Of a stretch of 64,000 nt of DNA, positions 1 through 64,000 are shown in pieces. The stretch comes from Pseudomonas tohonis (GTDB lineage Bacteria; Pseudomonadota; Gammaproteobacteria; Pseudomonadales; Pseudomonadaceae), in the NCBI RefSeq assembly GCF_012767755.2, contig NZ_AP023189.1, positions 1,860,001 to 1,924,000 on the forward strand, read 5' to 3'. Each line of letters opens with the position of its first letter. The stretch's first letter is position 1. Below the pieces are notes generated by a model. It made no database searches. It saw nothing but the letters and a program-made list of their open reading frames with translations, and was not told the origin of the DNA. A program made the translations under genes and the position numbers.

Positions 1-484
1 GCTGGGCCAGGCCTGGGACGAGGCCGCCATCACCCAGGCGCTGCAGGCCACCCGGGTTACCGGCCGCCTGGATCGCCGCTCGCTGAAATGGCGTGGCAAG
101 TCACTCACGCTGCTGCTGGATGTTGGGCATAATCCCCACGCTGCCGGCTACCTGGCCGAGCGCCTGCGCGCCCGTCCGGTCGCGGGTCGCCGCCTCGCGG
201 TGTTCGGCCTGCTGGCCGACAAGGACCTGCCCGGCGTGCTCGCGCCGCTCAAGGACGTCCTGCCCGACTGGGCGGTGACCACCCTGCCGTCGACGCGCAG
301 CCGGCCGGCCGCCGAGTTGCAGGCCGCGTTGCTCGCCCTGGGCGTCACGGCCAGCAGCCATGCGGACGTGGCTGCGGCGCTGGATGCGCAGTGCGAGAAG
401 GCCGGGGAGGGGGATGAAATCCTGGTGTTCGGATCTTTCTATTGCGTGGCCGAGGCGCTGGCCTGGCTCGCGCATCAGGCTTAA
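1..484 (+). CDS. folC: FolC C-terminal part (dihydrofolate synthase / folylpolyglutamate synthase), cut by the window edge
   Basis: The reading frame is open from base 2 to the TAA at 482-484, so only the last ~160 residues are present. FolC adds glutamate to dihydropteroate and then to folates in the cytoplasm. The visible part is the C-terminal Mur-ligase-like domain: it contains the LLDVGHNPHAA motif (about residue 36 of the fragment), typical of FolC, and later a VFGLLADKD stretch and an ILVFGSFY segment near the end, both usual for the family. The next gene (SPOR protein) starts 7-13 bases downstream, and folC, the SPOR gene, cvpA and purF follow each other on the same strand, the classic gamma-proteobacterial order. 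Confidence 0.93.
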   Translation, partial: LGQAWDEAAITQALQATRVTGRLDRRSLKWRGKSLTLLLDVGHNPHAAGYLAERLRARPVAGRRLAVFGLLADKDLPGVLAPLKDVLPDWAVTTLPSTRSRPAAELQAALLALGVTASSHADVAAALDAQCEKAGEGDEILVFGSFYCVAEALAWLAHQA

Positions 485-490
485 GGGGGA

Positions 491-1138
491 GTGGCTGTGC
501 TGGACAAGGGACTCAAGCAACGCATCGTCGGTGCCCTGGTGCTGCTGGCGCTGGCGGTGATCTTCCTGCCGATGCTGTTCACCCGCGAGGACGAGCTGCG
601 CCAAGTGCGCATCGACGCCCCGGCCATGCCGCAGACCCCGGAGATGCCGCCGGTGGAGATGGAAACCGTGCCGGTTCCCGAGCCGCAGGTGCTGCCTGAA
701 GAGCCCGTCCCGCCGCTGGATGGCTCCGGCCAGGCCAGTGCCCTGCCCGTCGCCCCTGCCGAGCAGCCCGGCACCCCCGTGCAACCGGCCCAGCCCCAGG
801 CCCCCACGCAACCCCAGGCCCAGCCGCAGCAGGCCCAGGCCGTGCCGCCGGCTGCCACGCCGCCCAAGGCGGAAGAAAAGCGCCTGGACCCGAACGGCCT
901 GCCGGTCAGCTGGTCGATCCAGCTCGCCAGCCTGTCCAACCGGGCCAGCGCCGAGAAGCTCCAGCAGACCTTGCGCAACCAGGGCTACAACGCCTATATC
1001 CGCAGCGCGGACGGCATGAACCGGGTGTTCGTCGGCCCGGTCATCGAGCGCGCGGAGGCCGACCGGCTGCGTGACTCCCTGAGCCGCCAACAGAAGCTCA
1101 ACGGCTTCATCGTTCGCTTCCAGCCCGAAAAAGGCTGA
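491..1138 (+). CDS. dedD: SPOR-domain cell-division protein (DedD-like)
   Basis: A 215-residue bitopic inner-membrane protein. Residues ~9-28 form one membrane helix (GALVLLALAVIFLPMLF), followed by a long Pro/Gln/Ala-rich periplasmic linker (~40-130) and a C-terminal SPOR domain (~138-213: SWSIQLASLSNRASAEKL ... NRVFVGPV). SPOR domains bind denuded septal peptidoglycan, so the protein is expected at the division site. The start is uncertain: GTG at 491 gives the usual MAVLDKG N-terminus, but the GGGGGA ribosome site (485-490) is better spaced for GTG at 497. The position between folC and cvpA matches dedD in other gamma-proteobacteria; the symbol rests on context and domain order, as sequence identity outside the SPOR domain is low. 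Confidence 0.85.
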   Translation: MAVLDKGLKQRIVGALVLLALAVIFLPMLFTREDELRQVRIDAPAMPQTPEMPPVEMETVPVPEPQVLPEEPVPPLDGSGQASALPVAPAEQPGTPVQPAQPQAPTQPQAQPQQAQAVPPAATPPKAEEKRLDPNGLPVSWSIQLASLSNRASAEKLQQTLRNQGYNAYIRSADGMNRVFVGPVIERAEADRLRDSLSRQQKLNGFIVRFQPEKG

Positions 1139-1233
1139 TTCGCTCGCTCTATCAGAGCAATCTGATCCGCGGGTTACCGGAGTGACGGGGCTCTGCTAAA
1201 ATGCAGCGCCTTTTCTGTTCGTGAGCTGCATAC

Positions 1234-1746
1234 GTGGCATTCACCTGGGTCGATTGGTCGATCATCGCCATCATCGCCATTTCCAGTCTGATCAGTCTGA
1301 AGCGCGGCTTCGTGAAGGAAGCGCTTTCACTGCTCACCTGGATCATCGCCGGCATAGTCGCCTGGATGTTCGGCGGGGCCTTGTCACAGCACCTCACCGA
1401 GTTCATCGAAATGCCGTCGGCGCGCGTGATCGCGGCCTGCGCCATTCTCTTCATCGCCACCCTGCTCGTGGGGGCGTTGGTCAATTTCCTGATCGGTGAG
1501 CTGATCAGGGTCACCGGCATGGACGGCACCGACCGCTTCCTCGGCATGGTCTTCGGCGCGGCGCGCGGGGCTTTGCTGGTGGTGGTGCTGGTCGGCCTGC
1601 TGAGCCTGGCGCCGGTGCAACAGGATCCTTGGTGGCAGCAGTCCACGCTGCTGCCGCATTTTCTCATGGTCGCCGACTGGTCGAAGAACCTGATTCTGGG
1701 CTTCACCAGCCAGTGGCTTGCCGGCAGCGTCAGCGCACCAAGCTGA
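1234..1746 (+). CDS. cvpA: CvpA family membrane protein
   Basis: A 170-residue integral inner-membrane protein with four hydrophobic segments (roughly residues 5-22, 30-50, 64-86 and 102-124). The start WVDWSIIAIIAISSLISL and the following KRGFVKEALSL are typical of the CvpA/colicin V production family. It starts at GTG 1234. The role in unstressed cells is unclear; homologues affect envelope stress resistance and biofilm formation. It lies directly upstream of purF, as in E. coli, and the 91-base gap to purF holds no clear terminator, so they are probably co-transcribed. A TAAAAT-like -10 sits around 1195-1200, before this gene, but no convincing -35 accompanies it. Confidence 0.9.
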   Translation: MAFTWVDWSIIAIIAISSLISLKRGFVKEALSLLTWIIAGIVAWMFGGALSQHLTEFIEMPSARVIAACAILFIATLLVGALVNFLIGELIRVTGMDGTDRFLGMVFGAARGALLVVVLVGLLSLAPVQQDPWWQQSTLLPHFLMVADWSKNLILGFTSQWLAGSVSAPS

Positions 1747-1837
1747 GCCGCCAAACAACGGTTGGCGAGCGGGGCACCAACTGCCCGGCCCGTCGCCCGG
1801 TATTAGCCTGAACTACTAGCAGCAGGGGTTGCACCGC

Positions 1838-3343
1838 ATGTGTGGCATCGTCGGTATCGTCGGTAAGTCGAACGTCAATCAGGCGCTGTATGACGCGCTC
1901 ACCGTTCTCCAGCATCGCGGCCAGGACGCTGCCGGCATCGTGACCAGCCATGACGGCCGGTTGTTCCTGCGCAAGGACAACGGCCTGGTCCGCGATGTAT
2001 TCCAGCAGCGGCACATGCAGCGCCTGGTCGGCCACATGGGCATCGGCCACGTGCGCTACCCGACCGCGGGCAGCTCCAGCTCCGCCGAGGCGCAGCCGTT
2101 CTACGTCAACTCGCCCTACGGCATCACCCTGGCGCACAACGGCAACCTGACCAACGTCGAGCAACTGGCCAAGGAAATCTACGAATCCGACCTGCGCCAC
2201 GTGAACACCAATTCCGACTCGGAAGTGCTGCTCAACGTGTTCGCCCACGAGCTGGCCCATCGCGGCAAGCTGCAGCCCACCGAGGAGGACGTGTTCGCCG
2301 CCGTCTCCGGGGTGCACGACCGCTGCCTGGGCGGCTACGCCGTGGTGGCGATGATCACCGGCTACGGCATCGTCGGCTTCCGCGACCCCAACGCCATCCG
2401 CCCGATCGTCTTCGGCCAGCGTCACACCGACGAAGGCGTGGAATACATGATCGCCTCCGAGAGCGTCTCCCTCGACGTGCTCGGTTTCACCCTGATCCGC
2501 GACCTCGCGCCGGGCGAAGCGGTGTACATCACCGAAGACGGCAAGCTCTACACCCGCCAGTGCGCCAAGGCGCCGAGGCTCGCCCCGTGCATCTTCGAAC
2601 ACGTCTACCTGGCGCGTCCGGACTCCATCATGGACGGCGTCTCGGTCTACAAGGCGCGCCTGCGCATGGGCGAGAAGCTGGCCGAGAAGATCCAGCGCGA
2701 GCGCCCGGACCACGACATCGACGTGGTCATCCCGATCCCCGATACCAGCCGCACCGCAGCCCTTGAACTGGCCAACCACCTGGGCGTGAAATTCCGCGAA
2801 GGCTTCGTCAAGAACCGCTACATCGGCCGCACCTTCATCATGCCGGGCCAGGCCGCGCGCAAGAAGTCGGTGCGCCAGAAGCTCAACGCCATCGAACTGG
2901 AGTTCCGCGGCAAGAACGTGATGCTGGTGGACGACTCCATCGTCCGTGGCACCACCTGCAAGCAGATCATCCAGATGGCCCGCGAAGCCGGCGCCAAGAA
3001 CGTCTACTTCTGCTCGGCCGCCCCGGCGGTGCGCTACCCCAACGTGTACGGCATCGACATGCCCAGTGCCCACGAGCTGATCGCCCACAACCGCTCCACC
3101 GAGGAAGTGGCCGAACTGATCGGCGCCGACTGGCTGATCTACCAGGACCTGCCGGACCTGATCGAGGCGGTCGGTGGCGGCAAGGTGAAGATCGACCAGT
3201 TCGACTGCGCGGTGTTCGACGGCAAGTACATCACCGGCGATGTCGACGAGCACTACCTGAACAAGATCGAGCAGGCGCGCAACGACGCCAGCAAGAACAA
3301 GGTCAACGTGGTCAGCGCGATCATCGACCTGTACAACAATTGA
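1838..3343 (+). CDS. purF: Amidophosphoribosyltransferase
   Basis: PurF catalyses the first committed step of purine synthesis: PRPP + glutamine to 5-phosphoribosylamine. The start at ATG 1838 is chosen because Cys2, exposed when Met1 is removed, is the glutaminase nucleophile (MCGIVGIVG); the upstream TTG at 1829 would hide it. The N-terminal Ntn-hydrolase domain spans ~1-235 and the phosphoribosyltransferase domain ~260-470, with the PRPP loop [13 protein letters not shown] at ~361-373. The 501-residue length matches Pseudomonas PurF. It follows cvpA, and a terminator-like hairpin (3376-3406) separates it from metZ. Confidence 0.97.
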
Positions 3344-3375
3344 GCGGCCACCACTGAGCCGCACGTTGCAAGCCA

Positions 3376-3406
3376 GCAGCCCGGACCCGATCCGGGCTGC
3401 GTTTCT
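3376..3406 (+). terminator. Terminator-like hairpin between purF and metZ
   Basis: A 10-bp perfect stem (3376-3385 GCAGCCCGGA with 3391-3400 TCCGGGCTGC), loop CCCGA, followed by GTTTCT. The T-run is short, so read-through into metZ is likely to be partial. Confidence 0.6.
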
Positions 3407-3420
3407 GATGAGGTAGCGAT

Positions 3421-4632
3421 ATGACGCAGGAATGGGAAGCCGGGCGGCTGGACAGTGACCTCGAAGGCGCGGCCTTCGACACCCTGGCGGTGCGTGCGGG
3501 GCAGCACCGCACCCCGGAGGGCGAGCACGGCGAGGCGATGTTCCTCACCTCCAGCTACGTGTTCCGTACCGCCGCCGACGCCGCCGCGCGCTTCGCCGGC
3601 GAGGTGCCGGGCAACGTCTACTCGCGCTACACCAACCCCACCGTGCGCGCCTTCGAAGAGCGCATCGCCGCCCTTGAAGGTGCCGAGCAGGCCGTGGCCA
3701 CCGCCTCGGGCATGTCGGCGATCCTCTCCATCGTCATGAGCCAGTGCAGCGCGGGCGATCACGTGCTGGTCTCGCGCAGCGTGTTCGGCTCGACCATCAG
3801 CCTGTTCGAGAAGTACCTCAAGCGCTTCGGCGTCGAGGTCGACTACCCGCCGCTGGCCGACCTGGCCGGCTGGGAAGCGGCCTTCAAGCCCAACACCCGG
3901 CTGCTGTTCGTCGAATCGCCGTCCAACCCCCTGGCCGAACTGGTGGACATCGCCGCCCTGGCCGAGATCGCCCACGCCCGTGGCGCCCTGCTGGCGGTGG
4001 ACAATTGCTTCTGCACCCCCGCGCTGCAGCAGCCGCTGAAGCTCGGCGCCGACATCGTCATGCATTCGGCCACCAAGTACATCGACGGCCAGGGCCGCAG
4101 CATGGGTGGCGTGGTCGCCGGCCGCAAGGCGCAGATGGAAGGCGTGGTCGGCTTCCTGCGCACCGCCGGCCCGACCCTCAGCCCGTTCAACGCCTGGATC
4201 TTCCTCAAGGGCCTGGAAACCCTGCGCGTGCGCATGCAGGCCCACTGCGCCAGCGCCCTGGAGCTGGCCCGCTGGCTGGAACAGCAGCCGGGCATCGAGC
4301 GCGTGTACTACGCCGGCCTGGAAAGCCACCCGCAGCACGAACTGGCCAAGCGTCAGCAGAGCGCCTTCGGTGCCGTGGTCAGCTTCGAGGTGGCCGGCGG
4401 CAAGGACGCGGCGTGGCGTTTCATCGACGCCACCCGGGTGATCTCCATCACCACCAACCTGGGTGATACCAAGACCACCATCGCCCACCCGGCCACCACC
4501 TCCCACGGCCGCCTGTCGCCGCAGGAGCGTGCCAACGCCGGCATCGGCGACAACCTGATCCGCGTCGCCGTGGGCCTGGAAGACATCGCCGACCTCAAGG
4601 CCGATCTCGCGCGTGGCCTCGCCGCGTTGTGA
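3421..4632 (+). CDS. metZ: O-succinylhomoserine sulfhydrylase
   Basis: A PLP enzyme of the Cys/Met-metabolism family (trans-sulfuration superfamily). In pseudomonads MetZ makes homocysteine directly from O-succinylhomoserine and sulfide. The 403-residue length equals the known Pseudomonas enzyme. The PLP lysine is K219 in [11 protein letters not shown]; the [15 protein letters not shown] segment (~62-76) and SPSNPLAE (~167) are family hallmarks. The start at ATG 3421 is preceded by GATGAGGTAGCG, a good ribosome site. The stop codon overlaps a possible GTG start of the next gene (4629). The position next to purF matches P. aeruginosa. Confidence 0.95.
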
Positions 4633-4643
4633 TCGAGTGGTCC

Positions 4644-5408
4644 ATGGAGTCGCTACCCGCCCATAACGGCAAGGTCGCGCTGGTCACCGGCGCGGCCCGT
4701 GGCATCGGCCTGGGCATCGCCGCCTGGCTGATCGCCGAAGGCTGGCAGGTGGTGCTGGCGGACATCGATCGTGCCCGGGGCAGCAAGGTGGCCAAGGCAC
4801 TGGGCAGCAACGCCTGGTTCGTCGGCATGGACGTGGCCCATGAAAGCCAGGTCGCCGTGGGCATCGCCGAGGTGCTCGGCCAGTTCGGCCGGCTCGATGC
4901 GCTGGTGTGCAACGCCGGCGTCGCCGAGGCCCATGGCGCGCCGCTGGAAAGCCTCGAGCTGATGCAGTGGAACCGCACCCTGTCGGTCAACCTCACCGGG
5001 CCGATGCTGCTGGCCAAGCACTGCGCGCCCTACCTGCGCGGCCACCGGGGCGCCATCGTCACCATCGCCTCGACCCGTGCCCATCAATCCGAACGCGACA
5101 CCGAAGCCTACGCCGCGAGCAAGGGCGGCCTGGTGGCGCTGACCCACGCGCTGGCCATCAGCCTGGGGCCGGACATCCGCGTCAACGTGGTCAGCCCCGG
5201 CTGGATCGACTCCCGCGACCGCGCCGCCCGTGAAGAGGCGCCGCTGTCGGAATGGGATCATGACCAGCACCCGGCGGGCCGCGTCGGTACGGTGGAAGAC
5301 GTCGCCGCCCTGGTCGCCTGGCTGCTTTCGGACAACAGCGGCTTCGTCACCGGCCAGGAGTTCCTGGTCGACGGCGGCATGACCCGCAAGATGATCTACC
5401 TGGACTGA
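4644..5408 (+). CDS. Short-chain dehydrogenase/reductase (SDR)
   Basis: A classical SDR oxidoreductase of about 254 residues, substrate unknown. It shows the NAD(P)-binding TGAARGIG motif (~16-23), the NAG motif (CNAGVAE, ~88) and the catalytic Ser (IASTRA, ~139) with YAASK (~155-159). The segment VSPGWID follows the active site as usual, and VDGG is near the C-terminus. The start is ATG 4644; an in-frame GTG at 4629 overlapping the metZ stop would add five residues. It is probably co-transcribed with metZ because there is no gap. The PLP-pathway neighbour does not reveal its substrate. A strong terminator lies at 5471-5504. Confidence 0.9.
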
Positions 5409-5470
5409 GCTCGCTCTCCCGGTACACACCGTTCCCCCGATCGTTCCACGGGCCTGCGGAACGAACGAAA

Positions 5471-5510
5471 ACGGGCGGCAGTGCCTTCGCACTGCCGCCC
5501 GTTGGTTTTC
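5471..5510. terminator. Strong terminator between convergent SDR gene and xcpQ
   Basis: A perfect 15-bp inverted repeat (5471-5485 and 5490-5504) with a CTTC loop. On the plus strand it is followed by GGTTTTC. On the minus strand the continuation is TTCGTTCGTT, poorer in T. It lies between the stop codons of two convergent transcripts, so it can serve both, most clearly the plus-strand metZ/SDR transcript. Confidence 0.85.
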
Positions 5511-5522
5511 GGGGGCCGGGTA

Positions 5523-7481
5523 TCAGGGCGCCGGGCTTTCTGCCGGGCGCACGTCGATGGCCGGGGTGCCCTGGCCGCCGTCGAACAGCTGCGCCGGGCT
5601 GCGCGGGAGGATGCTCGGGCGGTTCTCCTTGTCGCTCTGGTCGCCCAGCACGCGGATGTCGCTGTACTTCTTGCCCGAGAGGGCGGCGAGGCCGGCGCGG
5701 TCGCGGACCACGGTCGGGCGCAGGAAGACCATCAGGTTGCGCTTCACGTGGCTGTCCTTGGTGGAGCGGAACAGGCGGCCGAGCAGGGGGATGTCGCCCA
5801 GCAGCGGCACCTTGGAGTCGGTGGTGGTGACGTCGTCCTGGATCAGGCCACCGAGCACGATCACCTGGCCGTCCTCGGCGAGGATGGTGCTCTTGATCGA
5901 GCGCTTGTTGGTGATCAGGTCCACCGCCTGGGCGGTGAGGGTGGCGCTGGGAGCGATGGAGGAGATCTCCTGCTCGATCTCCAGGCGCAGGGTGGCGCCC
6001 TCGTTGATGTGCGGGGTGACCTTGAGGGTCACGCCGATGTCCTTGCGCTCGATGGTGGTGAAGGGGTTGTTGGCCCCGGCCGCATCGGTGGTGTAGGAAC
6101 CGGTCTGGAAGGGCACGTTCTGGCCCACGAGGATTTCCGCCTTCTGGTTGTCCAGGGTCAGCAGGCTGGGCGTGGACAGCAGGTTGCTCTTGCTGTTGGC
6201 CGAGAGCGCGGTGACCAGGGCGGCGAAATGGTCGGTGCCGATGCCGATGATGGCGCCGTCGGGCAGGGTGGTCGGCAGCTTCTCGTCCTTGATGGCATTG
6301 AGCACGGTGCCCACCGAGAGGCCGGTGTTGCCGAAGTTGACCCCGCCGAGGCCGCCGGTATTGCCGCGGGCGTCGACGGCCCACTGCACGCCGAGGGCGT
6401 CGGTGATGTCGCCGGAGATTTCCACGATGGCGGCTTCCACCATCACCTGGGCGCGCGGCACGTCGAGCTGGCGGACGATGTCCTCCAGCGCGTTGACCGT
6501 GTCCGGTTCGGCCAGCAGGACCAGGGCGTTGAGGCTCTCGTCGGCACGGATGAGGATGTTCTGCGGCTTGCCCTGCTGTTCACCGCCGCCTTCGGGGGCC
6601 TTCAGGCCCTCGGAAATCTCGCCCAGGGTGGTGGCCAGGGCCTTGGCGTCGTTGTGGCGCAGGCGGATGACGCGGGTATTGGCCGAGCGCGAGGTCGGGG
6701 TGTCGAGGGATTGCGCCAGTGCCACCAGCTTGGCGCGTGCCGAAGGCGGGCCGACGATGATCAGGCGGTTGGTGCGCGCGTCGGCGATCACCTGGGCGGC
6801 GTTGGTGCCCTTGGCCTGGCCGCGGCTGACCGCGCTGTTGAGCACCTCCGCGGCGTCCATCACCCAGGCGTTCTGCAGGTTGAGCACGGTGTAGTCGCGG
6901 TCGCCCTTCTGGTCGAGCTGGCTCATCAGGCTTTCGATCCGCGCGATGTTGGCGCTACGGTCGCTGATGATCAGGGCATTGGACGAGGTCACTGCGGCGA
7001 GGTGGCCGTATTGCGGCACCAGCGGGCGGATCAGCGGGATCAGCTCGGTCACCGGCGTGTGCTGCACCTGGATGACCCGGGTTTCCAGCTTGTCCGGCGC
7101 GGCCGGCCCGCCCTCGGCTTCGGACTTGGCCTCGGCGTTGGGGATGATGCGTGCCTGGTCGCCCTGGGTGACCACGGTGAAGCCATGGGTGGCCATCACC
7201 GAGAGGAACAGCTGGTAGACCTCGGAGAGGCTCAGCGGCGCCTTGGACACCACGCTGACCTGGCCCTTGACCCGGGGGTCGACGATGAAGGTCTCGCCGG
7301 TGATGTCGGCCACCTGGTCGACGAACTCGCGAATGTCGGCGTCCTTGAGGTTGATCGTCCAGCCATCCTGCTGGCTGCTTTCGGCCTGGGGTTGCGGGGT
7401 TGCCGCCAGCAGGGGCAGCGGCGCGGTAGCGAGGCCGGCGGCCAGCAGGGCGATACTCAGGCGCGAGAGGAGTGTGGGCAT
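5523..7481 (-). CDS. xcpQ: Type II secretion secretin GspD/XcpQ
   Basis: The outer-membrane secretin pore of the type II secretion system, about 652 residues. The start is ATG at 7481-7479, giving MPTLLSRLSIALLAAGLA, a signal peptide cleaved around residue 26 after LLAA. Longer upstream reading overlaps xcpP and is not used. The N0 domain begins at WTINLKDADIREFVDQVA, then N1-N3 repeats (NALIISD, RLIIVGP, NALVLLA segments), and the secretin domain (~400-610) with VPLLGDIPLLGRLF near its end. The C-terminal S domain contacts a pilotin. It starts 4 bases after the xcpP stop, so the two are co-transcribed, divergent from xcpR-Z. Confidence 0.97.
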   Translation of the reverse strand: MPTLLSRLSIALLAAGLATAPLPLLAATPQPQAESSQQDGWTINLKDADIREFVDQVADITGETFIVDPRVKGQVSVVSKAPLSLSEVYQLFLSVMATHGFTVVTQGDQARIIPNAEAKSEAEGGPAAPDKLETRVIQVQHTPVTELIPLIRPLVPQYGHLAAVTSSNALIISDRSANIARIESLMSQLDQKGDRDYTVLNLQNAWVMDAAEVLNSAVSRGQAKGTNAAQVIADARTNRLIIVGPPSARAKLVALAQSLDTPTSRSANTRVIRLRHNDAKALATTLGEISEGLKAPEGGGEQQGKPQNILIRADESLNALVLLAEPDTVNALEDIVRQLDVPRAQVMVEAAIVEISGDITDALGVQWAVDARGNTGGLGGVNFGNTGLSVGTVLNAIKDEKLPTTLPDGAIIGIGTDHFAALVTALSANSKSNLLSTPSLLTLDNQKAEILVGQNVPFQTGSYTTDAAGANNPFTTIERKDIGVTLKVTPHINEGATLRLEIEQEISSIAPSATLTAQAVDLITNKRSIKSTILAEDGQVIVLGGLIQDDVTTTDSKVPLLGDIPLLGRLFRSTKDSHVKRNLMVFLRPTVVRDRAGLAALSGKKYSDIRVLGDQSDKENRPSILPRSPAQLFDGGQGTPAIDVRPAESPAP

Positions 7482-7485
7482 TGAT

Positions 7486-8127
7486 TCATTCGCTTTCCGG
7501 GGGCTGTTCGGGCGGTAAGTCCGGCGGCAGGCCACCGGATTCTTCCATCTGTTTTCTCAGTGCTTCCATGCGTTCGCGCAGCTCGGCGGTGTTCTCCTCC
7601 TGGAGGCCGCCAAGGTCGTTCACAGCATCGTTCGCCGGCTCCGCCTCCATGGCGGGCGTTCCGGGTGCGGCCAGGCGCGCCCGGGGGAATGTCAGGGTTT
7701 CGAGGCGGCCGCCACGGTCGATCTCCACGCGGTCGCGGTAGACGGCGTGCAGCTTCACGCCGGGGCTGAGCTCATCGCCGCTGTGCAGGCGCCGGGGCTT
7801 TTCGCCCTCGGTACGGATGATCACGCTGGAGCGCGCCGGGTCGGCATTGATGAAGCTGCCCAGCAGGGTCAGGCGCAGGTTGGTCGCCGGTGGCGGCGCA
7901 TCGCTCTGCACGCGGCTCGGGCCGAACAGGGGTTCGAGGCGTTCCAGGCTGGCCGGAACCACGGCCTCGAGGGTGGGGTCACTGCTGGTGACGGGGGAAT
8001 TGCGGAGCAATCGGATCCAGTCGGCGGTTTGCCAGGCGAGGCTCAGGCTCATGGCGATCACCAGGCCCGCGCCCAGCAGCGCAGGCGAATGCTGTTGCAG
8101 CCAGTGTCGAGCACCAGGTGTGGGCAA
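7486..8127 (-). CDS. xcpP: Type II secretion protein GspC/XcpP
   Basis: A bitopic inner-membrane protein linking the inner-membrane platform to the secretin; in P. aeruginosa it works as a partner of XcpQ and the coupling is specific. Visible: one membrane helix (ALLGAGLVIAMSLSLAW), the homology region (LTLLGSFINADPARSSVII ... GDELSPGVKLHAVYRDRVEI), and a C-terminal coiled-coil-like stretch (RERMEALRKQMEESG). The frame is open up to GTG 8223, but I prefer TTG at 8127-8125: it has GGAG about 10 bases upstream, and the longer form would cover a possible promoter (TATGAT, near 8185). About 213 residues as chosen, 245 at most. Confidence 0.88.
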   Translation of the reverse strand: MPTPGARHWLQQHSPALLGAGLVIAMSLSLAWQTADWIRLLRNSPVTSSDPTLEAVVPASLERLEPLFGPSRVQSDAPPPATNLRLTLLGSFINADPARSSVIIRTEGEKPRRLHSGDELSPGVKLHAVYRDRVEIDRGGRLETLTFPRARLAAPGTPAMEAEPANDAVNDLGGLQEENTAELRERMEALRKQMEESGGLPPDLPPEQPPESE

Positions 8128-8382
8128 GTTGGGGGTTCTCCGCGAGTCGTTCTTGGTTTTCTGGATCGGCGAAAGTGCTGAATCATAGCAGTACGACGCA
8201 ATCACGCTACAACTCGCTGGCACGTGTGTCGTGGAGGTCGATGTGCTAAGAATATTCCAGATTTTTTACGGGTTTGCGTGCGCGCCCGATCACAACGACA
8301 AGAGAAATGGCAGGGATTGCCGCACAACCGTCAGGCAGTGTTGTGATAATTGCCCAGGTGATTTCATGAAGGCATTACACGG
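8128..8382. promoter_or_regulatory. Divergent control region between xcpP and xcpR
   Basis: 255 bases separate the two divergent secretion operons if xcpP starts at 8127. A TATGAT element on the minus strand (near 8185) could be the xcpPQ -10. On the plus strand TGTGATAAT (8342-8350) resembles an extended -10 for xcpR-Z; no good -35 goes with it, which suggests an activator. The xcp genes are quorum-sensing controlled in P. aeruginosa; I found no convincing lux-box (CT-N12-AG with inner symmetry) here. Confidence 0.4.
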
Positions 8383-9870
8383 ATGAACCCCTCTTCGATC
8401 GAGGCGCCGCTGCGGCGCCTGCCGTTCGGCTTCGCCAAGCGCCACGGCGTCTTCCTGCAGGATGGCGTAGAGCCCTGCCTGGCCCATCGCCAAGGCGCCG
8501 AACTGGTGGCCCTGGCCGAGGCCCGGCGCTTCGTCGGCCGTTCGCTGCCGTTGCGCCCGCTGCCCGCCGAAACCTTCGACCAGGCCCTGGCCCAGGCCTA
8601 CCAGCACGACTCCTCCGCCACCATGCAGCTCGCCGAAGACCTCGGCGGCAGCCTCGACCTGGCTGCGCTCGCCGAGCAGATGCCGGAGACCACCGACCTG
8701 ATGGAGCAGGAGGACGACGCGCCGATCATCCGCCTGATCAACGCCATCCTCGGCGAGGCCATTCGCGAGAACGCCTCGGACATCCACCTGGAGACCTTCG
8801 AGAAGCGCCTCGTGGTGAGGTTCCGTGTCGACGGCATCCTGCGCGAGGTGCTCGAACCCAAGCGTGAACTGGCGGCGCTGCTGGTTTCGCGGATCAAGGT
8901 CATGGCCAAGCTGGACATCGCCGAGAAGCGCGTCCCGCAGGACGGCCGTATCTCCCTGCGCGTGGCCGGGCGCGAAGTCGACATCCGTGTCTCCACGCTG
9001 CCCTCGGCCAACGGCGAGCGCGTGGTATTGCGCCTGCTGGACAAGCAGGCCGGGCGCCTCACCCTGCAGCACCTGGGCATGAGCGCGCGCGACCGCGAAC
9101 TGATGGAAGCCACGGTGCGCAAGCCCCACGGCATCCTGCTGGTCACCGGGCCCACCGGCTCGGGCAAGACCACCACGCTGTACGCCAGCCTGGTGACCCT
9201 CAACGACCGCACGCGCAACATCCTCACGGTCGAGGACCCGATCGAGTATCACCTCGAAGGCATCGGCCAGACCCAGGTCAATGCCAAGGTGGAGATGACC
9301 TTCGCCCGTGGCCTGCGCGCCATCCTGCGCCAGGACCCGGACGTGGTGATGGTCGGCGAGATCCGTGACCACGAGACCGCCGAGATCGCCGTGCAGGCCT
9401 CGCTCACCGGCCACCTGGTGCTTTCCACCCTGCACACCAACAGCGCCATCGGCGCCATCACCCGCCTGGTGGACATGGGCGTCGAGCCCTTCCTGCTGTC
9501 GTCCTCCCTGCTCGGCGTGCTCGCCCAGCGCCTGGTGCGCGTGCTCTGCAATCACTGCAAGGCGCCGTACAGCGCCGACGCCGCCGAATGCGCGCTGCTG
9601 GGCATCGACCCGGCGCAGCCGCCGACCCTCTACCACGCCCGTGGCTGCGCCGAATGCCACCAGCAGGGCTATCGCGGGCGTACCGGCATCTACGAACTGG
9701 TGGTCTTCGACGACCACATGCGCACCCTCATCCACAACGCCGCTGCAGAGCAGGAGATGACCCGCCATGCACGCCGCTTCGGTCCCAGCATCCGTGACGA
9801 CGGCAAGCGCAAGGTGCTCGAAGGCGTGACCACGGTGGAAGAAGTGCTGCGCGTGACCCAGGAAGAATAA
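8383..9870 (+). CDS. xcpR: Type II secretion ATPase GspE/XcpR
   Basis: The cytoplasmic hexameric ATPase that powers pseudopilus assembly; it docks to the inner membrane through XcpY. 495 residues, close to the usual ~500. Domains: N1E/N2E (1-150), then the RecA-like core with Walker A GPTGSGKT (256-263), Asp box around 280 (TVEDPIEY), Walker B MVGEIRD (~325), His box (STLHTN) and the tetracysteine zinc motif C389-x2-C392...C422-x2-C425 that marks GspE over PilT. Starts at ATG 8383, with GAAGG about 12 bases upstream. It is the first gene of the plus-strand xcpR-Z operon; xcpS starts on the next base after its stop. Confidence 0.97.
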
Positions 9871-11088
9871 ATGGCCGCCTTCGAATACCTCGCCCTGGAT
9901 GCCCGCGGGCGCCCGCAGAAGGGTGTGCTCGAGGCCGACAGTGCCCGCCAGGTGCGCCAGCTGTTGCGGGAGAAGCAGCTGGCACCCCTGGAGGTGAAAG
10001 CCACCCGCACCCGCGAGCAGGCCGCCAGTGGCGGTCGCTTCGGTTTCACCCGTGGCCTGTCCGCCCGCGACCTGGCGCTGGTGACCCGGCAACTGGCGAC
10101 CCTGGTACAGGCCGCGCTGCCCATCGAGGAAGCGCTGCGCGCCGCTGCCGCCCAGTCCACCTCGCCGCGCATCCAGTCGATGCTGCTGGCGGTACGCGCA
10201 CGCGTGCTGGAGGGCCACAGCCTGGCCGGCAGCCTGCGCGAATTCCCCGCCGCGTTCCCCGAGCTCTACCGGGCCACGGTCGCCGCCGGCGAGCACGCCG
10301 GCCACCTCGGGCCGGTGCTGGAGCAGCTCGCCGACTACACCGAACAACGCCAGCAGTCGCGGCAGAAGATCCAGCTGGCGCTGCTCTACCCGGTGATCCT
10401 GATGTGCGCTTCGCTGGGGATCGTCTCCTTCCTCCTGGGCTACGTGGTCCCGGACGTGGTGCGCGTGTTCATCGATTCCGGGCAGACCCTGCCGCTGCTG
10501 ACCCGGGGCCTCATCGCCCTCAGCGACCTGGTCAAGCACTGGGGCTGGCTGGTGGCGCTGGCGCTCATCGCGGCATTCGTCGGCGCGCGCCTGGCGCTGC
10601 GCGAGGAGGCGGTGCGTGTCCGCTGGCATGGCCTGGTATTGCGCATTCCACTGGTGGGCGGGCTGGTGCGCGCCACCGACACCGCGCGCTTCGCCTCGAC
10701 CCTGGCGATCCTCACCCAGAGCGGCGTGCCGCTGGTGGAAGCGCTGGGCATCGGTGCCGAGGTCATCGCCAACCGGGTGATCCGCGCCGATGTGGTGCTG
10801 GCGGCGCAGAAGGTCCGCGAAGGCGGCAGCCTGACCCGCGCGCTGGAAGCCAGCGGCCAGTTTCCGCCGATGATGCTGCACATGATCGCCAGCGGCGAAC
10901 GCTCGGGCGAGCTGGACCAGATGCTGGCGCGCACCGCGCGCAACCAGGAAAGCGACCTCGGCGCGCAGATCGCGTTGCTGGTCGGGCTGTTCGAGCCCTT
11001 CATGCTGGTGTTCATGGGCGCGGTGGTGCTGGTCATCGTCCTCGCCATCCTCCTGCCGATCCTTTCTCTCAACCAACTCGTGGGGTAA
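9871..11088 (+). CDS. xcpS: Type II secretion inner-membrane platform protein GspF/XcpS
   Basis: The polytopic platform protein thought to link ATPase movement to pseudopilin insertion. 405 residues, equal to the P. aeruginosa protein. It has two T2SF repeats: DLALVTRQLATLVQAALPIEEAL (~65) and FASTLAILTQSGVPLVEAL (~272), each followed by a helical bundle. Membrane helices lie at about 170-192, 220-240 and 375-398 (LVGLFEPFMLVFMGAVVLVIVLAILLP). ATG 9871 follows the xcpR TAA without a gap, so translation is coupled. Confidence 0.96.
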   Translation: MAAFEYLALDARGRPQKGVLEADSARQVRQLLREKQLAPLEVKATRTREQAASGGRFGFTRGLSARDLALVTRQLATLVQAALPIEEALRAAAAQSTSPRIQSMLLAVRARVLEGHSLAGSLREFPAAFPELYRATVAAGEHAGHLGPVLEQLADYTEQRQQSRQKIQLALLYPVILMCASLGIVSFLLGYVVPDVVRVFIDSGQTLPLLTRGLIALSDLVKHWGWLVALALIAAFVGARLALREEAVRVRWHGLVLRIPLVGGLVRATDTARFASTLAILTQSGVPLVEALGIGAEVIANRVIRADVVLAAQKVREGGSLTRALEASGQFPPMMLHMIASGERSGELDQMLARTARNQESDLGAQIALLVGLFEPFMLVFMGAVVLVIVLAILLPILSLNQLVG

Positions 11089-11092
11089 TCGC

Positions 11093-11524
11093 GTGAAACA
11101 GCGCCGTACACAGACGGGCTTTACGCTCATCGAAATCATGGTGGTGGTGGTCATCCTCGGCATCCTCGCCGCGCTGGTGGTGCCGCAGGTGATGAACCGC
11201 CCGGACCAGGCCAAGGTCACCGTCGCCAAGGGCGACATCAAGGCCATCGGTGCCTCGCTGGACATGTACAAGCTCGACAACTTCGCCTACCCCAGCACCC
11301 AGCAGGGCCTGGAGGCATTGGTGAAGAAGCCCAGCGGCAACCCGCAGCCGAAGAACTGGAACAAGGACGGCTACCTCAAGCGCCTGCCGGTCGATCCCTG
11401 GGGCAACCCGTACCAGTACCTGGCCCCCGGTACCAAGGGCGCCTACGACCTGTACTCCTTCGGCGCCGACGGCAAGGAAGGCGGCACCGACGCCGATGCC
11501 GACATCGGTAACTGGGAAAACTGA
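11093..11524 (+). CDS. xcpT: Major pseudopilin GspG/XcpT
   Basis: The main subunit of the type II pseudopilus, 143 residues. The type III signal MKQRRTQTG-FTLIE is cut by the prepilin peptidase after Gly9, leaving N-methyl-Phe1 and Glu5. The hydrophobic spine IMVVVVILGILAALVVP follows. The C-terminal half carries the GspG beta region with the calcium site (DGKEGGTDADADIGNW), and the QQGLEALVKKP segment is diagnostic. Start GTG 11093; the stop overlaps the xcpU start (TGATG). The peptidase (PilD/XcpA) is not encoded in this window. Confidence 0.96.
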   Translation: MKQRRTQTGFTLIEIMVVVVILGILAALVVPQVMNRPDQAKVTVAKGDIKAIGASLDMYKLDNFAYPSTQQGLEALVKKPSGNPQPKNWNKDGYLKRLPVDPWGNPYQYLAPGTKGAYDLYSFGADGKEGGTDADADIGNWEN

Positions 11525-12099
11525 TGCACCCAAGGCCGCGCTGCCCAGGCTGCCCGCCCGCCGAGGGGCAGGGCGGCTTCACCCTGATCGAGTTGCTGGT
11601 GGTCCTGGTGATCATCGGCTGCCTGGTCGGGCTGGCGGTGCTCAGCAGCGGCGTGGCCGGCCCCTCCCGTGAACTGAACAACGAAGCCGAGCGCCTCGCC
11701 GGGCTGATCGGCGTGCTGGTGGACGAGGCCGTGCTCGACAACCGCGAGTACGGCCTGCGCCTGGAGGGGGACGGCTATCGCGTACTGCGCTTCGACGAGG
11801 CGAAGGCGCGCTGGCAGGAAGTGGGGGATGAAACCCACAAGCTGCCGGCCTGGGCCGAGCTCAAGTTCGAACTCGAAGGCGCCGCGCTGGCATTGCCCGG
11901 GCCGGTGGCGGACGAGGACGAGAAAACCAAGGACCAACCCCGTACGCCGCAGTTGCTGATCCTCTCCAGCGGCGAGCTCAGCCCGTTCCGCCTGGAGCTG
12001 GGCGAGCGGCGCAAGGACGGCCTGCGCCTGCAGATGAGCAGCGACGGCTTCCGCCTGCCCAGGGTCGAGGCGATGCCGGGCAAGGGGAGGGCGGGATGA
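11524..12099 (+). CDS. xcpU: Minor pseudopilin GspH/XcpU
   Basis: A minor pseudopilin of 191 residues, longer than usual (~170). The leader is unusually long: 18 residues containing two Cys before the cleavage site GG-FTLIELLVVLVIIG. GspH is thought to sit at or near the pseudopilus tip and help start assembly with XcpV, XcpW and XcpX. The protein includes a charged internal stretch (VADEDEKTKDQPRTP) before the conserved C-terminal part (ILSSGELSPFRLEL). ATG 11524 overlaps the xcpT stop, and the stop overlaps the xcpV start. Confidence 0.92.
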   Translation: MHPRPRCPGCPPAEGQGGFTLIELLVVLVIIGCLVGLAVLSSGVAGPSRELNNEAERLAGLIGVLVDEAVLDNREYGLRLEGDGYRVLRFDEAKARWQEVGDETHKLPAWAELKFELEGAALALPGPVADEDEKTKDQPRTPQLLILSSGELSPFRLELGERRKDGLRLQMSSDGFRLPRVEAMPGKGRAG

Positions 12100-12485
12100 G
12101 CACCCAGCGCGGTTTCACCCTGCTCGAAGTGCTGGTGGCCCTGGCCATCTTCGCCGTGGTCGCCGCGTCCGTGCTGGCCACCAGCGCGCGCAGCCTGCAG
12201 AACGCCGCGCGCCTGGAGGACAAGACCCTGGCGATGTGGATCGCCGACAACCGCCTCGCCGAGATGCAGCTGGCCGCCACGCCGCCGGGGGACGGGCGCG
12301 ACCAGGGCGAGCTGGATTTCGCCGGGCGCCGCTGGGAGTGGCAGAGCCAGGTGGAGGCGACCTCCGATCCGGCCCTGCGCCGCGCCACGCTCTGGGTGGC
12401 CCAGCGCAACGACCGGGGCCCCCGGGGCAAGCTGGAGGAGCGCGCCGCCGCGCGCCTGGTCGGCTTCATCGAGACCCGCCAATGA
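12096..12485 (+). CDS. xcpV: Minor pseudopilin GspI/XcpV
   Basis: A minor pseudopilin of 129 residues, the exact length of P. aeruginosa XcpV. Cleavage site MSTQRG-FTLLEVLVALAIF with Glu5, then the helix and the GspI segment IADNRLAEMQL (~49-59). In P. aeruginosa XcpV nucleates the tip complex of XcpU-V-W-X. ATG 12096 overlaps the xcpU stop by four bases; the stop overlaps xcpW by four bases. Confidence 0.95.
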   Translation: MSTQRGFTLLEVLVALAIFAVVAASVLATSARSLQNAARLEDKTLAMWIADNRLAEMQLAATPPGDGRDQGELDFAGRRWEWQSQVEATSDPALRRATLWVAQRNDRGPRGKLEERAAARLVGFIETRQ

Positions 12486-13174
12486 AGCGCTCCGCCGGTT
12501 TCACCCTGCTGGAACTGCTGATCGCCATCGCCATCTTCGCGCTGCTGGCACTGGGCACCTACCGCATGCTCGACAGCGTCCTCTCCAGCGACCGGGCCAC
12601 CCGTGCCCAGGAACAGCAGCTGCGTGAACTGGTGCGGGCAATGGCCGCCATCGAGCGGGACCTGCAGCAGGTCAATCCACGCCCCGTGCGCGATGCCTAC
12701 GGTGAATGGCGCGGTGCGCTGGTGGGCGAGAGCGGCGACAACGATGCCATCGAACTGAGCCGTGGCGGTTGGCGCAATCCGCTAGGCGCCCCGCGTTCGC
12801 GGCTGCAGCGGGTGCGTTGGCAACTGTCCGGGGAGAAGCTGGAGCGCCGCTACTGGACGGTGCTCGACCAGGCCCAGGACAGCCAGCCGCAGGTGCAGCA
12901 GGCGCTGGACGGCGTGACCCGCCTCAAGCTGCGCTACCTCGACAAGTCCGATAACTGGGTGGAGGTCTGGCCGGCCGACGGCGAGACCGGCGACAAGAGC
13001 CTGGAGAAGCTGCCCCGGGCCATCGAACTGACCCTCGAACACCGCCGCTACGGCGAGTTGCGCCGCGTGCTGCGCCTGGTGGACGAGCCGCCGGAGCGCA
13101 AGCCCCAGGTCCCCGACAACAGTGGTGGCGATGACGGCGGCGACGTACCGCCCGATGACGGTGGTACGCCATGA
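12482..13174 (+). CDS. xcpW: Minor pseudopilin GspJ/XcpW
   Basis: A minor pseudopilin of 230 residues. The start is ATG 12482, which gives the signal MKRSAG-FTLLELLIAIAIF; an in-frame ATG at 12236 lies inside xcpV and is ignored. The conserved GspJ parts RAMAAIERDLQQVNPRP and TRLKLRYLDKSDNWVEVWP are present. The last ~22 residues are an Asp/Gly/Pro-rich tail (DNSGGDDGGDVPPDDGG), likely disordered and acidic; it may reflect lineage-specific extension. Four-base overlaps connect it to xcpV and xcpX. Confidence 0.94.
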   Translation: MKRSAGFTLLELLIAIAIFALLALGTYRMLDSVLSSDRATRAQEQQLRELVRAMAAIERDLQQVNPRPVRDAYGEWRGALVGESGDNDAIELSRGGWRNPLGAPRSRLQRVRWQLSGEKLERRYWTVLDQAQDSQPQVQQALDGVTRLKLRYLDKSDNWVEVWPADGETGDKSLEKLPRAIELTLEHRRYGELRRVLRLVDEPPERKPQVPDNSGGDDGGDVPPDDGGTP

Positions 13175-14145
13175 CGCGGCAGCGTGGCATGGCCATGATC
13201 ACGGTGCTGCTGGTGGTAGCGGTGGTGACCGTCGTCTGTGCCGGCATGATCGCGCGACAACAGCTGGCGATCCGCTCCAGTGCCAACCAGCTGCATGCGC
13301 GCCAGGCCCTGCAATATGCGCTGGGTGGCGAAGCGCTTGCCCGTGGGATGCTGCAGCGCGACCTGCGCGCCGGCGATCCGCGCACCCCGGTGGATCACCT
13401 CGGCGAAGCCTGGGCGCGACCGCTGAACAATTTCCCGCTGGATGACGGCGGCGAGCTGCTGGTGCGCATCGAGGACGCCACCTCGCGCTTCAACCTCAAC
13501 GCCCTGGTGCGCCAGGGGCGGGTCAACGAGCAGTCGCTGCAGCAGTTCCGTCGCCTCCTGTTGCGCCTGCAGATCGAGGCACCCTATGCGGAGCGCCTGG
13601 TGGACTGGCTCGACAAGGACCAGGAGCCCACCGGGGCCAATGGCGCCGAAGACAACGAATACCTGCTGAGCCAGCCGCCCTACCGGGCAGCCAACCGTGC
13701 CATGGTCGACGTCTCCGAGCTGCGCCTGCTGGCGGGCATGACCGAGGCGGACTATCGTCGCCTGCTGCCCTACGTCAGCGCGCTGCCGGACGACGCCACG
13801 CTCAACGTCAACACCGCCGGCGCGATGGTGCTTTCCAGCCTGGCCGACAGCCTCACGCCCAGCGTGGGGGAGGCGCTGGTGGCGGCCCGTGGCAAGGCCG
13901 GCTTCCAGACCCTGGACGCCTTCCTCGGGCAATCGGCGCTGGCCGGCATGGGGATGCAGGCGCAGGGCCTGGCGGTGGGCAGTGAATATTTCCGGGTGAC
14001 CAGCGAAGTGCATCTGGGCGGACGACGCCAGGTACTGGTCAGCACCTTGCAGCGCAGCAATGACGGCCGCGTGCGGGTGCTTTCCCGCGACATGGGGCAG
14101 GGCGGATTGCCGCCGGCCCTTCTCAAGGAAAAGGACGAAGAATGA
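13171..14145 (+). CDS. xcpX: Minor pseudopilin GspK/XcpX
   Basis: The largest pseudopilin, 324 residues, placed at the tip. The signal is MTRQRG-MAMITVLLVVAVV; as in other GspK proteins the +5 position is not Glu (here Thr), which fits its role at the tip above the other subunits. A large helical domain is inserted after the spine: YAERLVDWLDKDQEPTGANGAEDNEY (~131-156) is the typical GspK calcium/alpha region, followed by the NVNTAGAMVL segment. Overlaps xcpW and xcpY by four bases each. Confidence 0.95.
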   Translation: MTRQRGMAMITVLLVVAVVTVVCAGMIARQQLAIRSSANQLHARQALQYALGGEALARGMLQRDLRAGDPRTPVDHLGEAWARPLNNFPLDDGGELLVRIEDATSRFNLNALVRQGRVNEQSLQQFRRLLLRLQIEAPYAERLVDWLDKDQEPTGANGAEDNEYLLSQPPYRAANRAMVDVSELRLLAGMTEADYRRLLPYVSALPDDATLNVNTAGAMVLSSLADSLTPSVGEALVAARGKAGFQTLDAFLGQSALAGMGMQAQGLAVGSEYFRVTSEVHLGGRRQVLVSTLQRSNDGRVRVLSRDMGQGGLPPALLKEKDEE

Positions 14146-15284
14146 AGCAGGCAAGTATTTTCCTGCCGGCGGCGGCGGTCACGCGCGTCGAAGGCGAGCT
14201 GGAGGTCTGGCTGGTGCAGGGTGGGGACGCCCGGCAACTGCCATTCGCGGCGGCGGTGACGGCGCTCTCCGGTGACTGGCGCCTGGTATTGCCGGTGGAG
14301 GCGGTGACTGCCTGCGCCGCGCGCCTGCCCACGCAGAAGGCGCGCTGGCTGCGCCAGGCGCTGCCTTTCGCGGTGGAGGAGTTGCTGGCCGAAGACGTCG
14401 ACAGCCTGCACCTGGCCCTTGGCGGCAGCCTGCCGGATGGCCTGCACCGCATCTTCGCCGTGCGCCGCGCCTGGCTGAGCGCCTGGGTCGACCTGGCGGC
14501 GGAACTGGGCTCGGTACCCACCAGCCTGCAGGTGGATGCCGACCTGCTGCCCGATGAAGGCACCCAGCTGTGCTGGCTGGATGGCCGCTGGCTGCTGGGG
14601 GGCGAGCAGAGCGCGCGCCTCGCCCTGCTGGACGAGGACTGGCCGCACCTGCGCGATGCCTGCGTGCTGCCGCTGCAGGGGCACGCGCCCCAGGCACGGC
14701 AGGTGCTCGAAGGCATCGAGCAGTGGCAGGAGCACGAACAGCCGCACCTCTGGCTCGCCGGACGTTCGGGCAGCGAACTGGCCCAGGCGGAGTTCGAAGT
14801 GCGCCAGGAACATCGCCACCAACGCTTCCTGCGTCCGCTGCTGGGGCTGGTCGGGCTCTGGGTGGTGCTGCAGTGGGGCTTCTACCTGGCCCAGGGCTGG
14901 CACCTGCGGCATGAGGGCGATCGCTATGCGGCGGCCAACGAGGCGCTGTACCGCGAGCTGTTTCCCCAGGACAGCAAGCTGATCAACCTGCGTGCGCAGT
15001 TCGACCAGCACCTGGCGGCCAGCTCGGTGTCGGGACAGGGCCGCTTGCTCGGCATGCTCGACCAGGCCGCCGAGGCGCTGCTGGCGGAGGGGGTCCAGGT
15101 GCGCGTGCAGCAACTGGATTTCAGCGACACCCGGGGTGACCTGGCGATGCAGGTGCAGGCCCCTGGCTTCGATGCCCTGGAGCGCTTGCGCGAGCGGCTG
15201 ATCGCCGCCGGACTGGCCGTGCAGCTGGGCTCGGCCAGCCGTGAAGGCAATGCGGTGAGCGCGCGACTGGTGATCGGAGGATGA
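14142..15284 (+). CDS. xcpY: Type II secretion protein GspL/XcpY
   Basis: The bitopic platform protein that recruits the ATPase XcpR. 380 residues: an actin-like cytoplasmic domain (1-230; LPTQKARWLRQALPFAVEELLAED is typical), one membrane helix (~237-252, LVGLWVVLQWGFYLAQG), and a periplasmic ferredoxin-like domain (~300-380, with VQVRVQQLDFSD and DALERLRERL) that pairs with XcpZ. ATG 14142 overlaps the xcpX stop; its stop overlaps xcpZ. Confidence 0.95.
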   Translation: MKQASIFLPAAAVTRVEGELEVWLVQGGDARQLPFAAAVTALSGDWRLVLPVEAVTACAARLPTQKARWLRQALPFAVEELLAEDVDSLHLALGGSLPDGLHRIFAVRRAWLSAWVDLAAELGSVPTSLQVDADLLPDEGTQLCWLDGRWLLGGEQSARLALLDEDWPHLRDACVLPLQGHAPQARQVLEGIEQWQEHEQPHLWLAGRSGSELAQAEFEVRQEHRHQRFLRPLLGLVGLWVVLQWGFYLAQGWHLRHEGDRYAAANEALYRELFPQDSKLINLRAQFDQHLAASSVSGQGRLLGMLDQAAEALLAEGVQVRVQQLDFSDTRGDLAMQVQAPGFDALERLRERLIAAGLAVQLGSASREGNAVSARLVIGG

Positions 15285-15805
15285 GCATGGCCATGGTTTT
15301 CAAGGACAGGGTGCAGGCGCAATGGCAGGCATCGGCGCTGGCCGGGCGCTGGAAGGCGCTGCCGACCCGTGATCGCCTGGCGCTGATGTCGCTGGGCGGC
15401 TTCCTGCTGCTGGTGCTGCTCTACCTGGCGCTCTGGCGCCCGGCCCAGCAGGGCGTTGTCAGTGCCCGCGAGTATTTCGAACAGCAGCGTGCGCTGCATG
15501 CCTATATGCAGCAGCAGGCACCGCGAGCCCGATCCAGCCAGGAAGCGCCGCAGGCCAGCGTCGAGCCGGAGCGCCTGCAGGGGCTGGTCACCGCCAGTGC
15601 CGCCGAGCAGGGGTTGTCGGTCGAACGCCTGGACAGCGACGCCCCGGGGCAGGTGCAGGTGAGCCTGCAGCCCACCAGCTTCGCTCGCCTGTTGCGCTGG
15701 TTCGCCGGCCTCGAGGCCCAGGGCGTGCGCATCGAGGAGGCCGGCCTCGACCGCGCGGATGAAGGGCAGGTGACGGCGCGGCTGACCCTGCGCGTCGGTG
15801 GCTGA
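15281..15805 (+). CDS. xcpZ: Type II secretion protein GspM/XcpZ
   Basis: The last gene of the secretion operon, 174 residues. GspM has a short cytoplasmic N-terminus, one membrane helix (~38-53, LMSLGGFLLLVLLYLALW) and a periplasmic domain that binds XcpY. The downstream ferredoxin-like part holds LQPTSFARLLRWFAGLEAQGVRIEEA. An alternative ATG four codons down (MVFKDRV) is possible. No T-rich terminator hairpin follows immediately. Confidence 0.94.
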   Translation: MSMAMVFKDRVQAQWQASALAGRWKALPTRDRLALMSLGGFLLLVLLYLALWRPAQQGVVSAREYFEQQRALHAYMQQQAPRARSSQEAPQASVEPERLQGLVTASAAEQGLSVERLDSDAPGQVQVSLQPTSFARLLRWFAGLEAQGVRIEEAGLDRADEGQVTARLTLRVGG

Positions 15806-15973
15806 ATGCACCTTCCTGTGGCCGGGGGCACCGTCGTGCACCGGCCTGGTGATCACCGGTGGTGATCGGTGATCGCTGCGACGGCACCGTTTTCCCCTGG
15901 GCGGACGCTGCCATCGAAGGGGCTGTCGGAGGCGTGCAAAAAACGATTCCGAGAAAAAACTTCAAGCAGGGTG
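15806..15973. other. Gap between xcpZ and the tRNA promoter, with three GGTGATC repeats
   Basis: 168 bases without a gene. GGTGATC occurs at 15848, 15861 and 15868, the first being part of the palindrome GGTGATCACC. CCGTCG near 15829 pairs with CGACGG near 15880, so the area could fold into a long hairpin around the repeats. No T-run follows, so this is not a clear terminator for xcpZ. Confidence 0.4.
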
Positions 15974-16002
15974 TTGACTTAGGTGGGGCCTCTGCGTAAA
16001 TT
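15974..16002 (+). promoter_or_regulatory. Sigma-70 promoter of the tRNA operon
   Basis: TTGACT (15974-15979), a 17-base spacer, then TAAATT (15997-16002). Both boxes are close to consensus. The bases after the -10 are GCGCGCC, a GC-rich discriminator of the kind that makes tRNA and rRNA promoters sensitive to ppGpp. Confidence 0.8.
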
Positions 16003-16021
16003 GCGCGCCTCGCAAGGCGAT

Positions 16022-16097
16022 GGGTGATTAGCTCAGCCGGGAGAGCATCTGCCTTACAAGCAGAGGGTCGGCGGTTCGATCCCGTCATCACCCACCA
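16022..16097 (+). tRNA. tRNA-Val (anticodon UAC)
   Basis: A 76-base gene including encoded CCA. Acceptor GGGTGAT (16022-16028) pairs with ATCACCC (16087-16093), discriminator A. The anticodon loop CTTACAA between TCTGC and GCAGA gives anticodon TAC (Val). T-loop GTTCGAT is normal. First gene of a three-tRNA operon. Confidence 0.96.
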
Positions 16098-16132
16098 TCC
16101 CTTGTGAATTCGGACGAAAGTCCGGCCGACGC

Positions 16133-16209
16133 GCAGCGGTAGTTCAGTCGGTTAGAATACCGGCCTGTCACGCCGGGGGTCGCGGGTTCGAGTCCCGTCC
16201 GCTGCGCCA
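16133..16209 (+). tRNA. tRNA-Asp (anticodon GUC), first copy
   Basis: A 77-base gene including CCA. Acceptor GCAGCGG (16133-16139) pairs with CCGCTGC, discriminator G. The anticodon loop CTGTCAC gives GTC (Asp). It is identical to the second copy 180 bases downstream. Confidence 0.96.
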
Positions 16210-16312
16210 TATTTCCCATGCCAGGTTCCGCCGGGCATGAGGCGACGAGAAGCTCGAAACTCTCATCGCCAGACGAAGCAAAGGTTCCACCGGACGAAAG
16301 TCCAACCGACGC

Positions 16313-16389
16313 GCAGCGGTAGTTCAGTCGGTTAGAATACCGGCCTGTCACGCCGGGGGTCGCGGGTTCGAGTCCCGTCCGCTGCGCCA
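16313..16389 (+). tRNA. tRNA-Asp (anticodon GUC), second copy
   Basis: Identical over its 77 bases to the copy at 16133-16209, with the same upstream tract (CGGACGAAAGTCC-N2-CCGACGC) except for two bases. This points to a tandem duplication of a 180-base unit. It is followed within ten bases by a strong terminator. Confidence 0.96.
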
Positions 16390-16397
16390 TATAAAGG

Positions 16398-16434
16398 AAA
16401 GCCCTCAGGTAGCAATACCTGGGGGCTTTTTATT
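16398..16434 (+). terminator. Rho-independent terminator of the tRNA operon
   Basis: A 14-bp stem (16398-16411 with 16416-16429, one G-T pair) around a GCAA tetraloop, followed by TTTTTATTT. It ends the tRNA-Val/Asp/Asp transcript. Confidence 0.9.
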
Positions 16435-16531
16435 TGCCTCGAAAAAAGTCAGTTCGCCGGTTTCGGCGCCGATCGACTTCGCGGGGCATTGTCCTGGGTT
16501 AATTTTTCGGTCACCCGCACTCGTTACTCTT

Positions 16532-16547
16532 TTGGCACGGTCCTTGT
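16532..16547 (+). promoter_or_regulatory. Sigma-54 (RpoN)-type promoter for a small gene
   Basis: TTGGCACG-GTCC-TTGT (16532-16547). The GG of the -24 box and the G of the -12 box are 12 bases apart as required. The only departure from the TTGGCACG-N4-TTGC core is T for C at the end. It lies about 32 bases before the start of the 29-codon gene at 16579. Activator sites upstream cannot be named from sequence. Confidence 0.65.
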
Positions 16548-16578
16548 TTCATCCAGGGAGCGACAGAACAGGAGAGTG

Positions 16579-16668
16579 ATGATGGATGAGTATCAGGAAG
16601 AAATCCTCGACTTCCACGCCAGCGAGCAGGACGGGGTGGAGCCGGCGGACGACGCCACCGAGATGTGA
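16579..16668 (+). CDS. Small acidic protein of 29 residues, function unknown
   Basis: ATG 16579 (or the next codon, 16582) to TGA 16668. The ribosome site AGGAGAG lies 4-8 bases upstream, as strong as any in the window, and a sigma-54-like promoter precedes it. The peptide begins MMDEYQEEILDFHAS and ends ADDATEM. It is very acidic (about ten Asp/Glu and no Lys or Arg), with no membrane segment or signal. Its stop codon directly abuts the stop codon of the convergent AraC gene. I do not recognise a family. The pairing of good promoter and good ribosome site is the main argument that it is real. Confidence 0.6.
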   Translation: MMDEYQEEILDFHASEQDGVEPADDATEM

Positions 16669-17702
16669 TCAGCCCACCTGGCGCTGGGCGCGGCGGAACT
16701 CGCCGGGTGTGCTGCCGCTCCAGCGCTTGAACGCGCGCTGGAAGGCCTCGGCCGAGGCGAAGCCCAGCAGGTAGGCGATTTCCCCGAAGGCCAGTTCGGT
16801 GTCGCGGATATAGGCCATGGCCAGGTCGCGTCGGGTGTCGTTGAGGATGCTGCGGAACTGCGTGCCTTCCTCGGCCAGCTTGCGTCGCAGGGTCCAGGTC
16901 GGCAGTTGCAGGCGCGCGGCCACCTCCTCAAGGTCCGGCTCGCGGCCGTGCAGCAGTGGCCCCAGCAACTGGGTGATGCGTTCGCGCAGGCTGCGGGTGC
17001 GGGTGCGTTGCTCCAGTTCCTGCTCGCAGAGCTCCAGCAACTGTCGCCAGGTGCTGGGGCAGTGCTCGCGTCCACGCAGGGCGAGGGTCGGCTGGGACAG
17101 GCGCAACTGGTTGGCGCCGGCAGCGAACTCCACCGGGCAGCCGAACAGTTCCGAGTAGCGCTCGGCGTAGTCGGGGGCGGGAAACTCGATCTCCACCTTC
17201 TCCACCGCTAGCGGCTCGCCCACCAGCATGCCGAACTGGCAGGCCCAGCTGGCCAGCACGGAATCCACCACGAAGCGGTTGTAGGCGTTGTACGGGCTGA
17301 TGGAATAAAAGCGCAGCCAGGCACCGCCGGCGTCCTCGTGGAAGCTCGACTGGCCCCGGTAGTTGTGGGCGTACAGCGGCTCGAAGCGGATCAGCGTGCG
17401 GGCCGCCTCGCGCACGTTGGGGGCCTGCATCGCGGTGACGCCGGTGAGGCCGACCTGGCTCAGCCGGCTGATGCGCCCCATGCGCAGGCCCAGCGCTGGG
17501 TCGCCGATCAGTTGCATCGCGGCGTGGCCCAGGCGCATGTAGCGGGGGATCGACAGGCGCCCGCGCGGTTCGGCCAGGCGGGCGGCGTCCAGGCCGTACT
17601 GGGCGAGCAGGGGGGCCGGGTCCCGGCCGGCGTCGCGCACCGCCTCGGCGAGGTTCTGCACGAAGCCCACCGAGAGGTCGCCCAGGCGTACCCGTGTCGG
17701 TT

Positions 17703-17706
<4 letters not shown>
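16669..17706 (-). CDS. AraC-family transcriptional regulator
   Basis: A regulator of 345 residues. The start is ATG 17706 (MKPTRVRLGDLSVGF), which overlaps the stop of the upstream CN-hydrolase gene by four bases; longer forms would extend into that gene. The N-terminal part (~5-200) resembles the arabinose-binding-like domain of the OruR/ArgR subgroup (LLAQYGLDAARLAEPRGRL ... IGDPALGLRMG). The C-terminal double helix-turn-helix (~240-340) includes MAYIRDTELAFGEIAYLLGFASAEAFQRAFKRWSG split over its second half. Effector and targets are unknown; coupling to the CN-hydrolase gene suggests they act together. Confidence 0.9.
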
Positions 17707-21073
<3,367 letters not shown>

Positions 21074-21080
21074 TGGAAAG

Positions 21081-21110
21081 ACGCCCCGCCTTGTGCGGGG
21101 CGTTCTCTTT
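21081..21110 (+). terminator. Terminator of fadH
   Basis: A 9-bp perfect stem ACGCCCCGC/GCGGGGCGT (21081-21089, 21095-21103), loop CTTGT, followed by TCTCTTT. It ends just before a MITE-like element. Confidence 0.85.
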
Positions 21111-21111
21111 A

Positions 21112-21253
21112 AGGGCATCTCTAAAAACGTAGGCGAGGCCGTCAGCGCAAGGCAAAAACAGGCGAAAAAGCGCAGTTTACGCACGGTAAATGAGCATTTT
21201 GAGCGTGTTTTTAACGCAGCGATGACAACACAGGTAGTTTTTTGAGGTGCCCT
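21112..21253. mobile_element. MITE-like element of 142 bases
   Basis: The ends are imperfect inverted repeats: AGGGCATCTCTAAAAAC at the left (21112-21128) and GTTTTTTGAGGTGCCCT at the right (21237-21253); they match at 15 of 17 positions. TTA is found directly outside each end (21109-21111 and 21254-21256), consistent with a three-base target duplication of the TNA type used by some IS5-family groups. It has no transposase and only a short open frame. I have seen this AT-richer sequence type as a dispersed intergenic repeat in Pseudomonas. Its identity as an IS5-derived MITE is inferred. Confidence 0.7.
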
Positions 21254-21283
21254 TTACAGGCTCATAAGAACAAGGAGAAGCCA

Positions 21284-21715
21284 ATGTCCCTCGACGCCCG
21301 ACTCAACCCCGCCGTGGCCGCCAGCCTGCAGCGCTGGCACTACTTGATCGCCAGCCAGGACCTGAGCCGGCTGCCCGAGCTGCTCCACCCCGAGGCGGTG
21401 TTCCGCTCGCCCATGGCGCACACGCCCTACCCGGGCGCGCAGGCGGTCAACCTGATCCTCAACACCGTGATCCAGGTGTTCCAGGACTTCGCCTACCACC
21501 GCGAGCTGGCCAGCGCCGACGGCCTGAGCGTGGTGCTGGAATTCAGTGCCCGGGTCGGTGAACGGGAGCTGAAGGGGATCGACATGATCCGCTTCGACGA
21601 AGAGGGCCGGATCGTCGATTTCGAGGTCATGATCCGCCCGATGAGCGGCCTTGCCGCCCTCGGCGAGGAGATGGGACGTCGCCTGGCGCCCTACCTGGCG
21701 GCGATGAAAAGCTGA
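21284..21715 (+). CDS. SnoaL-like / NTF2-fold small protein
   Basis: A 143-residue soluble protein starting at ATG 21284, with AAGGAG seven bases upstream. Residues such as LQRWHYLIASQDLSRLPELLHPEAVFRSPM at the N-terminus and GIDMIRFDEEGRIVDFEVMIRP at the C-terminal half are typical of SnoaL-like NTF2-fold proteins, a group that holds both small-molecule cyclases/isomerases and binding proteins. No catalytic role can be assigned. The MITE-like element sits in its 5' region (ending 30 bases before the start), so expression may come from or be altered by that element. Confidence 0.82.
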   Translation: MSLDARLNPAVAASLQRWHYLIASQDLSRLPELLHPEAVFRSPMAHTPYPGAQAVNLILNTVIQVFQDFAYHRELASADGLSVVLEFSARVGERELKGIDMIRFDEEGRIVDFEVMIRPMSGLAALGEEMGRRLAPYLAAMKS

Positions 21716-21926
21716 AAGTCTCCAACCCCATCACATTTTCACTGTGCGCCCGGTCCGCTCCCTGATGGGGGCGGGTCGAGTGCCAACCCAGTCACATTGC
21801 CCGTTGCGCTTTTTCCCCTAGACTCCGTGAATCAGGATGTACGCCTGTCTCCCAGGCGTAGCTCCACCGACAGGAATGTCACCCGTCCCGCCCAGGGACT
21901 CACCGCGTTGGCCTAGAGGGAAACCG
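21716..21926. promoter_or_regulatory. Upstream region of the coiled-coil gene with direct repeats and a hairpin
   Basis: 211 bases. CCAACCC followed after 1-2 bases by TCACATT occurs at about 21724 and 21784, a 60-base spacing that places both on the same helical face. A hairpin TACGCCTG/CAGGCGTA (21840-21847, 21853-21860) lies in the likely leader, 67 bases before the ATG; it has no T-run. No confident promoter boxes. Confidence 0.4.
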
Positions 21927-23297
21927 ATGAGCATGCAGAACAAGCCGCAGATGGTTGAAGCCGTGCTGTTCTTCAATGAGCGTGGCATCTGCAAGGAAAT
22001 GCTCTTCCCCGAATTCGAAGCGATGCTCGATGGCGTGGTGAACATGCCCGAGTTCGCCGACGAGCAGATGCGCCTGGTGTATGTGCTGATCAACCCCCGC
22101 CTGCTGGTGCGTTCGCTGGTCTTCTTCTATCTGGATTTCGACGAGAAGGGCCAGGCCGACACCGGCTGGAACATGCCCCTGCGCCACCTGGCCGAGCGCG
22201 CCGGACGCGGCCCCGACCTGGGCGCCGGGCCGATCCGCCTGGCCTGCCGCAGCCAGTGCCCGGTCTCCTGGCACCAGATGCACATGTGGGACCCGAACCT
22301 GGCCCCGGGCAACAACGACCTCGCCCTGGTCCGCGACACCGTCAAGCGCAATGGCCTGGGCCTGATGGTCGAGGACGACCTGCCCCAGGCGGTCGAGCCG
22401 GAGCGGCTGCAGATGGCTCCGGAGGACAAGTGGTACGCGCCGCCGGATGCCAGCGCCGAAGTGGCCGAGCAACTGGCGCAGAAGCTGGAGCAGGAACACC
22501 GCCTGAAGACCGCGCAGCTGATCAAGCAGCAGCGCCTGCGCATCGCCAGCCTCGGCCAGCAGAACGAAGAGGCCCTGGCCAAGTACCGCCTGGCTGCCGA
22601 AGAGCAGATCCGTGGCCTGCAAGGCCAGATCCAGGCGTTGCAGCAGAACGTGCGCCAGCAGGAAGAACTCAACGCCGATCTCAAGCGCCAGTTGCTCACC
22701 CAGACCGAAGGCTTCCAGAAGTCCCGCGAGGAAATGAGCCAGCAGCTGCGTGCACTGGAGCGCCACGGTCGCACCGAGGTGGACATCCTGCGCTCGCAGT
22801 TCGAAAGCGAGATGCAGGCCAAGATCGCCGCCGCGGTCATGGACTACAAGGAGCAGATCGCCATCCGTGATGTCGAGCTGGCCTACCGCAACGAGCTCGA
22901 CGCCCAGTTGCAGCAGGAGATCGACCGTCTCAAGCAGGAGCGTGAGCAACTGGTCAACCAGGGCGGCGACCAGATCCTCGAGCGCCTGGCCCGTCTCGGC
23001 GTGGTCTTCGTCGTCTATCACCCGGGCGCCGGGCACCTCACCATCCCGCTGCAGGACGTCGCCCGCTACCAGGACAACCCATTGGCCTACGCGGCCTCTA
23101 AGTGCTTCGTCTCCGAAGCCCAGTACCGCCAGTGGCTGACCCACTACCAGCAGCCCACCTGCGAAGCGGCGCTGCCCAGCGGCGAGCGTTGCTCGATGCC
23201 CATCGACCGGGTGGACTCGCCCAGCCGCTTCGTCGCCGGTGATTCCAACTGCTGCGCCCGGCACAAGGCCAGCAGCCGCCTGCGTACCGTCAGCTGA
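21927..23297 (+). CDS. Coiled-coil protein conserved in Pseudomonas, function unknown
   Basis: A 456-residue soluble protein from ATG 21927 (ribosome site AGAGGGA). Residues 1-165 form a globular part (VEAVLFFNERGICKEMLFP ... CPVSWHQMHMWDP). Residues ~180-365 are a long Gln/Glu/Leu-rich coiled coil. The C-terminal ~90 residues are globular again, with a Cys/His set (CEAALPSGERC ... NCCARH) that could bind zinc. Similar proteins are annotated as chromosome partitioning proteins or repair ATPases, but no Walker motif is visible here, so those names are unsupported. It stands alone between the SnoaL-like gene and a PLP-enzyme gene. Confidence 0.85.
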   Translation: MSMQNKPQMVEAVLFFNERGICKEMLFPEFEAMLDGVVNMPEFADEQMRLVYVLINPRLLVRSLVFFYLDFDEKGQADTGWNMPLRHLAERAGRGPDLGAGPIRLACRSQCPVSWHQMHMWDPNLAPGNNDLALVRDTVKRNGLGLMVEDDLPQAVEPERLQMAPEDKWYAPPDASAEVAEQLAQKLEQEHRLKTAQLIKQQRLRIASLGQQNEEALAKYRLAAEEQIRGLQGQIQALQQNVRQQEELNADLKRQLLTQTEGFQKSREEMSQQLRALERHGRTEVDILRSQFESEMQAKIAAAVMDYKEQIAIRDVELAYRNELDAQLQQEIDRLKQEREQLVNQGGDQILERLARLGVVFVVYHPGAGHLTIPLQDVARYQDNPLAYAASKCFVSEAQYRQWLTHYQQPTCEAALPSGERCSMPIDRVDSPSRFVAGDSNCCARHKASSRLRTVS

Positions 23298-23347
23298 GAT
23301 CGCAGCGGCATCGCCGCTGCCGTATCCTGCCGCCCTTCGTCGCCCGG

Positions 23348-24334
23348 TTGCCGGAACCCGCCTTGCCCCTTCGATCGCCCGACTGGACTCCCAGCGCCAC
23401 CCTCGACCCCGTGCGCCTCGACTGGCTCGATAGCGCCTCGGTCAGCCTCGCCCTGTTGCGCCTGGAACGCATCGACCCGCTGGTGAGCGGCAACAAGTGG
23501 TTCAAGCTGGCGCCGCACCTGGCGCGTGCCGCAGCCCAGGGGGCGGAAGGCGTGATCAGCCTCGGCGGCGCCCATTCCAACCACCTGCACGCCCTGGCGG
23601 CGGCGGGACGTCGCTTCGGTTTCCCCTGTGTCGGTCTGCTGCGCGGCGAGCCCGTGGAGACGCCGACGGTAAGCGATTTGCGCGAGCTGGGCATGGCGCT
23701 GCACTGGCTCGGCTATGGCGGCTACCGCGCCCGCCACCTGCCGGGCTTCTGGGAGCCCTGGGCCGCGCGCTATCCGGGTTTCCTCCAGGTCCCGGAGGGC
23801 GGTGGTGGCCTTGTCGGTGCCCAGGGCTGCGCCCCGCTGGTCGCGATGATCCAGGAGCAGCTCCCTCGCCTTGGCTGGGACGACTACGACGCGCTCTGGG
23901 TGGCGGCCGGTACCGGCACCACCCTGGCCGGGCTGGTGCTGGGGGAGGGCGGCCGCCATTCGGTGTTCGGAGCCCTGGCGGTGCCCCCCGACCATGGTGT
24001 CGCCCAGCAGGTGAGTGCGTTGCTGGCCGAAGCCGGCGCCGTGGATGCCGGCTATCGACTGCTGGATGCCAGCCGAGGCGGCTTCGCCCGTGTCGATGCG
24101 GCGCTGGCGCAGGCGTTGTTCGACTTCGAGGCACGCACGGGAATCGAACTCGACCCGCTCTATACCGCCAAGGCGTTAATAGCGTTGCGCCAGCACGTGG
24201 AGGCCGGTTACCTTGCCGCCGGCAGTCGCGTGATCATGCTGCACACCGGGGGCTTGCAAGGCCGCCGAGCCATGTTGCCGCGCCTGCTGCGACTGGCTGG
24301 CTACACTGCCACTTCAGCTGATGCCTCAAGGTGA
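23348..24334 (+). CDS. PLP-dependent D-cysteine desulfhydrase / ACC deaminase-like enzyme
   Basis: A fold-type II PLP enzyme of up to 328 residues. The PLP lysine is K50 in SGNKWFKL, followed by GAHSNHLHALAAAG (~74-87), both diagnostic for the ACC deaminase/D-cysteine desulfhydrase family. AAGTGTTLAGLVLG is the phosphate-binding loop, and MLHTGGLQG lies near the end. True ACC deaminase cannot be told apart with confidence; the family in Pseudomonas is mostly annotated as DcyD-like. Only TTG starts are available (23348 or 23363), neither with a strong ribosome site, so the N-terminus is uncertain. It ends 4 bases before the next gene. Confidence 0.83.
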   Translation: MPEPALPLRSPDWTPSATLDPVRLDWLDSASVSLALLRLERIDPLVSGNKWFKLAPHLARAAAQGAEGVISLGGAHSNHLHALAAAGRRFGFPCVGLLRGEPVETPTVSDLRELGMALHWLGYGGYRARHLPGFWEPWAARYPGFLQVPEGGGGLVGAQGCAPLVAMIQEQLPRLGWDDYDALWVAAGTGTTLAGLVLGEGGRHSVFGALAVPPDHGVAQQVSALLAEAGAVDAGYRLLDASRGGFARVDAALAQALFDFEARTGIELDPLYTAKALIALRQHVEAGYLAAGSRVIMLHTGGLQGRRAMLPRLLRLAGYTATSADASR

Positions 24335-24338
24335 TGGG

Positions 24339-25445
24339 ATGACCGAACCGCTCAATCCGGACCAACTGCGCAGCCTGACGCCGCTCAATGCTCTGTCCGA
24401 GCAGCAGTGGCGCGAATTGCGCAGCCAGCTGGTACCGCAGCCGCTGCTCGCCGGCCAGGCGCTGTTCCGCCGTGGCGACCAGGCGCGGCTGACCTACTAC
24501 CTGCTGGCCGGTGAGCTGCAACTGCGCGACGCCGACGGTGCCGAGCAGCGCCTGGTGGCCGGCAGCGAAGCCAGCTGCCACCCGCTGTCACCCAGTCTGC
24601 CGCGCCTGCAGGAGGCCCTGGCACTGACCGAAGTGAGCGTGCTGGCCATCGACAGCGCCACCCTGGCGCGGCTCATCACCTGGCGTTCCGCCTACCAGGA
24701 CCTGCTCCTGCAACTGGACCCGGACGGCGACCAGGAGTGGCTGGAGCACCTGCTGGAAAACCCGCTCTTCGCCAAGGTGCCGCCGGCCAACGTGCAGGAG
24801 ATGGTGAAGCGCCTGCAACGCATCGAGCTGCCCGCCGGCAGCGAGGTGCTGCGCGAAGGCGAGGCGGGGGATTGCTGCTACTTCCTGCAGTCCGGCCGTG
24901 CCGAGGTGATCCGCGGTGCCGGCAGCGACCACCAGGTGCTCGCCGAACTCGAAGTGGGGGCCTGCTTCGGCGAGGAGGCGCTGCTGTCCGACCGTCCGCG
25001 CAATGCCACCGTCACCCTGATCGAGGACGGCGTCGTGCTGCGCCTGGACCGCCAGGACTTCTTCGCCCTGCTCAAGGCCCCGGTGGTGGACGAGGTCTCC
25101 CTCGGCGAGGCCTCGCGCCTGCTGGCCGCCGGCGCCCAGTGGCTGGATGTCCGCCTGCAGGACGAATACGAGCGCGCCCACGCCCCCGAAGCGCTGAACA
25201 TGCCGCTGCACCTGCTGCGCCTGAAGGCGCGCCTGCTCGACCGCGAGAAGGCCTACCTGTGCTACTGCGACAGCGGCAAGCGCAGCGCCAGCGCGGTGTT
25301 CCTCCTCTCCCAACTGGGCTTCAAGGCCTATGCCCTGCGCGACGGCCTGGATGCACTGCCCGCCATACAGCGTGACGCGCTGCTCTGCGAGGACGGCGCC
25401 GGCTACCTGGCCCGTTCCGGCGGACGGACCGAGCGCAGCCGGTAA
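24339..25445 (+). CDS. Cyclic-nucleotide-binding and rhodanese domain protein
   Basis: 368 residues from ATG 24339 (AAGG eight bases upstream). Two cNMP-binding folds: a degenerate first (~18-115) and a clearer second (~135-250; GEAGDCCYFLQSGRAEVI, FGEEALLSDRPRNATV). The phosphate-binding cassette FGE-x-ALL-x(4)-RNATV has R followed by N/A, so cAMP or cGMP binding is plausible. The C-terminal rhodanese domain (~255-350) has the active-site loop CDSGKRS with C310. Such proteins probably sense a nucleotide and act on or relay sulfur or redox signals; the target is not known. It starts 4 bases after the PLP gene, so the two are likely one operon, and both fit sulfur metabolism. Confidence 0.88.
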   Translation: MTEPLNPDQLRSLTPLNALSEQQWRELRSQLVPQPLLAGQALFRRGDQARLTYYLLAGELQLRDADGAEQRLVAGSEASCHPLSPSLPRLQEALALTEVSVLAIDSATLARLITWRSAYQDLLLQLDPDGDQEWLEHLLENPLFAKVPPANVQEMVKRLQRIELPAGSEVLREGEAGDCCYFLQSGRAEVIRGAGSDHQVLAELEVGACFGEEALLSDRPRNATVTLIEDGVVLRLDRQDFFALLKAPVVDEVSLGEASRLLAAGAQWLDVRLQDEYERAHAPEALNMPLHLLRLKARLLDREKAYLCYCDSGKRSASAVFLLSQLGFKAYALRDGLDALPAIQRDALLCEDGAGYLARSGGRTERSR

Positions 25446-25469
25446 ACCCGATTTACAGGGTTCGCCTTA

Positions 25470-25540
25470 TCGCGAATAAATTCGCTCCCACGGGTGCAGG
25501 CCGGGCTCGCTTGCCGTAGGAGCGAGCTCCGCTCGCGAAT
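25470..25540. repeat. Inverted pair of REP elements (REPIN)
   Basis: Left copy 25470-25491 (TCGCGAATAAATTCGCTCCCAC) is the inverse of the right copy 25516-25540, which begins GTAGGAGCGAGCTCCGCTCG. This is the GTAGGAGCGA-type REP common between Pseudomonas genes. The pair could form a long hairpin and lies between the convergent rhodanese and DUF1853 genes. The surrounding gap (25446-25592) holds nothing else. Confidence 0.75.
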
Positions 25541-25592
25541 AGCTGTCGGGTTGCTCCTGGCCTGCATGCTGGCAAGCTTCCAGCTTCCAGTT

Positions 25593-26537
25593 CTAAGCCC
25601 CCACCGTCTGCGGCCAGCGATCGCTGACCAGGAACACCCGCTCGCGCTCCTCCCAGCATTCCCCGTTCCTTTCCAGCCGCACCAGCATCCGCGCAGGGGC
25701 ATCGGGGGGCAGTGCCTGCAGCCAGTGCTCCAGGTGCTCGCGGGGCCACAGGTCTTCCCGTACGCAGCGCGCCGGGGCGAGCCATGAATGGCGTTCCAGG
25801 GGCTGCCAGGCGGCAGCGGGCGCCAGGGCGAGGAAATCCGCGATCTCGCTGCGCCGCAGCCAGCGTCCGCGCAGGTGCTCGCCATTGGCGCCCAGGGGCG
25901 CGGTGCAGTCGCCCGGCCAGGGGTAGAAGAGGTAGCCGCCCAGCCACAGTTCGGCGCTGGCCGGCCAGGCGTCCAGCGCCTCCAGCAGCGGGCGGCATTC
26001 CGGGTTGGAGGAGAGCGGCAACTGGTGTTGGGCGAGGTGTTCCAGCTTGAGGTCGAGGCGGTCCAGGCTGCCCGGGCCGAGCCATTGCGAGGCGTCCTCG
26101 CCCTGGCCGTGGCGCGGGCCGAGGTAGAGCTTGATGGCCAGTTCCAGGTGATGCACGCCCTCGTCGTCGTGGAGCAGCAGGTCCAGCTCGCCGAGGGTCT
26201 GCCCGGCCACCCGCACCGGCAGGTTGGCGCCCAGCAGGCGGATGCCCGGTGCGCGCTCCAGGGCGAACTGCCAGAGGCGCTCGTAATAGAGGCCGAGTCG
26301 CCGGCTGGAGCCCTGGGTCAGCCAGTGCTCCAGTTCGGCGGGGGCGGCGTCCTGCTGCTCCAGCCAGGCCGCCAGGCGCGCCGGCTCGGCGGCCCATCCG
26401 CTGGCGCTGAGCGGGTGGCGCTGGCGCCAGGGGGCCTGGGCCAGCAGCGGTTGGGACAGCAGCACCCAGGCCAGATCGCGCACGGCGTTATGGCGCAGAT
26501 GGCGGGGCAGGGTGGCGAGGGCGGCGAAGGGATGCAT
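25593..26537 (-). CDS. DUF1853 family protein
   Basis: A 314-residue protein from ATG 26537. The arrangement NAVRDLAWVLLSQPLL at the N-terminus, RRLGLYYERLWQFAL (~85-99), VAGQTLGELDLLLHD and HHLELAIKLYLG are typical of DUF1853. The ELDLL...ELAIK spacing resembles a PD-(D/E)xK nuclease active site (Asp in GELDLLL and Glu-x-Lys in LELAIK), so a nuclease-like fold is possible; this is inference. It is divergent from nadK (93 bases apart) and convergent with the rhodanese gene. Confidence 0.85.
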   Translation of the reverse strand: MHPFAALATLPRHLRHNAVRDLAWVLLSQPLLAQAPWRQRHPLSASGWAAEPARLAAWLEQQDAAPAELEHWLTQGSSRRLGLYYERLWQFALERAPGIRLLGANLPVRVAGQTLGELDLLLHDDEGVHHLELAIKLYLGPRHGQGEDASQWLGPGSLDRLDLKLEHLAQHQLPLSSNPECRPLLEALDAWPASAELWLGGYLFYPWPGDCTAPLGANGEHLRGRWLRRSEIADFLALAPAAAWQPLERHSWLAPARCVREDLWPREHLEHWLQALPPDAPARMLVRLERNGECWEERERVFLVSDRWPQTVGA

Positions 26538-26630
26538 GCTGCGAGCATAGTCGAGGCTGGTTTGCCGCTGTCACGGGCTTTCGCCCATAATCCGAGCATT
26601 CCTCCCGTTGCAGAGCCCTGCTGGAGCCCC

Positions 26631-27518
26631 ATGGAGCAATTCCGCAATATCGGCATCATCGGTCGCCTGGGCAGCCCCCACGTGCTCGACACCATTCGCC
26701 GCCTGAAACGATTCCTGCTGGACCGCCACCTGCATGTGATCCTCGAAGACACTATCGCCGAAGTCCTGCCGGGCCATGGCCTGCAGACGTCTTCGCGGAA
26801 GATCCTCGGCGAGGTCTGCGACCTGGTCATCGTGGTCGGCGGTGACGGCAGCATGCTCGGTGCCGCCCGCGCGCTGGCGCGCCACAACGTGCCGGTGCTG
26901 GGCATCAACCGGGGCAGCCTGGGCTTTCTCACCGACATCAAGCCGGACGAGCTGGAGATCAAGGTCGCCGAGGTGCTCGACGGCCAGTACCTGGTGGAGA
27001 GCCGCTTCCTGCTGGAGGCCGAAGTACGCCGCCACGGCGAGGCCATCGGCCAGGGCGACGCGCTCAACGATGTGGTGCTGCACCCCGGCAAGTCGACCAA
27101 GATGATCGAGTTCGAGCTGCACATCGACGGCCAGTTCGTCTGCAGCCAGAAGGCCGACGGCCTGATCGTCGCCACGCCCACCGGCTCCACGGCCTATGCG
27201 CTGTCCGCCGGCGGCCCGATCATGCACCCCAAGCTGGACGCCATCGGCGTGGTGCCGATGTACCCGCATACCCTGTCCAGCCGGCCGATCGTGGTCGACA
27301 GCAACAGCGAGCTGAAGATCGTGGTCTCCCCTGACATGCAGATCTACCCGCTGGTTTCCTGTGACGGCCAGAACCACTTCACCTGCGCCCCCGGCGACAC
27401 CATCACGGTGGCGAAGAAGCCGCAGAAGCTGCGCCTCATCCACCCGCTGGACCACAACTACTACGAGGTCTGCCGCACCAAGCTGGGCTGGGGCAGCCGC
27501 CTGGGTGGTGGCGACTGA
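26631..27518 (+). CDS. nadK: NAD kinase
   Basis: NadK phosphorylates NAD+ to NADP+ with ATP. 295 residues from ATG 26631, the exact length of the P. aeruginosa enzyme; in-frame codons upstream are inside the divergent DUF1853 gene region. The GGDGSML motif (~70) carries the catalytic Asp, NRGSLGFLTD (~96) and NDVVL plus TPTGSTAYALSAGGP (~183-197) are family signatures. The next gene starts within its stop codon, so translation is coupled to the metallophosphatase. Confidence 0.97.
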   Translation: MEQFRNIGIIGRLGSPHVLDTIRRLKRFLLDRHLHVILEDTIAEVLPGHGLQTSSRKILGEVCDLVIVVGGDGSMLGAARALARHNVPVLGINRGSLGFLTDIKPDELEIKVAEVLDGQYLVESRFLLEAEVRRHGEAIGQGDALNDVVLHPGKSTKMIEFELHIDGQFVCSQKADGLIVATPTGSTAYALSAGGPIMHPKLDAIGVVPMYPHTLSSRPIVVDSNSELKIVVSPDMQIYPLVSCDGQNHFTCAPGDTITVAKKPQKLRLIHPLDHNYYEVCRTKLGWGSRLGGGD

Positions 27519-28492
27519 TGGAACTCGACGCCGTGCGCGGCTACGACCTGATCGGCGACGTCCATGGCTGCGCGCGCACCCTGGAGCGCCTGCTCGATCG
27601 CCTCGGTTACCGCAAGCACGGCGATGTCTGGCAGCACCCCCGGCGCATGGCGCTGTTCCTCGGCGACATCATCGACCGGGGCCCGCGCATCCGCGAGGCG
27701 CTGCACCTGGTCCACGCCATGGTCGAGGCCGGCCAGGCGCGTTGCATCATGGGCAACCACGAGTTCAACGCCATCGGCTGGAACACCCCGGCGCCGCCCG
27801 GCAGCGGGCGGCAGTTCGTCCATGAGCACACGCCGCGCCATGCGCGCCTGCTCAAGGAGACCCAGGAGCAGTTCGAGGGCCATCCGGGCGACTGGCACGA
27901 CTTCCTCGGCTGGTTCCAGGAATTGCCGTTGTTCATCGACGGCGGTCACTTCCGCATGGTCCATGCCTGCTGGGACAGTGAGCTGATCGAGCCGCTGCGT
28001 GCCCAGCATCCTGACGGGCGGGTCGACGAGGCGTTCATCCAGGCCGCCGCCGAGCGTGGCAGCTTCGCCTTCCGCGTATTCAACCGCCTGCTGCGCGGCA
28101 CCGACATGCCGCTGCCCAGCGGCATGACCCTGACCGGCAGCGACGGCTTCACCCGCTCGGTGTTCCGCACCAAGTTCTGGGAGGAGGACCCGCAGACATA
28201 CGGCGACGTGGTCTTCCAGCCCGATGCGCTGCCCGAGCAGGTGGCCCGGCAACCCCTGTCGGCGGCGCAGAAGTCCGCGCTGCTGAGCTATGGCGCCGAC
28301 GAGCCGCTGCTGTTCGTCGGCCACTACTGGCGACGTGGCCGTCCTGCCCCGATCCGCCCCAATCTCGCCTGCCTCGACTACAGCGCGGTGATGTACGGCA
28401 AGCTGGTGGCCTACCGGCTGGACGCCGAAACCCGGCTGGACCCGGACAAGTTCGTCTGGGTCGAGGTGGAGCGCCCGGAAACGCCGCACTGA
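27518..28492 (+). CDS. Metallophosphatase (calcineurin-like phosphoesterase)
   Basis: A 324-residue protein of the PP2A/ApaH-like phosphoesterase group. Metal ligands are present in GDVHG (13-17), GDIIDRG (49-55) and GNHE (79-82), with GHYWRRG later. The arrangement is close to bacterial serine/threonine phosphatases and diadenosine tetraphosphatases; the substrate cannot be chosen from sequence. ATG 27518 overlaps the nadK stop (TGATG), implying linked expression. A link to NADP or nucleotide turnover is plausible but inferred. Confidence 0.9.
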   Translation: MELDAVRGYDLIGDVHGCARTLERLLDRLGYRKHGDVWQHPRRMALFLGDIIDRGPRIREALHLVHAMVEAGQARCIMGNHEFNAIGWNTPAPPGSGRQFVHEHTPRHARLLKETQEQFEGHPGDWHDFLGWFQELPLFIDGGHFRMVHACWDSELIEPLRAQHPDGRVDEAFIQAAAERGSFAFRVFNRLLRGTDMPLPSGMTLTGSDGFTRSVFRTKFWEEDPQTYGDVVFQPDALPEQVARQPLSAAQKSALLSYGADEPLLFVGHYWRRGRPAPIRPNLACLDYSAVMYGKLVAYRLDAETRLDPDKFVWVEVERPETPH

Positions 28493-28534
28493 GCGGCGTC
28501 CGTCCCGAATCCCCAAATGGAGTCCTCGCGCACT

Positions 28535-29884
28535 ATGGATGACGCGACACTGGTTCAACTGGAGGCGGCGCTGTCGGCGTCTCCCGACAACGATGCCCTG
28601 CTGGCGCTGCTGCTGCCGGCCTGGATCGAGCGCAACGAGTGCGCCCGCGGCCTGCCCTTCCTGCCCGAGGGACTCGCCAAGCGGCTCGACGCCACGGCGT
28701 TGCGCCAACAGGCGGCACGCCTGTGCCTGGGGGCAGGCGATGCCGAGCGGGCGCTGGCGCTGCTGGGCGGTGACGAGCCGACCGAGCGCCTGCTGCGCGC
28801 CCGCGCCCTGGCGGACCTGGAACGCCGCGAGGAGGGCCTGCGCGAGTACCGCGCCGCCGTCGAAGTCAGCCCGGCGCTGGAGGACCTCGCCCTGCAGCGC
28901 CGCCTGAGCGCCACGGTGGTGGACTTCCGTGGCGGCGAGGGGCGGCCGCGCCTGCGGGTCATCTCCAACGACGACACCGACAAGGCCGAGACCACGCGCC
29001 TGCTGACGCCGTCCGCCGAGACCCTGACCTTCGACGATGTCGGCGGCCTCGACGAGCTGAAGAAGACCATCCACAAGAAGATCATCCTGCCGTACCAGAA
29101 GCCGGGACTGTTCCAGCGCTTCCGCAAGCGCGTCGGTGGCGGCATCCTGCTCTACGGCCCGCCGGGCTGCGGCAAGACCATGCTGGCCCGCGCCACGGCG
29201 GGTGAGTGCAAGGCCACCTTCCTCAACGTCGCCATTTCCGATGTGCTGGACATGTACATCGGCGAGTCCGAGCGCAAGCTCCACGCCCTGTTCGAGGAAG
29301 CCCGGGCCAAGGCGCCGGCGGTGCTGTTCTTCGATGAGGTGGAGGCCCTGGGCGGGCGCCGTACCAATACCCGCGAAGCCACTTCGTCCAAGCTGGTGAG
29401 CCAGTTCCTCACCGAGATGGACGGCTTCGCCCAGTCCAACCATGGGGTGCTGATCCTCGCCGCCACCAACGTGCCCTGGTCGGTGGATGCCGCCTTCCGT
29501 CGTCCCGGGCGCTTCGACCGGGTGCTCTTCGTGCCGCCGCCGGACCGCCCCGCACGCGCCAGCCTGCTGCGCATGCTGATGGCCGACCGGCCCAGCGAAG
29601 GCGAGATCGACTACGAGTTCCTCGCCCGCAGCACCTCGGGCTTCTCCGGTGCCGACCTGCGCGAGCTGGTGGAGACGGCGGTGGACGAGGCGATCGAGGA
29701 GTCCATCGCCGAAGGCCGCGAGCAGCCGGTGACCGACCGCCACCTCAAGGCGGCCCTCAAGGAGGTGCGCGCCACCACCCTGGAGTGGCTGACCACCGCG
29801 CGCAACTACGCGCGCTACTCCAACGAGGGTGGCCAGTACGACGAAGTGCTGGCCTTCCTCGACAAGCACGGCAAGGGGCGCTGA
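28535..29884 (+). CDS. AAA+ ATPase with helical N-terminal domain (AAA/TM/TPR trio)
   Basis: A 449-residue AAA+ ATPase of the classic FtsH/Cdc48/katanin clade. Residues 1-130 are helical, TPR-like (ALADLERREEGLREYRAAVE). The AAA core follows: FDDVGGLDELK (~165), Walker A GPPGCGKT (208-215), pore loop near DMYIGESE (~243), Walker B LFFDEVEA with D267-E268, and Arg fingers FRRPGRFDR. It has no protease or membrane domain, so it probably remodels a partner. The start is ATG 28535, with GGAG 12 bases upstream; ATG 28517 is in frame but has no ribosome site. ATG of the next gene overlaps its stop. Confidence 0.88.
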   Translation: MDDATLVQLEAALSASPDNDALLALLLPAWIERNECARGLPFLPEGLAKRLDATALRQQAARLCLGAGDAERALALLGGDEPTERLLRARALADLERREEGLREYRAAVEVSPALEDLALQRRLSATVVDFRGGEGRPRLRVISNDDTDKAETTRLLTPSAETLTFDDVGGLDELKKTIHKKIILPYQKPGLFQRFRKRVGGGILLYGPPGCGKTMLARATAGECKATFLNVAISDVLDMYIGESERKLHALFEEARAKAPAVLFFDEVEALGGRRTNTREATSSKLVSQFLTEMDGFAQSNHGVLILAATNVPWSVDAAFRRPGRFDRVLFVPPPDRPARASLLRMLMADRPSEGEIDYEFLARSTSGFSGADLRELVETAVDEAIEESIAEGREQPVTDRHLKAALKEVRATTLEWLTTARNYARYSNEGGQYDEVLAFLDKHGKGR

Positions 29885-30366
29885 TGGACAACCGCAACCT
29901 CTACCGGCTGGACGACGAGCCCCGGCCCGGCACCCTGGCACGCCTGGCGGTGGAGCCGTTGTGGCCACTGCTGGGCCTGATGCTGGGCGGCGCCTGGCTA
30001 GGCCTGCCCTGGTTCGTGCTCAACGGCGTGGCGGTGGGCAGCCCGACGCGGGTGCGCGAGGCCGTGCTGGCCGCCATCGGCCTCCTGGGCAGCCTGGGCC
30101 TGGCCTTCGGCCTGCTCTACCTGTGGCAGGCCGGCATCCTCGACAAGGACAGCCTGCAGTACGCGATGCTGGTGCTGGTGGTGTGGAAGCTGGCCATCGG
30201 CTACGCGCTGTTCGTCATGCAGGCCGCGACCATCGAGCTCTACCAGTACTACGGCGGCGTGCTCAACCGCTTCGGCCTGCCGGTGGTGCTGCTGGGCGCC
30301 TTCTTCCTGCGCGCCCTGGTGCTCAACCTGCTGCCCTTCACCCTCTGGTTCCTGGTGCTCAGCTGA
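29884..30366 (+). CDS. Four-helix integral membrane protein (AAA/TM/TPR trio)
   Basis: A 160-residue inner-membrane protein from ATG 29884, which overlaps the AAA stop by one base. Four hydrophobic segments (~20-45, 57-82, 94-115, 130-158) alternate with short loops. The N-terminus is hydrophilic and faces the cytoplasm by the positive-inside rule only weakly. I recognise no family. Because it is locked between an AAA+ gene and a TPR gene with minimal overlaps, it is likely the membrane partner or substrate of that AAA+ protein. Confidence 0.85.
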   Translation: MDNRNLYRLDDEPRPGTLARLAVEPLWPLLGLMLGGAWLGLPWFVLNGVAVGSPTRVREAVLAAIGLLGSLGLAFGLLYLWQAGILDKDSLQYAMLVLVVWKLAIGYALFVMQAATIELYQYYGGVLNRFGLPVVLLGAFFLRALVLNLLPFTLWFLVLS

Positions 30367-31289
30367 TGAACGAAACCAACCTGCTGCACCTGGCCTACCA
30401 GCGCCTGCAGAGCGGCCATGTCGAGGGCGCGATCAACAGCTTGCGGCAACTGCTCAGCGACGACCCGGAACACGCTGAGGCCCACGCGCTGCTGGCTCTG
30501 TGCCTGCTGCTGATGCGCCGCGCCTTCGCCGCCGAGCGCGAGGCCGGGCTGGCCCTGGCCGCCGACCCGCAACTGGAGTTCGCCCATTACGTCGCGGCCC
30601 GCGTGGCCATGGCGCGGCGGCGCTTCAAGGTGGCGGAGAAGCATCTGGACCAGGTGCTGGAGCTCAATCCCCAGGAAGCCGGCTATCACCTGGCCCGCGC
30701 CGAGCTCGCCGACCTGATGGGGCGTCGCGGCCAGCAACTGCCCAGCCTGCAGCGAGCCCTGGAGCTGGCGCCGGACAACCCCGACTGCCTGGCCGCGCTG
30801 GCCCATTACCATCGCCTGCGCGGCGAGGTGGAGCCGGCCGAGCGCTATGCCCGCGAGGCGCTGCAGCTGCGTGCCGACCACCCCGGCGCCATCGTCACCA
30901 TGGGCCACCTGCTGCTGCGTCGCGGCGACCTGCAGGGCGCGCGCGACCACGCGATCTGGGCCCTGCGCGAGAATGCCAACGACGTCTCCGCGCTCTACCT
31001 GATGTCCGCCATCAAGGCGCGCGGCAATCCCTTCATGGGGCTCTGGTGGCGCTACAACTCGTGGATGTCCGAACTGGGTCCGACCCGCTCGATCATCGTG
31101 TTGCTGGGCATGTTCGTGCTCTACCGCGTGGTGGTGATCGCCAGCAACCAGCACGGCCACGAGACGCTGGCCCAGGGCATCGAATGGGCCTGGCTGGGCT
31201 TCGTGGTCTACAGCTTCGCCGGCCCGCAGATCTTCCGCCGCTCCCTGGAAAAGGAGCTTGAGCAAGTGAAGCTTTCCCGCGATTTCTAG
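30366..31289 (+). CDS. TPR protein with C-terminal membrane helices (AAA/TM/TPR trio)
   Basis: A 307-residue protein from ATG 30366, overlapping the previous stop by one base. Residues ~1-215 are about six tetratricopeptide repeats (for example ERYAREALQLRADHPGAI and RRFKVAEKHLDQVLELNP), then two C-terminal hydrophobic segments (~240-258, RSIIVLLGMFVLYRVVVIA, and ~275-292). The TPR part is expected to be on the side of the AAA+ partner and to hold client proteins. No enzyme motif is present. The trio ends here; the next gene begins 107 bases on. Confidence 0.87.
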   Translation: MNETNLLHLAYQRLQSGHVEGAINSLRQLLSDDPEHAEAHALLALCLLLMRRAFAAEREAGLALAADPQLEFAHYVAARVAMARRRFKVAEKHLDQVLELNPQEAGYHLARAELADLMGRRGQQLPSLQRALELAPDNPDCLAALAHYHRLRGEVEPAERYAREALQLRADHPGAIVTMGHLLLRRGDLQGARDHAIWALRENANDVSALYLMSAIKARGNPFMGLWWRYNSWMSELGPTRSIIVLLGMFVLYRVVVIASNQHGHETLAQGIEWAWLGFVVYSFAGPQIFRRSLEKELEQVKLSRDF

Positions 31290-31396
31290 GTTACCGGCTC
31301 CCCAGCAGGCATCGGCGCCCTGACCGGCGTCGGTGCGCAACACCGGCAGTGCCGCTAGAATGTGCGCTCGTTTTCGCCGCCCTTCAGGAAACCGCC

Positions 31397-31660
31397 GTGT
31401 CCGATTTCGCCAAGCTGATCAGCAACATCACCGAGGATGTCTACCAGAGCCTCAAGCTCGCCGTGGAGATCGGCAAGTGGTCCGACGGCCGCAAGCTGAC
31501 CCAGGAGCAGAAGGAGCTCAGCCTGCAGGCGGTCATCGCCTGGGAGATCAAGAACCTGCCGGAGGAAGAGCGTACCGGCTACATGGGCCCGCAGGAGTGC
31601 AGCTCCAAGTCCGAGAAGATAGAGAACATCCTGTTCAAATCCTCCGACTCGATCCACTGA
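31397..31660 (+). CDS. YeaC-like DUF1315 protein
   Basis: An 87-residue soluble protein from GTG 31397, with AGGA eight bases upstream. MSDFAKLISNITEDVYQSLK, LAVEIGKWSDGRKLTQEQK and RTGYM are conserved in the DUF1315/YeaC family, which has no known function. Its stop overlaps the start of the DUF2797 gene (TGATG), and the same pair is neighbouring in P. aeruginosa, so the two may work together. Confidence 0.9.
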   Translation: MSDFAKLISNITEDVYQSLKLAVEIGKWSDGRKLTQEQKELSLQAVIAWEIKNLPEEERTGYMGPQECSSKSEKIENILFKSSDSIH

Positions 31661-32511
31661 TGGGTACCTGCGACATGCAAGAGCTGGGGCGCGGCGCGCT
31701 GAGCAAGATGTCCGCGCAACTGGGTGATCCGGTGGTGCAGTACGCGTTTCGTCTCGGCGAGGGGCAGGTGGCGGTCAATCCGTTGCTGGGCCGGCGCATC
31801 CGCCTGGAGTTCCTCGGTGCGATCCACTGCTCCCATTGCGGGCGCAAGACCGGCAAGAGCTTCGCCCAGGGCTACTGCTACCCGTGCTTCACCAAGCTGG
31901 CGCAGTGCGACAGCTGCATCATGAGCCCGGAGCGCTGCCACTACGAGGCCGGTACCTGCCGCGAGCCCGCTTGGGGCGAGTCCTTCTGCATGACCGACCA
32001 CGTGGTCTACCTGGCCAACTCCTCGGGCATCAAGGTCGGCATCACCCGCGCGACCCAGGTGCCTACCCGCTGGATCGACCAGGGCGCGCGCCAGGCACTG
32101 CCGATCATGCGCGTCGCCACCCGCCAGCAATCCGGCCTGGTGGAGGACCTGCTGCGCAGCCAGGTGGCCGATCGCACCAACTGGCGCGCCCTGCTCAAGG
32201 GCGAGGCCGAGGCGCTGGACCTGCCCGCCGTGCGCGAGGCCATCTTCGAAGCCTGCGACGCCGGCATCCAGGGGCTGCAGCAGCGCTTCGGGCTGCAATC
32301 GGTGCAGAAGCTCGAGGATGTCGAGCCGCTGGAGATCCGCTATCCCGTGGAGGCCTACCCGACCAAGGTGGTGAGCCTCGATCTGGACAAGACGCCGGTG
32401 GTGGAGGGTACCCTGCGCGGTATCAAGGGCCAGTACCTGATCCTCGACACCGGGGTCATCAACATCCGCAAGTTCACGGCCTACCAGGTGGTGGCGAGCA
32501 GCGAGCCGTAA
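31660..32511 (+). CDS. DUF2797 protein with zinc-finger-like Cys motifs
   Basis: 283 residues from ATG 31660 (overlap with the DUF1315 stop); ATG 31675 is an alternative. Several Cys/His clusters lie between ~50 and 105: HCSHCGRK, GYCYPCF, CDSC and a later ERCHYEAGTC, so it likely holds structural zinc. After them comes HVVYLANSSGIKVGITRATQVPTRWIDQGA, which resembles a GIY-YIG nuclease core (VYLANS ... KVGIT) with the second Tyr replaced by Val in KVGI, so activity is uncertain. Function unknown. It lies 76 bases before pepN. Confidence 0.87.
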   Translation: MGTCDMQELGRGALSKMSAQLGDPVVQYAFRLGEGQVAVNPLLGRRIRLEFLGAIHCSHCGRKTGKSFAQGYCYPCFTKLAQCDSCIMSPERCHYEAGTCREPAWGESFCMTDHVVYLANSSGIKVGITRATQVPTRWIDQGARQALPIMRVATRQQSGLVEDLLRSQVADRTNWRALLKGEAEALDLPAVREAIFEACDAGIQGLQQRFGLQSVQKLEDVEPLEIRYPVEAYPTKVVSLDLDKTPVVEGTLRGIKGQYLILDTGVINIRKFTAYQVVASSEP

Positions 32512-32587
32512 GGCCGCACCGCCCCGCCTGGCAGGAACACACACCGCAGCCGGGGCATCGCGCCTGGGCTGCCTCGGAGAGGCAAGC

Positions 32588-35248
32588 ATGCGAACCGAAC
32601 AACCGAAAGTCATCCACCTCAAGGACTATCAGGCGCCGGACTACCTGATCGACGAGACCACCCTGACCTTCGAGCTGCACGAGGACCACACCCTGGTCCA
32701 CGCCCAGCTGGTGATGCGCCGCAACCCCGAACGCGCCGACGGCAGCCTGCCCGCGCTGGTCCTGGACGGCCAGCAGCTGGAGCTGCTGGCGCTGTCCATG
32801 GACGACCGCGAGCTCGGTACCGCCGACTACCAGTTGACCGACAGCCACCTGACCCTGCAGCCCGTCAGCGACAGCTTCACCCTCGACAGCACGGTGCGCA
32901 TCCACCCCGAGAGCAATACCGCGCTGGAAGGCCTGTACAAGTCCGGCAGCATGTTCTGCACCCAGTGCGAGGCCGAGGGCTTCCGCAAGATCACCTACTA
33001 CCTCGACCGCCCGGATGTGATGAGCAGGTTCACCACCACCGTCAGCGCCGAGCAGCATCGCTACCCGGTGCTGCTGTCCAACGGCAACCCGGTGGCGAGC
33101 GGGGCGGAGGAGGGCGGTCGCCACTGGGCGACCTGGGAAGACCCGTTCAAGAAGCCGGCCTACCTGTTCGCCCTGGTGGCGGGCGACCTGTGGTGCGTGG
33201 AAGACGTGTTCACCACCATGAGCCAGCGCGAGGTGACCCTGCGCATCTACGTCGAGCCGGAGAACATCGACAAGGTGCAGCACGCCATGGACAGCCTGAA
33301 GAAGTCCATGCGCTGGGACGAGGAGGTCTACGGCCGCGAGTACGACCTGGACATCTTCATGATCGTGGCGGTCAACGATTTCAACATGGGCGCCATGGAG
33401 AACAAGGGGCTCAACATCTTCAACTCCAGCTGCGTGCTGGCCAGGGCCGAGACCGCTACCGACGCCGCCCACCAGCGCGTCGAGGCGGTGGTGGCGCACG
33501 AGTACTTCCACAACTGGTCGGGCAACCGCGTGACCTGCCGCGACTGGTTCCAGCTGTCGCTCAAGGAAGGCTTCACCGTGTTCCGCGATGCCGAGTTCTC
33601 CGCCGACATGAACTCGCGCACCGTCAAGCGCATCGAGGACGTGGCCTTCCTGCGCACTAACCAGTTCGCCGAGGATGCCGGCCCCATGGCCCACCCGGTG
33701 CGCCCGGACTCGTTCATCGAGATCTCCAACTTCTACACCCTGACCGTCTACGAGAAGGGTTCGGAAGTGGTGCGCATGATCCACACCCTGCTGGGCGCCG
33801 AGGGCTTCCGCAAGGGCACCGACCTGTACTTCGAGCGCCATGACGGCCAGGCCGTGACCTGCGACGACTTCGTCAAGGCCATGGAAGATGCCAACGGCGT
33901 CGACCTGACCCAGTTCAAGCGCTGGTACAGCCAGGCCGGTACGCCGCGCCTCGCCGTCGAGGAAGCCTTCGATGCCACCGCCAGGACCTACAGCCTGACC
34001 TTCCGCCAGAGCTGCCCGGCGACCCCCGGCCAGGCCGAGAAGCTGCCCTTCGTCATTCCCGTCGAGCTCGGCCTGCTGGATGCCGCCGGCAACGACCTGC
34101 CGCTGCGCCTGGCGGGCGAGGGCGAGGCCCTTGGCGGCAACCGGGTGATCTCTGTGACCGAGGCCGAGCAGACCTTCACCTTCGTCGATATCGCCGAGAA
34201 GCCGCTGCCCTCGCTGCTGCGCGGGCTGTCCGCCCCGGTGAAGCTGAGCTTCCCCTATGGCCGCGACCAGTTGATGTTCCTCATGCAGCACGACAGCGAC
34301 GGCTTCAACCGCTGGGACGCCGGTCAGCAGCTCTCCGTGCAGGTGCTGCAGGAACTGATCGGCCAGCACCAGCGTGGCGAGGCGCTGGTGCTGGACACCC
34401 GCCTGCTGGATGCCTTCCGCAGCCTGCTGGAGGACGAGTCGCTGGACCAGGCGATGGTGGCCGAGATGCTCTCGCTGCCCAGCGAGGCCTATCTCACCGA
34501 GATCAGCGAAGTCGCCGATGTCGACGCCATCCATGCGGCGCGCGAGTTCGCCCGCCGGTCGATCAGCGATGCCCTGTTCCCTCAACTGCTGGCGCGCTAC
34601 CAGGCCAATCGTGCCCTCTCGCGCGAGACGCCCTATGTCGCCTCCGCCGAGCACTTTGCCCGTCGCACCCTGCAGAACATCGCCCTGTCCTACCTGATGC
34701 TCAGTGGCAAGGCCGAGGTTCTCCAGGCCTGCCTGGAACAGTTCGAGGCCTGCGACAACATGACCGAACGCCTGACCGCGCTCTCGGTGCTGGTCAACTC
34801 CGGTTTCGAGGACGAGAAGGCCAGGGCGCTGGCGAGCTTCGCCGATCACTTCAAGGACAACCCGCTGGTGATGGACCAGTGGTTCAGCGTCCAGGCCGGC
34901 AGCACCCTGCCGGGGGGGCTGGAGCGCGTGCAGGCGCTGATGGGCCACAAGGCCTTCACCTTGAAGAACCCGAACAAGGTGCGTGCGTTGATCGGCGCCT
35001 TCGCCAACCAGAACCTGGTGAACTTCCACCGGGCCGATGGTGCGGGCTACCGCTTCCTCGCCGACCATGTGATCACCCTCAACGCGCTGAACCCGCAGAT
35101 CGCCTCGCGCCAGCTGGCGCCGCTGACCCGCTGGCGCAAGTACGACGAGGCGCGGCAGACGCTGATGCGGGCCGAGCTGGAACGCATCCTCGCCTCCGGC
35201 GAGCTGTCCAGCGATGTCTATGAAGTGGTGAGCAAGAGCCTCGCCTGA
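32588..35248 (+). CDS. pepN: Aminopeptidase N
   Basis: A zinc M1-family aminopeptidase of 886 residues, the usual length, acting in the cytoplasm on peptides with broad N-terminal specificity. The GAMEN exopeptidase motif lies at 268-272, the zinc site H304-E305-x2-H308 with E327 as third ligand, and the catalytic Tyr in the TVYEKGSEV region (~383). Start ATG 32588 with GAGAGG upstream. A short hairpin (35254-35275) and a strong terminator (35298-35332) follow. Confidence 0.97.
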   Translation: MRTEQPKVIHLKDYQAPDYLIDETTLTFELHEDHTLVHAQLVMRRNPERADGSLPALVLDGQQLELLALSMDDRELGTADYQLTDSHLTLQPVSDSFTLDSTVRIHPESNTALEGLYKSGSMFCTQCEAEGFRKITYYLDRPDVMSRFTTTVSAEQHRYPVLLSNGNPVASGAEEGGRHWATWEDPFKKPAYLFALVAGDLWCVEDVFTTMSQREVTLRIYVEPENIDKVQHAMDSLKKSMRWDEEVYGREYDLDIFMIVAVNDFNMGAMENKGLNIFNSSCVLARAETATDAAHQRVEAVVAHEYFHNWSGNRVTCRDWFQLSLKEGFTVFRDAEFSADMNSRTVKRIEDVAFLRTNQFAEDAGPMAHPVRPDSFIEISNFYTLTVYEKGSEVVRMIHTLLGAEGFRKGTDLYFERHDGQAVTCDDFVKAMEDANGVDLTQFKRWYSQAGTPRLAVEEAFDATARTYSLTFRQSCPATPGQAEKLPFVIPVELGLLDAAGNDLPLRLAGEGEALGGNRVISVTEAEQTFTFVDIAEKPLPSLLRGLSAPVKLSFPYGRDQLMFLMQHDSDGFNRWDAGQQLSVQVLQELIGQHQRGEALVLDTRLLDAFRSLLEDESLDQAMVAEMLSLPSEAYLTEISEVADVDAIHAAREFARRSISDALFPQLLARYQANRALSRETPYVASAEHFARRTLQNIALSYLMLSGKAEVLQACLEQFEACDNMTERLTALSVLVNSGFEDEKARALASFADHFKDNPLVMDQWFSVQAGSTLPGGLERVQALMGHKAFTLKNPNKVRALIGAFANQNLVNFHRADGAGYRFLADHVITLNALNPQIASRQLAPLTRWRKYDEARQTLMRAELERILASGELSSDVYEVVSKSLA

Positions 35249-35253
35249 CCCTC

Positions 35254-35275
35254 CGGAACCACGTCCGTGGTTCCG
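35254..35275 (+). terminator. Hairpin just after pepN
   Basis: Perfect 9-bp stem CGGAACCAC/GTGGTTCCG with loop GTCC. Only CTGCCGTTT follows, so it is probably a weak terminator or a 3'-end stabiliser before the stronger one downstream. Confidence 0.5.
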
Positions 35276-35297
35276 CTGCCGTTTCCCCGGCGTCGAC

Positions 35298-35332
35298 AAG
35301 TGTTACTGGCAATCTGCCGGTAACACTTTTTT
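35298..35332 (+). terminator. Strong terminator of pepN
   Basis: A 13-bp stem with one G-T pair (35299-35311 with 35315-35327), loop ATC, followed by TTTTTTG. Confidence 0.88.
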
Positions 35333-35773
35333 GTTACTCAAAGGAATATCCCTTCGGTCTCTGAGGCGTAAATGGCCTGTTCCCTGGCATTTCTTTCTTG
35401 ACGGGGTGAGCGAGGTATGAGTGCGCAAGCGCTATAGGTGTGGTTTTGAGTGACAAATCGAGCCACCTTGTAGGACAAAATCGGACGATTCGTAAGATTT
35501 GATCAGTGGATGATCAGTCACTCGTTTGAATTTAATCTGTCCCTTCGTTCAGAAAAATATAACGACCCATAAACGTGCACTTGGCACCATGGTTGCACGT
35601 CTCGACGCCGTCCCAGGCCCTCCAGTCCCGCAAGAATTGCTGAAGGCCGCGGTTCAGACGCGTTGGTGCTTCCGCCCACGCCAGAAGAAAGGTCGCACGA
35701 GCGGCTGAACAGCGTCCCTGCCAGACGGGGCCGTAATAACAAATGAATGATCTGTCCACGGAGTAAAGTCTCG
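35333..35773. promoter_or_regulatory. 440-base control region of the DUF1302 gene
   Basis: No supported gene. TGATCAGT is repeated at 35500-35507 and 35511-35518, 11 bases apart (one helical turn), which looks like an operator. An inverted repeat ACGTGCA/TGCACGT (35573-35579, 35594-35600) lies 14 bases apart further down. Possible weak -35 sequences exist but no convincing sigma-70 pair. A 60-codon frame (35526-35708) has no ribosome site or recognisable protein. GGAG at 35760 is the ribosome site of the next gene. Confidence 0.5.
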
Positions 35774-37741
35774 ATGGAACTCAAGTCCCGCAAGCCCCAG
35801 TTGCGCTTCGCTCCGGCCAAGGCCGGCTACGCCCTCGCCGGTCTCCTGCCCCTGATGTGCGCCGTCCAGGCCCAGGCGGTCGAATTCAGCTTCGCCGACG
35901 ACGAGATCAGCGGTTCCATCGACACCACCGTCTCCTACGGCCAACTGTGGCGCGTCCAGGGCCAGGACAAGACCAACAACGACATCAACACCAACGACGG
36001 CAACCGTAACTTCGACACCGGCCTGGTTTCCGAGGTGTACAAGATCACGTCCGACCTGGAAGCGACCTACAAGAACTACGGTGTGTTCGTCCGCGGCACC
36101 GCTTTCTATGACACCCAGATCATGGACAAGCGCAACGATTACTACGACAACAACACCCCCGTTCAGCCGAGCCAGAGCTATCCGAACGACGACCGCTTCA
36201 CTCACGAGACCCGTCACAAGGCCGGTCGCGATGCGCAGATCCTCGACGCCTATGTCTATGGCAACTGGGATATTGCCAACATGCCGCTTAGTGCGCGCCT
36301 TGGTAAGCAGGTCTTCAACTGGGGTGAGGGTATCTTCTATCGTGGCGGTATCAACACCACTAACCCGCTGAATGCCGCCCAGTTCCGCCTGCCGGGCTCC
36401 GAGCTGAAAGAGGTACTGGTTCCGGTCGAGGCCCTGAGCTTCAACCTTGGCCTGACTGACAACCTGTCGATGGAAACCTTCTATCAGTTCAACTGGAAAG
36501 AAAGTGCCATCGACCCGGCCGGTACCTACTTCTCCGAGACCGACCTGTTTGCAGATGGCGGTAATACTGCTTACAACCAGAGTGGGTCGTTGGCAGGGCT
36601 TATGACGCCGAACCCGCTGCTCGGCGGCAACTCGCTCTATGGCCTGCTGTCCTCTAACCCGGCAACAGGTCTCCGTGGTAGTGAATTCGCCAACACGAGT
36701 GCCTTTAAAGTCGCTTCCATTGGTCCGGATATCAATGCCAAGAACGACGGGCAGTTCGGCGTCAACTTCAAGTACATAGCTGAAGAGCTGAACTCGACGG
36801 AGTTTGGTGCCTACTTCATCAACTATCACTCCAAAGAGCCCTATATCTACGCTGATGTGAACAGCGCATACAGCGGTATCAGCGCTGGCCAGTATGGTGC
36901 TCTGCTCGGTAATGCTGCCGTGGCTGGCGCTGCTGCTGCTGCCGGCACCTCTGCACAGCAGATCGTCGGTGGGCTGCTGGCTGTTGATCTGGGGAACCAG
37001 ATTCAGGCTCGCCGCGAGTATGTCGAAGACATCCGTGTATACGGTTTCAGCTTCAACACCACCATCAACGAGACTTCTGTATTCGGTGAGATCGCCTATC
37101 GCCCGAACATGCCGATCGGCATCGCTGCGACCAACGATGCACTTCAGCAATTCCTCGGTCAGGCCACTCAGTTCTCGCTGGGGCAGGGCATCAACGTTGC
37201 GGGGCAGAACGTACGTCTGGGCGGCCAACTGCATAACTACGAGCGTGTAGAGTCCTTCAATACCTCGTGGGGCGCTATCCAGAATTTCGGTCCTTCGCTG
37301 GGCTTCGACTCTCTGATCGGTGTGGCCGAACTGGCGTCTGAACACCTCCGTGGTAGCGATCTTAAGTACACCGACTACCAAGGCAACGTACGCTACTACG
37401 CAGGTCGTGGTAACGGTGCTTACGCGAGCAATTACGGCCGTGATGACCAAGTCAACAAGAACTCCTACGGCTACACCCTGGTGCTGTCCGGTACCTGGAA
37501 CGACGTGTATGCCGGTGTGAACCTGTCTCCGTTCGTGGTCTACAAGGACGACTTCGAAGGTAACTCTCACCAGACCGGCAACTTCATCGAAGGCCGCAAG
37601 GCCTACACCGTCGGCCTCAAGGCGAGCTACCTGAACAGCCTGGAAGGCGAGATCCAGTACACCGAGTTCTATGGCGCCGGCCAGAACAACTCCAGCCGCG
37701 ATCGCGACAATATCGGCGTCAACGTCAAGTACTCCTTCTAA
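35774..37741 (+). CDS. DUF1302 outer-membrane-type protein (RND cluster)
   Basis: 655 residues from ATG 35774 (GGAG upstream; the extra in-frame ATG 35747 lacks a site). Signal peptide ends around AQA-VEF (~36). The rest is rich in alternating polar/aromatic strands such as SIDTTVSYGQLWRV, FNWGEGIFYRGGINTTNP and a C-terminal strand ending in Phe (NIGVNVKYSF), typical of outer-membrane beta-barrels and of the DUF1302 family. The role is unknown; it is repeatedly found with DUF1329, YCF48 and MmpL-type RND genes. The central part (about 36250-37480) uses more A/T-ending codons (GGT, GCT, TCT, AGT) than the ends. Confidence 0.9.
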   Translation: MELKSRKPQLRFAPAKAGYALAGLLPLMCAVQAQAVEFSFADDEISGSIDTTVSYGQLWRVQGQDKTNNDINTNDGNRNFDTGLVSEVYKITSDLEATYKNYGVFVRGTAFYDTQIMDKRNDYYDNNTPVQPSQSYPNDDRFTHETRHKAGRDAQILDAYVYGNWDIANMPLSARLGKQVFNWGEGIFYRGGINTTNPLNAAQFRLPGSELKEVLVPVEALSFNLGLTDNLSMETFYQFNWKESAIDPAGTYFSETDLFADGGNTAYNQSGSLAGLMTPNPLLGGNSLYGLLSSNPATGLRGSEFANTSAFKVASIGPDINAKNDGQFGVNFKYIAEELNSTEFGAYFINYHSKEPYIYADVNSAYSGISAGQYGALLGNAAVAGAAAAAGTSAQQIVGGLLAVDLGNQIQARREYVEDIRVYGFSFNTTINETSVFGEIAYRPNMPIGIAATNDALQQFLGQATQFSLGQGINVAGQNVRLGGQLHNYERVESFNTSWGAIQNFGPSLGFDSLIGVAELASEHLRGSDLKYTDYQGNVRYYAGRGNGAYASNYGRDDQVNKNSYGYTLVLSGTWNDVYAGVNLSPFVVYKDDFEGNSHQTGNFIEGRKAYTVGLKASYLNSLEGEIQYTEFYGAGQNNSSRDRDNIGVNVKYSF

Positions 37742-37752
37742 CTAGAAAGAAT

Positions 37753-37774
37753 GCGGGCACCTGCGGGTGCCCGC
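37753..37774 (+). other. Stem-loop between DUF1302 and DUF1329 genes
   Basis: GCGGGCACC/GGTGCCCGC, perfect 9-bp stem with loop TGCG and no T-run. It lies 11 bases after the DUF1302 stop, so it probably protects or attenuates the upstream mRNA rather than ending it. Confidence 0.55.
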
Positions 37775-37799
37775 CGCTGAACCCTCACGGAGAACCAAC

Positions 37800-39167
37800 A
37801 TGCTGAAAAAGCTTTCGCTGGTTGGCGCGGCAGTCGCTTTTGCACTGTCCGCCGGTAGCGCACTGGCCGCGGTGTCGGCTCAGGAAGCCGCCAAACTGGG
37901 CACTAGCCTGACGCCCTTCGGTGCCGAGAAGGCCGGCAACGCCGCCGGCACCATCCCGGCCTGGACCGGTGGCATCACCCAGGCTCCGGCCGGCTACAAG
38001 CCGGGCCAGCACCATGTCGATCCGTTCCCGGAAGACAAGCCGCTGTACACCATCACCAAGGCGAACCTGGACCAGTACAAGGCCAATCTGACCCCGGGTC
38101 AGATCGCCCTGTTCAACGCCTACCCGACCACCTTCCAGATGCCGGTCTACCCGACCCGCCGCTCCGGTTCCGCGCCGCAGTGGGTGTATGACAACACCAT
38201 CAAGAACGCCACCACCGCCAAGCTGCTGGACGGCGGCAACGGTTTCGCCGACGCCTACGGCGGCATCCCGTTCCCGATCCCGCAGAACGGCGTAGAGGCG
38301 CTGTGGAACCACATCGTCCGCTACCGCGGTTCCTACATCGTGCGTCGCGCCTCCGAAGTGGCCGTGCAGCGCAATGGCGACTACTCCCTGGTCACCTCGC
38401 AGCAGGAAGCCCTGTTCAAGTACTACAACCCGAAAGGTTCGTACGCCGACCTGAACAACATCCTGTTCTACTACCTGTCCTTCACCAAGAGCCCGGCCCG
38501 TCTGGCCGGTGGCGCCGTGCTGGTGCACGAGACCCTGGACCAGGTGAAGGAACCGCGTCAGGCCTGGGGCTACAACGCCGGCCAGCGTCGCGTACGCCGT
38601 GCGCCGAACCTGGCCTACGACACCCCGATCGCCGCCGCCGACGGCCTGCGTACCGCCGACGACACCGACATGTTCAACGGTGCTCCGGATCGCTACGACT
38701 GGAAACTGGTGGGCAAGAAGGAAATCTACATCCCGTACAACAACTACAAGGTCTCCAGCCCTGAAGTTAAGTACAAGGACCTGCTGCAGCCCGGCCACCT
38801 GAACCCGGCCGTCACCCGCAACGAACTGCACCGCGTGTGGGTCGTCGAGGGCACGCTGAAGTCCGGTGCCCGCCACATCTACTCCAAGCGCACCCTGTTC
38901 CTCGACGAGGACAGCTGGCAAGCCGCCGTGGTCGACCAGTACGACGGTCGTGGCGAGCTGTGGCGTGTATCGATGGCCTACCTGAAGAACTACTACGACC
39001 TGCCGACCACCTGGTCCGCACTGGACGTGTTCCATGACCTTCAGGCCCGTCGCTACCACGTGCAGAACCTGGACAACGAAGAGCCGACCACCATCGACTT
39101 CACCCAGGCTGTTCCGGACGACGGCTACTTCAAGCCTTCGGCACTGCGTCGCCGCGGTACCCGATAA
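37800..39167 (+). CDS. DUF1329 protein, LolB-like periplasmic/outer-membrane partner (RND cluster)
   Basis: 455 residues from ATG 37800, with ACGGAG upstream. Signal peptide MLKKLSLVGAAVAFALSAGSALAA. DUF1329 hallmarks are KLGTSLTPFGAEKAGNAAGTIPAWTGG near the N-terminus (split over ~33-58), QRRVRRAPNLAYDTP and WRVSMAYLKNYYDLP. Databases often name the family outer-membrane lipoprotein-sorting protein because of a LolA/LolB-like fold, so it may bind a lipid or sterol-like ligand; that is inference. It shares a transcript with the DUF1302 gene; a terminator follows. Confidence 0.9.
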   Translation: MLKKLSLVGAAVAFALSAGSALAAVSAQEAAKLGTSLTPFGAEKAGNAAGTIPAWTGGITQAPAGYKPGQHHVDPFPEDKPLYTITKANLDQYKANLTPGQIALFNAYPTTFQMPVYPTRRSGSAPQWVYDNTIKNATTAKLLDGGNGFADAYGGIPFPIPQNGVEALWNHIVRYRGSYIVRRASEVAVQRNGDYSLVTSQQEALFKYYNPKGSYADLNNILFYYLSFTKSPARLAGGAVLVHETLDQVKEPRQAWGYNAGQRRVRRAPNLAYDTPIAAADGLRTADDTDMFNGAPDRYDWKLVGKKEIYIPYNNYKVSSPEVKYKDLLQPGHLNPAVTRNELHRVWVVEGTLKSGARHIYSKRTLFLDEDSWQAAVVDQYDGRGELWRVSMAYLKNYYDLPTTWSALDVFHDLQARRYHVQNLDNEEPTTIDFTQAVPDDGYFKPSALRRRGTR

Positions 39168-39185
39168 ACGCCTTGTAGCCTGACG

Positions 39186-39216
39186 AAAAGGCCGCTACAA
39201 ACGTAGCGGCCTTTTT
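39186..39216 (+). terminator. Terminator after the DUF1329 gene
   Basis: 12-bp perfect stem (39187-39198 with 39203-39214), loop AAAC, T-run TTTTT. It separates DUF1302/DUF1329 from the YCF48/RND pair. Confidence 0.9.
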
Positions 39217-39284
39217 GCTATCAGGGCCCCTGATAAGGCCTCAATCACGCGGGTTTGCCTTAACAAAACATAACGTCCAGCCGA

Positions 39285-39314
39285 TTGTCATGGCTTTCCA
39301 AAGCTGGATAGCAT
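39285..39314 (+). promoter_or_regulatory. Possible sigma-70 promoter for the YCF48/RND pair
   Basis: TTGTCA (39285-39290), 18-base spacer, TAGCAT (39309-39314). One long spacer and a weak -10 make this tentative; it lies in the 151-base gap after the terminator. Confidence 0.35.
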
Positions 39315-39367
39315 AGGCGGCCTGCCAAAAGGCAAGGTCCACCTATAACAATAAGGGGGAAAGGTGT

Positions 39368-40453
39368 ATGAGTGAGCCCGTCCTGCGGCGCACCCAGTCC
39401 GGTCATGACGTGCAGTCCCTTGCGCAACCGGCGTTCCGCTTCCACTCGCCGCTGGCCAAAGCGCTCTCGCTGTTCAGTGTGCTCTCCGTCCTGACTCTCG
39501 GCGCCGCGCCCATCGCGCAAGCTGCCGAATCAGCACCCGTGTTCTCCATCGAATCGCCCAAGGCGGCCAGCAGCCTGCTGCTGGATATCGCCCATGCCGG
39601 CAAGCGCCTCGTCGCCGTCGGCGACCGTGGGCACATCCTCTATTCCGATGACGACGGCAAGACCTGGACCCAGGCCAAGGTGCCGACCCGCCAGATGCTG
39701 ACCGCCGTCTACTTCGTCGACGACAAGAAGGGCTGGGCCGTCGGCCATGACGCACAGATCCTCGCCAGCGAGGACGGTGGCGCCACCTGGACCCAGCAGT
39801 TCGAGGACCTGGAGCGTGAGGCTCCGCTGCTCGACGTCTGGTTCAAGGATGCCAGCACCGGCTTCGCCGTCGGCTCCTACGGCGCCCTGCTGACCACCGA
39901 GGACGGTGGCAAGAACTGGGAAGACGTCAGCGACCGCCTGGACAACGAAGACCAGTACCACATCAACGCCATCACGGCGGTGAAGGACTCCGGCCTGTTC
40001 ATCGTCGGTGAGATGGGCAGCATGTTCCGCTCGCCCGACTGGGGCCAGACCTGGGAGCGCCTCGAGGGCCCCTACGAGGGTTCCCTGTTCGGCGCCACCG
40101 GCACCAACGAGCCGGGCGTGGTCGTGGCCTATGGCCTGCGTGGGCACCTGTTCCGCTCCGCCGACTTCGGCAAGACCTGGGAAACCATCGCACTCAAGAA
40201 TGCCCGTGGCGGCACCCTGGAGTTCGGTCTTTCCGGCGGCACCCTGCTCGATGACGGCACCCTGCTGGTGGTCGGCCATGGTGGCAGCGTCCTGAAGAGC
40301 ACCGATGCCGGTCGCACCTTCAGCGTGGTCAACCGTTCCGATCGCCTGTCGCTGGCCAGCGCCACCGCAGATACCAAAGGCAACCTGATCCTGGTGGGAC
40401 AGGGCGGAGCGCGTGTCGCCTCGCCGACTGGCGCCGAGCTGGGCCAACAATAA
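39368..40453 (+). CDS. YCF48/BNR-repeat beta-propeller exported protein (RND cluster)
   Basis: 361 residues from ATG 39368, preceded by GGGGGAAAGG. A long signal sequence (~25-52, ALSLFSVLSVLTLGAAPIAQAAE) sends it out of the cytoplasm. Six Asp-box-like repeats are visible: DDGKTW, EDGGATW, EDGGKNW, DWGQTW, DFGKTW and DAGRTF, so it is a beta-propeller like YCF48, the photosystem II assembly factor. In non-photosynthetic bacteria such proteins sit beside MmpL-type RND genes, as here (18 bases before). It probably acts as a periplasmic adaptor or substrate chaperone; no enzyme activity is expected. Confidence 0.88.
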   Translation: MSEPVLRRTQSGHDVQSLAQPAFRFHSPLAKALSLFSVLSVLTLGAAPIAQAAESAPVFSIESPKAASSLLLDIAHAGKRLVAVGDRGHILYSDDDGKTWTQAKVPTRQMLTAVYFVDDKKGWAVGHDAQILASEDGGATWTQQFEDLEREAPLLDVWFKDASTGFAVGSYGALLTTEDGGKNWEDVSDRLDNEDQYHINAITAVKDSGLFIVGEMGSMFRSPDWGQTWERLEGPYEGSLFGATGTNEPGVVVAYGLRGHLFRSADFGKTWETIALKNARGGTLEFGLSGGTLLDDGTLLVVGHGGSVLKSTDAGRTFSVVNRSDRLSLASATADTKGNLILVGQGGARVASPTGAELGQQ

Positions 40454-40471
40454 CAAGCCGGGGGAGTTTCG

Positions 40472-42847
40472 ATGAGTAACCATCACCAGGACAAGGCGAC
40501 CTTCCTGGAACGCCTGATCTTCAACAACCGGCCGGCCGTGATCGTCATCTGCCTGCTGGTCAGCATCTTCCTCTTCTGGCAGGCCACCCAGGTGCGTCCG
40601 TCCACCAGCTTCGAGAAGATGATCCCGCTGCACCACCCCTTCATCCAGAAGATGATGGAGCACCGCAACGACCTGGCGAACCTGGGCAACACCGTGCGTA
40701 TCTCGGTGGAAGCCAAGGACGGGGACATCTTCAGCAAGGAGTACATGGACACCCTGCGTCAGATCCACGACGAGGTGTTCTACATTCCCGGCGTCGACCG
40801 TTCCGGCCTGAAGTCCCTGTGGAGCCCCAGCGTGCGCTGGACCGAGGTCACCGAGGAAGGCTTCGCCGGCGGCGAGGTGATCCCGCAGACCTACGACGGT
40901 TCCGACGACAGCCTCGACGAGCTGCGCAACAACGTGCTCAAGTCCGGGCAGATCGGCCGCCTGGTGGCCAACAACTTCAAGTCCAGCATCGTCGATGTGC
41001 CGCTGCTCGAGTCCTACCCGGACCCGAACGACCAGGGCAAGCTGCTCAAGCTCGACTACCGCCAGTTCTCCCATGAACTGGAAGCCAAGATTCGCGACAA
41101 GTACCAGGCCCAGAACCCCAACGTTCAGGTCCACATCGTCGGCTTCGCCAAGAAGGTCGGTGACCTGATCGACGGCCTGATCATGGTCGTGGCCTTCTTC
41201 GGCATCGCCTTCCTCACCACCCTGGTGCTGCTGTACTGGTTCACCTGGTGTATCCGCAGCACCATCGCCGTGCTCTCCACCACCCTGGTGGCGGTGATCT
41301 GGCAGTTGGGCCTGATGCACTCGGTGGGCTTCGGTCTCGACCCCTACTCGATGCTGGTGCCCTTCCTGATCTTCGCCATCGGCATCTCCCACGGGGTGCA
41401 GAAGATCAACGGCATCGCCCTGCAATCGAGCGATGCGGACAACGCCCTGACGGCCGCGCGGCGTACCTTCCGCCAGCTGTTCCTGCCGGGCATGATCGCC
41501 ATCCTGGCCGACGCCGTGGGCTTCATCACCCTGCTGATCATCGACATCGGCGTGATCCGCGAGCTGGCCATCGGCGCCTCCATCGGCGTGGCGGTGATCG
41601 TGTTCACCAACCTGATCCTGCTGCCGGTCGCCATCTCCTATGTCGGCATCAGCAAGAAGGCCATCGAGCGCAGCAAGAAGGACGCGACCCGCGAACACCC
41701 GTTCTGGCGCCTGCTGTCCAACTTCGCCCATCCGGTCGTTGCCCCGATCTCCGTGGTCGTCGCCCTGGCCGCCTTCGGTGGCGGCCTCTGGTACGGCCAG
41801 AACCTGAAGATCGGCGACCTCGACCAGGGCGCGCCGGAACTGCGTCCCGACTCGCGCTACAACAAGGACAACAACTTCATCATCAGCAACTACTCCACCA
41901 GCTCCGACGTGCTCGTGGTGATGGTCAAGACCGCGCCGGAAGGCTGCTCCACGCACGAAGCGCTGGCGCCGATCGACGAGCTGATGTGGACGATGGAAAA
42001 CACCCAGGGCGTGCAATCCGCCATCTCGATGGTCACCGTGTCCAAGCAGGTGATCAAGGGGATGAACGAGGGCAACCTGAAGTGGGAAACCCTGTCGCGC
42101 AACCAGGACGTGCTGAACAACTCCATCAGCCGTGCCGATGGCCTGTACAACACCGACTGCTCCCTGGCGCCGGTGCTGGTGTTCCTCAACGACCACAAGG
42201 CCGAGACCCTGCAGCGCGCGGTCAAGGCGGTCGAGGGCTTCGCCAAGGAACACAACAAGGAAGGGCTGGAGTTCATGCTCGCCGCCGGTAACGCCGGCAT
42301 CGAAGCGGCCACCAACGAGGTGATCGCCCAGTCCGAGCTGACCATCCTGATCCTGGTCTACATCTGCGTGGCGGTGATGTGCCTGATCACCTTCCGCTCC
42401 ATCGCAGCGACCATCTGCATCGTGCTGCCGCTGATCCTCACCTCGGTGCTGGGCAACGCGCTGATGGCCTTCCTCGGCATCGGAGTGAAAGTGGCGACGC
42501 TGCCGGTCGTGGCGTTGGGCGTGGGTATCGGTGTCGACTACGGCATCTACATCTACAGCCGCCTGGAAAGCTTCCTGCGTGCCGGCCTGCCGCTGCAGGA
42601 GGCGTACTACCAGACGCTGAAGTCCACCGGCAAGGCGGTGCTCTTCACCGGCCTGTGCCTGGCCATCGGCGTGGCGACCTGGATGTTCTCGGCGATCAAG
42701 TTCCAGGCCGACATGGGCCTGATGCTGACCTTCATGTTCATCGTCAACATGTTCGGTGCGCTCTGGCTGCTGCCTGCCCTGGCACGCTTCCTGATCCGCC
42801 CCGAGAAGCTGGCGGGCAAGACCGGCGGCTCGCTGCTGGCCCACTAA
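40472..42847 (+). CDS. MmpL/HpnN-type RND transporter (RND cluster)
   Basis: 791 residues from ATG 40472 (GGGGGAG upstream). Twelve-helix topology: helix 1 at ~21-37, a periplasmic loop, a first block of five helices (~235-400), a second loop (~430-625) and a second block (~630-775). The GVGIGVDYGIYIYSR segment (~683-697) matches the helix-10 region of MmpL/HpnN exporters, whose members move lipids, hopanoids or hydrophobic compounds. It lacks the AcrB-type adaptor/OMF partner genes. The YCF48 gene is directly upstream and a terminator follows. Substrate unknown. Confidence 0.9.
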   Translation: MSNHHQDKATFLERLIFNNRPAVIVICLLVSIFLFWQATQVRPSTSFEKMIPLHHPFIQKMMEHRNDLANLGNTVRISVEAKDGDIFSKEYMDTLRQIHDEVFYIPGVDRSGLKSLWSPSVRWTEVTEEGFAGGEVIPQTYDGSDDSLDELRNNVLKSGQIGRLVANNFKSSIVDVPLLESYPDPNDQGKLLKLDYRQFSHELEAKIRDKYQAQNPNVQVHIVGFAKKVGDLIDGLIMVVAFFGIAFLTTLVLLYWFTWCIRSTIAVLSTTLVAVIWQLGLMHSVGFGLDPYSMLVPFLIFAIGISHGVQKINGIALQSSDADNALTAARRTFRQLFLPGMIAILADAVGFITLLIIDIGVIRELAIGASIGVAVIVFTNLILLPVAISYVGISKKAIERSKKDATREHPFWRLLSNFAHPVVAPISVVVALAAFGGGLWYGQNLKIGDLDQGAPELRPDSRYNKDNNFIISNYSTSSDVLVVMVKTAPEGCSTHEALAPIDELMWTMENTQGVQSAISMVTVSKQVIKGMNEGNLKWETLSRNQDVLNNSISRADGLYNTDCSLAPVLVFLNDHKAETLQRAVKAVEGFAKEHNKEGLEFMLAAGNAGIEAATNEVIAQSELTILILVYICVAVMCLITFRSIAATICIVLPLILTSVLGNALMAFLGIGVKVATLPVVALGVGIGVDYGIYIYSRLESFLRAGLPLQEAYYQTLKSTGKAVLFTGLCLAIGVATWMFSAIKFQADMGLMLTFMFIVNMFGALWLLPALARFLIRPEKLAGKTGGSLLAH

Positions 42848-42864
42848 GCCTCAAGGCAATGAAG

Positions 42865-42892
42865 AAACCGCGGCCCAGGCCGCGGTTTTTTT
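42865..42892 (+). terminator. Terminator of the RND gene
   Basis: AAACCGCGGCC (42865-42875) pairs with GGCCGCGGTTT (42878-42888), loop region CCCAGG when the tightest pairs open, followed by TTTTTTT. Confidence 0.85.
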
Positions 42893-43197
42893 ATGGGCGA
42901 TCAACTACCCGCAACTCACGCGCACAAACCTGTAGGGGCGACTTCAGTCGCCTAGCAACTCAATGGGTGGCCACCCTAAAGCCTGTGCACCTGGCACCGT
43001 AGAGACCACATCTGGGGCGTTGGTGGGTCGGGTGCAACCCGACAGGGTTCGGCAGGAGGCTCCAGCGGGTTCCATCCGCCTTACACCGCAAGCACGTCCT
43101 CACCCTGTAGCCCGAACTTCATTCCTGGGGCGGCCACGCCTTTCCCGCGTTGACGCACGGGCCGCGAAGCCGCACCCGGGTTCTGGTCGGGTGCGGA
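42893..43197. repeat. Intergenic region with REP-like and other dispersed repeat remnants
   Basis: 305 bases without a supported gene between convergent RND and BatD genes. A REP-like unit GTAGGGGCGACTTCAGTCGCC lies at 42932-42952. GTCGGGTGCAACCCGAC (43027-43043) is a hairpin of a dispersed Pseudomonas repeat type. CCGCACCCG/CGGGTGCGG (43170-43178, 43188-43196) sits directly after the BatD stop on the minus strand but without a T-run. Confidence 0.6.
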
Positions 43198-44838
43198 TCA
43201 GCGCGGATAGAGCGGCGGCAGCCCGCTTTCGCCAGCAGCCTGCTGCTGGACCTGCGGGGTTGGCAGGGCGCGGATGGCCTTCCACAGCTCCTCGCCCTGC
43301 CAGTGCTGGCCGCTCTCGCTGTAGAGGGCGCCGTTGAGGCCATCCATGGCGTCGGACAGCGGCACGAAGCGTGCGGCCATGTCCGCCAGGGTTTCCGGTT
43401 GTTGCCGCGCCCAGGCGTCCAGGGCCTGGCGCGTGGCGTGGGGATCGTTGGCCAGGCAGGCGCGCTTGAGGTCGTCCAGCAGGGTGCGCGGGCTGGGGCC
43501 GGTCTGCGCGGTGGGCAGGATCGCCGGTTGCCGGCGGGCGTGCCACCACAGGCCGAAGCCCAGCAGCGTGGTCAGGGCCAGCAGCAGCGTGGCGAGCTTC
43601 CAGGGCCACAGAAGCGGGCCCTCGACCACGCGCTGGGCGTCATTGGCGCTTTCCACCGGTGCTTCCGGTTCGAGTGCGGGGTTGTTGGCCACTTCCAGGG
43701 TGCGCCCCGGCAGCTGGCTGCGTTCCAGGTGATCCTCGCGGGTGTTCCACCAGACCACTTCAACCGGCGGCAATTCGATGCGCCCGCTGGTGGTGGGCAC
43801 CAATGCCTCGCGTTCCTCGCGGCTGCCGAGCACGCCGCGCTCGCTGGCCTGGTTGGAGAGCTGCGGCTGGTCGGGATAACGGCGCAGGCCCGGTGCATGG
43901 GTGGCGGGCAGGGCGGGCAGCTGGGCGCTGGCCAGGCCCTCGACCTTGACCATCAGGCTGCGGGTCAGCGAGTCGCCGACCTGGGCCTTGTCCGGCTCCG
44001 GGTTCCAGGCCTCGGCCAGGGTCAGGTTGCGTGCCGGCAGCCAGGGTGCATCGGCGGGGTACTCGGCCGGCTTGGCCTTCACCGTCAGCGGGATTTCCGG
44101 CGAGCTGACCCGTGTCAGGCGACCCGGGCGTGGGCCGAAGGGCTGGTAGTCGTTCTGCCCGGAGCGCTCCACCAGGGTCGCGCTGAACACCTGGGCAGGG
44201 ATGCTCAGTTGTCCGCTCTTCTGCGGGAAGATCGCGTAGCGCAGCTCGATCACGCCGTGGCGTATGCCGTTGATCTCCTTCTCGTAGGTGCGCGGCTCGC
44301 CCAGTTGCTCGATGCGCGCATCGGCCATCTGCAGCGGCGTCAGGCTGCTGTCGTCGTACAGCGATACGGAGTGGTAGATGCGCAGGGTGAGGATGGTCTG
44401 CGCCTGCACGTAGACGCTTTCCTCGTCCAGGCTGGCGTCGATGAACACCGGGGCGAGCTTGCTGTTGCCGGCGGCGTTGTCGCTCTTCTGGATGTGCAGG
44501 GTGATCGGCCGGGTCTCGGCCTCGCCCAGGCGCAGCGGCGGGATCACCACGAAACCGCTCTGCTTCGGCTGCAGGGTTACGATCCAGCGCGTGGCGCGGT
44601 CGTCCTGGCCGTTGAGCGTACTGATGCGGTTGATCTGGCGGGTGCCGAGCACCTCGAAGAGCGACTCCAGCGGCTTGAGGTCGGGCTTGCCGAACAGCGT
44701 CGGGTCGGAAGACTCCAGGATCAGCTCCACCGTCTCGCCCTCGCTGAGGCGCGCGCGGTCGACGCTGGCGGTGAAGCCCGCCGCGCTGGCGGTGCAGGCC
44801 AGCAGGCTGAGGAGGAGGGCGCAGAGGAGGCGCATCAT
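43198..44838 (-). CDS. BatD family protein
   Basis: 546 residues from ATG 44838 (or 44835); its ATGATG start overlaps the stop of the BatB/C gene. Signal peptide MMRLLCALLLSLLACTASAA, then several Ig-like beta domains (VDRARLSEGETVELILESSDPTL ... LSIPAQVFSATL), one membrane helix (~420-437, KLATLLLALTTLLGFGLWW) and a cytoplasmic C-terminal helical domain. Batch proteins (BatA-E) and the MoxR ATPase form a system linked to oxidative and heat stress tolerance and envelope assembly in other bacteria. Last gene of this minus-strand operon. Confidence 0.88.
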   Translation of the reverse strand: MMRLLCALLLSLLACTASAAGFTASVDRARLSEGETVELILESSDPTLFGKPDLKPLESLFEVLGTRQINRISTLNGQDDRATRWIVTLQPKQSGFVVIPPLRLGEAETRPITLHIQKSDNAAGNSKLAPVFIDASLDEESVYVQAQTILTLRIYHSVSLYDDSSLTPLQMADARIEQLGEPRTYEKEINGIRHGVIELRYAIFPQKSGQLSIPAQVFSATLVERSGQNDYQPFGPRPGRLTRVSSPEIPLTVKAKPAEYPADAPWLPARNLTLAEAWNPEPDKAQVGDSLTRSLMVKVEGLASAQLPALPATHAPGLRRYPDQPQLSNQASERGVLGSREEREALVPTTSGRIELPPVEVVWWNTREDHLERSQLPGRTLEVANNPALEPEAPVESANDAQRVVEGPLLWPWKLATLLLALTTLLGFGLWWHARRQPAILPTAQTGPSPRTLLDDLKRACLANDPHATRQALDAWARQQPETLADMAARFVPLSDAMDGLNGALYSESGQHWQGEELWKAIRALPTPQVQQQAAGESGLPPLYPR

Positions 44839-46580
44839 TCTTGGTTTTCCTGGCGGCGTTGCTGTTCGTACCAAAACTTGCGGCGCAGCAGTTCGGCGGG
44901 GTCGTCGGGAATCTGCCGCAGCCATTGCTCCAGGGACTGGCGGCGCTCATCGCCCAGGGGCTCGGCCTTGCCGGGTGTGTCCGCGGTTTGCTGCTGGCCC
45001 TCGGGCTTCTGCCCGGGCTCGGCCGGCTGCTCCTGCGTACCGGCCTGCTGGCCCGGCGGCTTGCCTTCTTCGGGCGGTGTGGCGGAAGCGCCTTCGGCGC
45101 TCTGCTGCTCGTCCTTGTCCTCGCTTTTCTCCGGGTCGCCACCCTGGCCGGCGGAGGGTTGCTCCTGGGGCTGCTGCTGGCCCTGCTGGCCGTCCTGCGG
45201 CTGTTGCGATTGCTGCTGCTTCTGCTGTTGCAGCAGCTGTTCCACCAGCGCCTTGTTCTTCAGCGCCGGCTGCAGGTCCGGTTCACGCTCGAGGGCTGAT
45301 TCGTAGGCGTCCAGGGCGGCTTCCAGCTGGCCGGCCTTGGCCAGCGCGTTGCCACGGTTGTAGTGGTCGGCGGCGCTGTCGCCACCGGCGAAACGTTCGG
45401 CGGCTTCGGCGTGCTTGCCGGCCTCGTAGAGCGCATAGCCCTGCCAGCGTGGGTCCTCGAAGCGACGGGCCGCCTCGGCGCACTGCCGGGCTTCCAGCAG
45501 GCGCTGGCCCTGCTGGTCGGGTCGCAACCACAGGTCCTCCGGCTCGAAGGCCAGGGCAGGGCGGGGTAGTACGAAAAACAGCGGCAGGCAGAAGATCCAG
45601 CCCCGGCGCCCGGCGCAGGCGGCGATCAGCAGCAGCGGCAGCAGCAGCCAGTGGCCCTGGTCGGCCCAGGCTTCCAGCCGTGTGGTTTCACCGCTTTCGC
45701 GCAGGGGCCGGGCACCGCCGAGCAGGTCCAGGTTGCGCAGGTCGCGCTCGTCGACGCGGGCGGTGGCGTATCTGCCCCCCAGGCTGCTGGCGAAGCGCTT
45801 GAGGCTGGGGGCGTCCAGGCGCGGCAGGAGGATGGCGCCCTGGGCGTCCTTGATGAAGCCACCGTTCTCCTGGGCGATGGGGGCGCCTTGGGACGTGCCG
45901 ATACCGAGGATGCTCAGGCGTTCGCTCTTCGAGCCGAGCGCCTGGCGGATGCCGTTGCGTTCCTCCTCGCTCAGGCTGCTGGTGATCAGCAGCAGGCGGC
46001 CCTGGCCCTGGGCACCCTGCTTGAGCAGTGCGAGGGCCTTTTCCACGGCGAGGTCGGCGCGCTGGCCGGGCTCCGGCATGATCGATGGCTTGAGCGCCTC
46101 CAGCAGGTTGCCGGTGGTCATCAGGTCGTCCGAAAGCGGCACCAGGCTGTGGGCGCTGCCGGCATACAGGACGATGGCGGTCTGCGCATCGTGGCGGGCT
46201 TCCAGCAGGTCGCGCAGCTTGCGCTTGGCCTGCTCCAGGCGCGTGGGCGGCACGTCGGAGGCGAGCATCGAGGGGGTCAGTTCGAGGATCACCACCAGCG
46301 GGTCCGCACGTTTCTGCGTGCTTTGCTCCACCCGCTGCCAACTGGGGCCGATCAGTGCCAGCAGGCCCAGGCTCCAGGCCAGGCCGAGGGCGATCCAGGG
46401 CAGGCGGTTGTTGCGTTCGCGGCCACCGCCCAGCAGCCAGGGCTGGAAGGCTATGGGCAGCAGTTGCTGCCAGCGTCCGCTGCGGCGCTCGCGGTGCCAG
46501 AGCTGCCAGATCAGCCAGGCCAGCAGCGGCAGCATGAGCAGCCAGAGCGGGCGCGACCAGTGCGGCCAGAGTTCGCTCAT
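44835..46580 (-). CDS. Fused BatB (VWA) and BatC (TPR) protein
   Basis: 581 residues from ATG 46580. N-terminal membrane helices (~11-28, 58-75), a VWA domain (~85-285), a hydrophobic pair (~320-360), then a TPR region (HYNRGNALAKAGQLEAALDAYESALERE) and a Gln/Glu-rich, likely disordered tail. The VWA metal site is degenerate: LELTPSM stands where DxSxS is expected, so metal binding is doubtful. Start overlaps the BatA stop (ATGA); the end overlaps the BatD start. In other bacteria BatB and BatC can be separate genes. Confidence 0.88.
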   Translation of the reverse strand: MSELWPHWSRPLWLLMLPLLAWLIWQLWHRERRSGRWQQLLPIAFQPWLLGGGRERNNRLPWIALGLAWSLGLLALIGPSWQRVEQSTQKRADPLVVILELTPSMLASDVPPTRLEQAKRKLRDLLEARHDAQTAIVLYAGSAHSLVPLSDDLMTTGNLLEALKPSIMPEPGQRADLAVEKALALLKQGAQGQGRLLLITSSLSEEERNGIRQALGSKSERLSILGIGTSQGAPIAQENGGFIKDAQGAILLPRLDAPSLKRFASSLGGRYATARVDERDLRNLDLLGGARPLRESGETTRLEAWADQGHWLLLPLLLIAACAGRRGWIFCLPLFFVLPRPALAFEPEDLWLRPDQQGQRLLEARQCAEAARRFEDPRWQGYALYEAGKHAEAAERFAGGDSAADHYNRGNALAKAGQLEAALDAYESALEREPDLQPALKNKALVEQLLQQQKQQQSQQPQDGQQGQQQPQEQPSAGQGGDPEKSEDKDEQQSAEGASATPPEEGKPPGQQAGTQEQPAEPGQKPEGQQQTADTPGKAEPLGDERRQSLEQWLRQIPDDPAELLRRKFWYEQQRRQENQE

Positions 46581-47596
46581 GGGCGTCTCCTCAGCCACTG
46601 CGGCCGTTGCTGCAGGGCATGGGGCCACAGCTCGCGGCTGATCAGCAGCAGGCTCAGCAAGAGGGCGGCGCCCAGCGGCCAGCAATACAGCGCCAAGGCG
46701 GGGCGGGCCTGGCTGGGCAGCTGCGAGACAGGCTCCAGCTGGTCAAGCGAGCGCTCGATCTCCTCCAGCTCCTTGCTGGAGCGGGCGCGGAAGTAGCGGC
46801 CACCGGTCTGCTCGGCGATGCGGCGCAGGGTCGGCTCGTCCAGGTCCAGGCCGGGGTTGAGGCCGAACATGCCGAGCACGCCGCCCTGTTCCGGGTCGGC
46901 GCCGATGCCGATGGTGTAGATCTTCACCTGTTCCTCGGCGGCGAGGCGGGCGGCGGTGAGCGGCTCGATCTCGCCGCCGGTGTTGGCGCCATCGGTGACC
47001 AGCACCAGCACGCGGCTGTTGGCCGGGCGCTGGCGCAGGCGCTTCACCGCCAGGCCGATGGCGTCGCCGATGGCGGTGTTCTTGCCGGCGATGCCGATCA
47101 GCGCCTCGTCGAGCCAGACGTGCACGGTCTGCCGGTCGAAGGTCAGCGGCGCCTGCAGGTAGGCCTGGCTGCCGAAGAGGATCAGGCCGATGCGGTCGCC
47201 GATGCGGCCGTCGATGAATTCACCCATCAGGTGCTGCACCAGGGTCAGGCGGCTGACTTCCTTGCCGTCGAGTTCCATGTCGGCGTAGTCCATGGAGCCG
47301 GACACATCCACCGCCACCAGCAGGTCGCGGCCGCTGGCCGGCAGGGGTTGCGGCTCGCCCACCCATTCCGGGCGCGCGGCGGCGCAGAGCAACAGCAGCC
47401 AGAGCAGGATGAACGGCGCCTGCTGGCGCCAGGCCGGCAGGTTGGCGCGGGCACGGCGGCCGGCGAGGGCCTCCAGCTCGCCGAGGAAGCTCACCTTGAG
47501 CGCCGCCTCGCCGCTGTCGGCCGGCGGCAGCAGCACGCGCAGCAGCCAGGGCAGCGGCGCGAGCAGGAAGATCCAGGGCCAGGCGAGCTCAAACAT
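46577..47596 (-). CDS. BatA VWA-domain membrane protein
   Basis: 339 residues from ATG 47596. Two N-terminal hydrophobic segments (~5-22, 60-74), a VWA domain with an intact MIDAS D97-x-S-x-S (DVSGSM), then TDGANTGG for the third ligand set, and a C-terminal helix (~310-325). Intact here but lost in the neighbouring BatB/C, so BatA is the likely metal-binding partner. It overlaps the DUF4381 gene by eight bases. Confidence 0.92.
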   Translation of the reverse strand: MFELAWPWIFLLAPLPWLLRVLLPPADSGEAALKVSFLGELEALAGRRARANLPAWRQQAPFILLWLLLLCAAARPEWVGEPQPLPASGRDLLVAVDVSGSMDYADMELDGKEVSRLTLVQHLMGEFIDGRIGDRIGLILFGSQAYLQAPLTFDRQTVHVWLDEALIGIAGKNTAIGDAIGLAVKRLRQRPANSRVLVLVTDGANTGGEIEPLTAARLAAEEQVKIYTIGIGADPEQGGVLGMFGLNPGLDLDEPTLRRIAEQTGGRYFRARSSKELEEIERSLDQLEPVSQLPSQARPALALYCWPLGAALLLSLLLISRELWPHALQQRPQWLRRRP

Positions 47597-48083
47597 GTTT
47601 GCGGATCCAGGTGTCGACCGCCTGGGACAGGCCCTCGATGGCCTTGTCGTCGAGCTTGCACTCGGGGCGGTAGGCGCCTTCCACCAGCACCATCCAGCGG
47701 GTCAGGCCGGCGGCGGGGCAGCGGTTGTCCAGGTAGGCCAGCCAGGCACGGCCGCTGAGGGTGAGGCTGTGGTCGTTGGGATAGTGCAGGCGGCACAGGC
47801 GCTTGAGCAGGCCGTTGAGCTGCTGCAACCAGGGGCCTGCGGGCGCGCCGTCGTAGGGCTTGCGCAGTTGGGCGAGTTCCCGGAGGGCGGCTTCGCGCAT
47901 GGGCTCCAGGGGCTGCTCCGCCCGCTCGCCGCGTTGCCGGCGAGGCAGGCGATGGCGCAGGCGCCAGAGGCCCCAGAGCAATAGCGGCAGCAGCGCCGCC
48001 AGCACCCACCAGCCCGGCGCGGGTGGCCACCAGGGCACGGCGGCGGGGGCGATCAGCGGCTCCAGCTGGTCGAGCGGGTTCAT
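47589..48083 (-). CDS. DUF4381 membrane protein
   Basis: 164 residues from ATG 48083. One helix near the N-terminus (~25-45, GWWVLAALLPLLLWGLWRL) and a cytoplasmic helical part with RLCRLHYPNDHSLTLSGRAWLAYLD. DUF4381 is usually found in MoxR/Bat operons, exactly its place here: it overlaps the DUF58 stop by four bases and the BatA start by eight. Confidence 0.9.
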   Translation of the reverse strand: MNPLDQLEPLIAPAAVPWWPPAPGWWVLAALLPLLLWGLWRLRHRLPRRQRGERAEQPLEPMREAALRELAQLRKPYDGAPAGPWLQQLNGLLKRLCRLHYPNDHSLTLSGRAWLAYLDNRCPAAGLTRWMVLVEGAYRPECKLDDKAIEGLSQAVDTWIRKHV

Positions 48084-49015
48084 CGCTTGCCACCGCGGTG
48101 CTGCAGATGGTCACGCAACTGCTCGACCATACCGGCCTGGGTGCTCAGGGGCAGCAGCAGCACGCCCAGGCGCTGGGCCAGGCGCTGCCAGCGTGCCTTG
48201 CGGGCGTCGCCCTGGTCGCGATAGGCCTGGCGCAGCTCGGGGTTGTGGGTGTCCAGCTCCAGCCTGGCGCCCAGCTCGGTGAAGCGCAGCAGCCCGGCGG
48301 CGGGCAGCGCGTGGTCGAGCGGATCGGAGAGCGGCAGGAGGATCAGGTCGGTGTGGCGGGCGAGCAGGGCGAGTTGCTGCTCCGAGGTGTCGGACAGGGT
48401 GCGCTCGTCACAGAGGATCACCACCAGGCTGCCGGGGCGCAGCACTTCGCGGGCGCGGCGCAGGGCCAGGCTGAAGCCTTCGCGGGTGGCGCCCTGCTGG
48501 CCGCCGAGTGCCTGGTTGGTGCGCACCAGGCGGTTGAGCAGTTGCAGCAGGCTCTGCTTGCTGCGCCGGGGCTTGATCTCGTGGTGCTCGCTGTCGCTGA
48601 AGACCAGGCCGCCGATGCGGTCGTTGTGGCCCAGGGCGGCCCAGCCGATGAGGCTGGCGGCGTGGGCGGCGAGCACCGACTTGAACATCTGCCCGGAGCC
48701 GAAGAACAGCCGCTGGCTCTGCTCGACCATGATGAACACCGGGCGTTCGCGCTCTTCGTGGAACAGCTTGGTGTGAGGCTCCTGGGTGCGCGCGGTGACG
48801 CGCCAGTCGATGGTGCGCACGTCGTCACCGGGCTGGTAGACGCGCACCTGGTCGAAGTCGACGCCGCGCCCGCGCAGCTTGGAATGGTGCAGGCCGATGA
48901 GCGGGCTGCGTCGCGAGGGCGTGGAGAACAGCTGCACCTCGCGGACGCGGTGACGCATGTCGATCAGCTCGGCGAGGCTGACCTTGATGCCGGTCGGGGC
49001 GGCTGGGCTGTCCAT
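48080..49015 (-). CDS. DUF58 (VWA-like) protein
   Basis: 311 residues from ATG 49015. The DUF58 core is clear: GRGVDFDQVRVYQPGDDVRTIDWRVTAR (~49-76 in two parts), then a VWA-like fold (FIMVEQSQRLFFGSG) in which the usual metal-binding Asp is replaced (VEQS), and LVVILCDERTL later. DUF58 proteins act with MoxR ATPases; this gene lies three bases after the MoxR gene. Confidence 0.92.
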   Translation of the reverse strand: MDSPAAPTGIKVSLAELIDMRHRVREVQLFSTPSRRSPLIGLHHSKLRGRGVDFDQVRVYQPGDDVRTIDWRVTARTQEPHTKLFHEERERPVFIMVEQSQRLFFGSGQMFKSVLAAHAASLIGWAALGHNDRIGGLVFSDSEHHEIKPRRSKQSLLQLLNRLVRTNQALGGQQGATREGFSLALRRAREVLRPGSLVVILCDERTLSDTSEQQLALLARHTDLILLPLSDPLDHALPAAGLLRFTELGARLELDTHNPELRQAYRDQGDARKARWQRLAQRLGVLLLPLSTQAGMVEQLRDHLQHRGGKR

Positions 49016-49018
49016 GGG

Positions 49019-49978
<960 letters not shown>

Positions 49979-50330
49979 CGTTGGACTCGCTCGGAATGGA
50001 CGGGGGAAGCGGAAGCCTCCGGGGTGGCGCAGTACTTTAATCCAGAGTGGGGCCACCGGCCTAGGCGGCGTGCCGACGCGCTGAGGATTTCGTCACGGGG
50101 CGCGTGCAAGGGGCGGGCAGCGGACCAGTATTGACCGAATATGTCGCGCCTCGAAAAGCCTGCGCGATGCCGCCCTCGCTAAGCTCTTGCGCAACGGTGA
50201 CTGTCCGGTCCGACCCATGCCCGGCGCGTCATCCGACCGTCACACTGCCCAATGAACCTGTGACCCCATCACCGCGCAATAAGCGTTCTACGCTTACACC
50301 CCAACAATACGAGCCAAGCGGAGCACAACC
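49979..50330. promoter_or_regulatory. Divergent control region between MoxR and gdhB
   Basis: 352 bases without a gene. TAAGCGT-TCT-ACGCTTA (50280-50296), a perfect 7-bp inverted repeat, lies 34 bases before the gdhB start and looks like an operator. TTGACC near 50130 could be part of a -35, but the partner boxes are unclear. GGAG before ATG 50331 is the gdhB ribosome site. Confidence 0.5.
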
Positions 50331-53300
50331 ATGGCGTTCTTCACCGCGGCCAGCAAAGCCGACTTCCAGCACCAACTGCAAGCGGCCCTGGCGCAGCACG
50401 TCAGCGAACAGGCCTTGCCACAAGTAGCCCTGTTCGCCGAACAATTCTTCGGCATCATCGCCCTCGACGAACTCACCCAGCGGCGCCTGTCCGACCTGGT
50501 GGGCTGCACCCTGTCGTCGTGGCGGATGCTGGAACGCTTCGACCCGGCCAAGCCGCAGGTGCGCGCCTTCAACCCCGACTACGAAAAGCACGGCTGGCAA
50601 TCCACCCACACCGCAGTGGAAGTGCTGCACCCCGACATCCCCTTCCTGGTGGACTCGGTGCGCATGGAGCTGAACCGCCGCGGCTACAACATCCATACGC
50701 TGCAGAACAGCGTGCTCAGCGTGCGCCGCAACAAGAAGGGCGAGCTCGCCGAAGTGCTGCCCAAGGGCACCCAGGGCAAGGACGTGCAGCAGGAATCGCT
50801 GATGTTCCTGGAGATCGATCGCATCGCCGCGCCCGCCGCCCTCAAGGCCCTGGAGAAGGCCATCGAGGAGATGCTCGGCGAGGTGCGCATCGCCGTCGCC
50901 GACTTCCAGCCCATGACCGCCAAGGCCCGCGACCTGCTGGCCTGGCTGGACAAGGCCAAGCTGAAGGTGGACAAGGCCGAGCTGGCCGAGATCAAGGTCT
51001 TCATGAACTGGTTGCTGGACAACCACTTCACCTTCCTCGGCTACGAGGAGTTCACCGTGGTGGACGAGGGCGAGGCCGGCGGTCACCTGGTCTATGACGA
51101 GAAGTCCCTGCTCGGTGTCTCGCGCCTGCGCCGCACCGGCCTCAGCGCCGCGGACCTGCACGTCGAGAAGGAGGCCGTCGACTACCTGCGCGGCCCGGTG
51201 CTGCTGTCCTTCGCCAAGGCCGCCGAGCCGAGCCGTGTGCACCGCCCGGCCTACCCGGATTTCGTTTCCATCCGCGAGCTGGACGCCAAGGGGCGCGTGG
51301 TCAAGGAATGCCGCTTCATGGGCCTGTACACCTCTGCGGTGTATGCCGAGAGCGTGACCGAGATCCCCTTCATCCGCGGCAAGGTCGCCGAGATCCAGCG
51401 CCGCTCCGGCTTCGACCCCCGTGCCCACCTCGGCAAGGAACTGGGCCAGGTGCTGGAAGTGCTGCCCCGCGACGACCTGTTCCAGACCCCGGTGGACGAC
51501 CTGTTCTCCACCGCCATGGCCATCGTGCAGATGCAGGAACGCAACAAGATCCGCCTGTTCCTGCGCCGCGACCCCTACGGGCGTTTCGCCTATGCGCTGG
51601 CTTACGTGCCGCGCGACGTCTATTCCACCGAGACGCGCCTGAAGATCCAGCAGATCCTCATGGACCGCCTGCAGGCCAGCGACTGCGAGTTCTGGACCTT
51701 CTTCTCCGAATCCGTGCTGGCGCGCGTGCAGTTCATCCTGCGCCTGGACCCGAAGAACAAGGCCGTGGTCGACCCGGTGCGCCTGGAGAAGGAAGTGATC
51801 CAGGCCTGCCGTTCCTGGAAGGACGACTACGCCAGCCTGGTCAACGAAAGCTTCGGCGAAGCCCAGGGCACCCGTGTGCTGGCCGACTTCCCGAAAGGCT
51901 TCCCCGCCGGCTACCGCGAGCGCTTCGCCCCGCACTCGGCCGTGGTCGACATGCAGCACCTCAACAGCCTCTCCGACGAGCGCCAGCTGGTGATGAGCTT
52001 CTACCAGCCGCTGACCCAGGGCGAGCAGCTGCTGCACTGCAAGCTGTACCACGCCGACACGCCGCTGCCGCTGTCCGACGTCCTGCCGATCCTGGAGAAC
52101 CTCGGCCTGCGCGTGCTCGGCGAGTTCCCCTATCGCCTGCACCGCCAGGACGGCCGCGAGTTCTGGATCCACGACTTCGCCTTCACCAGTGCCTCGGGCC
52201 AGGAAGTCGACATCCAGCAGCTCAACGACACCCTGCAGGACGCCTTCATCCACATCGTCAGCGGTGACGCCGAGAACGACGCCTTCAACCGCCTGGTGCT
52301 GACCGCCTCCATGCCCTGGCGCGACGTGGCGCTGCTGCGCGCCTATGCCCGCTACCTGAAGCAGATCCGCCTGGGCTTCGACCTGTCCTACATCGCCAGC
52401 ACGCTGCTGAACCATGTGGACATCGCCAAGGAGCTGGTGCGTCTGTTCAAGACCCGCTTCTACCTGGCCCGCAAGCTCACCGCCGAGGACCTGGAAGACA
52501 AGCAGCAGAAGCTCGAACAGGCCATCCTCGGCGAGCTGGACAACGTCGCCGTGCTCAACGAGGACCGCATCCTGCGGCGCTACCTCGACCTGATCAAGGC
52601 GACCCTGCGCACCAACTTCTACCAGCCCGATGCCAACGGCCAGAACAAGGGCTACTTCAGCTTCAAGCTGAGCCCGCGGCTGATCCCCGACATCCCGCGC
52701 CCGGTGCCCAAGTTCGAGATCTTCGTCTACTGCCCGCGCGTCGAGGGCGTGCACCTACGCTTCGGCGACGTCGCCCGTGGCGGCCTGCGCTGGTCCGACC
52801 GCGAGGAAGACTTCCGCACCGAGGTGCTGGGCCTGGTCAAGGCGCAGCAGGTGAAGAACGCGGTGATCGTGCCCATGGGCGCCAAGGGTGGCTTCATCCC
52901 CCGGCGCCTGCCGGTGGGCGGCAGCCGTGACGACATCCAGGCCGAGGCCATCGCCTGCTACCGCATCTTCATCAGCGGCCTGCTGGACGTCACCGACAAC
53001 CTCAAGGAAGGCCAGGTGGTACCGCCGGCCAACGTGGTGCGCCACGACGCCGATGACCCCTACCTGGTGGTGGCGGCCGACAAGGGCACCGCGACCTTCT
53101 CCGACATCGCCAACGGCATCGCCCTGGAATACGGCTTCTGGCTGGGCGACGCCTTCGCTTCCGGCGGCTCCGCCGGCTACGACCACAAGGGCATGGGCAT
53201 CACCGCCAAGGGCGGCTGGGTCTCGGTGCAGCGCCACTTCCGCGAGCGCGGCATCGACGTGCAGAAGGACAACGTCACCGTGATCGGCATCGGCGACATG

Positions 53301-55196
53301 GCCGGCGACGTATTCGGCAACGGCCTGCTGCTGTCGGAAACGCTGCAGCTGGTGGCGGCCTTCAACCACATGCACATCTTCATCGACCCGAACCCGGACG
53401 CGGCCAGCAGCTTCGTCGAGCGCAAGCGCCTGTTCGACCTGCCGCGTTCCTCCTGGGCCGACTACGACGCCAAGCTGATCTCCGCCGGCGGCGGCATCTT
53501 CCTGCGCAGCGCCAAGAGCATCGCCATCAGCCCGGAAATGAAGGAACGCTTCGACATCCGTGCCGACAAGCTGACCCCCACCGAACTGCTCAACGCCCTG
53601 CTCAAGGCACCGGTCGACCTGCTGTGGAACGGCGGCATCGGCACCTACGTGAAGTCGAGCAAGGAGTCCCACGCCGATGTCGGCGACAAGGCCAACGACG
53701 CCCTGCGCGTGGACGGTCGCGAGCTGCGTGCCAAGGTGGTGGGCGAGGGTGGCAACCTCGGCATGACCCAGCTCGGCCGCGTCGAATACGGCCTCAACGG
53801 CGGCGCCAGCAACACCGACTTCATCGACAACGCCGGTGGCGTGGACTGCTCCGACCACGAGGTGAACATCAAGATCCTCCTGGGCGAGATCGTCGCGGCC
53901 GGCGACATGACCGGCAAGCAACGCAACAAGCTGCTGGCGGACATGACCGACGCGGTGGGCAGCCTGGTGCTGGGCAACAACTACAAGCAGACCCAGGCGC
54001 TGTCCCTGGCGCAACGCCGCGCGCGCGAGCGCATCGGTGAATACAAGCGCCTGATCGCCGCGCTGGAGGGCGCCGGCAAGCTGGACCGCGCGCTGGAATT
54101 CCTGCCCGGTGACGAGGAGCTCAACGAGCGCGCCGCCAACGGCCAGGGGCTGACCCGGCCGGAGCTGTCGGTGCTGATCTCCTATAGCAAGATCGACCTC
54201 AAGGAATCGCTGCTCAAGTCCCTGGTACCGGACGACGACTACCTCGCCCGCGAGATGGAGACCGCCTTCCCGCCGCTGCTGGCGAGCAAGTTCGGCGAGG
54301 CCATGCGCCGCCACCGCCTGAAGCGCGAGATCATCAGCACCCAGATCGCCAACGACCTGGTCAACCACATGGGCATCACCTTCGTGCAGCGCCTGAAGGA
54401 GTCCACCGGCATGAGCGCGGCCAACGTCGCCGGTGCCTACGTGGTGGTGCGCGATGTGTTCCGCCTGCCGCACTGGTGGAAGCAGATCGAGTCGCTGGAT
54501 TACAAGGTGCCCGCCGAACTGCAGCTGACCCTGATGGACGAGCTGATGCGCCTTGGCCGTCGCGCCACCCGCTGGTTCCTGCGCAGCCGCCGCGAAGACC
54601 AGAACGCCGCCCGTGACGTCGGCCACTTCGGCCCACGCGTGGCCGAGCTGGCCGGCCGCCTGGACGAGCTGCTGGAGGGCCCGGCCCGCGAGCAGTGGCT
54701 GGCCCGCTACCAGGCCTACGTCGAGGCCGGCGCACCGGAGGAACTGGCCCGCGTGGTGGCCGGCACCAGCCACCTGTACACGCTGCTGCCGATCATCGAG
54801 GCCTCGGACGTCACCGGCAAGGACACGGCCGAAGTGGCGGCCGCCTACTTCGCCGTCGGTGGCGCGCTGGACCTGTCCTGGTACCTGCAGCAGATCACCG
54901 GCCTGCCGGTGGAGAGCAACTGGCAGGCGCTGGCGCGCGAAGCCTTCCGTGACGACCTCGACTGGCAACAGCGGGCGATCACCGTTTCGCTGCTGCAGAT
55001 GGTCGATGCCCCGGTCGACATGGACGAGCGCGTGGCCCTGTGGCTGGAACAGCACCGTCCGCTGGTGGAGCGCTGGAAGGTGATGCTCACCGAACTGCGC
55101 GCCGCCACCGGCACCGACTACGCCATGTATGCCGTGGCCAACCGCGAGCTGATGGACCTGGCCCAGAGCGGCCAGCATGGGGTCAAGACCTCCTGA
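50331..55196 (+). CDS. gdhB: NAD-specific glutamate dehydrogenase, large (~180 kDa) type
   Basis: 1621 residues from ATG 50331, matching the 1620-residue P. aeruginosa GdhB. It oxidises glutamate to 2-oxoglutarate with NAD+, a catabolic route for arginine and glutamate. The N-terminal ~700 residues are regulatory ACT-like domains; the catalytic core has RGGLRWSDREEDFRTE (~820), PMGAKGGF (~848) with the catalytic Lys, GGSAGYDHKGMGITAKG and EGGNLGMTQLGR. Strong terminator at 55229. No frameshift seen over the whole length. A palindromic operator candidate lies upstream. Confidence 0.97.
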   Translation: MAFFTAASKADFQHQLQAALAQHVSEQALPQVALFAEQFFGIIALDELTQRRLSDLVGCTLSSWRMLERFDPAKPQVRAFNPDYEKHGWQSTHTAVEVLHPDIPFLVDSVRMELNRRGYNIHTLQNSVLSVRRNKKGELAEVLPKGTQGKDVQQESLMFLEIDRIAAPAALKALEKAIEEMLGEVRIAVADFQPMTAKARDLLAWLDKAKLKVDKAELAEIKVFMNWLLDNHFTFLGYEEFTVVDEGEAGGHLVYDEKSLLGVSRLRRTGLSAADLHVEKEAVDYLRGPVLLSFAKAAEPSRVHRPAYPDFVSIRELDAKGRVVKECRFMGLYTSAVYAESVTEIPFIRGKVAEIQRRSGFDPRAHLGKELGQVLEVLPRDDLFQTPVDDLFSTAMAIVQMQERNKIRLFLRRDPYGRFAYALAYVPRDVYSTETRLKIQQILMDRLQASDCEFWTFFSESVLARVQFILRLDPKNKAVVDPVRLEKEVIQACRSWKDDYASLVNESFGEAQGTRVLADFPKGFPAGYRERFAPHSAVVDMQHLNSLSDERQLVMSFYQPLTQGEQLLHCKLYHADTPLPLSDVLPILENLGLRVLGEFPYRLHRQDGREFWIHDFAFTSASGQEVDIQQLNDTLQDAFIHIVSGDAENDAFNRLVLTASMPWRDVALLRAYARYLKQIRLGFDLSYIASTLLNHVDIAKELVRLFKTRFYLARKLTAEDLEDKQQKLEQAILGELDNVAVLNEDRILRRYLDLIKATLRTNFYQPDANGQNKGYFSFKLSPRLIPDIPRPVPKFEIFVYCPRVEGVHLRFGDVARGGLRWSDREEDFRTEVLGLVKAQQVKNAVIVPMGAKGGFIPRRLPVGGSRDDIQAEAIACYRIFISGLLDVTDNLKEGQVVPPANVVRHDADDPYLVVAADKGTATFSDIANGIALEYGFWLGDAFASGGSAGYDHKGMGITAKGGWVSVQRHFRERGIDVQKDNVTVIGIGDMAGDVFGNGLLLSETLQLVAAFNHMHIFIDPNPDAASSFVERKRLFDLPRSSWADYDAKLISAGGGIFLRSAKSIAISPEMKERFDIRADKLTPTELLNALLKAPVDLLWNGGIGTYVKSSKESHADVGDKANDALRVDGRELRAKVVGEGGNLGMTQLGRVEYGLNGGASNTDFIDNAGGVDCSDHEVNIKILLGEIVAAGDMTGKQRNKLLADMTDAVGSLVLGNNYKQTQALSLAQRRARERIGEYKRLIAALEGAGKLDRALEFLPGDEELNERAANGQGLTRPELSVLISYSKIDLKESLLKSLVPDDDYLAREMETAFPPLLASKFGEAMRRHRLKREIISTQIANDLVNHMGITFVQRLKESTGMSAANVAGAYVVVRDVFRLPHWWKQIESLDYKVPAELQLTLMDELMRLGRRATRWFLRSRREDQNAARDVGHFGPRVAELAGRLDELLEGPAREQWLARYQAYVEAGAPEELARVVAGTSHLYTLLPIIEASDVTGKDTAEVAAAYFAVGGALDLSWYLQQITGLPVESNWQALAREAFRDDLDWQQRAITVSLLQMVDAPVDMDERVALWLEQHRPLVERWKVMLTELRAATGTDYAMYAVANRELMDLAQSGQHGVKTS

Positions 55197-55228
55197 GCCA
55201 TCGTTCGCTGAAAGGTTGAATGTGCTCT

Positions 55229-55255
55229 AGCCCCGCCTCGGCGGGGCTTTTTTTT
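55229..55255 (+). terminator. Terminator of gdhB
   Basis: AGCCCCGCC (55229-55237) pairs with GGCGGGGCT (55240-55248), followed by TTTTTTT. Confidence 0.9.
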
Positions 55256-55364
55256 GCCTGGTTTCCGGTGGCGGAACCAAGGGGCACGCCCTCGGAGCGT
55301 CCCCCTGGCAGCGAATTGGCTCGCGAAGGGATGGATTGCCAGCGGACGGATGAGGAGGAGGGAA

Positions 55365-56237
55365 TCAGCTCAGGGACGCGAGGTAGCGCACCACATCGGC
55401 GGCGCCGGCCAGGCGCAGGCCTTCGCCAAGGGCGGTGGCCTCGGGGTGGTCCTTTGGCAGCAGCAGGAGTTCGGGGGCGCCGCTGTTCTTCAGCAAGGCG
55501 AGGCGGGCATAGGGGATGCCACCGTCGAGCAGCAGGCCCATGAAGGCCGGGTCGCTCCATGCCTGCACCGGCATGGCCAGTACGTGGTAGTGGGCGTCCA
55601 GCTCGGCGAGGCCCGCGGGGTTGAGACGGTAGGTGGCGAGTTCGGCCGGCAGGCTGATTTCCAGCTCGCGGCGGCGTGCGTAGGCGATGGCGGCGGCAAA
55701 AGCTTCCAGATGGTGGGTGCCGCTCCAGAAAACACGTTTGCCGTGCCAGCTGGACTGGCACAGGCTGATCCGTTCGCCGGCCAGGAAACGTGGTAGTGGC
55801 AGGCTGATGGCCTTGACGAAATCCTTGTAGCTGATGATGCGCACGCTACGGCAGGCCGGCGTCGCGGCGAATTCCTCGAAGCTGGGGCAACTGGGCATCG
55901 CGCCCTCGGTGCCGCAGAACCCATCGATCAGGCGCAGGTCGAAATTGGTGAGTTCGCGTTGCTCCAGTTCAACCACTCGGATCAGCACCGCGTGGGCCTG
56001 GGCCTTGTCTTCCTGTACCGGGCCGGAGAGCGCGTTGCGCGGGAGGTCCACCAGGCGCTGCAGGGGCGGGCCGTTCTGCCACCAGATATCGGCGGCCGGG
56101 GGCTTCAACTGCTGGAACGGCAAGCGCAGCTGGCTCGCGCTTTCCAGCAGGCGGGGCGCACGTCCTCCCAGGCCGAGGCGTTGCGCGAGGGCGGCCAGGC
56201 GTGAGGAAAGAGAGGATGGGGACGACTGCGAACTCAT
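55365..56237 (-). CDS. Uncharacterised protein, possibly DUF6685
   Basis: A 290-residue soluble protein from ATG 56237. It shows ALAQRLGLGGRAPRLLESAS at the N-terminus, FCGTEGAMPSCPSF (~108) with two Cys, VRIISYKDFVKAIS, a repeated WHGKRVFWSGTHHLEAFAAAIAYARRR segment, and a basic/hydrophobic C-terminus. No signal, membrane segment or known catalytic motif. I suspect the Pseudomonas DUF6685 family, without certainty. The gene is convergent with gdhB; only ~110 bases with the terminator separate them. Confidence 0.78.
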   Translation of the reverse strand: MSSQSSPSSLSSRLAALAQRLGLGGRAPRLLESASQLRLPFQQLKPPAADIWWQNGPPLQRLVDLPRNALSGPVQEDKAQAHAVLIRVVELEQRELTNFDLRLIDGFCGTEGAMPSCPSFEEFAATPACRSVRIISYKDFVKAISLPLPRFLAGERISLCQSSWHGKRVFWSGTHHLEAFAAAIAYARRRELEISLPAELATYRLNPAGLAELDAHYHVLAMPVQAWSDPAFMGLLLDGGIPYARLALLKNSGAPELLLLPKDHPEATALGEGLRLAGAADVVRYLASLS

Positions 56238-56385
56238 GGCCAGACTAGGACTCCCAGGTCACGAGTGGCAGTGTGGCAGAGGTCGGGCGAGGCTGCACGG
56301 CTTTGCCCGCCAATGCGTCCGTACCTGGCGTCCACTGGGGGCGCGGAACGATACTGTTGTTCATTTCAACCAAGAGGATGCCTCC

Positions 56386-56607
56386 ATGCCCAGCCTGGTG
56401 CTGGATATCTCCCTGACCGCCGAGCGCTTTCTCGCGGTCTACCAGGGCCACGCCAACCGAGTGATGTTGCGCAGCCGCGACGGGCGCAAGGTTAGCCTGC
56501 CTGCACATCATTTGCGGCCTTTTCTGACCCATGATGGCATTCATGGTTCATTCGAGCTGGAATTCGATCCCTCCGGCTCGCTGCTGGCGTTACGTCGCCT
56601 CGCCTGA
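56386..56607 (+). CDS. DUF2835 small protein
   Basis: 73 residues from ATG 56386, ribosome site AAGAGG. Core MPSLVLDISLTAERFLAVYQG and FDPSGSLLALRRL match DUF2835, a short Pseudomonas/gamma-proteobacterial family of unknown function. It is divergent from the previous gene and ends ~50 bases before pyrD. Small and basic. Confidence 0.85.
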   Translation: MPSLVLDISLTAERFLAVYQGHANRVMLRSRDGRKVSLPAHHLRPFLTHDGIHGSFELEFDPSGSLLALRRLA

Positions 56608-56660
56608 GGCGGGGCTGGCAGCTATAATCGCCGGCCCATCCCGCCGATCGATACCCGCCC

Positions 56661-57686
56661 ATGTACACCCTGGCCCGCGAGCTGCTGTTCAAACTGTCCC
56701 CGGAAACCTCCCACGAGCTGTCCATCGACCTGATCGGCGCCGGTGGCCGCCTGGGCCTCAACGGCTTGCTGACCAAGGCGCCGGCCAGCCTGCCGGTGAA
56801 GGTCATGGGGCTGGAGTTCCCCAATCCCGTCGGCCTCGCCGCCGGCCTGGACAAGAACGGCGACGCCATCGACGGCTTCGCCCAGTTGGGCTTCGGTTTC
56901 GTCGAGATCGGTACCGTGACGCCGCGCCCGCAGCCGGGCAACCCCAAGCCGCGTCTCTTCCGCCTGCCCGAGGCCGAGGCGATCATCAATCGCATGGGCT
57001 TCAACAACCATGGCGTCGATCACCTGCTGGCCCGGGTTCGCGCGGCGAAGTTCAAGGGCGTGCTGGGCATCAACATCGGCAAGAACTTCGACACCCCGGT
57101 CGAGCGCGCGGTGGACGACTACCTGATCTGCCTGGACAAGGTCTACGCCCATGCCAGCTACGTGACGGTCAACGTCAGCTCGCCCAATACTCCCGGCCTG
57201 CGCAGCCTGCAGTTCGGCGACTCGCTCAAGCAGTTGCTCGAAGCCCTGCGCCTGCGCCAGGAAGACCTCGCCGTCCAGCATGGCCGTCGTGTGCCGCTGG
57301 CGATCAAGATCGCCCCGGACATGAGCGACGAGGAAACCGCCCTGGTGGCCGGTGCGTTGCGGGAGTCGGGCATGGACGCGGTGATCGCCACCAACACCAC
57401 CCTCGGCCGCGAAGGCGTCGAGGGGCTGGAATATGGCGACGAGGCGGGTGGCCTGTCAGGTGCGCCGGTACGTGACAAGAGCACCCATACCGTCAAGGTG
57501 CTGGCTGGCGAGTTGGGCGGTCGCCTGCCGATCATCGCCGTGGGCGGGATCACCGAAGGCCGCCACGCGGCTGAGAAGATCGCTGCCGGTGCGAGCCTGG
57601 TGCAGATATATTCGGGCTTCATCTACAAGGGCCCGGCGCTGATCCGCGAGTCGGTGGATGCCATCGCCGCGTTGCCGAAGCGCTGA
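56661..57686 (+). CDS. pyrD: Dihydroorotate dehydrogenase (quinone), class 2
   Basis: PyrD oxidises dihydroorotate to orotate with quinones at the inner membrane, in pyrimidine synthesis. 341 residues from ATG 56661. The N-terminal helix pair (~1-25) is the membrane and quinone contact of class 2 enzymes. The catalytic Ser is in [12 protein letters not shown] (~172-183); [10 protein letters not shown] and [10 protein letters not shown] are conserved, and IAVGGI plus [16 protein letters not shown] bind FMN phosphate. Matches P. aeruginosa PyrD in place and length. Confidence 0.97.
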
Positions 57687-57695
57687 TAGCGGACA

Positions 57696-57723
57696 AATAA
57701 AAAGGGCTCCCTCTAGGGAGCCC
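57696..57723 (-). terminator. Terminator for rmf on the minus strand
   Basis: GGGCTCCCT/AGGGAGCCC stem (57704-57712, 57715-57723). On the minus strand it is followed by TTTTTATTT, so it ends the convergent rmf transcript. On the plus strand there is no T-run, so pyrD probably ends elsewhere or by the same hairpin without slippage. Confidence 0.8.
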
Positions 57724-57783
57724 CTGGGCTTGCGCCCGCCGCCCGGATGGGGCGTGCTTGGTGAAATCGTGTGATCCGTGGTG

Positions 57784-57999
57784 TCAGCCGACGGCGTGAA
57801 GTTCGTTCAGTCGATGAATGCCGGCCGTGCCGGTGAGGCCATCCCAATTGTCGCCGCGACCCTCACGCCAGCCGTTGATCCAGGCTTGACGGGTGGTGGG
57901 ATGGGTGAAAGGACAGAGATCGCGGGATTTGCCATGAATGCCGTGCTGATAACCGCGCAGGAATGCTCGTTCCATCGGATCACGCTTAAGTCTTCTCAT
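57784..57999 (-). CDS. rmf: Ribosome modulation factor
   Basis: 71 residues from ATG 57999. The sequence MRRLKRDPMERAFLRGYQHGIHGKSRDLC followed by TTRQAWINGWREGRGDNWDG (split) is the Rmf family; it dimerises 70S ribosomes into inactive 100S particles in stationary phase. Small and basic, 69-ish percent charged or polar. Convergent with pyrD. The next 430 bases upstream hold no gene, leaving room for a complex growth-phase promoter. Confidence 0.96.
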   Translation of the reverse strand: MRRLKRDPMERAFLRGYQHGIHGKSRDLCPFTHPTTRQAWINGWREGRGDNWDGLTGTAGIHRLNELHAVG

Positions 58000-58429
58000 A
58001 GGGTGTAGCCCTCATTTGTTGACTGTTATGTCCATCGGTCCCAAGTCGGGAACCCGGCAGAAAATGCTCTGCCACTGAAGAGCAGTTGCCGGCGTGACTG
58101 CCCTTCATCCGCTACCGTTGCGGCAGCGGATTAAGCTGAGTTCTAACCGTTGCCCCGAGGCATTGGAATGATCGTTTTGTCATAAGGACGTAACGAGAAT
58201 GGCTTCCGGACCATAAGCTGTAGGAGCTTCGGACGGGGCATGAACGGCCCAGGCCTGATGGGATGGGGCCTTGGGAAACCCATGATGTCGCGGTGCTATG
58301 GGGCAACGCAGATGAGAATGGGAATTTTCTTATCCGACGAAGGGCCGTTTTGCGACCTTTAGTCACATATTCATGACCGCACGGAGACGCATCCGTGCCG
58401 CTGATCAGCCGCAAGGCACTGGAATTACC
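58000..58429. promoter_or_regulatory. 430-base gap between divergent rmf and rlmKL
   Basis: No supported gene. A hairpin ATCCGCT...AGCGGAT (58107-58131, inner CCG/CGG) lies about 110 bases before the rmf start. The rest is low in features: a stretch around 58290-58350 is AT-richer than the surroundings. Either gene could use it as promoter; no box pair stands out. GTGGCAGAG-like ribosome site is absent before 58430. Confidence 0.35.
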
Positions 58430-60616
58430 ATGTCGGATGTCTTCGAACTCTTCCTTACCTGCCCGAAAAGCCTGGAGGGCCTGTTGCTGGACGAAGCCAC
58501 CGGGCTTGGCCTCGCCGAGGCGCGCGAGCAGGTGGCCGCCATCCGTGGCCGGGGTGACCTGGAAACCGCCTATCGCCTGTGCCTCTGGTCGCGCCTGGCC
58601 AACCGCGTGCTGCTGGTGCTCAAGCGTTTCCCGGTGCAGAACGCCGACGACCTCTATCAGGGCGTGCTGGAGGTGGACTGGCACGACCACCTGTCGCCCA
58701 CCGGCAGCCTGGCAGTGGAGTTCAGTGGCCATGGCTCGGGTATCGACAACACCCATTTCGGCGCCCTCAAGGTCAAGGACGCCATCGTCGACAAGCTGCG
58801 CACCGCCAATGGCGAGCGCCCCTCGATCGACAAGGTCAGCCCCGACCTGCGCATCCATCTGCGCCTGGAGAAGGGCGAGGCGATCCTCTCCCTCGACCTC
58901 GCCGGGCACAGCCTGCACCAGCGCGGCTACCGCCTGCAGCAAGGGGCCGCGCCGCTGAAGGAGAACCTCGCCGCCGCCATCCTGCTGCGTGCCGGCTGGC
59001 CACGCATCGCCGCCGAGGAGGGCGCCCTGGCCGACCCCATGTGCGGGGTGGGGACCTTCCTGGTTGAGGCCGCGATGATGGCGGCCGACATCGCTCCCAA
59101 CCTCAAGCGTGAGCGCTGGGGGTTCTCCAACTGGCAGGGCCACGTGCCGGCCCTGTGGAAGAAGCTGCACGAGGAAGCCCAGGCGCGTGCGGATGCGGGC
59201 CTGGCCCGGCCGCCCCTGTGGATCCGTGGCTACGAGGCCGACCCGCGCCTGATCCAGCCCGGGCGCAACAACATCGAGCGTGCGGGCCTCTCCGACTGGG
59301 TGAAGATCTACCAGGGCGAACTGGCCACTTTCGAACCGCGCCCGGACCAGAACCAGAAGGGCCTGGTCATCAGCAACCCCCCCTACGGCGAGCGCCTGGG
59401 CGACGAGGCCAGCCTGCTGTATCTCTACCAGAACCTTGGCGAGCGCCTTCGCCAGGCCTGCATGGGCTGGGAGGCGGCGGTGTTCACCGGCGCGCCGGAG
59501 CTGGGCAAGCGCATGGGCATCCGCAGCCACAAGCAGTACGCCTTCTGGAACGGCGCGCTGCCCTGCAAGTTGCTGCTGATCAAGGTGCTGCCCGACCAGT
59601 TCGTCACCGGCTCGCGTCGCCCGGAGGCCGCTGCCGAGCCACAGGCGGGCGCCATGCCTGCGCCGGAGCAGGCGCGCCTGTCCGAGGGCGGGCAGATGTT
59701 CGCCAACCGCCTGCAGAAGAACCTCAAGCAACTGGGCAAGTGGGCCAAGCGCGAAGGCGTGCAGTGCTACCGCCTGTATGACGCCGACATGCCCGAGTAC
59801 GCGCTGGCCATCGACCTCTATGGCGACCGCGTGCACGTGCAGGAATACGCACCGCCGCGCTCCATCGACCCGGAGAAGGCCCAGGCCCGCCTGCTGGACG
59901 CCCTGGCGGCCATCCCGCAGGCGCTGGGGGTCGACCCGGCAAACGTCGTGGTCAAGCGTCGCGAGCGCCAGACCGGCACCCGCCAGTACGAGCGCCAGGG
60001 CGCACAGGGGCAGTTCCTCGAAGTGGCCGAGGGAGGCGTCAAGCTGCTGGTCAATCTCACCGACTACCTGGATACCGGCCTGTTCCTCGACCACCGTGCC
60101 ATGCGCCTGCGCATCCAGCGCGAGGCCGCCGGCAAGCGCTTCCTCAACCTGTTCTGCTACACCGCCACCGCCAGCGTGCATGCCGCCAAGGGTGGTGCGC
60201 GCAGCACCACCAGCGTCGACCTGTCGAAGACCTACCTGGATTGGGCGCGGCGCAACCTGTCCCTCAACGGCTTCTCCGACAAGCAGAAGCTGGAGCAGGG
60301 CGACGTGATGGCGTGGCTGGCAGAGGGCCGCGGCGAGTACGAGCTGATCTTCATCGACCCGCCGACCTTCTCCAACTCCAAGCGCATGGAAGGCGTGTTC
60401 GATGTGCAGCGCGACCACGTGCAGCTGCTGGACCTGGCCATGGCCCGCCTGGCGCCGGGCGGGGTGCTGTATTTCTCCAACAACTTCCGCAAGTTCCAAC
60501 TGGACGAGAGCCTGTCCCAGCGTTACCAGGTGAGCGAGATCAGTGCCGAGACCCTCGACCCGGATTTCGCCCGTAACCCGAAGATCCACCGCGCCTGGAA
60601 ATTCGCCGCCCGCTGA
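58430..60616 (+). CDS. rlmL: Bifunctional 23S rRNA methyltransferase RlmKL (m2G2445 and m7G2069)
   Basis: 728 residues, from ATG 58430 (MSDVFELFLTCPKSLEGLL); the earlier in-frame ATG 58373 has no clear ribosome site. Domains: THUMP (~45-155), RlmL methyltransferase with NPPYGERLGD (~315) that methylates G2445, and RlmK methyltransferase in the C-terminal third with DPPTFSNSKRM (~643). The fusion of both activities is normal in gamma-proteobacteria. Divergent from rmf, a ribosome-related pairing that is usual in Pseudomonas. Confidence 0.95.
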   Translation: MSDVFELFLTCPKSLEGLLLDEATGLGLAEAREQVAAIRGRGDLETAYRLCLWSRLANRVLLVLKRFPVQNADDLYQGVLEVDWHDHLSPTGSLAVEFSGHGSGIDNTHFGALKVKDAIVDKLRTANGERPSIDKVSPDLRIHLRLEKGEAILSLDLAGHSLHQRGYRLQQGAAPLKENLAAAILLRAGWPRIAAEEGALADPMCGVGTFLVEAAMMAADIAPNLKRERWGFSNWQGHVPALWKKLHEEAQARADAGLARPPLWIRGYEADPRLIQPGRNNIERAGLSDWVKIYQGELATFEPRPDQNQKGLVISNPPYGERLGDEASLLYLYQNLGERLRQACMGWEAAVFTGAPELGKRMGIRSHKQYAFWNGALPCKLLLIKVLPDQFVTGSRRPEAAAEPQAGAMPAPEQARLSEGGQMFANRLQKNLKQLGKWAKREGVQCYRLYDADMPEYALAIDLYGDRVHVQEYAPPRSIDPEKAQARLLDALAAIPQALGVDPANVVVKRRERQTGTRQYERQGAQGQFLEVAEGGVKLLVNLTDYLDTGLFLDHRAMRLRIQREAAGKRFLNLFCYTATASVHAAKGGARSTTSVDLSKTYLDWARRNLSLNGFSDKQKLEQGDVMAWLAEGRGEYELIFIDPPTFSNSKRMEGVFDVQRDHVQLLDLAMARLAPGGVLYFSNNFRKFQLDESLSQRYQVSEISAETLDPDFARNPKIHRAWKFAAR

Positions 60617-60759
60617 CGCGCAGACCCGGCATTGGAGGGCGGCGCAAGCCGTCCGTCAGGCGGAAAGGGGGTTGCGGGGCGCCGCATCGGCAAAGTGCCA
60701 GCATCTTGGCTAGGTTGTGATCACAGGGATCGTCCCTCATCACCACCTCCGAGGTGAGC

Positions 60760-63546
60760 ATGCAGTCGCTCGTCCAGGGACCGTCCTCCCTGTTTTCCCG
60801 CCTGCCCTCCGGTCGTGGCCTGCTCCTGCTGGCCTGCGCCCTGGTGCTGGTCGGCGGCCTCGCCACGACCCTGCTGCTGGCCGCCACCATGTACAGCTCC
60901 GAGCGCGTGCAGCTTCGCGAGCGCTTCGTGCAGGTCGCCACCGAACGCCTCAGCCGGGTGCAGGAGCGCCTGGGCGACCAGCTCAAGCAACTGGACGCCC
61001 TGCGGCGCTTCTTCAACAACTCCAGCAGCGTCAGCCGCAGCGAATTCCATGGTTTCGTCGAGCCGCTGCTGAGCGACACCCTGGCCTACAGCTGGGTGCC
61101 GCGGGTCGCCGGAAGCGAGCGCGGCGCGTATGAAGCCGAGGCCCGTGCCGATGGCCTGGAGCACTTTCGCTTCCACGAGCTGGATGGCAAGGGCGAGACC
61201 ATCGCCAGCCCGCCTCGCGACTACTACCTGCCGGTGTACTACAGCGTCTCCAACCAGGCCGGACGCATTCCCCTTGGGCTCGACCTCGCCTCCTTGCCGA
61301 CGCGCCTGGCACTGCTGGAAAAGGCCCGCGCCGGGCGCCGGACAGTGGTTTCCGGGCAGCTGAAACTGCTCGGCCTGGCTGCGGGCGACGGCAAGGGCAT
61401 CCTCGTGGTGGCCCCGGTGTTCGGCAGGGCCGGCGACCCGGCCGACGTGTTGCGCGGCTTCGTGATCAGTGTCATCGACCTGCGCCAGGAACTGGAGGCC
61501 GGCATCCCTGGGGAGGTGCTGGACAACGTGGCCATGCGGGTGACCGACACCACCGATGCGGCCCATCCGCAGACGCTCTACCAGAGCGAGGCCGTCGCCG
61601 CCGATGGCGAGCTGACCCTGGCGCGCGACATCGTCTTCGCCGACCGCACCTACCGCCTCGAACTGAGCGCCAGCGACCACTTCATCCACACCAACCGGAC
61701 CGGCGTCTGGTACCTGGTGGTCGCCACCGGCGGGCTGATCACCCTGCTCCTGGCGGCGTACCTGATGCTGCTGATCAACCAGCGCCAGCGCGCCTTGCGC
61801 CTGGTGGCCGAACGCACCCGTGAATTGCGCGAGCGGGAGCTCGAACTGAAGCTCAGCGAGGAACGCTGGGGCTTCGCCCTGGACAGCGCGGGCCATGGCG
61901 TCTGGGACTGGCAGCTGGAGGCGGGGACGGTGTTCTACTCGCCGGCGTGGAAGCACATGCTCGGCTATGGCGCGGATGAGGTGGCGGACGAGCTGGACCT
62001 GTGCCTGCGCCTCCAGCACCCGGAAGACGCCCCGGCGGTCGATGCGGCCCTGCAGCGTCATCTGCGCGGCGAGGTGCCGATCTACCAGAGCGAGCACCGC
62101 ATGCGGCGCAAGGACGGTTCCTGGGTGTGGATACTCGACCGCGGCAAGGTGGTGGAGTGGAATCCCGATGGCTCGCCCCGGCGCATGATCGGCACCCAGA
62201 CCGACATCAGCGCCAGCAAGGCGGCCGAGCTGCAGCTGGCGCTGGCCCACGGTCAGCTGCGCGGGGTGCTGGACGCCGCCACCCAGGTGTCGATCATCGC
62301 CACCGACGTCGATGGCTTCGTCCTCCAGTTCAACGTCGGTGCCGAACGCATGCTCGGCTACAGCGCCGACGAAATGCTCGGCAAGCGACCCCGCATGCTG
62401 CACCTGGAATCGGAGATCCAGGCGCGCTGCGAAGCCCTGTCGAAGCGGCTGTCACGGCCCATCCGCGACTTCCATCACTACGTGGTCGAGGTGACCGCCG
62501 GCGACTGCTACGACGAACACGAGTGGACCTACGTGCGCAAGGACGGCAGCCACCTCACCGGCAACCTGATCCTCACCGAGGTGCGCGACCAGAACGACGC
62601 GCTCATCGGCTACCTGGGCATTGCCGTCGACGTCACCGATCGCAAGCGCGTGCAGGCGGCGCTGGAAGACCGTGATCGCCTGCTGCAGAAGCTCAGTGCG
62701 CAGGTGCCCGGTGCCATCTACCAGTACCAGCTGTACCCCGATGGCCGGCACCTCTTCCCCTACGTCAGCGCCGGTGTGCGCGACATCCTCGAAGTGGAGC
62801 CGGAGCAGGTGAACACCGATGCCTCGCTGGCCTTCACCCGCCTGCACCCCGAGGACCTGGAGCGGATCTACGCCAGCATCCTGCATTCGGCCAAGGCCAT
62901 GCAGACCTGGCGCGAGGACTTCCGCGTGCTGCTGCCGCGCCAGGGCCTGCGCTGGTTGCGTGGCGAGTCCGAACCCGAGCGCATGGCGGATGGCAGCGTG
63001 CTCTGGCACGGCTACATCACCGACGTCACCGGGCACAAGCTGGTGGAACAGGAGCTGCGCGCGCTGTCGATCACCGATGCCCTGACGGGGGTCTACAACC
63101 GGCGGCATTTCCAGGAGCGACTGGAGAACGAGATCGCCCGTGCCCAGCGTCGCGAGGGGCCGCTGGCCGTGGTGATGCTGGATGTCGACCATTTCAAGCA
63201 GGTCAACGACCTGCATGGCCATGAGGCAGGTGACCGTGTGTTGCGACAGTTGTGCCAGCGTCTCGGCGCCCGCCTGCGGCGTATCGATGTCCTCTGCCGG
63301 TTGGGCGGGGAGGAGTTCATCGTGCTCTGCCCGGACACCAACCTGGAGCAGGCGCACACGCTGGCCGAGGCGTTGTGGCAATCCCTGCTGCGCGAGGAGA
63401 TGCCCGGCGTCGGCGTGGTCACCGCCAGCTTCGGTTGCGCCAGCTGGCGCGAGGGCGAGACGGCCGATGCCTTGCTGCGGCGCGTGGATTCGGCGGTCTA
63501 TGCCGCCAAGCAGGGCGGGCGTAACCAGGTGCGGGACGCGGAATGA
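60760..63546 (+). CDS. CHASE-PAS-PAS-PAS-GGDEF diguanylate cyclase
   Basis: 928 residues from ATG 60760 (GAGG five bases upstream; GTG 60754 is less likely). Membrane helices at ~18-45 and ~317-340 flank an extracytoplasmic CHASE sensory domain (YLPVYYSVSNQAGRIPLGLDL). Three PAS folds follow in the cytoplasm (~365-485, 500-630, 640-760), then GGDEF (~765-928) with an intact GGEEF at 849-853 and an RxxD inhibition site R840-x-x-D843. It should make c-di-GMP in response to an external signal and be product-inhibited. No EAL domain. A convergent hairpin separates it from dacB. Confidence 0.95.
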   Translation: MQSLVQGPSSLFSRLPSGRGLLLLACALVLVGGLATTLLLAATMYSSERVQLRERFVQVATERLSRVQERLGDQLKQLDALRRFFNNSSSVSRSEFHGFVEPLLSDTLAYSWVPRVAGSERGAYEAEARADGLEHFRFHELDGKGETIASPPRDYYLPVYYSVSNQAGRIPLGLDLASLPTRLALLEKARAGRRTVVSGQLKLLGLAAGDGKGILVVAPVFGRAGDPADVLRGFVISVIDLRQELEAGIPGEVLDNVAMRVTDTTDAAHPQTLYQSEAVAADGELTLARDIVFADRTYRLELSASDHFIHTNRTGVWYLVVATGGLITLLLAAYLMLLINQRQRALRLVAERTRELRERELELKLSEERWGFALDSAGHGVWDWQLEAGTVFYSPAWKHMLGYGADEVADELDLCLRLQHPEDAPAVDAALQRHLRGEVPIYQSEHRMRRKDGSWVWILDRGKVVEWNPDGSPRRMIGTQTDISASKAAELQLALAHGQLRGVLDAATQVSIIATDVDGFVLQFNVGAERMLGYSADEMLGKRPRMLHLESEIQARCEALSKRLSRPIRDFHHYVVEVTAGDCYDEHEWTYVRKDGSHLTGNLILTEVRDQNDALIGYLGIAVDVTDRKRVQAALEDRDRLLQKLSAQVPGAIYQYQLYPDGRHLFPYVSAGVRDILEVEPEQVNTDASLAFTRLHPEDLERIYASILHSAKAMQTWREDFRVLLPRQGLRWLRGESEPERMADGSVLWHGYITDVTGHKLVEQELRALSITDALTGVYNRRHFQERLENEIARAQRREGPLAVVMLDVDHFKQVNDLHGHEAGDRVLRQLCQRLGARLRRIDVLCRLGGEEFIVLCPDTNLEQAHTLAEALWQSLLREEMPGVGVVTASFGCASWREGETADALLRRVDSAVYAAKQGGRNQVRDAE

Positions 63547-63550
63547 CCCA

Positions 63551-63583
63551 CCGCCCTTTCCGGAGGCGCTCCGGAAAGGGCGG
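63551..63583. terminator. Hairpin between convergent GGDEF gene and dacB
   Basis: 14-bp perfect stem (63551-63564 with 63570-63583), loop GGCGC, no T-run on either strand. Placed between two stop codons, it probably blocks read-through from both sides. Confidence 0.6.
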
Positions 63584-63591
63584 GGTGGTAC

Positions 63592-64000
63592 TCAGCGCCT
63601 GGACTGGCCGTAGAGATCGAGCAGCACCTGGTCGAGGATCGAGGACGCTCCCCAGGGGCGCTGGTCATTGAGGATGGCCACCACCGCCCAGGTGTTGCCG
63701 CTGTTGTCGCGGCTGAAACCGGCGATGGCGCGCACCGTGTTCAGGGTGCCGGTCTTGATGTGCGCTTCACCCGCCATGGGCGTGCGGCGCAGGCGCTTGC
63801 GCATGGTCCCGTCCATCGCCACCAGCGGCAGCGAGGCGATGTACTCAGCGGCATAGGGGCTCTGCCAGGCGGCGTGGAGGATGGTCGCCATCTCCCGCGC
63901 GCTGACCCGCTCCTGGCGCGACAGGCCGGAGCCGTTCTCCATCACCAGGTGCGGCGCGGTGATGCCCTTCTTCGCCAGCCAGGCGCGGATCACCCGTTGC
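63592..64000 (-). CDS. dacB: D-alanyl-D-alanine carboxypeptidase/endopeptidase DacB (PBP4), C-terminal part, cut by the window edge
   Basis: The frame continues open past 64000, so only the last ~136 residues are seen. PBP4 enzymes cut peptidoglycan cross-links or terminal D-Ala in the periplasm. Visible: ENGSGLSRQERVSAREMATIL (split, the family signature after the SxN motif) and the KTG motif HIKTGTLNTVRAIAGFS. The serine nucleophile lies outside the window. Its position after rlmKL and the GGDEF gene fits dacB in P. aeruginosa. Confidence 0.9.
   Translation of the reverse strand, partial: QRVIRAWLAKKGITAPHLVMENGSGLSRQERVSAREMATILHAAWQSPYAAEYIASLPLVAMDGTMRKRLRRTPMAGEAHIKTGTLNTVRAIAGFSRDNSGNTWAVVAILNDQRPWGASSILDQVLLDLYGQSRR

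Follow-up and report, generated by a model that had tools for sequence, protein, structure and literature searches.

The four genes examined here, which lie within a 64-kb stretch of DNA (the window) of a 6.83-Mb, single-contig host genome, probably encode an envelope transporter of the AmeABCD type for hydrophobic molecules that is built as a hub with spokes, with import as the slightly favoured direction. The hub would consist of YCF48 and the RND pump in the inner membrane, where the propeller would sit on the periplasmic side of the pump. The spokes would be DUF1302 outer-membrane barrels, each accompanied by a DUF1329 LolA-like carrier that ferries ligand over the periplasm, and one hub would work both with the adjoining pair and with pairs elsewhere in the genome. 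Along the import path, the barrel would admit the substrate, the carrier would collect it, and the pump would deliver it to the inner membrane to be activated as acyl-CoA. The four-gene set itself is not new and has already been partly tested in the literature. Our analysis suggests an addition at the level of architecture, namely an inner-membrane pump common to many separate outer-membrane gates.

All four genes are encoded on the + strand, 3' of a pepN gene identified by TIGR02414. Pfam searches recovered, in unchanged order, the four families named in a preliminary description made from the sequence alone:

35774..37741, + strand: DUF1302 protein, predicted outer-membrane beta-barrel (PF06980, 533.8 bits, E 8.4e-160)
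37800..39167, + strand: DUF1329 protein, putative LolA-like periplasmic carrier (PF07044, 554.9 bits, E 1.3e-166)
39368..40453, + strand: YCF48-type beta-propeller, exported, partner of the pump (YCF48/PSII_BNR PF14870, 99.2 bits, E 3.4e-28)
40472..42847, + strand: HAE3/MMPL-type RND pump, putatively of the AmeD type (MMPL PF03176, 98.3 bits, E 5.3e-28)

The DUF1302 reading frame spans 35747-37741; position 35774, the start given in the preliminary description, was kept as the likely one, and an in-frame start at 35747 is also possible. An aromatic C-terminus is customary in outer-membrane beta-barrels, and this protein ends in ...KYSF. The barrel nature of DUF1302 was taken from PMC6394551 and PMC10866462. 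The DUF1329 frame likely starts at the ATG at 37800, and its product had been called LolB-like; that label was dropped, as the weak second Pfam match is LolA_like instead (PF17131, 30.3 bits against a cut-off of 30). We infer that DUF1329 is a soluble ligand carrier. Signals had been proposed for the first three proteins; by hydropathy analysis, DUF1329 and YCF48 each have a hydrophobic stretch at the N-terminus that resembles a signal, but none exceeded the cut-off in DUF1302, where a signal is plausible by eye only. In the pump, 13 partly overlapping hydrophobic segments are compatible with RND topology but do not amount to the count of 12 helices given earlier. A Metapseudomonas otitidis protein shares 97% identity with this DUF1329, and the pump shares 99% with one from the record titled Pseudomonas alcaligenes MRY13-0052. 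Neither DUF1302 nor DUF1329 had a PHROGs match or a convincing relative among solved structures. No membrane-fusion protein or TolC-type channel was found among the four genes or the three flanking frames (pepN, a BatA-like frame, and one unassigned frame).

Three hairpins accompany these genes:

37753..37774, + strand: hairpin between DUF1302 and DUF1329, without a T-run on this strand (-21.4 kcal/mol, z -4.6)
39184..39217, + strand: terminator-like hairpin closing the barrel-carrier unit (-25.9 kcal/mol, z -7.2)
42859..42894, + strand: terminator-like hairpin closing the propeller-pump unit (-25.6 kcal/mol, z -5.9)

In folding, the hairpins 3' of DUF1329 and of the pump are both perfect and each carries a U-run. 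Therefore, the barrel-carrier and propeller-pump genes probably form two separate units, which supports the two transcription units of the preliminary description. The core motif of the 39184-39217 hairpin occurs once in the window. A simple scanner reported neither terminator-like hairpin, and a promoter scan was uninformative (one site against a mean of 1.9 in shuffles). The hairpin at 37753-37774 is perhaps an mRNA-stability element, and could make the levels of barrel and carrier differ.

The pump probably belongs to the wider family of HAE3-like proteins, its best NCBIfam match being TIGR00921 HAE3 at 148 bits, below the cut-off of 351.9. It scored 70.2 against a cut-off of 751.85 for HpnN (TIGR03480), 24 against 1100 for the second HpnN model (NF052374), and 26.2 against 1400 for BstA; membership among the HpnN hopanoid or BstA sterol transporters was rejected on these scores, which lie far under the NCBIfam cut-offs. 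Conserved residues were counted in 112 pump sequences, many of them close relatives. In TM10, Asp689 is conserved in each of the 111 sequences that have a residue there, and Ser306 and His307 in TM4 are each present in 111 of the 112, the exception (L113) being a broken frame. MmpL5 and MmpL4, in both halves, show Asp-Tyr when aligned to TM10 of the pump, and HpnN aligns Asp-Phe at the place of the TM4 Ser-His (weak alignment, E 0.07). The pump may be driven by protons via the TM4 His and the TM10 Asp. A disulphide may link Cys492 and Cys563, two residues of the second periplasmic loop that are each found in 111 of the 112 sequences and missing from the distant L060.

Across genomes, carrier and pump are phyletically coupled, almost perfectly. 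In a survey of 199 Pseudomonadota (cut-offs of >150 bits for DUF1329, E <= 1e-60 for the pump, and E <= 1e-40 for DUF1302), DUF1329 was found in 26 genomes; the next lower score was 54.9 bits, and a further 38 genomes, all of whose matches were weaker, were not counted. The pump was found in exactly the 26 genomes with DUF1329. DUF1302 occurred in 27 genomes, comprising 25 of the 26 (not G169) together with G069 and G117. Among 276 genomes of the class, the pump was found in 42, DUF1329 in 47, and DUF1302 in 43, and DUF1329 was present in all 42 pump genomes and all 43 DUF1302 genomes. In 119 Pseudomonadaceae, the pump and DUF1329 occur in the same 96 genomes and are both missing from the other 23. 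Fisher tests gave P values of 4e-33, 2e-44, and 5e-25 in the three surveys, although related genomes and partly overlapping samples mean that these are not true probabilities. The preliminary idea that the parts belong together is borne out by this co-occurrence, which is the opposite of an independent scatter of the families.

Five genomes of the 276-genome survey have DUF1329 without a detected pump. In G361, YCF48 is present and the pump is cut by the contig end; in G349, the contig stops at DUF1329; and G450 holds a partial pump-like match (31%). In the other two, G326 and G420, which belong to one genus, a DUF1302-DUF1329 pair was present and no pump was found on contigs of 7.4 and 6.8 kb. 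Conversely, DUF1329 and the pump occur without a DUF1302 recognised by the model in G169, G295, G368, G395, and G408. In each of the three that were inspected (G169, G368, and G395), in which pump and carrier are distant ones, the carrier has as neighbour an open frame of 542-567 aa whose last residue is Phe, so that these genomes may also be four-part. These frames, which take the place of DUF1302 (L159:5636-7300, L160:7520-9148, and L161:9420-11123), are perhaps a diverged or a different barrel. DUF1302 stands alone, with neither DUF1329 nor pump, in G069 and G117 (L157:6681-8474 and L158:5829-7634).

Gene order was compared at 80 named pump loci, the best 80 of at least 584 confirmed candidates, a choice that makes the set lean to Pseudomonas and its kin; some of the contigs end early. 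YCF48 immediately precedes the pump at 79 of these best 80 loci. All four genes are together at 13 of them. Thus, the complete four-gene path of the preliminary description does exist, but as one arrangement among several, and a self-contained four-gene machine was rejected as a general rule. In the fetched flanks of the same best 80 loci, pepN occurs with both DUF genes at 8, with DUF1329 at 10, and with neither DUF gene at 28, plus L114; both DUF genes without pepN were found at 5, DUF1329 without pepN at 6, and neither pepN nor the DUF genes at 22. Overall, the hub lies beside pepN at 47 of the best 80. Hub-only loci, with no DUF1302 or DUF1329 in the flanks, number 51, at least 8 of which have less than 2 kb of upstream sequence, so that absence of the pair is uninformative there. 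Examples of a hub without the pair come from P. putida (L066) and P. fluorescens (L086). In Halopseudomonas laoshanensis (L114:8001-14126), the order is pump, YCF48, pump, the first pump having no upstream YCF48 and one YCF48 being recognised.

The near-invariant unit is YCF48-RND, and barrel-carrier pairs have multiplied elsewhere in the genome. In the DUF1329 tree, the pepN-linked copies form one clade with 100/100 support (18 of 34 rows), which spans Pseudomonadaceae and relatives in Marinobacteraceae, Hahellaceae, and Oceanospirillaceae and includes the copy at 2.50 Mb of the host genome. The simplest reading would be an ancestral locus pepN-(DUF1302)-DUF1329-YCF48-RND, with later loss of the pair, but not of the hub, in some lineages.

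The host genome holds 9 DUF1302, 10 DUF1329, and 2 YCF48 genes and 2 AmeD-type pumps; three further pump matches (E 1.6e-7 to 1e-4) sit in longer, RND-sized frames. Its second pump, 50% identical to the first, belongs to a complete four-gene set at 1.10 Mb (L032:8899-15715), which has a lower GC3, an IS66 transposase about 2-3 kb away, and an adjoining sensor-kinase frame, and was probably acquired by transfer. Outside the window, there are seven DUF1302-DUF1329 pairs without a pump of their own and one lone DUF1329 at 0.55 Mb (L035:8325-9668), which has no DUF1302 or pump nearby and forms the longest branch of the DUF1329 tree. Over the 96 Pseudomonadaceae genomes, with the best candidates scored in each (up to 8 for the pump and up to 15 for DUF1329), totals reached at least 272 pumps and at least 691 DUF1329; within these limits, DUF1329 outnumbers the pump in 95 of the 96. 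The two copy numbers have a rank correlation of 0.80, and 35 of the 36 one-pump genomes hold 2-9 DUF1329.

Such numbers could also arise if each pump were limited to its adjoining pair, with the pump-less pairs autonomous or served by other pumps and the genomic coupling reflecting a shared lifestyle. The complete sets at 13 of the best 80 loci and in five of six plasmid regions agree with this explanation, as do G326 and G420 with their pair and no detected pump. We nevertheless consider it unlikely, because nearly every one-pump genome has at least two DUF1329, hub-only loci are common even with the short upstream sequences in mind, and a pair and a hub of P. putida share a phenotype despite distant locus numbers (PMC10866462). 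A hub shared with unlinked pairs accounts better for the excess of carriers over pumps, the YCF48-pump linkage at nearly all of the best 80 loci, the probably separate units in the window, and the requirement for the unlinked PP_0765/0766 and PP_2018/2019 on Tween 20 in the same study. We infer that the unlinked pairs use this hub. The pairs without a detected pump and the genomes with DUF1302 alone count against the model.

Twenty chosen neighbours were scanned over eight regions, and acyl-CoA or esterase-type genes were found near five of the seven pump-less pairs (fetched 19 kb, chosen neighbours):

Pair at 6.65 Mb: acyl-CoA dehydrogenase as neighbour
Pair at 5.57 Mb: acyl-CoA ligase and thiolase as neighbours
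Pair at 3.12 Mb: acyl-CoA synthetase adjoining the pair
Pair at 3.90 Mb: thiolase, beta-lactamase-family protein, and ligase about 6 kb off
Pair at 6.74 Mb: alpha/beta hydrolase as neighbour

No acyl-CoA or esterase-type gene was found among the scanned neighbours of the pairs at 5.52 and 2.50 Mb. Pseudomonas genomes are rich in acyl-CoA-type genes. MalT-type LuxR regulators follow three of the pairs. Near the hub, an acyl-CoA-ligase match was found at 6 of the best 80 loci among at least 584 candidates; at the three of these that were examined (L078, L138, and L143), the match is a long-chain acyl-CoA ligase, accompanied on the same strand by a thiolase or acyl-CoA-dehydrogenase-like gene. 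Five of the six plasmid regions carry the full set in the order of the window, several beside catabolic genes, and in one of the five the propeller is annotated only as hypothetical. The sixth, which begins at the first base of its record, has YCF48-RND followed by an acyl-CoA dehydrogenase, with DUF1329 about 20 kb off across the record start.

A housekeeping role, in which the system exports one of the cell's own lipids to the outer membrane, as HpnN does with hopanoids, and a weakened envelope accounts for the growth defects on oily substrates, appears very unlikely. The weak matches of the pump to HpnN and BstA, the LolA-like carrier, and the stable place of the hub beside pepN (47 of the best 80 of at least 584 loci) would suit such a role. 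However, the HpnN and BstA scores are far under their cut-offs, complete sets occur on plasmids, several beside catabolic genes, and 23 of the 119 Pseudomonadaceae lack both carrier and pump. Many pairs with differing neighbour regulators also point to a variety of substrates from outside more than to a single lipid of the cell.

The strongest competitor of import is a tetrapartite exporter, in which the pump clears toxic hydrophobics from the inner membrane and the carrier and barrel pass them out; the pairs would then sit with catabolic genes because the substrates are toxic. We regard this as a real possibility, though not a probable one. The kinship of the pump to HAE3 speaks for it, and the RND lipid transporters of known role that it resembles are exporters. 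In tripartite export, many pumps often share a single outer channel (TolC); one pump with many barrels is the reverse of that pattern. In the TonB system, one energiser serves many outer-membrane receptors, an economy that the arrangement of one inner engine with many outer gates resembles more than it does TolC. Tween 20 is not known as an obvious toxicant for Pseudomonas, which also counts against export.

Published work leaves room for both directions. AmeABCD of Castellaniella defragrans, described in 2018, comprises the same four families in the same order and was proposed by its authors to be a monoterpene exporter (PMC6394551). With apolar monoterpenes alone, growth of the deletion mutant was poor; with acetate, it grew like the wild type up to 5 mM limonene and less well above, and under CCCP its uptake of Nile Red was slightly higher (PMC6394551). 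The reduced tolerance above 5 mM and the Nile Red uptake favour export. By contrast, mutant and wild type hardly differed in the efflux kinetics of Nile Red (PMC6394551), and normal growth with acetate up to 5 mM limonene combined with poor growth on limonene alone fits poor supply equally well. In P. putida, PP_0765/0766 (DUF1302/DUF1329) and PP_2018/2019, a periplasmic protein and an efflux transporter, are all required for Tween 20 use and show co-fitness; co-folding was strong for PP_2018-PP_2019 and weak for PP_0766 with PP_2019 and with PP_0765, and the four were proposed in 2024 as a novel transport system (PMC10866462). Aromatic regulons include the four genes, for which coping with toxic aromatics was suggested (PMC6449761), a further point for export.

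Other reports place the genes in hydrocarbon and aromatic metabolism. In a benzene degrader, DUF1329, YCF48-related, and MMPL proteins are highly expressed from a cluster, the direction being left open, and the same paper cites a Delftia DUF1329 mutant impaired in growth on phenanthrene (PMC13101534). A crude-oil P. aeruginosa has consecutive "glycosyl hydrolase", RND, DUF1302, and DUF1329 genes (PMC7145413), and a phenol-hydroxylase cluster holds a DUF1302-DUF1329 pair (PMC7012976). The protein list of Delftia outer-membrane-vesicle structures includes DUF1302 and DUF1329 (PMC3110197), and in the MPAO1 proteome a fatty acid-CoA ligase, DUF1302, and DUF1329 with near-neighbouring locus tags co-vary (PMC7603352). 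The earlier statement that none of these families has a settled role is fair, but the system had already been studied in Castellaniella, in P. putida, and in aromatic regulons. In searches of open-licence PMC papers, a hub-and-spoke arrangement was not found described; PMC10866462 comes closest.

We agree with the preliminary description that the direction is open, and lean slightly towards import owing to the TonB-like economy, the catabolic neighbours, and the growth defects on the substrate as carbon source. Against this stand the preference of the AmeABCD authors for export, the two of seven pairs without an acyl-CoA or esterase-type gene among the scanned neighbours, and the scarcity of ligases near the hub (6 of the best 80 of at least 584). 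More speculatively, YCF48-RND might be a general energiser of hydrophobic-nutrient import over the Gram-negative envelope, in which one pump powers many DUF1302 receptors via DUF1329 shuttles, a bacterial counterpart of NPC2-NPC1 with the economy of TonB, in which a His(TM4)-Asp(TM10) relay replaces the acidic pairs of lipid exporters; we hold this broader proposal to be rather doubtful. The model would bear on the route by which long-chain and polycyclic hydrophobic substrates, once past the outer membrane, traverse the periplasm. If it is true, many unexplained DUF1302 and DUF1329 genes in oil, terpene, and aromatic degraders gain one testable function, one hub deletion should abolish growth on several substrates together, and the RND superfamily gains an import-directed branch.

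Among known systems, NPC2-NPC1, in which a soluble lipid carrier feeds an RND-fold protein, and TonB with its receptors offer a works-like analogy only. HpnN, BstA, and MmpL share with the pump the common RND fold, judged by sequence, and the TM10 Asp-Tyr; the window's pump differs from them in its YCF48 partner and in scores far below the cut-offs, and from HpnN in having Ser-His rather than Asp-Phe in TM4 (weak alignment). The P. putida system has the same DUF1302, DUF1329, periplasmic protein, and pump (PP_0765/PP_0766 and PP_2018/PP_2019; PMC10866462). The pair adjoins the hub in the window, whereas that of P. putida lies elsewhere; in P. putida strain 31800 (L066), the order is pepN-YCF48-RND and the pump is 89% identical to that of the window. 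PP_2017 is presumably pepN. AmeABCD is the closest counterpart in composition, sharing the four families (DUF1302, DUF1329, COG4447/YCF48, and HAE3 RND), their order, and the association with hydrophobic substrates (PMC6394551). It lies in a monoterpene island, whereas the set in the window forms two putative units beside pepN, in a genome that has many more barrel-carrier pairs than pumps.
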